Shown here: piece after piece, positions 1 to 22,077 of the stretch | Position numbering within the stretch: the first letter of the stretch is position 1 | Layout of the letters: every line of letters starts with the position of its first letter | Source: a virus | Virus record (IMG/VR): IMGVR_UViG_3300008267_000850 | Location: 1-22,077 of that record | Direction: 5' to 3' (one strand) | Length of the DNA: 22,077 bases | Program-made: the position numbers and the translations under genes | The notes under the pieces: model-generated | Databases searched by the model: none | Seen by the model: the letters and a program-made list of their open reading frames with translations, nothing else | Told to the model about the DNA's origin: nothing

Positions 1-339
1 ATGTGTGAGTTCTTTCGCAAACTCAGCGCGGTATACAACCTCAATGTAGAGGCGGAGTACGAGGAGCCTGGCATGGACTTCGGCGGGTTCTTCAGCGCCG
101 AGGTGGGCGAGGTAACAAACGACAAGCAACTATCCTACTATCAGTACAGGGTACTGAGTGACGGCACGGACTCAATCCTTGAGGGCATAGAGGATGCAGA
201 TTACGACTCATTGGAGGACGCAATCGAACACTTCAAAGACCTGCAAGAAGTAATGGATGCAAAGCAATGGGAAGAATTCAAATCAGAACTAGCCGGTGTC
301 GTTACGACACCACAAACAAACGACCATGACAAAATTTAA
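1..339 (+). CDS. C-terminal part of a YubB/Api92-like phage protein (probably 5' truncated)
   Basis: 112 residues are readable from the first base. The N-terminal half fits the C-terminal end of the YubB/Api92 ferredoxin-like family of phages and plasmids: a short helix (residues 3-9), a strand (12-19), then YEEPGMDFGG at 20-29, matching the family's recurring 'Y.EPG..F.G' signature. Members normally carry further conserved sequence before this motif, so the true start probably lies left of the window and the ATG at base 1 is likely an internal methionine. The C-terminal half is acidic and helical. No biochemical role is known for the family. The next gene starts inside its end (14-base overlap), so it belongs to the same rightward unit. 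The family call is from remembered motif similarity, not a search. Confidence 0.6.
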   Translation: MCEFFRKLSAVYNLNVEAEYEEPGMDFGGFFSAEVGEVTNDKQLSYYQYRVLSDGTDSILEGIEDADYDSLEDAIEHFKDLQEVMDAKQWEEFKSELAGVVTTPQTNDHDKI

Positions 340-586
340 TATGAACCCCTACCAAACCCCTCAAGATTTACAGGATGTACTTGAGCAGAATCGATTCGTT
401 TTCCCACTGGCACTGCGGTGGTGTACTGACGATGTGGACATCATCAACGACAACCAACGCACGTTTACCGACGAGCAGAAGATGGGCATCCTCAAGAAAT
501 TCTTCGATGTACACGAACGTGAAATCATTGAGATGATCAACAACAAACTATGTGAGTTCATTCACTACGAAGAGTATGAAGATTGA
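326..586 (+). CDS. Hypothetical small phage protein, 86 aa
   Basis: I do not recognise this protein. The ATG at 326 is preferred over a GTG at 296 because it follows an A-rich leader and gives a modest 14-base overlap with the gene before. The protein is acidic and mostly helical, with conserved-looking aromatic patches (FVFPLALRW near residues 25-33) and an acidic tail. It has no signal peptide, membrane segment or cysteine cluster. The next gene begins inside its 3' end at 576. Dense overlap of small acidic genes is typical of phage early regions; function cannot be inferred. Confidence 0.7.
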   Translation: MTKFNMNPYQTPQDLQDVLEQNRFVFPLALRWCTDDVDIINDNQRTFTDEQKMGILKKFFDVHEREIIEMINNKLCEFIHYEEYED

Positions 587-800
587 TTTATTCAACGCGA
601 TGTGTGTTCGGAATGAATACACCGCAGAGCGATGCACTGAAGAAATCAGGCGGATGTGCCGGTCGATTGACCACGGCGCTGACCCCGAGGAATTACTGCA
701 TGAGCAAGGCATCGATGCGGATATGGGTATATACGCCGAAGGCTTGCTCGATTACTATTCGGATTACATAGACGAACAAGAACAAAGACTTGAAGACTAG
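576..800 (+). CDS. Hypothetical acidic small phage protein, 74 aa
   Basis: No family is recognised. The start at ATG 576 overlaps the previous gene by 11 bases. An upstream in-frame GTG at 552 would lengthen the overlap and is less likely. The product is strongly acidic and helical, with three cysteines in the first third and an acidic, aromatic C-terminus (LLDYYSDYIDEQEQRLED). It is the last gene before an intergenic region carrying a clear promoter, so it probably ends a transcription unit that began left of the window. A small acidic early protein could be a host-takeover or DNA-mimic factor, but nothing here proves that. Confidence 0.65.
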   Translation: MKIDLFNAMCVRNEYTAERCTEEIRRMCRSIDHGADPEELLHEQGIDADMGIYAEGLLDYYSDYIDEQEQRLED

Positions 801-829
801 TATCCAACAAAGAACTTGGTAGATATAGA

Positions 830-861
830 TTTGGAATTGTCATAGATTTATACTACCTTTG
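830..861 (+). promoter_or_regulatory. Bacteroidota-type promoter (TTTG-N20-TAccTTTG)
   Basis: TTTG at 830-833 is followed by 20 bases and TACCTTTG at 854-861. This matches the primary sigma consensus of Bacteroidota (-33 TTG/TTTG, -7 TAnnTTTG). It lies in one of the few true intergenic regions, upstream of the gene at 954, and would produce a leader of roughly 85-90 bases containing an inverted repeat. The same -7 sequence with N20 spacing recurs at 20065-20095 on the other strand. Confidence 0.75.
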
Positions 862-874
862 TAATGTTGTCAGA

Positions 875-920
875 GAGGACACGGTGTCTTTTGAATTTGG
901 TTTTTCATCACCGTGTCTTC
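875..920 (+). promoter_or_regulatory. 12-bp inverted repeat in the leader of the 954 gene
   Basis: The arm at 875-886 (GAGGACACGGTG) pairs with 909-920 (CACCGTGTCTTC). This gives 12 pairs including one G-U, with a 22-base loop. The repeat lies 14 bases downstream of the promoter -7 box, inside the expected 5' untranslated leader. It could be a repressor operator, an RNA hairpin affecting stability or translation, or an attenuator. It is not followed by a T-run, so it does not look like a simple terminator. Confidence 0.55.
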
Positions 921-953
921 GACAGCACAAAAGCGTAAAACAAAAGCAAACAC

Positions 954-1682
954 ATGAGAACAGAGTTTATTATTGGGGACACCCTATGCGTTGTGCGTTT
1001 AGGGTTCACATCGAACGACAAGATTGCTCCGGTATCGGAGAAGATTGTTCAGACCTACCACTACAGCCGAGACCAATTCGAGGACGCTCAATCCAAGTCA
1101 AGCATGCAATCGTTCTTCAGCAAGGACGGCGATGTGTGTTTCGACTGCCCGTATTCTATGGGTAGTGGCGCCGAGTTGAAAGGTTGCTACACCCACAAGA
1201 TGATGCAGTATTCAGGTATGGTATCGCAGTTGCGTAGCATTGCAACCAAGCACAAACACTGGGATGATATCCCCAAGTTGGACGACATGCTACATGCATT
1301 GGTCGTGGCTATGTGTAGCGATCGGTATGTGCGGTTCGGTACTTACGGTGAGCCGGTACTGATACCCATCGATTTGATGCGGGATATGTGTACGGTTGCC
1401 AAGTCTTGGACAGGGTACACACACCAATGGAGGAAGCCATGGGCGTACGACTATAGACAGTTCTTCATGGCATCGACCCACAACCTTGAGCAGACAGAGT
1501 TGGCAGAGACTATGGGGTGGCAGTCGTTCATGGATGACAGCACCCACACCAAGCACACCGGCATGGTCAACTGCCCGGCGTCCAAGGAAGCGGGGTATAA
1601 AAGTACTTGCAGTAAGTGTACACTATGCAGTGGCACCACCGGCAAGGGAAGTAAATCAGTATACATTTTTAATCACTCATAA
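954..1682 (+). CDS. Cysteine-rich gp88/DUF7227-like phage protein, 242 aa
   Basis: The protein has paired cysteine motifs: C62-x2-C65, GCYTHK at 77-82, and a C-terminal cluster C207, C219, C222, C225. Between them are GTYGEP (129-134), TGYTHQW (153-159) and MAS near 172. This pattern is characteristic of a widespread phage and plasmid family of unknown function, related to mycobacteriophage 'gene product 88' and labelled DUF7227 in some sets (label from memory). The cysteine arrangement suggests bound metal, zinc or iron-sulfur; that is inference. It is the first gene after the promoter at 830-861. The ATG follows an A-rich leader without a Shine-Dalgarno sequence. Length and both cysteine clusters suggest an intact gene. 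Confidence 0.7.
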   Translation: MRTEFIIGDTLCVVRLGFTSNDKIAPVSEKIVQTYHYSRDQFEDAQSKSSMQSFFSKDGDVCFDCPYSMGSGAELKGCYTHKMMQYSGMVSQLRSIATKHKHWDDIPKLDDMLHALVVAMCSDRYVRFGTYGEPVLIPIDLMRDMCTVAKSWTGYTHQWRKPWAYDYRQFFMASTHNLEQTELAETMGWQSFMDDSTHTKHTGMVNCPASKEAGYKSTCSKCTLCSGTTGKGSKSVYIFNHS

Positions 1683-1686
1683 ACAT

Positions 1687-1962
1687 ATGACAATCGTAGA
1701 ACTACAAGCACTATTAATCAAAGAGGTGAACTATGGTATCACCTTGGTCAAACAGCGCGGGCTGTACAAGCAAGCATCTTTCGACGTGAAGAAACGCATC
1801 GAAGAAAACATCGAGGAACAGATAGTACATTTGGTATTATCCACTCGGTACTTCAATGAGGACATCGCCAAGCGTGACCTCGGCATACCGGATCAAACAG
1901 TAAATGAAATGATATCTAACGCAATGGTAAAAAACTTTTCTATATTCGGAGCAAATGATTAA
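1687..1962 (+). CDS. Hypothetical small protein, 91 aa
   Basis: No family is recognised. The ATG at 1687 lies 4 bases after the previous stop, the natural start for an operon gene; longer in-frame extension upstream would run through the cysteine-rich gene. The protein looks all-helical: MTIVELQALLIKEV at the start, then a basic stretch and VDxDIAKRDLG-like helices near the middle. 'YFNEDIAKRDLGIPDQTV' (residues 56-73) could be a helix-turn-helix, but this is weak. It overlaps the next gene by 8 bases. Confidence 0.65.
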   Translation: MTIVELQALLIKEVNYGITLVKQRGLYKQASFDVKKRIEENIEEQIVHLVLSTRYFNEDIAKRDLGIPDQTVNEMISNAMVKNFSIFGAND

Positions 1963-2440
1963 CCTGTTACTGAAGTTCATCAACAAGTCCGGCAAGATGG
2001 TTGTCGCTGACCCGTGTGTCATCAAAGACACTATCGACTGCATCGAGTTCAGCAAGGTGCGTCGTGGTGTGTGGTGTGTGACTGCATCGGTCGATGCTGA
2101 TCTAACGCTGACCCAGTTCAAAGCAACACACGAAGATGCACGCATCATGACATCAGAGAATGAGACCCACGAGGTATTGGTACAGAGTGAGCAGATGGGA
2201 TTCTTTGACGATGCAGATTACCGCAATGACAAGGTAGCAGTGATGATGCCACGTGAGCCATACAAGACAGCGAAGGATGGCGACAAGTGGTACTGCGCGA
2301 TGTCTCACATCACCAACACCGCAGACTATGGTGTGGGTGTGTATGAATGCGGGGCTATTGCAGACATCAGCAACGGGACGCACAAGGTCATTGCTCGCAA
2401 GAGTATCGACGGAACTTATGTAGAATTTGAAATCAAATAA
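1955..2440 (+). CDS. Conserved phage protein with ADPC and QMGFFD motifs, 161 aa
   Basis: An N-terminal VVADPCV (16-22) followed by GVWCVTASV (38-46), then QMGFFD (80-85), a WY pair (112-113) and a glycine-rich C-terminal strand region (126-140) follow the layout of a broad phage/bacterial family. Its members begin with a 'GDPCY'-like motif and contain 'D.GQ.GFFD' and a final glycine-rich segment, resembling the DUF4241 group. Function is unknown. I am confident it is a real gene and less sure of the family. The ATG at 1955 overlaps the preceding gene by 8 bases. The protein is predicted soluble and beta-rich. Confidence 0.6.
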   Translation: MINLLLKFINKSGKMVVADPCVIKDTIDCIEFSKVRRGVWCVTASVDADLTLTQFKATHEDARIMTSENETHEVLVQSEQMGFFDDADYRNDKVAVMMPREPYKTAKDGDKWYCAMSHITNTADYGVGVYECGAIADISNGTHKVIARKSIDGTYVEFEIK

Positions 2441-2444
2441 AACT

Positions 2445-2702
2445 ATGGCAATACTAATTACAACGGATGGCGAAGTAGTTGATAACTACGACGCTTCAGA
2501 CCTCAGCAAGAAACAAAACGCAGTCGGCGGGTACATCGAGTATGTGAGAACGCGATTGGGCATGACGTTTATTGTAAACGAGGAGGGAATGTTACTTGGG
2601 CTGAAGCCCAACATGTTGGCTAGCAGTATGGCGGAGACGCTTATACTCGGCAACGCTTTGATGGTTGATCAAAAAGAAATCGAAGAGGAGGACAGACAAT
2701 GA
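2445..2702 (+). CDS. DUF3846 domain protein, 85 aa
   Basis: The sequence carries the DUF3846 pattern through most of its length: a segment giving GGYIEYV (28-34), the central VNEEGMLLGLKPN (44-56) and ILGNALMV (67-74), with a charged tail. DUF3846 proteins are common in phages, plasmids and mobile elements and have no established function. The ATG at 2445 lies 4 bases after the preceding stop; an in-frame ATG at 2427 would extend into the preceding gene without extending the domain. Its stop overlaps the next start (ATGA at 2699-2702), suggesting translational coupling. Confidence 0.75.
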   Translation: MAILITTDGEVVDNYDASDLSKKQNAVGGYIEYVRTRLGMTFIVNEEGMLLGLKPNMLASSMAETLILGNALMVDQKEIEEEDRQ

Positions 2703-2965
2703 TGGAGAAAAGAATCAATTCGGTGGAGGAACGCAGAGAGTTCGTCCAAGAGATCATCGATCGGTTGTTGTATCTTGATGCAGACAACAGAGAGAAGTTC
2801 ATCAACAGCGTGCAGGGGGAACTTCATCATCGTAATCGCCACCATCCTATCCGGCCTCGTGTATGGATGGTGCATCGTCAAGTACCCTATCACTGCGCAG
2901 ATCATTGCCGGTGGCATGGGGCTATCATTCCTGTTCATGGTGATGATAGCATTGTACCAACTTAA
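2699..2965 (+). pseudogene. Charged helical N-terminus that runs out of frame into a membrane gene
   Basis: The first 40 or so residues (MMEKRINSVEERREFVQEII and onward to KFINSVQG) look like a genuine acidic/basic helical protein. From about base 2817 this frame becomes a His/Arg-rich reading of bases that encode a conserved membrane protein in the +1 frame. The membrane frame is shown to be the real one by its close paralogue at 3852-4022. The switch coincides with a run of five G at 2815-2819. Removing one G would fuse both parts into one protein of about 93 residues. Explanations are a sequencing or assembly indel, a programmed +1 frameshift, or decay after a deletion joined two genes. 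Confidence 0.55.
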
Positions 2966-2981
2966 AAATAAAAAACAATGA
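2778..2981 (+). CDS. Small membrane protein, copy 1 (67 aa from ATG 2778)
   Basis: This frame encodes a hydrophobic protein with two probable membrane helices, ILSGLVYGWCIV and IIAGGMGLSFLFMVMIALY, separated by a short KYPITAQ turn, and a basic tail. About 44 of 53 residues match the second copy at 3852-4022, and similarity begins at the N-I-I-V segment immediately after the second copy's start codon. At that point this copy has AGG instead of ATG, so it lacks its own start. Translation must begin at the upstream in-frame ATG 2778, which lies inside the other reading frame, or by frameshift from 2699. It uses GC-rich codons, unlike copy 2. Its stop overlaps the next start (ATGA). A holin-like or superinfection role is conceivable but unproven. 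Confidence 0.6.
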   Translation: MQTTERSSSTACRGNFIIVIATILSGLVYGWCIVKYPITAQIIAGGMGLSFLFMVMIALYQLKNKKQ

Positions 2982-3448
2982 AAAATAAAAATCTAATCCT
3001 CACTCTCATTCTTTTTATGGGAGCCAACAAAAGTTACTCTCAGTGGGTAACCAAAACAGTAGACAACAAACTTGATGCACCCTACAAGATTTCTTATTGT
3101 AGTGATGCACTAGATAAAGCATTTATCAAGTTAGAAGTTGTAGGCGAACAACTATCATTCTACTTAGGTGGAAGTTACTTTTGTGATGACATGATCACCG
3201 TAGATGTAGCACTGGTAGTTAACGGAGAGCCAAAGAGATACAGCATTGAAGGAATGAAATCATCTAATTCTAAGGTTCTCTTCTTAATTGACGACTTACT
3301 TGCAGTAGAACAGGCAGAGTTTTTCAAGGACTTTAAAGCGTGTTCTTCGGCAGTAATTAGAGTTAACGAAAGCCATTGCACTTCTGACATGTTTAAGTTC
3401 AACATGTCTGGTGTCTGGATCCACAAACGCAGTAAACTTTATGCTTAA
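2978..3448 (+). CDS. Secreted or periplasmic hypothetical protein, 156 aa
   Basis: A typical signal peptide opens the protein: MKNKN, a hydrophobic core LILTLILFMG (6-15), and a likely signal peptidase I site after SYS (about residue 21). The mature part of about 135 residues is probably beta-rich and contains four cysteines, which could form two disulfides outside the cytoplasm. I do not recognise a family. It lies exactly between the two copies of a small membrane gene and overlaps the first by 4 bases, so it may be a cargo gene. A phage-encoded exported protein suggests an envelope role such as superinfection exclusion, surface modification or lysogenic conversion. This is inference. Base composition here begins to shift to AT-rich. 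Confidence 0.7.
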   Translation: MKNKNLILTLILFMGANKSYSQWVTKTVDNKLDAPYKISYCSDALDKAFIKLEVVGEQLSFYLGGSYFCDDMITVDVALVVNGEPKRYSIEGMKSSNSKVLFLIDDLLAVEQAEFFKDFKACSSAVIRVNESHCTSDMFKFNMSGVWIHKRSKLYA

Positions 3449-3459
3449 ATAAACGAACA

Positions 3460-3828
3460 ATGAATGACAAAATCAAAGACCTAATCGATAAAGCATACAA
3501 AACCGATTCAATAGCAAAAAACAAATGGCGTATTGAAAACCGAGAACAACTAAGAGAACAGAGAAAAAAAGAACTTAAAGAACTTATGGAAAAGGATAAA
3601 GAAATGAGCAACAATAAACAGAGTAGCGTGGAGTGGTTCTTAAATGAATTGATAAAAGAGGGTTATATCAAAAGATTACCCGTGACACAACTTCAACAAG
3701 CCAAAGCAATGCATAAGGAAGAGATGATAAATTTTACTACGGATTGGTATCATAATGGCTTGTTAAGCCTTGGAGTTTTAGTATCAACAAGTGTTGAGGA
3801 ACACTACAACAAAACATTTGACCAATAA
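3460..3828 (+). CDS. Conserved hypothetical phage protein with charged coiled N-terminus, 122 aa
   Basis: There are two parts. Residues 1-48 are highly charged and probably form one long helix or coiled coil (RIENREQLREQRKKELKEL). Residues 50-122 carry a motif I have seen in proteins of Bacteroidota phages: SSVEWF (55-60), then QQAKAMHKEEMI (79-90) and a C-terminal YNKTF. In many such phages the second part occurs alone starting at a methionine equivalent to M49 here, so the N-terminal helix may be a fusion, or translation may also start internally near 3604. Function is unknown. Both flanks are short A-rich spacers. Confidence 0.65.
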   Translation: MNDKIKDLIDKAYKTDSIAKNKWRIENREQLREQRKKELKELMEKDKEMSNNKQSSVEWFLNELIKEGYIKRLPVTQLQQAKAMHKEEMINFTTDWYHNGLLSLGVLVSTSVEEHYNKTFDQ

Positions 3829-3851
3829 GCAATAATAAATAAATCGTATCG

Positions 3852-4022
3852 ATGAAAAATGTAATAATCGTATTGACTACAATCCTATCTGGCTTGCTTT
3901 ATGGATGGTGTATAGTTTACTATCCAATCACTGCTCAGATTATTGCAGGTGGCATGGGCTTATCTTTTTTGTTCATCGCCATGATCGCTCTGTATCAAGT
4001 TAAAAATAAAAACAAACAATAA
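3852..4022 (+). CDS. Small membrane protein, copy 2 (56 aa)
   Basis: The product has two likely membrane helices (ILSGLLYGWCIV and GGMGLSFLFIAMIALY) joined by YYPITAQII, and ends in KNKNKQ. It is a close paralogue of the protein at 2778-2981 (about 44 of 53 positions identical), but the DNA uses different, AT-richer synonymous codons. It has a proper ATG after an A-rich leader, and its start defines where the conserved protein normally begins. No function is assigned. Because the protein is conserved while the codons have diverged, it is clearly a translated gene rather than a chance ORF. It ends 4 bases before the next start. Confidence 0.75.
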   Translation: MKNVIIVLTTILSGLLYGWCIVYYPITAQIIAGGMGLSFLFIAMIALYQVKNKNKQ

Positions 4023-4026
4023 AATT

Positions 4027-4596
4027 ATGGATAACCAAAACTTACAACTTAATTTATTCGATGGTATCGAGAACAAGGATTTCTTAGAATACCACAAAAC
4101 CAATCCCCATCTTTATGATGCATTCAAAGCAGTGGCTTTTGATGCAATGAAAATGGGCTTTAAAACCTATGGTGCCAACGGCATTTTTGAAATCATTCGG
4201 TGGAAGCGTGCTGAACGTGGTGATGGGGAGTTTAAAATCAACAACAACTTTGCTCCGCTTTTTGCTCGGGTCTTTGCAAATGAGTTTCCGCAGTACAAAG
4301 ACTTCTTTAAATTCCGAAGATCAAAGTTCAGTGAGTATCTTAACTCACTTCCTATGCAAGATAAAAAGAGTCACGAACTAGTTTTTTCTTACGAAAATGC
4401 GTTGATTGTCCTGAACATCACGCCTACTGAAAGTGATTGGTGGACTACTCTGAATGTAAGTGATCCAGCTGGGCGAACTTTTTTCTTTGATGTTCACTAT
4501 TGTGAAGACTACAACGAAATCTGTGTTTATCCACACAACGGCAAGCACCTGAAAGAATGCTACGTGAAAGCCATTCATACTGAAAAAATCATATGA
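4027..4596 (+). CDS. Conserved phage protein with N-terminal clamp-binding-like motif, 189 aa
   Basis: Residues 18-107 (DFLEYHKTNP, then GANGIFEIIRWKRAE, INNNFAPLFARVFANEFPQYKDFFKFR) match a recurrent phage protein of unknown function with alternating helices that could form a winged-helix DNA-binding fold. The C-terminal third (120-189) is beta-rich, with WW at 136-137. Near the N-terminus QLNLF (7-11) closely fits the bacterial sliding-clamp binding pentapeptide QL(S/D)LF on a disordered leader, suggesting possible recruitment to host DnaN. The family memory is moderate; the clamp idea is inference. A consensus DnaA box lies inside the gene at 4527-4535. Its stop overlaps the next start by ATGA. 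Confidence 0.65.
   Translation: MDNQNLQLNLFDGIENKDFLEYHKTNPHLYDAFKAVAFDAMKMGFKTYGANGIFEIIRWKRAERGDGEFKINNNFAPLFARVFANEFPQYKDFFKFRRSKFSEYLNSLPMQDKKSHELVFSYENALIVLNITPTESDWWTTLNVSDPAGRTFFFDVHYCEDYNEICVYPHNGKHLKECYVKAIHTEKII
4527..4535 (+). other. Consensus DnaA box TTATCCACA
   Basis: This is a perfect nine-base DnaA box, embedded in TGTGTTTATCCACACA. It lies inside the coding region at 4027-4596, where it encodes part of VYPHN, so it could be fortuitous. Near-matches (TTATCCACT) occur inside genes at about 1837 and on the + strand at about 17176. There is no cluster of boxes and no adjacent AT-rich unwinding region that I can see, so it is not evidence of an origin by itself. It is noted because the phage encodes a DnaA domain IV-like protein at 10426. 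Confidence 0.3.
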
Positions 4597-4709
4597 ATAT
4601 AGCATATCGATTCGCTATTCCTACTTTATACTGCCGTTACCAAGGTAATGTAACACTCCCTATTCTTATCAAGTATGTTTACAATTTTGAGATATATATT
4701 CAGGAATAA
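4593..4709 (+). CDS. Possible micro-ORF, 38 aa, coupled by ATGA
   Basis: The ATG at 4593 overlaps the preceding stop (ATGA), the commonest coupling arrangement in this window. The product begins MNIAYRFAIPTLYCRYQGN and is moderately hydrophobic and aromatic, without a clear membrane helix. There is no recognised family. Support is only position, coupling and the absence of a better candidate here. Its 3' end overlaps another micro-ORF (4675) by 35 bases, so at least one of the two may be spurious. Confidence 0.4.
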   Translation: MNIAYRFAIPTLYCRYQGNVTLPILIKYVYNFEIYIQE

Positions 4710-4806
4710 GCCACATAAAGAATTTCTTGTTCTAGAGACTGCTATGATTATTTATTACAGTCTTTGGGCCATAGGTATCTATGTGATTTACAGATTAATT
4801 CTATGA
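4675..4806 (+). CDS. Possible small single-pass membrane protein, 43 aa
   Basis: The ORF reads MFTILRYIFRNKPHKEFLVL at the N-terminus, then a hydrophobic segment AMIIYYSLWAIGIYVIYRLIL at about 23-43. This gives a short basic cytoplasmic leader and one convincing membrane helix running to the C-terminus. Its stop overlaps the start of the ribbon-helix-helix gene at 4803 (ATGA), which supports real translation and coupling. An internal ATG at 4744 would give only the membrane helix. No family is recognised. It immediately precedes the regulator-recombinase pair and may belong to the same module. Confidence 0.45.
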   Translation: MFTILRYIFRNKPHKEFLVLETAMIIYYSLWAIGIYVIYRLIL

Positions 4807-5135
4807 CTCAACTTAAGATAAGAAAAAAGAATGTTGAGGTGATCAACATTGTTTTAAGCAGTGAGCAGTACACTAAATTAAAGAAGCTGGCTGATGAGAA
4901 TGGTTTTTCATCGCCAGCCAATTTAATTGATGATATAGTTCATTCCTATTTTAATAAACACCGAACACGAATCCGCAAAACTGTTGATGAATATGAGAAA
5001 GCCATTAAAATGCCAGTCCAAATCTCACAGAATAATTGGCACATGCTGACTCGTTATTCTGAATCCACCAAAATTGCAAAGGGTACCTTTATACACTTAA
5101 TACTAAGAGAGATAATTAAAAAAATTCCAAAATGA
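4803..5135 (+). CDS. Tandem ribbon-helix-helix-like DNA-binding protein, 110 aa
   Basis: ATG 4803 is chosen because it overlaps the preceding stop and starts the conserved part. The sequence seems to contain the same fold twice. First is a strand VINIVLS (13-19) with helices SEQYTKLKKLADENG and ANLIDDIVHSYF. Second is a strand MPVQIS (about 73-78) with helices QNNWHMLTRYSEST and GTFIHLILREIIKK. Strand-helix-helix units of this size resemble ribbon-helix-helix repressors, so this may be a single-chain double RHH protein. It overlaps the serine recombinase by 4 bases, suggesting it regulates the recombinase or acts as its directionality factor. The fold and role are inferred by eye. Confidence 0.55.
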   Translation: MTQLKIRKKNVEVINIVLSSEQYTKLKKLADENGFSSPANLIDDIVHSYFNKHRTRIRKTVDEYEKAIKMPVQISQNNWHMLTRYSESTKIAKGTFIHLILREIIKKIPK

Positions 5136-5830
5136 AAAGAGCCGCATTTTACACACGTGTGAGCCACGACAATCAAGTCGAAGATGGTTCATCATTAGAA
5201 AATCAAAAAGATCGCATTGAGGCGTTCTGTAAACTCAATAACTATTCTATAGTATCGTCATTCTCTGACCCCGGAGTCTCTGGTCGTAAATTTGAAAACC
5301 GACCGGACTTCATGAAGATGATGAAGCTCGTTGAGAAAAAGCAAATAGATGTAATCGTAGTTTACAGCCTGTCTCGTTTCGGCAGAAATTTAAAAGATAC
5401 TTTAAAATGGATTTCCTTTTTGGAAAACAAGGGAGTGTCTTTCTTTACATTAGACTTTCAAATAGATACATCAACATCCCACGGTAAATTAATGCTACAA
5501 ATGATGGGTGCTTTTGCTGAGTTTGAAAGCAATCAGCGTGGAGAACTGATTTCATCAGTCATGAAGTACCTTAAAAAAGAACAAAAGGTTTACTGCGGTC
5601 CTACCCCTCTTGGATTCCACAAGAAAAATGGATTTTTAATTGTAGACAAGCAGGAAATGGAGATTGTAAAAACCATCTTCGATTGGAAAAGAACCATGCC
5701 TCACACCACAATCGCCAAGTTGTGTAATGACTCTGGTTTCCAAACTAAAAAAGGAAAGAAGTTCTACCACACCACTATTGATAAAATCGTCAACAACAAC
5801 ATTTATGAACAACATCTTAGAAATCTATGA
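5132..5830 (+). CDS. Compact serine recombinase (resolvase + recombinase domains), 232 aa
   Basis: The N-terminal resolvase/invertase catalytic domain (1-140) has YTRVS, with nucleophile Ser11 and Arg9, the DPGVSG motif (46-51), and VVYSLSRFGRN containing Arg82 and Arg85. The following GAFAEFES opens helix E. Residues 150-230 match the 'Recombinase' DNA-binding domain (YCGPTPLGF, IVKTIFDWK, IAKLCNDSGF, KIVNNNIY). The protein stops exactly where that domain ends. It therefore lacks the zinc ribbon and coiled coil of large serine integrases (usually over 450 residues) but is larger than Hin/resolvase types (about 185). It could be a phage integrase, an invertase of variable genes, or a remnant. 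It is coupled by ATGA to the RHH-like gene upstream. I see no obvious att core. Confidence 0.85.
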   Translation: MKRAAFYTRVSHDNQVEDGSSLENQKDRIEAFCKLNNYSIVSSFSDPGVSGRKFENRPDFMKMMKLVEKKQIDVIVVYSLSRFGRNLKDTLKWISFLENKGVSFFTLDFQIDTSTSHGKLMLQMMGAFAEFESNQRGELISSVMKYLKKEQKVYCGPTPLGFHKKNGFLIVDKQEMEIVKTIFDWKRTMPHTTIAKLCNDSGFQTKKGKKFYHTTIDKIVNNNIYEQHLRNL

Positions 5831-6011
5831 TGCTCGTATTGTACAGGGCATCACCAACAACAAACGAGACTATCGTTTGTATGTAAATAAAACACTTATT
5901 CAAAAGCATAGCAGTATGGCAGACGCTATAACACAACTGTCGCAACTTCAAGAACGAATCAATGAAGAAAAATACAATAAGAATATATTCAACTTCTGGT
6001 TTTGTTTTTGA
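5805..6011 (+). CDS. Hypothetical protein, 68 aa, overlapping the recombinase 3' end
   Basis: ATG 5805 lies 26 bases inside the recombinase end. The first half looks beta-stranded (ILEIYDARIVQ, DYRLYVN), followed by a helix with QLSQLQERINEEKYN and an aromatic tail FNFWFCF. I do not recognise it. The first 35 residues could be a small integrase-type N-terminal three-strand fold ('I..Y.ARI..G..N..R.YRLYV...I......ADAI'), but no catalytic partner follows. The next gene starts 50 bases before its stop, so the aromatic tail overlaps another coding frame and may be unconserved. Confidence 0.55.
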   Translation: MNNILEIYDARIVQGITNNKRDYRLYVNKTLIQKHSSMADAITQLSQLQERINEEKYNKNIFNFWFCF

Positions 6012-6258
6012 CATCAGTTACCAATGGGTCATGGAACACATGGGTATCGAAGACCATAGCAAAACAAAAAAAATCGAAGTAATTGAATATCTTCGTAGAC
6101 TCTCTTGGTTTGAAATACTACCGGCAATTAAACTGATAGCCGTAATTGAAGATGATTGTGCTGATACAATGAATACTTGCGTATTCGATGTTGTGGAAGA
6201 TCCTTTTAATTACCCGATAACCAAAAAGAAAGCACTACAACTAAAACTAAACTCATGA
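5962..6258 (+). CDS. Hypothetical protein, 98 aa
   Basis: There is no recognised family. ATG 5962 gives a 50-base overlap with the previous gene; a later in-frame ATG (about 6022, MEHMGIEDHS) would almost avoid the overlap and cannot be excluded. The product is mixed alpha/beta, with a central hydrophobic helix WFEILPAIKLIAVIE that is too polar at its ends for a confident membrane segment. It is followed by an acidic patch (EDDCAD) and a basic tail. Its TGA overlaps the following ATG (ATGA at 6255), placing it in the replication operon. Confidence 0.6.
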   Translation: MKKNTIRIYSTSGFVFDISYQWVMEHMGIEDHSKTKKIEVIEYLRRLSWFEILPAIKLIAVIEDDCADTMNTCVFDVVEDPFNYPITKKKALQLKLNS

Positions 6259-6617
6259 ATGACGACCAAATATTGCTCTACACTATTGCTGAAATTTTAC
6301 TAGAAGTAAACTTATCAGAAGAAAAGAAACAACGCATCCGTGATGTGATGTGCGGTGTATACCACAGTGCACCTGAACCTAAACCCAAAACCAAAAGGTT
6401 TGAAGTACCTGCTATCTCCGATGTCAAAGCACATATGGAAACCTTACAGGTTGCCAATGCAGAAAAACACTCAGCTGAGTTTTGGCACTTCTATGAATCC
6501 AAAGGTTGGATGGTCGGAAAGAATAAAATGAAAAATTGGAAATCAGCTGCTAGCCGTTGGTGCATTGAACTTCCACGAACTTCTGGCGATACTCAAAAGA
6601 AAAGGATCGTTGTATGA
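6255..6617 (+). CDS. Replication accessory protein with FY-x-GW-x-GK-x-NWKxA motif, 120 aa
   Basis: Residues 75-102 contain FWHFYESKGW, VGKN and MKNWKSAASRW. This motif recurs at the C-terminus of phage and prophage replication proteins, including initiators and DnaT/helicase-loader-like proteins, and is thought to be a small DNA- or partner-binding helical domain. Here it follows a short helical N-terminus and a proline/lysine linker (42-50), so the protein resembles only the terminal domain of longer initiators. It is coupled to the primase-helicase downstream by ATGA, which supports a loading or targeting role at the fork. The role is inferred from motif and neighbourhood. Confidence 0.6.
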   Translation: MNDDQILLYTIAEILLEVNLSEEKKQRIRDVMCGVYHSAPEPKPKTKRFEVPAISDVKAHMETLQVANAEKHSAEFWHFYESKGWMVGKNKMKNWKSAASRWCIELPRTSGDTQKKRIVV

Positions 6618-8314
6618 GTTATGCATCAGAATTCAGTAGGTTAAATATTGATTTAAAAGGTAGGTTCTCTGGAGTTGTTAAAACTCAGTGTCCAAAATGT
6701 TCTTCCACAAGAAAGAAAGCAGGAGATCCATCCCTATCCGTCAATATCGATGAAGGTTTGTACAAATGCCACCACTGTCAGTGGAAAGGTACTGTCGTAG
6801 AACACAAGTACAATCGCCCAGAAAAAGTTGGCGATAAAGTCGATGAGAGTATTTACAAATACTTTTCAGATCGTGGGTTGAATCAATCTACGGTCGATCA
6901 CTTTAATGTGACTCAGAGCATTGAAAGAATGGCTGATGGTAAACAACACAAAGTGATTAACTTTAATTATTACGATGGGTCCATTCTTGTTAATGTCAAA
7001 TACAAGAGTAGAGACAAGCAGTTTAAAATGGTTCAGGGTGCAAAGAAAATTCCCTACAATTTAAACTCGATCAAAGAATCAACTCAAATTATTATATGCG
7101 AAGGTGAAGAAGAGGCTATGGTGTGGCACGAAGCCGGCTATCCATTTGCAGTCAGTTGTCCTGCTGGTGCCAATGTGGGTAACAACAACCTAGAATGGTT
7201 AGATAACACCTACAGTTTCTTTGAAAACAAAAAGATTTATTTGGCTACTGACAATGATACGCCCGGCAAAAAATTAAGAGAGGATCTCTCAAGAAGGTTT
7301 GATGCCGACAATGTTTACATCATTGAGTTTGGTGAAGTGAAAGATGCTAACGATTACTTAAAAGCATATGGAAAGGAATCTTTGATTCTTATATTTGAAA
7401 ATGCAAAACCATTACCCATTCCAGAAATATCCACAGTGGATAATTACATGGATGAACTCCTCAGCATTTACGACAATGGTTACCCAGTTGGAGACTCTGT
7501 TGGTTATCCTGAGTTTGATGATCTTTTAACTTGGAAACGAGGTCAGTTCGTAGTAGTATCTGGAGTCCCCGGCTCTGGAAAATCTACATTTGTAGATCAA
7601 GTTTGCATACGCCTAGCGTTAAGAAAGAACTGGAAGTTCGCAATGTTTTCACCCGAGAATGATAATGTACTGAAAAGTATACGCATGGCAGAACAAATTG
7701 TGGGTAAACCTATGGCAGGGCATCCACAACAAAAAATGACTAAAGAGATATATGTGCGTGCCTTGAATTATATCAATCGACACTTTTCATTTTACGATAC
7801 TGCTAACCTAGATGATTTTAAAATCGACAATCTCTTACGCATTGCCAAATCTTTGATTAGACAAAAGGGCGTTGATGCTATTATTCTTGATCCATTCAAT
7901 TACATTGAGCAGGATTCTAACAACGACATCATGAATGAAAAGATTGGTCGCATGCTTGTAAAAATGAAAAAGTTTGCACTAACAAACAAAGTTTTAGTCT
8001 TGCTGGTTGCTCACCCTAAAAAGATGCAGAAAAATAAAAACAATGGGCAGTATGAAATACCACGTCTTTATGACATTAGTGGTTCTCACCACTTTTTTAA
8101 CGTAACTGACAATGGTTTTGTAGTTCATCGTGACTTCGACACCGGCCTTGTAGATGTCTACGTTCAGAAAGTAAAACATTACTTCATGGGCAAACTGGGT
8201 TATGCAACATTTGATTTTGATCCTCAGACAGGAAGATACAAAGAACAAACACAATATTGGGAAAACGAATTAGAAAACAATGATCAAACCGAATTCTTTA
8301 CTGGCCTTACTTAA
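6614..8314 (+). CDS. Primase-helicase (T7 gp4-like), 566 aa
   Basis: This is a bifunctional replication enzyme. It opens with a zinc-binding domain with C26, C29, C52 and C55 (CPKC and CHHC). A TOPRIM domain follows, with ICEGEEEA (catalytic Glu163), ATDNDTPG (Asp213 and Asp215) and VKDANDYL near 242-249. The RecA-fold DnaB-type helicase has Walker A GVPGSGKST (317-325, Lys323) and a Walker B-like DAIILDPF (Asp426), then VLLVAHPKK and a DISGSHHFFN region typical of hexameric replicative helicases. The length of 566 matches T7 gp4 (566). It would unwind the fork and lay primers for the phage polymerase. It is coupled to genes on both sides, by ATGA upstream and a 35-base overlap downstream. 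All key motifs look intact. Confidence 0.93.
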   Translation: MSYASEFSRLNIDLKGRFSGVVKTQCPKCSSTRKKAGDPSLSVNIDEGLYKCHHCQWKGTVVEHKYNRPEKVGDKVDESIYKYFSDRGLNQSTVDHFNVTQSIERMADGKQHKVINFNYYDGSILVNVKYKSRDKQFKMVQGAKKIPYNLNSIKESTQIIICEGEEEAMVWHEAGYPFAVSCPAGANVGNNNLEWLDNTYSFFENKKIYLATDNDTPGKKLREDLSRRFDADNVYIIEFGEVKDANDYLKAYGKESLILIFENAKPLPIPEISTVDNYMDELLSIYDNGYPVGDSVGYPEFDDLLTWKRGQFVVVSGVPGSGKSTFVDQVCIRLALRKNWKFAMFSPENDNVLKSIRMAEQIVGKPMAGHPQQKMTKEIYVRALNYINRHFSFYDTANLDDFKIDNLLRIAKSLIRQKGVDAIILDPFNYIEQDSNNDIMNEKIGRMLVKMKKFALTNKVLVLLVAHPKKMQKNKNNGQYEIPRLYDISGSHHFFNVTDNGFVVHRDFDTGLVDVYVQKVKHYFMGKLGYATFDFDPQTGRYKEQTQYWENELENNDQTEFFTGLT

Positions 8315-8588
8315 GCATCTAGTAAAACAAAAATACGACATCGACCACATAAATGTGAACCCCATTCTCATGCCAAAAATACAAGTGCTGTTTCAGCGTA
8401 TTAAAGCCTATGAGGTTCGCTTCTTCAAAGACTATGTGATCATTTATATTGACACGAAACCAATCGTAATTAAAAGCTATGGCTGGATGCGTGCTCATGG
8501 ATCTTACGAACCAATACTTATTGATCCAATTACCAAATCAATGTACACCCAAATGATAATTAAATACAATGAGAACGGTAGTTTATGA
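8280..8588 (+). CDS. Hypothetical protein between helicase and polymerase, 102 aa
   Basis: I do not recognise it. It begins 35 bases before the primase-helicase stop and overlaps the polymerase start by 20 bases, so it is embedded in the replication operon. The N-terminal helix (SLLALLKHLVKQKYDI) is followed by alternating strands (FFKDYVIIYIDTKPIVIKSYGW). The C-terminus IDPITKSMYTQMIIKYNENG reads like a final helix. There are no cysteines or membrane segments. Its location suggests a small replication or polymerase accessory factor, but that is context only. Confidence 0.65.
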   Translation: MIKPNSLLALLKHLVKQKYDIDHINVNPILMPKIQVLFQRIKAYEVRFFKDYVIIYIDTKPIVIKSYGWMRAHGSYEPILIDPITKSMYTQMIIKYNENGSL

Positions 8589-10422
8589 CATAGAAATATT
8601 TCAGAACTTCTTTTCGTATACTGACATTGATGTTAAAACATTAGAGACAAATGTCTTTGTTGTTCACGAAAGCCAAAATATGATGGACAAACTATACGAG
8701 TATCTCGTGGAACCAAAATATAGAATTGGGTACAATAATGTGCATTTTGATAGGGTAGTTTGTGATTTTATCACTGACAATTACGAAAAGTGGAAAAAGA
8801 TTCCAGTCCGATCCGCACTACTGAATCTTTATCAGATGACCCAGTCACTGATTAAAAGTGAGACTAGAGAGTTCTATCGAGGCAGCACAGAAATTGATTT
8901 ATTCTTGTTGAACCACTACAATAACAAGAATAGATCCACATCTTTAAAAGCCTTGCAATGCAGTATCTTTTGGGAGAATGTCCAAGACATGCCCTTTGAG
9001 CATACTGCAGAGGTTACCGATGATATGATCGAAGAAATTCTTAGCTACAACATGAACGATGTGCTCAGCACAAAAAAGTTCTATGAATTAAATCTTGACA
9101 AACTATCCTTTCGGAGGGAACTTGGCAAAAAGTATAGAAAATTTATGTTGAACATGCCAGATATCGCTATCGGTGAAGAGATTTTCTTGCATGAAATCCG
9201 TAAGCAATCTGGCATTCGTAAGAATGAACTGAAAGAAAAAGTTTCTTATGATAAGACAGTGGACTTAGGTAAATGCATACTGCCCTATGTACAATTTGAA
9301 AGTGAGCCATTTAAACAACTACTTGATAAGATTAAATGGACTGTGGTATCTGATACCCAAAAATTAAAATACAATGTCAAGTACAAAGGCTTTCACTTCT
9401 TTTACGGAGTCGGTGGCATACACGGTTGCATTCCTCCCGGCATTTATGTGCGTGATGATAACTATGTTATTTTGGATTTTGATGTGAAGTCATACTATCC
9501 AAACTTAGCTATTCAAAACAATCTTTATCCCAAGCACATTCCTCGTGAGGTTTTTATTAGCACCTATAACTCAATCTTTGAAAAAAGAGTGATGGCTCAA
9601 AAGCAAAAGGACAGCACACAAGATGCAGGATTAAAACTGGCACTGAATGGCGTATTTGGTAAGACTGGTGAAGTGAACTCCGCTTTCTTTGATCGTTACT
9701 ATTTCTATAGCATTACCTTAAATGGCCAGCTTTCTCTCACTATGCTATCAGAGAAGTATATGAATCACATCCAAGGTTTGCAAATTCTACAGATTAACAC
9801 CGATGGTGTTACTGTGCGTGTTCCAAAAAAGTCTTTAGCCCTGCTTGATAAAATCAACACCGAGTTTATGTATCAGACTGGCCTTATACTTGAGTCTTCT
9901 GAATACGAAAAGATAATTATTCGTGATGTAAACAATTATTTAGCAATTACCACAGACGGAAAAATCAAAAAGAAAGGTATCTTTGAAACTCAAAAAGAAT
10001 TTCATAAAGACAATTCTTTTCTGATCGTACCAAAAGCCTTAGAACAATACTACATAAACAATATTCCAGTCGAACAAACAATAAAAGCATCTAAAAACAT
10101 CTATGATTTTTGTGGCAGATATAAAGCGTATAAAGGGTGGTCAGCAGTTTTTAACTCGTCCGAAGAGGGAGAGGTTACTCAAAAAAATTACGGTAAAGTT
10201 TTACGGTTTTATCCGTGCACCCAAGGTGGTGGAACGAGTTGGAAAGTAAACGTAGACGGTCGCATCCACAACCTGTTAGCAAATCAAGCTACTGTCCTAT
10301 TCAATCACTATTTTCCTGTAGATGACTTTAGTCTGTATCACGTAAACTACGAATTTTTTGTTAATGAATGCTATAAAATAATCAACGAAGTTGAACCCAA
10401 ACAACTATCATTTAACTTTTAA
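8569..10422 (+). CDS. Family B DNA polymerase with 3'-5' exonuclease, 617 aa
   Basis: This is the replicative polymerase of the phage. The exonuclease motifs are DIE (Asp7, Glu9), GYNNVHFD (Asp61) and YNMND (Tyr160, Asp164). The polymerase motifs are A, DFDVKSYYP (Asp305), preceded by GVGGIHG; B, KLALNGVFG (356-364); and C, INTDGV (Asp412). The 'NTDG' form of motif C, in place of the cellular DTDS, is usual for short phage family B enzymes. At 617 residues it is close to other compact phage polymerases. No protein-priming TPR1 insertion is obvious by eye, and a primase is encoded next door, so RNA priming is likely. ATG 8569 overlaps the previous gene by 20 bases. All motifs are intact. Confidence 0.92.
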   Translation: MRTVVYDIEIFQNFFSYTDIDVKTLETNVFVVHESQNMMDKLYEYLVEPKYRIGYNNVHFDRVVCDFITDNYEKWKKIPVRSALLNLYQMTQSLIKSETREFYRGSTEIDLFLLNHYNNKNRSTSLKALQCSIFWENVQDMPFEHTAEVTDDMIEEILSYNMNDVLSTKKFYELNLDKLSFRRELGKKYRKFMLNMPDIAIGEEIFLHEIRKQSGIRKNELKEKVSYDKTVDLGKCILPYVQFESEPFKQLLDKIKWTVVSDTQKLKYNVKYKGFHFFYGVGGIHGCIPPGIYVRDDNYVILDFDVKSYYPNLAIQNNLYPKHIPREVFISTYNSIFEKRVMAQKQKDSTQDAGLKLALNGVFGKTGEVNSAFFDRYYFYSITLNGQLSLTMLSEKYMNHIQGLQILQINTDGVTVRVPKKSLALLDKINTEFMYQTGLILESSEYEKIIIRDVNNYLAITTDGKIKKKGIFETQKEFHKDNSFLIVPKALEQYYINNIPVEQTIKASKNIYDFCGRYKAYKGWSAVFNSSEEGEVTQKNYGKVLRFYPCTQGGGTSWKVNVDGRIHNLLANQATVLFNHYFPVDDFSLYHVNYEFFVNECYKIINEVEPKQLSFNF

Positions 10423-10425
10423 CTT

Positions 10426-10926
10426 ATGACTATCCACGATTACACTCATGAAATGATCGAAGCTATTGTAAATACTGCGAAATTAGACTCCTTAACCAAA
10501 CATAAAATCGTCAGAAAAATTCACTCCTTAAAAATGTACAAAGACTTTAAAACCAGAAAACTCGAAGAGGTGAAACTTCAAAAGCACAAACGCCCTACCG
10601 CTCCTATGAGCTTTAGCAGCCTGCCGGCTTCAGTGAAAGAAGTAATTAAAATTGCGTGCGACAAACACGAAATCGACATTCATGAATTTTGTAGCAACAG
10701 AAGACTCACTGACATAATCGATTGCCAAAGGCAAGTAATATATCTTTTACATAAAGAGTTCAAGTACAGTTGCACTAAAGTAGCGTTATGGTTTATAAAA
10801 GACCATAGCACAATTCTTCATTCCTGCAAGAAACACTGCGATTTAGTCGAAACCAATCGTATGTATGCTAGGTTGTATCAAGTTATTCTAGAGCAAACTA
10901 ATGAGAAAGCTATCTTTGTAATTTGA
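10426..10926 (+). CDS. Orphan DnaA domain IV-like DNA-binding protein, 166 aa
   Basis: The C-terminal part resembles the DnaA box-binding domain. DIIDCQRQVIYLLHKEF (96-112) matches the 'aRqia.yL.re' helix, and FIKDHSTILHSCKKH (123-137) matches the DnaA signature '.rDHSTV.HA..k'. The N-terminal 60 residues are basic and helical. No AAA+ ATPase domain is present, so it cannot act as a full initiator. It may bind DnaA boxes to recruit or block host DnaA, or act as a regulator. It is the last gene of the replication operon, 3 bases after the polymerase, and its end overlaps the convergent terminase gene by 17 bases. Confidence 0.75.
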   Translation: MTIHDYTHEMIEAIVNTAKLDSLTKHKIVRKIHSLKMYKDFKTRKLEEVKLQKHKRPTAPMSFSSLPASVKEVIKIACDKHEIDIHEFCSNRRLTDIIDCQRQVIYLLHKEFKYSCTKVALWFIKDHSTILHSCKKHCDLVETNRMYARLYQVILEQTNEKAIFVI

Positions 10927-12748
10927 CATCTACCCATGTTTTGACAGCCTTACCGTTCACCATTTGAATCATGGGTATTTTTTTACTCATAAGCTCTGGT
11001 CCTCGGTCTCGTTTTTTCTTCTCGATAATCTGCTTGTGATATATCTCGCATGATACCATGGCATCTATAATATCCGTGTTGTCTGCGAGATAATTCTTAG
11101 CTTCTTCAATTATTTCTGTGAAGAAAATACAATCCCAAAACTTTCGTAAATAGTCAATAATGTACGAGTTACCTCTTTCAGTGGTGGCCTCACTTTTGTA
11201 CCACCCAAATGTTCTGTCTCCGGTGTTAAATGCTTTACCTAGCAAAGTTTGCCTAGTTGCCAGTAATTCCAGTCGGTTGTGTTGCTTGTATTGATCAAGT
11301 ATAACTCCTCCTCGGTTGACTTCTATATTTACTTTTGCCTTGCCGTAGTAATCCTGCAACAACATTGTATTTTTCATGATGATATCTGGATCTAAAGCTC
11401 TTTCCTTGTAGATCGCCACGTAACGATCAGTCTCTAAGTCTTTAATTACTGTACAGTTGTCTGAGCCATCATTCAGCTTAGCTGATACAAATGGAATCGG
11501 ATCCATTCCACCAATATACTTATGCTCTGGATTAAATCGCTCTAGCATTAAAATCTTACCACTCTTATTGGGTTTGATTTCAACCTTGCCATCCAAGGTA
11601 GTGATTAAGTCACACCTTTCTATTGGTGCTGGGCTTGCCATAAGGATACGTTCTCTTTCTGTGAGTTTAGACATGACATCCTGTGGCAAAGCACCTTTTG
11701 CATTAGAAGTAAATACTTCTTGAATTGTCAGTGGGTACTGCTTAATAAATGATTCGAGATATCTTTTGTCCTCTAACTTGTCTAAGTTATCTCTCGTCTT
11801 CATAATCCACTCTGTTGCAGCTGCTTCGTCACTGTGTCCATTAGGACAGAAGTTTAAAACCTTTCCGGTTTCTCTACCTCGCTGATCCAGTTCTGGGGCT
11901 TTCTGAATCCCCATCCAACCCGGCAGAAACACTGTAAGCATTTTAATGGTTTCAGCGTTCTTCCAAAGTTCTGCTCCTTTTTTCTGACCTTCAATAGAAG
12001 ATTCACCAGCACTTCCTCCCATGACAATTGGAGCCACCTTTACGAAGCCATCTTTTGTAGATGCTTGTGCTGATCGATACACCTTGTCTGCGTATGGGTG
12101 CAAAAAGAACTCATCAAGAAAAACGTGCATAGCACGAAATGCTTCTAGTGAAGTCGGTTGCTCTACAGTATCACGTGTTACAATCTTTGAATCTAAGCCA
12201 TCTATTTCTCCTGTAGATTTATCTAGCCTGCCCATGTGCAGATAACCAGTTTGTCTTGTACTGATAACCCCCGGCCGAAAATATGAGTCTATGCCATCAA
12301 AAACTACACGTAGTTTGTCCTTGTACATTTCTTCCAAACGTGATTTGTCTGCAGATGTCAACAGTGATGTAGAACCGGGGTGCGTAAATGCAATCCAAAT
12401 GGGAATCACACCACCAAACGTCAAGGATAAACCGGCTTCTCGTCTTTTGGTAACCATGAGATCCCAGAACGTATTTCGAGCTTCATGATACGATCCATAA
12501 ATTAGATCATCGAGATCACGCCATACAGGTCGAATACGATTACCCATGGCAGTTTTAATGTTGGCCTGTGTCAACATGAAATAATGTGCCGCCTGTAGGC
12601 CGAATCTGCCTTCAGTCCAGTACTCTTTTTCTCTTCCCCACCACAGATCCTTTTCTTTATTTGTTGCATTGGGGTTTAACCCATATTTACTAAACCATTT
12701 GTCATAGACAAATTTGGATGCCTTGGGCTTTAAATTTACAATTTCCAT
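10910..12748 (-). CDS. terL: Terminase large subunit (packaging ATPase-nuclease), 612 aa
   Basis: This motor protein pumps DNA into the prohead and cuts concatemers. The ATPase domain has a deviant Walker A, VTKRREAGLS (99-108), a Walker B MHVFLDEF with Asp212-Glu213, and a coupling region around VMGGSAGESS (242-251). The RNase H-like nuclease domain shows the three expected acids: IGGMDP (Asp416), NIEVNRGG (Glu476) and DIIDAMVS (Asp562). Length is normal for phage TerL of this type. It is the last gene of the leftward late operon, 3 bases after a small gene that might be the small subunit. It ends tail to tail with the replication operon without an intervening terminator. Confidence 0.92.
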   Translation of the reverse strand: MEIVNLKPKASKFVYDKWFSKYGLNPNATNKEKDLWWGREKEYWTEGRFGLQAAHYFMLTQANIKTAMGNRIRPVWRDLDDLIYGSYHEARNTFWDLMVTKRREAGLSLTFGGVIPIWIAFTHPGSTSLLTSADKSRLEEMYKDKLRVVFDGIDSYFRPGVISTRQTGYLHMGRLDKSTGEIDGLDSKIVTRDTVEQPTSLEAFRAMHVFLDEFFLHPYADKVYRSAQASTKDGFVKVAPIVMGGSAGESSIEGQKKGAELWKNAETIKMLTVFLPGWMGIQKAPELDQRGRETGKVLNFCPNGHSDEAAATEWIMKTRDNLDKLEDKRYLESFIKQYPLTIQEVFTSNAKGALPQDVMSKLTERERILMASPAPIERCDLITTLDGKVEIKPNKSGKILMLERFNPEHKYIGGMDPIPFVSAKLNDGSDNCTVIKDLETDRYVAIYKERALDPDIIMKNTMLLQDYYGKAKVNIEVNRGGVILDQYKQHNRLELLATRQTLLGKAFNTGDRTFGWYKSEATTERGNSYIIDYLRKFWDCIFFTEIIEEAKNYLADNTDIIDAMVSCEIYHKQIIEKKKRDRGPELMSKKIPMIQMVNGKAVKTWVDVKLQR

Positions 12749-12751
12749 GTG

Positions 12752-13081
12752 TTACTTCTTTTTACTAGACGCTAATCTATCAGCAAGCGACCCTTCGGTG
12801 TCATCAGACTCATCATCTTGCGTTGGATATGCTTCTAGTTGTGCTAGTTTTAGACTCTTATTGATCTTGTCACCAGCTTGTAACAACTGAAATAGTGCTT
12901 TAAAATATGGGTCATCTAAATCAATTGTCTTAGATTTGACCCCATCCATTAGCTGCCTTGATGCAGATACTAAGGTTGCATAAAAATCCTTTGCAGGATC
13001 AAACATTTGTGCCTGCAATCTTTCAATTGCTTCTTGCTCTGTGAGATTTTCACTTTCTAGAAACTTCTTTAATTTCTCCAT
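12752..13081 (-). CDS. Candidate terminase small subunit, 109 aa
   Basis: This all-helical, acidic protein (KFLESENLTEQEAIERLQ at the start, FDPAKDFYATLVSASRQLM centrally) ends in an acidic linker and a lysine tail. It sits 3 bases upstream of the large terminase in the same operon, where the small terminase is commonly found, and its size fits. I see no clear helix-turn-helix signature, so the assignment is by position only. It could equally be an unrelated packaging or hypothetical protein. Its start overlaps the upstream gene by 32 bases. Confidence 0.5.
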   Translation of the reverse strand: MEKLKKFLESENLTEQEAIERLQAQMFDPAKDFYATLVSASRQLMDGVKSKTIDLDDPYFKALFQLLQAGDKINKSLKLAQLEAYPTQDDESDDTEGSLADRLASSKKK

Positions 13082-13232
13082 TCTTCAAATCTTTCACTAA
13101 TTTCTTCTGTGCTTCTATATCCTTTTGAACCCTATTTGCTTCGATTGGATTGTCACTACTACTGTAGTATTCATACCAGCAAATAAGTTCTTCAAGTTTC
13201 TTAAATGCTTGCTCTATTTCTTTTTTGCTCAT
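13050..13232 (-). CDS. Small helical hypothetical protein, 60 aa
   Basis: The product reads MSKKEIEQAFKKLEELICWY and continues with charged helices. It probably folds as a two-helix hairpin, with a loop at SSSDNPIEANR. It overlaps its neighbours by 32 bases on each side, which is usual in this operon and argues that it is translated. No family is recognised. The amphipathic pattern suggests a small protein-protein interaction module. Confidence 0.6.
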   Translation of the reverse strand: MSKKEIEQAFKKLEELICWYEYYSSSDNPIEANRVQKDIEAQKKLVKDLKNGEIKEVSRK

Positions 13233-13503
13233 TGTGCTTAATTAACTTATCAAGATACCATTGTGCTTTTTTTAAGTCTTCTAAACCATTTTTATTTTCG
13301 CACCTCCAAATATACTTAATAATATTTGCTGTACAAACAGCATCTAAGCCGATCTTATTGACTGTAGCCGATTCAATAGCGTCAATGCATTCTACTTTTC
13401 CCTGAGTATAGTGACTCGGGTTATTAACATTGTCTTTCACTTTCTTCTGATTAGCATCCCAATCATCAGGCCCACTGCCAAAATAATCCAAGTTATAGTC
13501 CAT
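13201..13503 (-). CDS. DUF3310 protein, 100 aa
   Basis: The DUF3310 signature is complete: NNPSHYTQGKVECIDAIES (about 27-45), then NIIKYIWRCENKNGLEDLKK and AQWYLDKLI in the C-terminal half. DUF3310 proteins are frequent in phages of many hosts, including nucleotide-metabolism and early regions. Their fold resembles small all-helical nucleotide-binding proteins, but no activity is established. The 5' end overlaps the spanin-like gene by 67 bases; no later methionine is available before the domain, so the start at 13503 is favoured. The first 25 residues (GSGPDDWDANQ) are probably a disordered leader. Confidence 0.85.
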   Translation of the reverse strand: MDYNLDYFGSGPDDWDANQKKVKDNVNNPSHYTQGKVECIDAIESATVNKIGLDAVCTANIIKYIWRCENKNGLEDLKKAQWYLDKLIKHNEQKRNRASI

Positions 13504-13862
13504 TGAGTTTCTTTTACTGTGACGATTCTACCGGGAACTTTTACCTCTCGGTGTATTGTATCTCTTACTGTTAGAGTATCTGGTTTTACAGTGACTCCAA
13601 AAAAGTCACCACGCCTTTCAATGATCAATCGTTCTGTTTCAATTATGGTATCATGGCTAATAATAAAAGAATCTTTGTGCTCTGGTACCGGCACTTTCAC
13701 TTCTCTTATAATAGTATCTTTTACTGTAACTGTATCAGTTTCAATGAGCTCTGGATGTTTCTTTAACAGCCTTTTATATCTCTGCTGTGCAGAACAACTC
13801 ATCAATCCCATTGTGCATACAATGGCTAGTGCAACCAAACTAGTCTTTAATGTCTTGGACAT
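13437..13862 (-). CDS. Unimolecular spanin (u-spanin)-like lipoprotein, 141 aa
   Basis: The N-terminus is a lipoprotein signal: basic MSKTLK, hydrophobic core and lipobox LMSC with Cys23 as the predicted lipidated residue. The C-terminus (about 121-141) is a membrane helix, WTITWIILAVGLMIGMLIRRK minus its ends, followed by a basic RRK. A lipid anchor in the outer membrane joined to an inner-membrane helix through a beta-rich periplasmic linker is the u-spanin layout known from phage T1 gp11. Such proteins fuse the two membranes in the last step of lysis of Gram-negative hosts. The linker contains an imperfect repeat (DTVTVKDTIIREVKVP and DTLTVRDTIHREVKVP). The call is by architecture; family identity is not checked. 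Confidence 0.65.
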   Translation of the reverse strand: MSKTLKTSLVALAIVCTMGLMSCSAQQRYKRLLKKHPELIETDTVTVKDTIIREVKVPVPEHKDSFIISHDTIIETERLIIERRGDFFGVTVKPDTLTVRDTIHREVKVPGRIVTVKETQWTITWIILAVGLMIGMLIRRK

Positions 13863-14091
13863 AAATATCTACTAAGTTGTTTTGTCTCAGGTAATCAAAT
13901 GTCGCCATAATGTACTCTCTCGTAACACATACATGACATCCACAAAAAATGTCATACGGTTCAAAAATTGTACCTTCTTCGGTTACAAAGTTTTCATCTC
14001 GGTCAATAGATTCCATGCAATTGTCCAAGTGAGTTTCTACAAAATGCTGTAATCCTACAGCTTGGTCCGGTGTTAATGATATTTCGTTCAT
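13840..14091 (-). CDS. Hypothetical protein with CGCHVC motif, 83 aa
   Basis: This is the first gene after the promoter at 14105-14134. The protein is acidic, with an N-terminal helix (LTPDQAVGLQHFVETHLDNC) and a compact CGCHVC (residues 50-55) followed by a helix, TREYIMATFDYLRQ. Four cysteines and nearby histidines could bind a metal ion, but the spacing does not match a standard zinc finger. No family is recognised. It overlaps the spanin-like gene by 23 bases. Confidence 0.65.
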   Translation of the reverse strand: MNEISLTPDQAVGLQHFVETHLDNCMESIDRDENFVTEEGTIFEPYDIFCGCHVCVTREYIMATFDYLRQNNLVDIYVQDIKD

Positions 14092-14104
14092 GTTTTTAAG
14101 TGAA

Positions 14105-14134
14105 CAAATATACTATTTTTTCTTATTTCGCAAA
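14105..14134 (-). promoter_or_regulatory. Bacteroidota-type promoter (TTTG-N18-TATATTTG), leftward
   Basis: On the minus strand TTTG (14134-14131) is followed by 18 bases and TATATTTG (14112-14105). The -7 box ends 13 bases before the ATG at 14091. It would drive the spanin, DUF3310 and terminase gene set. It overlaps the 3' end of the small membrane ORF at 14113-14208. Confidence 0.7.
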
Positions 14135-14208
14135 TGCCGATCAATAAAATACCAAAATGCAAATAAAAAACTAAAATAAATTATTAGAAATATCCCAACT
14201 TCTCGCAT
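14113..14208 (-). CDS. Small single-pass membrane peptide, 31 aa
   Basis: The start codon overlaps the stop of the DUF5872-like gene (TGATG). The product is MREVG, then a hydrophobic stretch IFLIIYFSFLFAFWYFI (about 6-22), then a basic tail DRHLRNKKK. This is a textbook tiny inner-membrane peptide with a cytoplasmic positive C-terminus. Phages use such peptides as holin modulators, antiholins or exclusion factors; no specific role can be assigned. It is too short for most gene callers. The coupled start and membrane logic support it. Confidence 0.5.
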   Translation of the reverse strand: MREVGIFLIIYFSFLFAFWYFIDRHLRNKKK

Positions 14209-14597
14209 CACTTCCGAAAAGAAACTACTTTTTTAGCAATGCTCTTAGGTTGAGCCACAAACTGTTTGCCTTTTGCGTTACCCTGTGCTTTTGCTTTATT
14301 AGTAGCTGCCTTCTCTCCTGAACTCAAAGACTTCCATGCTGCATCTGGAAGATATCTTTTCTTTCCTTTTGATGGTGACCCATCGGAAGTTCTCCACTTT
14401 TGATCTCCCCATTTCTTCAAAGAATTATCTGAACTCTTTGGGCCTACATACCCTCCTCCAGATTTTTTGTAGCGTTGTGTAGCAAGCTGGGCTTTGCGAG
14501 CAGACCATTCTCCCGGATCACCACCCTTACTACCAGCTTTTACACTAGCAACAATGGCTTTCCATTTACTCGGATTGGTCTTTTTCGCAGTAGCCAT
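14208..14597 (-). CDS. DUF5872-like basic protein, 129 aa
   Basis: This lysine-rich protein has a recognisable core: KWKAIVASVKAGSKGGDPG near the N-terminus, EWSARKAQLATQRYKKSGGG (30-49), a W-rich middle (KKWGDQKW) and RYLPDAAWKSLS followed by EKAATNKAKAQG and GKQFVAQP. This order matches the family labelled DUF5872, found in phages, bacteria and large eukaryotic viruses (name from memory). Function is unknown. The strong positive charge suggests contact with DNA or RNA, or a role as an internal capsid protein. Its start overlaps the stop of the preceding gene (TAATG). Confidence 0.75.
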   Translation of the reverse strand: MATAKKTNPSKWKAIVASVKAGSKGGDPGEWSARKAQLATQRYKKSGGGYVGPKSSDNSLKKWGDQKWRTSDGSPSKGKKRYLPDAAWKSLSSGEKAATNKAKAQGNAKGKQFVAQPKSIAKKVVSFRK

Positions 14598-14746
14598 TAC
14601 TTAGTAGATTTTCCCATTGGGGACTTTTTACTAACCACTTTTTTAGTAACCTTAGTTAGTTTGCTAACTGGTTTCATTGTAACCTTAGTTAGTTTACCAA
14701 CTGACTTCATAGTGGATTTCATTGGGGTTGGTTTTTTGTCGTACAT
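14597..14746 (-). CDS. Lysine-rich small protein with 11-residue repeats, 49 aa
   Basis: The product starts MYDKKPTPMKST and contains two tandem copies of an 11-residue unit (MKSVGKLTKVT, then MKPVSKLTKVT), followed by a lysine tail ending KSTK. It has no acidic residues beyond one Asp, so it is highly basic. The stop overlaps the next ATG (TAATG). A TATATTTG box lies 6 bases upstream. No family is recognised; repeated LTKVT units recall nucleic-acid-coating peptides. It is too short for standard callers but is supported by coupling and by in-frame repeats. Confidence 0.6.
   Translation of the reverse strand: MYDKKPTPMKSTMKSVGKLTKVTMKPVSKLTKVTKKVVSKKSPMGKSTK
14646..14711 (-). repeat. Tandem 33-base direct repeat (two units)
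   Basis: Units at 14646-14678 and 14679-14711 differ at only a few positions. Each encodes one 11-residue unit (MK[S/P]V[G/S]KLTKVT) of the basic protein at 14597-14746. The length is a multiple of three, so unit gain or loss keeps the frame. Confidence 0.75.
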
Positions 14747-14752
14747 AATATT

Positions 14753-14760
14753 CAAATATA
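14753..14760 (-). promoter_or_regulatory. TATATTTG -7 box close to an ATG (weak -33)
   Basis: The box ends 6 bases before the ATG at 14746. I find no TTG at the expected -33 distance. If active, transcription would start at or next to the ATG. Similar isolated boxes lie at 15605-15612 (TATTTTTG, 5 bases before the ATG at 15599) and 20692-20699 (TAACTTTG, 4 bases before the ATG at 20687). Confidence 0.35.
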
Positions 14761-14761
14761 A

Positions 14762-14911
14762 TTATTTACCTTGACCTCTGTAAGCTTTTCGATAATTTTT
14801 ACTAGTCTTCAGAGAAGAATTCTTCTTTTTAGAAACCACACCCGGGCGTTTAGATTTAGGCTTTGGTTTCCATTTGGCTAGTTCTTTGCTGCTTTTTACT
14901 TTTGTTGCCAT
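14762..14911 (-). CDS. Small basic phage protein ending YRxAYRGQGK, 49 aa
   Basis: The protein starts MATKVKSSKELAKWKPKP and ends NSSLKTSKNYRKAYRGQGK. The 'S.LK.SKNY.K.YRGQG' ending recurs in small proteins of many Bacteroidota phages, which supports a real gene although it is short. About a third of its residues are Lys or Arg. The start lies 16 bases inside the upstream gene's end. Function is unknown; it belongs to the set of basic proteins of this late region and may bind packaged DNA. Confidence 0.7.
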   Translation of the reverse strand: MATKVKSSKELAKWKPKPKSKRPGVVSKKKNSSLKTSKNYRKAYRGQGK

Positions 14912-15321
14912 ATGTACATTCTAAAATAGTCAAACTCTTCTTTACCGCCCTCTTCAACATAATTTAAATAAGCGTCATAAGCTGGCCCTTTCATTTTAAC
15001 TTCTTCTACAGCAGTATCAATACCTGCTCCAATCATTTTGACAGCATACACTTCCATTTTGGTTTCCATCACTTCGACTTTCTTCTCCGCTGCGATAACT
15101 GCTTCTTTCAATTCAGCTTTTTCTTCTACTTTCGCATCTACAAGTTTCTCACTAGTCTTTTGTGCAACTTGAGTGACTTCTGATGCCATGGCTAAATTCT
15201 TTTTAACTTTGGCTAACATTAAATCAATTTCATCAACTGGCGGTGTACTTACTGCTCCAACAGGAAATGAAATTTCGATTAGCCCAATGAAAAGTATAAA
15301 CGCTAGGATTAAAACTCTCAT
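14896..15321 (-). CDS. Exported coiled-coil protein, 141 aa
   Basis: The N-terminus MRVLILAFILFIGLIEISFP is a signal peptide or membrane anchor, with possible cleavage near VGA (residues 21-23). The rest is a long helical coiled coil (about 30-100), including LKEAVIAAEKKVEVMETKM, and a short aromatic C-terminus. The mature part would lie in the periplasm or be anchored to the inner membrane facing outwards. No family is recognised. It is coupled by ATGA to the upstream membrane/coiled-coil gene, and the two may form one complex. Confidence 0.65.
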   Translation of the reverse strand: MRVLILAFILFIGLIEISFPVGAVSTPPVDEIDLMLAKVKKNLAMASEVTQVAQKTSEKLVDAKVEEKAELKEAVIAAEKKVEVMETKMEVYAVKMIGAGIDTAVEEVKMKGPAYDAYLNYVEEGGKEEFDYFRMYIWQQK

Positions 15322-15599
15322 AGTTTTTTTACAGTGTTAATGATTCGTAGTTCAGTTATAGCTGCAGCCAGTGCACTATCACTCTTCTTTAAAGCAGCGT
15401 TCATGCGATCAACTTTAAGTTCTAATGCTTGAATCTTTTCATTAGAGACTTGGATCTGATCCGCATACCCTGTTTTAACGTCATAATACAGATAGCTAAC
15501 AGCCACCAGCATACAAAAAGCCACTGCAGCAACAGGATTCTTTTTGAATTGATCAAAAGAAACTGGCAGCGGATTCGTTTTAACTTTTGCAACAGCCAT
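15318..15599 (-). CDS. Membrane-anchored coiled-coil protein, 93 aa
   Basis: A cytoplasmic leader (MAVAKVKTNPLPVSFDQFKK) is followed by one membrane helix, AAVAFCMLVAVSYLYYDV (about 23-41), and a C-terminal helical segment (IQALELKVDRMNAALKKSDS) with heptad character. The layout resembles small i-spanins and phage membrane scaffolds, but there is no overlapping lipoprotein gene and a u-spanin-like protein exists elsewhere. The ATG lies 5 bases after a TATTTTTG box (15605-15612 on the minus strand). Its stop overlaps the next start (ATGA). No family is recognised. Confidence 0.65.
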   Translation of the reverse strand: MAVAKVKTNPLPVSFDQFKKNPVAAVAFCMLVAVSYLYYDVKTGYADQIQVSNEKIQALELKVDRMNAALKKSDSALAAAITELRIINTVKKL

Positions 15600-15617
15600 G
15601 ATAACAAAAATACAAAA

Positions 15618-15935
15618 TTAATTTTTATTTTTTTCATTTAAAAAATCAAGTAACCGCACTTTTTTTCTGTCGATTTTTGCTTTTTCTGAGTCAGTCAAAG
15701 TGATGATTCCAAATATTAAAAGCGATAAAATAATCACAAAAAATGCTGGAACGACATAGTTCTGTGCTTGAGAATACCAGTTGTATTCTGTGTCCAGTGG
15801 TTCAACAATACTTGAAGTGAATTCAATAGTATCTATTTTATCACGTCTGTTGCGAGAACTATTAAGCATTGCATCTGCCATGCTATCAGCAGCTCTATTC
15901 ATACTGTCAATCCATTCTAGACTACCTCTTTTCAC
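15618..15935 (-). CDS. Single-pass membrane protein, 105 aa (GTG start)
   Basis: The product has an N-terminal soluble part (about 1-58, including SMADAMLNSSRNRRDKIDTI), a strong membrane helix VVPAFFVIILSLLIFGIITL (about 61-80), and a basic cytoplasmic tail DSEKAKIDRKKVRLLDF. The start is a GTG at 15935 overlapping the upstream gene by 14 bases; an in-frame ATG at 15902 is an alternative. The gene is in the operon directly downstream of the two-component genes. No family is recognised. Confidence 0.6.
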   Translation of the reverse strand: MKRGSLEWIDSMNRAADSMADAMLNSSRNRRDKIDTIEFTSSIVEPLDTEYNWYSQAQNYVVPAFFVIILSLLIFGIITLTDSEKAKIDRKKVRLLDFLNEKNKN

Positions 15936-16470
15936 CTGATGCGTATTTAACTCCCATTATGGTTCCTATAATAGAAAATGAATTTGTCAATAATATACCA
16001 AAAAGATTAGACCAAGTGCTTTCTATGATCTTAGCATCCAATCCTTTAGATATAACGTAAAAATACAAGATAGATGTAAGAAATGCAACAGTTCCAATAA
16101 TCCCCAATGCAACTTTAACAATCAGTCCAACCAGTTCAAACTGAGTTCGCTTCTGTAATGTTTCTAAATCCTCAACCGCAGCATCTCGTAACTTTTCAGA
16201 CTCTAATAAAGCAGCCTGAAGTTCTGTCATTAGCTTCTCCCTTTCTGCTTGACTATCTATTAACTCTTTATTCTGTTGCTGAACTTGCTTCGTAATATCT
16301 AATCGCTTTCTTCGGGTTTCGTTATCCCTCTGTTTTGCTTCTTCTATGTATTTTGTAAATTCAGAATCCCCACCCTTAATTACCTTTAAGATGTTTCCCT
16401 CAAGCGATATCTTTTTTGTTTTGTATAACGCTATAAGGTCATTGCAGGTATCCTTACTAAATGAAATCAC
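15922..16470 (-). CDS. Coiled-coil protein with two membrane helices, possible two-component output, 182 aa
   Basis: Residues 1-110 are soluble: a helical head (CNDLIALYKTKKISLEG) and a long charged coiled coil (about 50-108). Two membrane helices follow, at about 113-137 (LIVKVALGIIGTVAFLTSILY) and 150-172 (WSNLFGILLTNSFSIIGTIM), with a basic end SGEKR. The cytoplasmic coil facing the response regulator and the gene coupling (GTG start within GTGA, sharing the regulator's stop) suggest it may be the effector or partner of the receiver-only regulator. No family is recognised and the link is inference from gene order. Confidence 0.65.
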   Translation of the reverse strand: MISFSKDTCNDLIALYKTKKISLEGNILKVIKGGDSEFTKYIEEAKQRDNETRRKRLDITKQVQQQNKELIDSQAEREKLMTELQAALLESEKLRDAAVEDLETLQKRTQFELVGLIVKVALGIIGTVAFLTSILYFYVISKGLDAKIIESTWSNLFGILLTNSFSIIGTIMGVKYASGEKR

Positions 16471-16904
16471 TTATACAGTTTAAACGCAGCTGTTTTATTC
16501 TTAAAGCCTTCATAGTCTTTACGAAAAGCTTCTAGGCGTGGTTCAATCTCATCACTCTTGATGATCCAGAACTGAGCACCCACTTTTTTAGCCTTTTCAA
16601 TCTCTTGCTTGTCATCGGAAGATGATATAATTCCAATCACTACGCCATTACCGTATTCTGTGTTGATCTTGCGTATTAGTTCAATTCCATCAAAAGACGA
16701 ACCGATAATATTTAAGTCAACAAAAACACACTCCGGCTTCTCTTCTTCAGGACCCTCATTAAACCATTTTTTAAACAAACGGTCTGCTTCGTCCGAAGAT
16801 GTTAAACTTTGTAAGCTTAGAGTAATATCTAAAAGACTACAAGAGTCTTCAAACACAAGATGAAACAAATCTTCATCATCAACCAATAGTATAGAATCAA
16901 TCAT
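16467..16904 (-). CDS. Receiver-only response regulator, 145 aa
   Basis: This is a complete CheY-like receiver domain. The acidic pocket is LLVDDED (Asp9, Asp10, Glu11). The phosphoacceptor is Asp63 in CVFVDLN, preceded by a strand. The switch Ser is in IISSSDD (about 94-95), and the conserved Lys116 is in FWIIKSD. It has no DNA-binding or enzymatic output domain, only a short helical tail (ending KTAAFKLYK), so it must signal by protein contact. It is coupled by ATGA to both the kinase before it and the membrane coiled-coil gene after it. All phosphorelay residues look intact, implying selection for function in the phage. Confidence 0.88.
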   Translation of the reverse strand: MIDSILLVDDEDLFHLVFEDSCSLLDITLSLQSLTSSDEADRLFKKWFNEGPEEEKPECVFVDLNIIGSSFDGIELIRKINTEYGNGVVIGIISSSDDKQEIEKAKKVGAQFWIIKSDEIEPRLEAFRKDYEGFKNKTAAFKLYK

Positions 16905-18127
16905 AATCTTATTTTTATTTTTGTACCCTTATCAAGTTTTTCTACTGTGATTTTGAATCCATGCTCCTCCATAATAGCCGTGCAAATGTTCAAACCTAAA
17001 CCCGAACCGGCTTCGGCTTGTCCCTCTTTCCGTACGTAAGGCTGAGACCACGTTTCAAAATCTTTTTGAGACATTCCTCTTCCGTTATCTTGGATAACAA
17101 AATCGTTATTTTCCACAAAGATATGAACTATCTTTGTTGCCGAATCGTTGTATTTCAAACCGTTTCGTATTAAATTATCCACTGCGGTACAGAACAAGCT
17201 TTCATTGACCAAAATACTGGGCATATCATCTATAAGCACCTGTTTTTCATATGATGTACTAGACAAATAAGACTGTAAAATTTCTTTTAAATTGAACTCA
17301 GCTTTTTCTAATTGAGCGTCATTCTTTACAAGATTGGTAAACTCTTTGACACCGCGATAGACTTTTTGAGTATGAACTAACCCCTCTTCTATCATTCTTA
17401 AAGGTGAATCTATCTTTAAATCTTTAATTTGTTCTGTTGTCAGTCTTCGTTTCAAAGAACTTAAACCTCTAGGAATGTATGTATTAATGCCAGAGTGCAT
17501 GTCGTGTCGCAATATTTTTGCCGCATGCTCCAGATAAGAGTTCTTCTTTGCTATTTCTGCCTCAATGTTCTTTTTAGCGGTGATGTCCATAGCTATTTTA
17601 AGGATTCGATATACTTCACCGTAGGGATCCATAATCGGGTTATAATTCCCATTAATCCATATCACTTCACCTTTTTTGTTTTTTCTTTTAAACTCTCCAG
17701 AAACAGACCGACCTGCTTTTAAGTTTCTCCAAAAGTCACTGTATTCTTGCTGTGAAAACTCATACATAAAATCACGATGATTCATTTTTTTCAACTCGTG
17801 ATTTGAGTAACCTGTAATATCGGAAAATATACTATTTGCATTTAAAATGCTGCCATCTAAGTCTAATTCTACTAATGCGTTGGATAAATTAATAGCCATT
17901 AGTGTATCGTCAACTGACTGTGCTTTATACTGTGCCTTTCGTACAAATTCAACAGTCCCTATAAAAAAGAAAGGTATGAATGCAATAATACATCCATACC
18001 CAAATTCTATAATCAAATAAGATGGTTGAAAATAACCAAATACTACTGCACTTTGAACCCCAAAGAAAGTCATCATGATTGCAATTGCAATCACTAGGGA
18101 ACATTTAGCCAGTAACGAAAGTTTCAA
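16901..18127 (-). CDS. Membrane PAS-domain sensor histidine kinase, 408 aa (TTG start)
   Basis: There are two membrane helices at about 8-30 and 38-60 with almost no periplasmic loop, so it probably senses within the membrane or through the cytoplasmic PAS domain (about 73-182; ITGYSNHELKKM, NGNYNPIMD, DITAKK). The dimerisation helix has LRHDMHSGINTY with phosphoacceptor His208. The HATPase domain has the N box NLIRNGLKYN (318-327), G1 DNGRGM (347-352) and G2 GSGLGL (374-379). The start is TTG at 18127, the only start that keeps the whole first membrane helix; an in-frame stop lies just upstream and the first ATG is at residue 18. It lies 17 bases after a lysine-rich gene and is coupled to the regulator. 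No key residue is missing. Confidence 0.9.
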   Translation of the reverse strand: MKLSLLAKCSLVIAIAIMMTFFGVQSAVVFGYFQPSYLIIEFGYGCIIAFIPFFFIGTVEFVRKAQYKAQSVDDTLMAINLSNALVELDLDGSILNANSIFSDITGYSNHELKKMNHRDFMYEFSQQEYSDFWRNLKAGRSVSGEFKRKNKKGEVIWINGNYNPIMDPYGEVYRILKIAMDITAKKNIEAEIAKKNSYLEHAAKILRHDMHSGINTYIPRGLSSLKRRLTTEQIKDLKIDSPLRMIEEGLVHTQKVYRGVKEFTNLVKNDAQLEKAEFNLKEILQSYLSSTSYEKQVLIDDMPSILVNESLFCTAVDNLIRNGLKYNDSATKIVHIFVENNDFVIQDNGRGMSQKDFETWSQPYVRKEGQAEAGSGLGLNICTAIMEEHGFKITVEKLDKGTKIKIRL

Positions 18128-18144
18128 AGATCAATTCAATTAGG

Positions 18145-18444
18145 TTAAACTTTAACCATTTTCCCCGGAGGCGTTTTTCTATTTTTACCTAAACCGTTTG
18201 GTCCTTTGGTTAACCCACCTTTACTACCCGGAAGGGCTGGGAGGTTTTTTTTCATACCGCCTTTGGCTTTTGGAGTGTCTTTTTTCAGTTTTGGTCCAAC
18301 GCCACCTGCCATGTTACTTTTGATGTTTGACTTGCTCTTGGCTGCCTGCATTGCAGAATCAATTTTCTTTCTTTCAGCCTCTCCTGAGGCTTTTTTTGGA
18401 TTAGCCTTCATTCCTGTAGGCTTAACCGGTTTGTTAGTATACAT
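18145..18444 (-). CDS. Lysine/glycine-rich basic protein, 99 aa
   Basis: This low-complexity basic protein starts MYTNKPVKPTGMKANPKKAS, has one helical patch with acidic residues (GEAERKKIDSAMQAAKSK), and then a Gly/Pro/Lys tail (PGSKGGLTKGPNGLGKNRK) ending KMVKV. It is probably disordered. No enzymatic motif is present. It is the gene just upstream of the kinase and belongs to the island of basic proteins. Such proteins may neutralise packaged DNA or be minor virion components; this is a guess. Confidence 0.7.
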   Translation of the reverse strand: MYTNKPVKPTGMKANPKKASGEAERKKIDSAMQAAKSKSNIKSNMAGGVGPKLKKDTPKAKGGMKKNLPALPGSKGGLTKGPNGLGKNRKTPPGKMVKV

Positions 18445-18458
18445 AATAGTTTTATTTA

Positions 18459-19079
18459 TTACTTTTTATAGCCACCAGTTCCCATCAGATCGCCTCTGCA
18501 AGCATTTGTTCCTGTACCATTAGGAATACATTTTGACGCTTGTTTAGATTTCTTTCTGTTCTGCTTACGCATTTCCTCCATGGTCTTAGGTTTAGATTTG
18601 ATTTCTTTCAAATCACTTTTGGCTTTTTGTCTGAGTTCTCTTGGAGTTGATTTTTCAGCACCTTTGTCAGTTCGCATACTAATCAGCTCATTAATTGCTG
18701 TTCTTCTATTGCGACTCAATTCATACTGTTGACCATCTTTATATACAGTTGGTCCTGACTTTTTTGCTCTTGCACTTTTTATTCGTGCACGACCAACAGA
18801 AGCATTAGGTCGACCACTATCGAAAACCTTAGATTTACCTGTTTGAAATGCTTCCCCTACATTGTAACTAGTGGTAAAATCTCTTTTACCTGCTTTCTTT
18901 GCTTCTACTTTTGCTTTTCGAGCATCGCTTATTTCTCTAGCCGCCTCTCTAACACCAGATACTTGTTTCTTAACTGCTGTAGCAGCACCGGCTGTTTTCG
19001 CTTTTGCTTCTGCTTTAGTCCGTGTTATACGAGAACGAACTTTCTGCATTATTGGTCCGGGAGTTTTCTTAACAGCCAT
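18459..19079 (-). CDS. Large basic helical protein with C-terminal cysteine pair, 206 aa
   Basis: This is the longest of the basic set. Residues 1-65 form an Ala/Lys/Arg-rich helix reminiscent of histone-H1-like tails (TRTKAEAKAKTAGAATAVKK). A middle section (70-130) carries GRPNASVGRARIKSARAKK and YELSRNRRTAINELIS. A charged tail leads to a distinctive end, SKCIPNGTGTNACRGDLMG, with two cysteines. No family is recognised. Its start overlaps the stop of the next upstream ORF (TAATG). A structural or DNA-condensing role is possible but untested. Confidence 0.7.
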   Translation of the reverse strand: MAVKKTPGPIMQKVRSRITRTKAEAKAKTAGAATAVKKQVSGVREAAREISDARKAKVEAKKAGKRDFTTSYNVGEAFQTGKSKVFDSGRPNASVGRARIKSARAKKSGPTVYKDGQQYELSRNRRTAINELISMRTDKGAEKSTPRELRQKAKSDLKEIKSKPKTMEEMRKQNRKKSKQASKCIPNGTGTNACRGDLMGTGGYKK

Positions 19080-19189
19080 TATGGTTTCTTTTTAGTTGGG
19101 ATGTAAGACTTACCAGTCAAACGTCTTTTAGTATTGATCATATCGGCAGCAGCACCGATCGCAGTAGCAGCCATACCACCAATTTTCAT
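19079..19189 (-). CDS. Short basic ORF, 36 aa; probably a frameshifted 51-aa gene starting at 19235
   Basis: The readable ORF starts at an internal ATG (MKIGGMAATAIGAAADM) and ends SYIPTKKKP, with the stop overlapping the next ATG (TAATG). The same frame continues upstream with basic codons (SAAGAAKKRKQTA) up to a TAATG at 19235, where the ATG is out of frame by one base. Deleting one A of the AAA after that ATG (T-run 19230-19232 on the + strand) would give a clean 51-residue gene with MNSAAGAAKKRKQTAM at the start. The coupled start and matching composition make a one-base insertion, biological or technical, the likeliest explanation. Confidence 0.5.
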   Translation of the reverse strand: MKIGGMAATAIGAAADMINTKRRLTGKSYIPTKKKP

Positions 19190-19234
19190 TGCGGTTTGCT
19201 TACGTTTTTTAGCAGCACCAGCAGCACTGTTTCA

Positions 19235-19447
19235 TTATTTTTTGGGTTTTGCTTTGAGGGTGCTTTTCGGTACATCTTTCACGTAAGTTTTACCGGGAGT
19301 AGATGGCTTCAGCTTCTCAATCTTGTATTTTTTGTAAGCAGCTGCACTGTCCATCTGACTTTTACTCATTGAATCACGCTTGTACACAGGAACACCTGTG
19401 CCGGGCTTAGTAGTCTTTGATGACTTGGGAACATTATTTTTTGCCAT
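19235..19447 (-). CDS. Lysine-rich small protein, 70 aa
   Basis: The product starts MAKNNVPKSSKTTKPGTG, has a short helical centre (MSKSQMDSAAAYKKYKIEKL) and ends in a Lys/Pro/Thr tail (STLKAKPKK). It is highly basic and probably disordered. The stop overlaps a downstream ATG (TAATG), and the start lies 14 bases inside the upstream micro-ORF. No family is recognised. It is a member of the basic protein island. Confidence 0.65.
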   Translation of the reverse strand: MAKNNVPKSSKTTKPGTGVPVYKRDSMSKSQMDSAAAYKKYKIEKLKPSTPGKTYVKDVPKSTLKAKPKK

Positions 19448-19544
19448 TGGGTTTATTTTTTGATACGTTTACTTTGCCACTAGGTTTAGTGGGCTTTGAG
19501 TTATTATACTCTAGCTTCTTAGCTACAAAATTACAGTTAAACAT
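19434..19544 (-). CDS. Lysine/asparagine-rich micro-ORF, 36 aa
   Basis: The start overlaps the stop of the DUF6321-like gene (TAATG), as for other genes here. The product is MFNCNFVAKKLEYNNSKPTK followed by PSGKVNVSKNKPNGKK. It is basic like its neighbours, and its position fills the otherwise empty gap between two genes. Evidence is coupling and composition only; no family is recognised. Confidence 0.5.
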   Translation of the reverse strand: MFNCNFVAKKLEYNNSKPTKPSGKVNVSKNKPNGKK

Positions 19545-19840
19545 TAGCATTTCCATCTTTTGCGAGCCTGTCTCAAACGTGAGTTGGGATCAGCTGCTGC
19601 TGTTGGGAAATTTGCCATTTGGCCAGCACTACGAGCACAAAATGATTTGCGTCTCTTAGCATCTGCACTGCCTGCCTTTACCTTACCAGTAACGGCTGTC
19701 TTTAATTTAGATCCGGGGTTTGCTTTGCGATACGCAGCAACACCTTTAGCCGTCATACCTGCTCCACTTTTGGTAGGGAGGTAATTAGCACTTTTTCCTC
19801 TAGTGGTTTTTGGGATAGGATTATCCTTCCTTGTCGCCAT
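19544..19840 (-). CDS. DUF6321-like basic protein with RRKSFCAR core, 98 aa
   Basis: ATG 19840 is chosen (MATRKDNPIPKTTRGKSANY); upstream in-frame extension would overlap the holin-like gene further without adding family sequence. The core GMTAKGVAAYRKANPGSKL (30-48), KTAVTGKVKAGS and RRKSFCARSAGQM (66-78), then a final RLRQARKRWKC, match a family of small basic proteins found in tailed phages and large DNA viruses. I recall the label DUF6321 but cannot confirm it. Function is unknown. Conserved Cys residues flank the basic core. Its stop overlaps the next ATG. Confidence 0.75.
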   Translation of the reverse strand: MATRKDNPIPKTTRGKSANYLPTKSGAGMTAKGVAAYRKANPGSKLKTAVTGKVKAGSADAKRRKSFCARSAGQMANFPTAAADPNSRLRQARKRWKC

Positions 19841-20057
19841 CTTTTTTCTTGAATATCTTATTGGCAGCTCCGAGGCCCAGAGCACCAAAAGCGAGTGCAG
19901 CCACTGCTTCTACCAAAATGGAAGATGGGGCTACATGCTCTTCTGAAAAAGAATTGTGATACATAGTCACACACAACGCGATTGAGCATAGGATGCCCAC
20001 GAATCGATTCGCAGAAAACTTACCATGCTCGTCTTTGAATATTTCAAGAAATTTCAT
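19821..20057 (-). CDS. Holin-like small membrane protein, 78 aa
   Basis: The product opens MKFLEIFKDEHGKFSANRFV, an amphipathic leader. A first hydrophobic segment GILCSIALCVTMY (20-32) and a second, ILVEAVAALAFGALGLGAA (47-65), follow, ending in a basic/acidic tail IFKKKDGDKEG. Two membrane segments, about 80 residues, a charged tail and a 'KDE.GKFS..R' start are common among putative holins of Bacteroidota phages. It is the first gene after the promoter at 20065-20095. The role in forming lysis lesions is inferred from size and topology. It overlaps the next gene by 20 bases. Confidence 0.6.
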   Translation of the reverse strand: MKFLEIFKDEHGKFSANRFVGILCSIALCVTMYHNSFSEEHVAPSSILVEAVAALAFGALGLGAANKIFKKKDGDKEG

Positions 20058-20064
20058 CTTAAAT

Positions 20065-20095
20065 CAAAGGTAATAAATAAAAATAAAAAAGGCAA
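20065..20095 (-). promoter_or_regulatory. Bacteroidota-type promoter (TTG-N20-TACCTTTG), leftward
   Basis: On the minus strand TTG (20095-20093) is followed by 20 bases and TACCTTTG (20072-20065), ending 7 bases before the ATG at 20057. The -33 TTG lies inside the stem of the terminator at 20089-20112. It probably drives the holin-like gene, the basic proteins and the two-component cassette. Confidence 0.72.
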
Positions 20096-20112
20096 CCCCT
20101 TCGAGTTGCCTT
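20089..20112 (-). terminator. Rho-independent terminator for the tail-appendage operon
   Basis: AAGGCAAC (20089-20096) and GTTGCCTT (20105-20112) form an 8-bp stem with an 8-base loop. Read leftward, the stem is followed by TTTTTATTTTTATTTATT. It lies 22 bases after the stop of the gene at 20134. On the + strand the tail is only AAAATAAAA, so it acts leftward. Confidence 0.85.
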
Positions 20113-20133
20113 AAAAATAAAATTAAATTCAGT

Positions 20134-20394
20134 TTAAAGTTCTGCCAAAGCCTGAGCTTTAGTCAAGATAGTCAAAGACTCAGCTTCCTTGATGAAGTTT
20201 TTCAAGGTTTCGGTGTCAGATGGATCTAAATCCAATTCTTCACCAGCATACAACTTCTGAGCCCAAGTGAAAAATTTAAGAGCATCGCCTTTGCTAGAAC
20301 CAGCTAGAGTTTGTGCAACAATTTTTCCGAGATGAGTCCCCTCAATTTCCTTGCCATCCAAACCAAGGATGACTTTGTTCATGTTTATTTTCAT
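20134..20394 (-). CDS. Hypothetical protein, 86 aa, last gene of the appendage operon
   Basis: The product starts MKINMNKVILGLDGKEIEG and continues with helices (LGKIVAQTLAGSSKGDALKF, FTWAQKLYAGEELDL) and an acidic C-terminus. The pattern of a short beta start, 'G..I......LG..la..L' and an acidic end is one I have met in small proteins near phage tail or head genes, but I cannot name a family. Its start overlaps the preceding stop (ATGA), and a terminator follows directly. A tail-assembly chaperone or tail-associated function is possible from context only. Confidence 0.65.
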   Translation of the reverse strand: MKINMNKVILGLDGKEIEGTHLGKIVAQTLAGSSKGDALKFFTWAQKLYAGEELDLDPSDTETLKNFIKEAESLTILTKAQALAEL

Positions 20395-20687
20395 ACAGTT
20401 AATTTAGTAAATCCTAATTTTGTTAACGCCCAGTCTATAGCGTAAGTATCATCGGTTCCCCATTGAGCGTATTCTTCTGAAGTCATAGCAATATTGCCAT
20501 CTAAAATAGACGCACCGGGTTCTTTTGTAGGTTGTTCATCTGACTCTGCCGCTGGAACTGTAACTTCAGTGTGGATAGACCAATAGAAGCTTGCGGTAGT
20601 TCCGGGTAATGGCAAATTCAAAGCCAATAAGTTAAAGTACTTTGCGGTTCCTTTGGTTGGTACGATTACATCTTGAATCTTGATCAT
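20391..20687 (-). CDS. Hypothetical protein following the tail appendage gene, 98 aa
   Basis: It begins 9 bases after the appendage gene. The first 60 residues are beta-rich (MIKIQDVIVPTKGTAKYFNL, SFYWSIHTEVTVP). The C-terminal part has LDGNIAMTSEEYAQWGTDD (about 62-80) and a helix with AIDWALTKLGF. The '.GN..MT.eEY..WGtDD..v.......LG' ending is familiar from small proteins next to tail fibre genes in Bacteroidota phages, function unknown. A TAACTTTG box lies 4 bases upstream of its ATG, without a clear -33. It is probably a tail-associated protein. Confidence 0.7.
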   Translation of the reverse strand: MIKIQDVIVPTKGTAKYFNLLALNLPLPGTTASFYWSIHTEVTVPAAESDEQPTKEPGASILDGNIAMTSEEYAQWGTDDTYAIDWALTKLGFTKLTV

Positions 20688-20696
20688 GAAACAAAG

Positions 20697-22077
20697 TTAG
20701 AAAACATTTACGATAATTCCACCCTGTATATCAACATTTTGCATACCCGGGGGGTTTCCGGGTATCATTAGTAATCCTGTATACCCTGCTATGTTATTTA
20801 TGCTGTAACCAGTAGAGTCTATTGATCCACTTACTTGCAATTTATTTCCGTTATCTGCTGTTGTTCCAATCAAGAAGTTGCCCGTAGAATCTACTAGTCG
20901 TATTCTTTCTTGGTTACCGGTTCCCATCACAAAGTCAGTAGACGAGTAAGTTCCAACCAAGAACTTACCACTTCCTCCAAGATTTGCCAAAAGTGAAGCA
21001 CTGCGAGCAAGACTTATTCCCATTTGAGTGCCTGAGGCCCCAGAACCAAACACACGGTACACCACGTTGTCTACTTGATCGTTCTGTGCTACCCAAGCAG
21101 CTGTTCCATTTGCCGATGTAGACGATATGCGACCAAAGATATTCGCTGCTGCCCCACTAACAATATGAAATATGTCAGTAGGAGATGTTGTTCCTATCCC
21201 TACTCTACCAGTAGTATAGTAAATATCGCTTCCACTTACTACCCAAGGTTGAGAAGTAATGTATCCTTGACCTGCTATCCAACTTTCTGTTGCTATGTTC
21301 TGCCAAGCAGTTCCGTTGTAGAGTAAATTTTTGTTGTTGGTTGTATCATAAAGTTGAAGACCAGTTGCTGGAGAAGTTATTGCTACTGCTTGAGCATTGG
21401 TCATCCTTGGTTGTAGGAAACCTTTTACAATTGAAGCTATTTCTACTTGCGCAGAAGCATTAATAGTGGCATATGTAGTTCCAAATGTCGCAAATTTTGC
21501 AGACAAGTTTCCGCTTCCATTTGAAGTTTGTCCTGAATCGGTAATACTGAGCCAATCCGTTGTTGTAGCCGTCAATCTTGCAAGACCATTACCTACTAAT
21601 ACACGTACAACCCATACATAATCAGTTGCTGCCAAATTAGCTGCGGTAAGCGCTCCTGATACATATAGCGTGTTGCCACCTCCAATACGTAAACTAGACG
21701 TTCCTGCGCTTGATGTAAGTGTAACTAAATTACTTGCAAATGAAAATGATGAACTACCAATATTAACACTACCATTAACATCCAACTTATACCCAGCATC
21801 TGTAGTAGTTCCGATTAATACGTTACCTGCTAACCAAGTAGATGTAGTTGATGAGTTGCCTATCCAAGTTCTATTGCTCTCAGTTGCTGAGACCCCAGTT
21901 GCTTGGTAACCGATGAAGATGTTGTTTGCTCCTGTGGTGTTGGCGACTCCTGCTTGTCCTGCTTGATACCCTAAAGCGGTATTGTTGGAAGCGGTGTTAG
22001 AAAATAAGGATTGATAACCTACTGCGATGTTATTATTTCCAGAGATATTTGAAAATAGAGAACTTACACCTAAGGCA
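20697..22077 (-). CDS. Repeat-rich tail fibre/appendage protein, C-terminal part (5' end outside the window)
   Basis: The frame stays open to the right edge, so the protein is longer than the 459 or so residues seen. The upstream-most part has YadA-head-like repeats (SLFSNISGNNNIAVGYQ, SLFSNTASNNTALGYQAG, ANNIFIGYQATG). Next come repeats of the type VLIGTTTDAGYKLDVNGS, RVGIGTTSPTDIFHI and FLIGTTADNGNKLQVSGS. These are hallmarks of trimeric beta-rich fibres in Bacteroidota phages. It would form a trailing appendage that contacts the host surface. The C-terminus (GLLMIPGNPPGMQNVDIQGG) shows no S74 chaperone peptidase motif. An in-frame ATG at 21785 is internal to the repeats and is not the true start. 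Confidence 0.85.
   Translation of the reverse strand, partial: ALGVSSLFSNISGNNNIAVGYQSLFSNTASNNTALGYQAGQAGVANTTGANNIFIGYQATGVSATESNRTWIGNSSTTSTWLAGNVLIGTTTDAGYKLDVNGSVNIGSSSFSFASNLVTLTSSAGTSSLRIGGGNTLYVSGALTAANLAATDYVWVVRVLVGNGLARLTATTTDWLSITDSGQTSNGSGNLSAKFATFGTTYATINASAQVEIASIVKGFLQPRMTNAQAVAITSPATGLQLYDTTNNKNLLYNGTAWQNIATESWIAGQGYITSQPWVVSGSDIYYTTGRVGIGTTSPTDIFHIVSGAAANIFGRISSTSANGTAAWVAQNDQVDNVVYRVFGSGASGTQMGISLARSASLLANLGGSGKFLVGTYSSTDFVMGTGNQERIRLVDSTGNFLIGTTADNGNKLQVSGSIDSTGYSINNIAGYTGLLMIPGNPPGMQNVDIQGGIIVNVF

Follow-up and report, generated by a model that had tools for sequence, protein, structure and literature searches.

A Compact Phage Serine Recombinase Translationally Coupled to a Predicted Tandem Ribbon-Helix-Helix Protein

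Introduction

Serine integrases are prized tools, and the control of their direction is an active question. According to the structural account of A118-type enzymes in PMC3783163, the Recombinase domain contributes a helix-turn-helix (HTH) made up of its helices F, G, and H, which resembles those of resolvases. Beyond this HTH, the chain continues through the remainder of the domain and a linker into a zinc ribbon and a coiled coil. Small serine recombinases are described in phages as well: a filamentous phage, phiRSM, is reported to integrate through an enzyme of the resolvase subfamily (PMC4471427), and plasmid prophages are reported to contain small serine recombinases and ribbon-helix-helix (RHH) proteins (PMC8026635). 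For candidate selection, the survey in PMC10083194 kept proteins of 400–650 aa, and surveys limited in this manner would miss a compact type.

Here, we analyzed a 22 kb virus record (22,077 nucleotides, the window hereafter), in which a recombinase of intermediate size is translated together with an RHH-like protein. The original prediction regarded this pair as a minimal integration or inversion module with its own directionality factor or repressor, and as a hint at a temperate lifestyle. The parts of the locus are known; their fixed combination in an unclassified phage family is new to the open-licence literature searched, where we found no published account of the recombinase–RHH pair. A naturally minimal form, which is widely conserved and has a small DNA-binding partner, could reveal the capacity of a catalytic core and an HTH alone.

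Gene Organization of the Locus

The gene of the tandem RHH protein (4803..5135, plus strand; 110 aa) precedes that of the compact serine recombinase (5132..5830, plus strand; 232 aa). Both open reading frames were confirmed, and they overlap through ATGA at 5132–5135, in line with the translational coupling proposed earlier. The chain of overlapping genes starts further upstream than had been noticed. Its first member is the gene at 4027..4596 (plus strand; phrog_13625, E = 4.6e-22), whose stop overlaps by ATGA with a conserved 38 aa ORF (4593..4709, plus strand; frame and ends checked). A hydrophobic microprotein ORF of 43 aa (4675..4806, plus strand) with one likely membrane helix, as judged by eye, comes next, and its stop overlaps the RHH start. 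Small ORFs comparable to the 38 aa one were seen by eye in aligned relatives. Counterparts of the 43 aa ORF precede the RHH gene with lengths of 41–58 aa in the related first-subfamily loci examined, and of 34–38 aa in part of the second-subfamily loci described below.

On the distal side, a 68 aa ORF (5805..6011, plus strand) overlaps the recombinase end; its homologue in the relative L003 does so by 17 nt. After this ORF come small genes, the primase-helicase (6614..8314, plus strand; phrog_239, E = 2.7e-98), and the DNA polymerase (8569..10422, plus strand; phrog_1252, E = 3.7e-139) of the replication module. The recombinase operon is located just upstream of these replication genes.

Two further features of the window were recorded. 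After the polymerase, positions 10426–10926 encode a small protein with a DnaA C-terminal DNA-binding domain (PF08299, E = 1.5e-10), and in locus L077 a protein resembling it, by eye, lies directly 3' of the recombinase. A phage-borne sensor histidine kinase (PAS and HATPase) adjoins a response regulator at 16467–18127 on the minus strand; the HATPase domain is present in 3/9 records.

Domains, Structure, and Phylogeny of the Recombinase

The catalytic domain is complete, as had been claimed (PF00239, profile positions 1–144 of 145, E = 2.3e-41). The claim of a Recombinase domain held for its N-terminal, HTH half only, since the PF07508 match covers profile positions 2–54 of 102; a distant relative, L246, gave the same 2–54/102 match. 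The protein ends at residue 232 without a zinc ribbon or a coiled coil, and all parts following the HTH in the A118-type enzyme are absent. Its size does fall between those of invertases and large integrases. The structural model (mean pLDDT 83.2) displayed the catalytic fold, a long helix, and helices at residues 173–186, 191–200, and 213–220. We assign the helices within residues 173–220 to the HTH on the basis of the PF07508 2–54 match and the description of helices F–H in PMC3783163.

The nearest solved structures, both by sequence and by fold, were TP901-1 and other serine recombinase catalytic domains. The best PHROG match was the integrase family phrog_95 (E = 1.1e-70), and phrog_125, annotated as DNA invertase, also matched (E = 5.6e-40). 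Invariant alignment columns include a Ser11/Arg9 motif and an RFGR/RFAR-type motif, and the second subfamily keeps both. We take these motifs to be catalytic.

A tree of 28 rows was calculated, including six full-length large recombinases and, as outgroup, seven small invertase-type phage recombinases. The 14 compact recombinases clustered (93/96) on the side of the large recombinases, and the seven small enzymes separated at 100/100. Another 219 aa enzyme, L083, was placed elsewhere on a long branch. We read the compact recombinase as either a descendant or a sister lineage of the large serine recombinases.

The RHH Partner

Structure prediction bore out the double RHH-like nature of the upstream protein. 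The AlphaFold2 model (mean pLDDT 88.2) contains helices 20–32/38–52 and 76–89/93–106, i.e., two strand-helix-helix units by layout. Residues ~9–54 align to NikR with rmsd values of 0.9–1.5 Å in the best rows, and residues 66–110 align to PutA, CopG, and omega (PutA: Z = 6.7, rmsd 1.5 Å). DSSP assigned zero strands in the monomer model, which would be expected if the strands pair only in the dimer. Foldseek returned nothing for the model at E ≤ 0.001, and no full-length tandem RHH match was listed in the structural alignment against solved structures. Sequence profiles gave a Pfam RHH_7 match below the cut-off (20.5 vs. 27 bits) and weak matches to Arc-like PHROGs (E = 2e-4 to 6e-3). The modeled structure and the alignments support the assignment of the upstream protein as a tandem RHH protein in both halves.

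The RHH protein has no detectable relatives in 50,697 phage records, and outside the window lineage its counterparts are 21–61% identical to the window's protein. This faster divergence fits the putative role of a site-specific regulator. The RHH profile matched 22/25 first-family records and L246; the stretch of locus L157 begins in the recombinase. The G011 contig is cut, starting inside the recombinase, and no match was obtained in G015 and G017; in these two, the small gene before the recombinase is a different one. The absence in these two lineages rules out the RHH protein as a universal partner and implies that it is not strictly needed. No RDF family was matched in the profile searches of the window proteins. 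The RHH protein is unlikely to be a directionality factor of the kind that serine integrases have, because the recombinase lacks the coiled coil and the zinc domain on which, according to PMC3783163, such control presumably acts. It may instead be a repressor or an accessory factor.

Conservation and a Second Subfamily

The first homology search yielded 31 loci, with ten close relatives at 70–100% identity and one contig-end fragment; the family search extended the first-subfamily lineages down to 65% identity. L246 surfaced through the start-repeat scan discussed below. Identity to the window's counterparts is 43% for its polymerase, 50% for its helicase, and 36% for its recombinase (229 aa). 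A search based on L246 gave 57 further loci, including its own record, which constitute a second subfamily. All 55 complete loci encode recombinases of 226–234 aa with the same compact end, and the remaining two are truncated by the ends of their contigs. In 54/57 loci, a small gene lies upstream and either overlaps or abuts the recombinase gene. The three exceptions are two contig-end cuts and L312, whose RHH halves are recognizable but lie in separate frames. For 21 second-subfamily representatives (A7), the upstream proteins matched the window RHH family in a profile comparison (E = 4.2e-6, probability 86.9). Seven of the 21 matched a transcriptional repressor PHROG and two an Arc-like PHROG; Pfam RHH families gave no match among them. 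The same polymerase is present in 7/11 second-subfamily records.

In the first subfamily, the C-terminal end of the recombinase is identical in position in 18/18 close loci examined, and a zinc ribbon is not present in these relatives. Comparison of the window with a 94%-identical relative gave a dN/dS of 0.019 for the RHH gene and of about 0.016–0.027 for the recombinase; dS was near saturation, and saturated in the case of the recombinase. The identical end in all relatives examined and the strong purifying selection rule out a truncated remnant, which had been considered as an alternative at the outset. The dN/dS of about 0.02 for both genes, together with their wide conservation, indicates that the pairing is more than chance. 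Judged from its recurrence in many related uncultured phages, the gene pair looks like a long-kept working part.

Among 12 genomes, 63 of the 66 pairs showed higher identity in the recombinase than in the polymerase (means of 70.2% vs. 59.1%), and the two identities were strongly rank-correlated (Spearman 0.90). This argues for vertical inheritance under strong constraint. The recombinase was found in 23 of 44 polymerase loci, in two of them partially. Among the 21 loci lacking it, seven have polymerases with an identity of only 28–36%. The contigs of the 14 closer loci mostly stop near the place of the gene, and two originate from records that carry the recombinase elsewhere (G013 and G014). 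One contig without the recombinase, L161 (52.9 kb record), starts in the small-gene array 1.9 kb before the helicase.

Phage Family and Host

The near-complete relatives are 63–70 kb long and belong to an unclassified phage family. Overlapping ends, as a circular map gives, were found in G005, G010, G013, G039, G040, and G041. The host is probably a member of Bacteroidota. Relatives of the helicase include Flavobacterium, Cellulophaga, and Tenacibaculum phages, and a promoter motif of the Bacteroidota type was observed five times vs. 1.3 expected.

RNA genes were also noted in the family. A tmRNA gene (L355, 4798–5146; Rfam, 91.9 bits) adjoins a tRNA gene in G040, a 69.5 kb contig of the same family. 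In G006 (L041, 17855–18884), upstream of the recombinase operon, Rfam gave three tRNA genes, two of them unusually long (about 100–115 nt), vs. one found by ARAGORN.

Function of the Gene Pair

With a probability of about 0.4, we favor a resolvase-like enzyme whose target would be a single site in the phage genome itself; the RHH protein would serve as its regulator or accessory factor. The following is our inference as regards DNA binding and strand exchange, the existence of a single site, and the roles of the recombinase in resolution and of the RHH protein. The pair would be a vertically inherited core module of the ~63–70 kb phage family. By its anatomy, the recombinase dimer would bind a short symmetric site; a tetramer would then form and exchange strands in the manner of resolvases. 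The substrate would most likely be one site per phage genome, and the enzyme would serve to resolve multimers of the phage DNA, be it circular or in replication. Its tandem RHH partner probably autoregulates the operon, as its repressor, or shapes the synaptic complex, and might do both.

Several lines of evidence lead to this reading. Resolvase- or invertase-like action is expected because the enzyme has a catalytic core and an HTH without a zinc or coiled-coil domain. Since no second site, few inverted pairs, and no inversions were found, functions that need one site remain, i.e., multimer resolution or integration. Resolution is favored over integration by the conservation, by the place in the replication block, and by the lack of lysogeny genes in the searches below. 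The overlapping ends of several related records, which suggest a circular map, give support, as do the small serine recombinases and RHH proteins of the plasmid prophages described in PMC8026635. We counted against the resolvase-like reading that a search for shared noncoding 12–13-base k-mers in seven genomes gave no candidate site, that ParA-type genes were not found, that the RHH gene is missing in G015 and G017, and that the tree groups the enzyme with the large serine recombinases and not with the resolvases. The k-mers shared by the seven genomes came mainly from capsid-gene and promoter- or leader-like stretches. A wider scenario is conceivable but less probable: in a non-integrating phage family, the recombinase would have shed its zinc and coiled-coil control, leaving a core single-site enzyme for genome monomerization or replication, and the tandem RHH protein translated along with it, in many cases joined by a membrane microprotein, would replace the lost domains as a synapsis or regulatory partner.

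A compact integrase, by which the phage is integrated into the host chromosome and for which the RHH protein is a repressor or excision factor, is conceivable though doubtful. A one-site enzyme fits this explanation, phrog_95 is the best phage-family match, and phiRSM sets a precedent for integration by a resolvase-subfamily enzyme (PMC4471427). However, the zinc ribbon and the coiled coil are absent, and no attP was found beside the gene. The search for the inverted repeats suggested near 4600–5130 and 5830–6000 gave only repeats that were short, weak, and different between relatives. Genes overlap on both sides of the pair, so these coding stretches leave no noncoding room for attP, and the aligned upstream DNA of relatives displayed coding conservation only. 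Lysogeny genes were not recovered either, many of the records searched being fragments: tyrosine integrases were found in 0/21 and 0/10 records, and HTH_3 and S24 protease domains in 0/9 records each, where an RHH-type repressor may still be at work. One bacterial genome scan for prophages gave two distant matches and no close one. A temperate lifestyle is therefore not supported, and the mere presence of a serine recombinase does not suffice to class an uncultured phage as temperate. Plasmid maintenance is likewise not supported, since ParA-type partition genes were not found (AAA_31 in 0/9 and CbiA in 0/10 records).

The recombinase could also be chiefly a regulator that binds DNA, or else a replication-structure factor, and recombine DNA only secondarily. 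It adjoins replication genes and is coupled with another putative DNA-binding protein, but the retained Ser11/Arg9 and RFGR/RFAR-type motifs predict catalysis, which makes this role unlikely.

A DNA invertase that switches tail-fibre or other genes is more improbable still, even with an HTH-only DNA-binding part, as in invertases, and the phrog_125 match. All 12 near-identical contig pairs were collinear, with no inversions between them, as far as assemblies, which show the major form alone, can tell. Inverted 26-mer pairs occurred near the shuffle level in 10 genomes (three shuffles per genome as null). G013 was slightly above it, with two inverted pairs (3 and 4 mismatches, 184 and 263 bp apart) vs. 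none in its shuffles. By these two measures, there is no convincing invertible segment, and the gene is located in the early replication region. The predicted minimal integration or inversion module thus gained no support from the contig pairs, the inverted 26-mers, or the search for attP.

Long near-perfect hairpins (arms of 15–27 bases, loops of 9–16) were observed mostly in intergenic stretches of the early region: in G002 at 36917, 40648, and 42956; in G005 at 56590, 61306, and 63845; and in G006 at 8243, 10166, 11910, and 14013. They were rejected as general sites, as no counterparts were seen in G010, G012, G013, and G014.

Small-Gene Arrays near the Operon

Small genes in these phages open with a repeated leader (about GGAGGTAACAATGAGCAACAATAAACAA, MSNNKQ/MTNNKQ), which closes two frames and opens the third. 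Copies are located at 3604 and 3825 of the window, in the 46273–48065 array of L035 (G002, contig coordinates), and at 934–3020 of L155. In several genomes, these direct repeats are concentrated at distances of up to about 3 kb from the recombinase gene, and near-identical phages differ exactly between them. At the start of a G005 contig, an alternative junction was found at the repeat (L037 1–197 vs. L037 1042–1145 and the end of L040), which could stem from a circle excised there, from a duplication, or from a variant array. Despite this clustering, the exact differences, and the junction, a recombinase that shuffles cassettes at the leader repeats is very improbable, and the repeats were rejected as its sites: the start-repeat scan found the leader to be common in other phage contigs (at least 120 stretches), only two of the 80 repeat loci listed encode a window-type recombinase and one a distant type, G006 lacks the repeats while its recombinase is 91% identical to that of G005, and the phage has its own RecE-like exonuclease.

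Two other sequence similarities were noted. Two hydrophobic small-gene copies (LYGWCIV.YPITAQIIAGGMGLSFLF) lie within about 1 kb of each other in the window, at 2775–2981 and 3852–4022, and their DNA matches at 76% over 161 bp. A 211 bp segment at 3501–3711 is 93.8% identical to the end of the G023 contig, whose recombinase is just 67% identical; we read this match as a recent exchange of a small-gene segment.

Comparison with Known Systems

Two parts of the large serine recombinases (phrog_95; CcrB-like; TP901-1, A118, phiC31, and Bxb1) recur in the compact enzyme: their catalytic domain and the HTH-bearing half of their Recombinase domain. In the case of TP901-1, the catalytic domains are 34% identical over 135 columns. 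Unlike the large enzymes, which have 398–560 aa in six full-length rows, the compact ones have 229–232 aa, and the window recombinase lacks the rest of the Recombinase domain, the zinc ribbon, and the coiled coil that characterize the large integrases; nor was an attP seen. The combination of a catalytic domain with an HTH only is that of the small resolvases and invertases (gamma-delta, Tn3, Gin, and Hin), and PMC3783163 describes the A118-type HTH helices as resembling those of these small enzymes too. The window enzyme differs from them in lying outside the clade of the seven small phage recombinases (100/100 split), and neither an accessory-site array nor an invertible segment was found.

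The phiRSM integrase, a member of the resolvase/invertase subfamily, is likewise a small phage serine recombinase; it belongs to another phage type, and attP adjoins its gene as described in PMC4471427. Plasmid prophages, too, combine a small serine recombinase with an RHH partition adapter in one phage genome, and according to PMC8026635 they have ParA or ParM, whereas ParA was not found here in 9–10 records. Finally, each half of the upstream protein is predicted to share its fold with the RHH repressors CopG, omega, Arc, NikR, and PutA. In contrast to these, the window protein would carry two RHH units in one chain and is translationally coupled to a recombinase.
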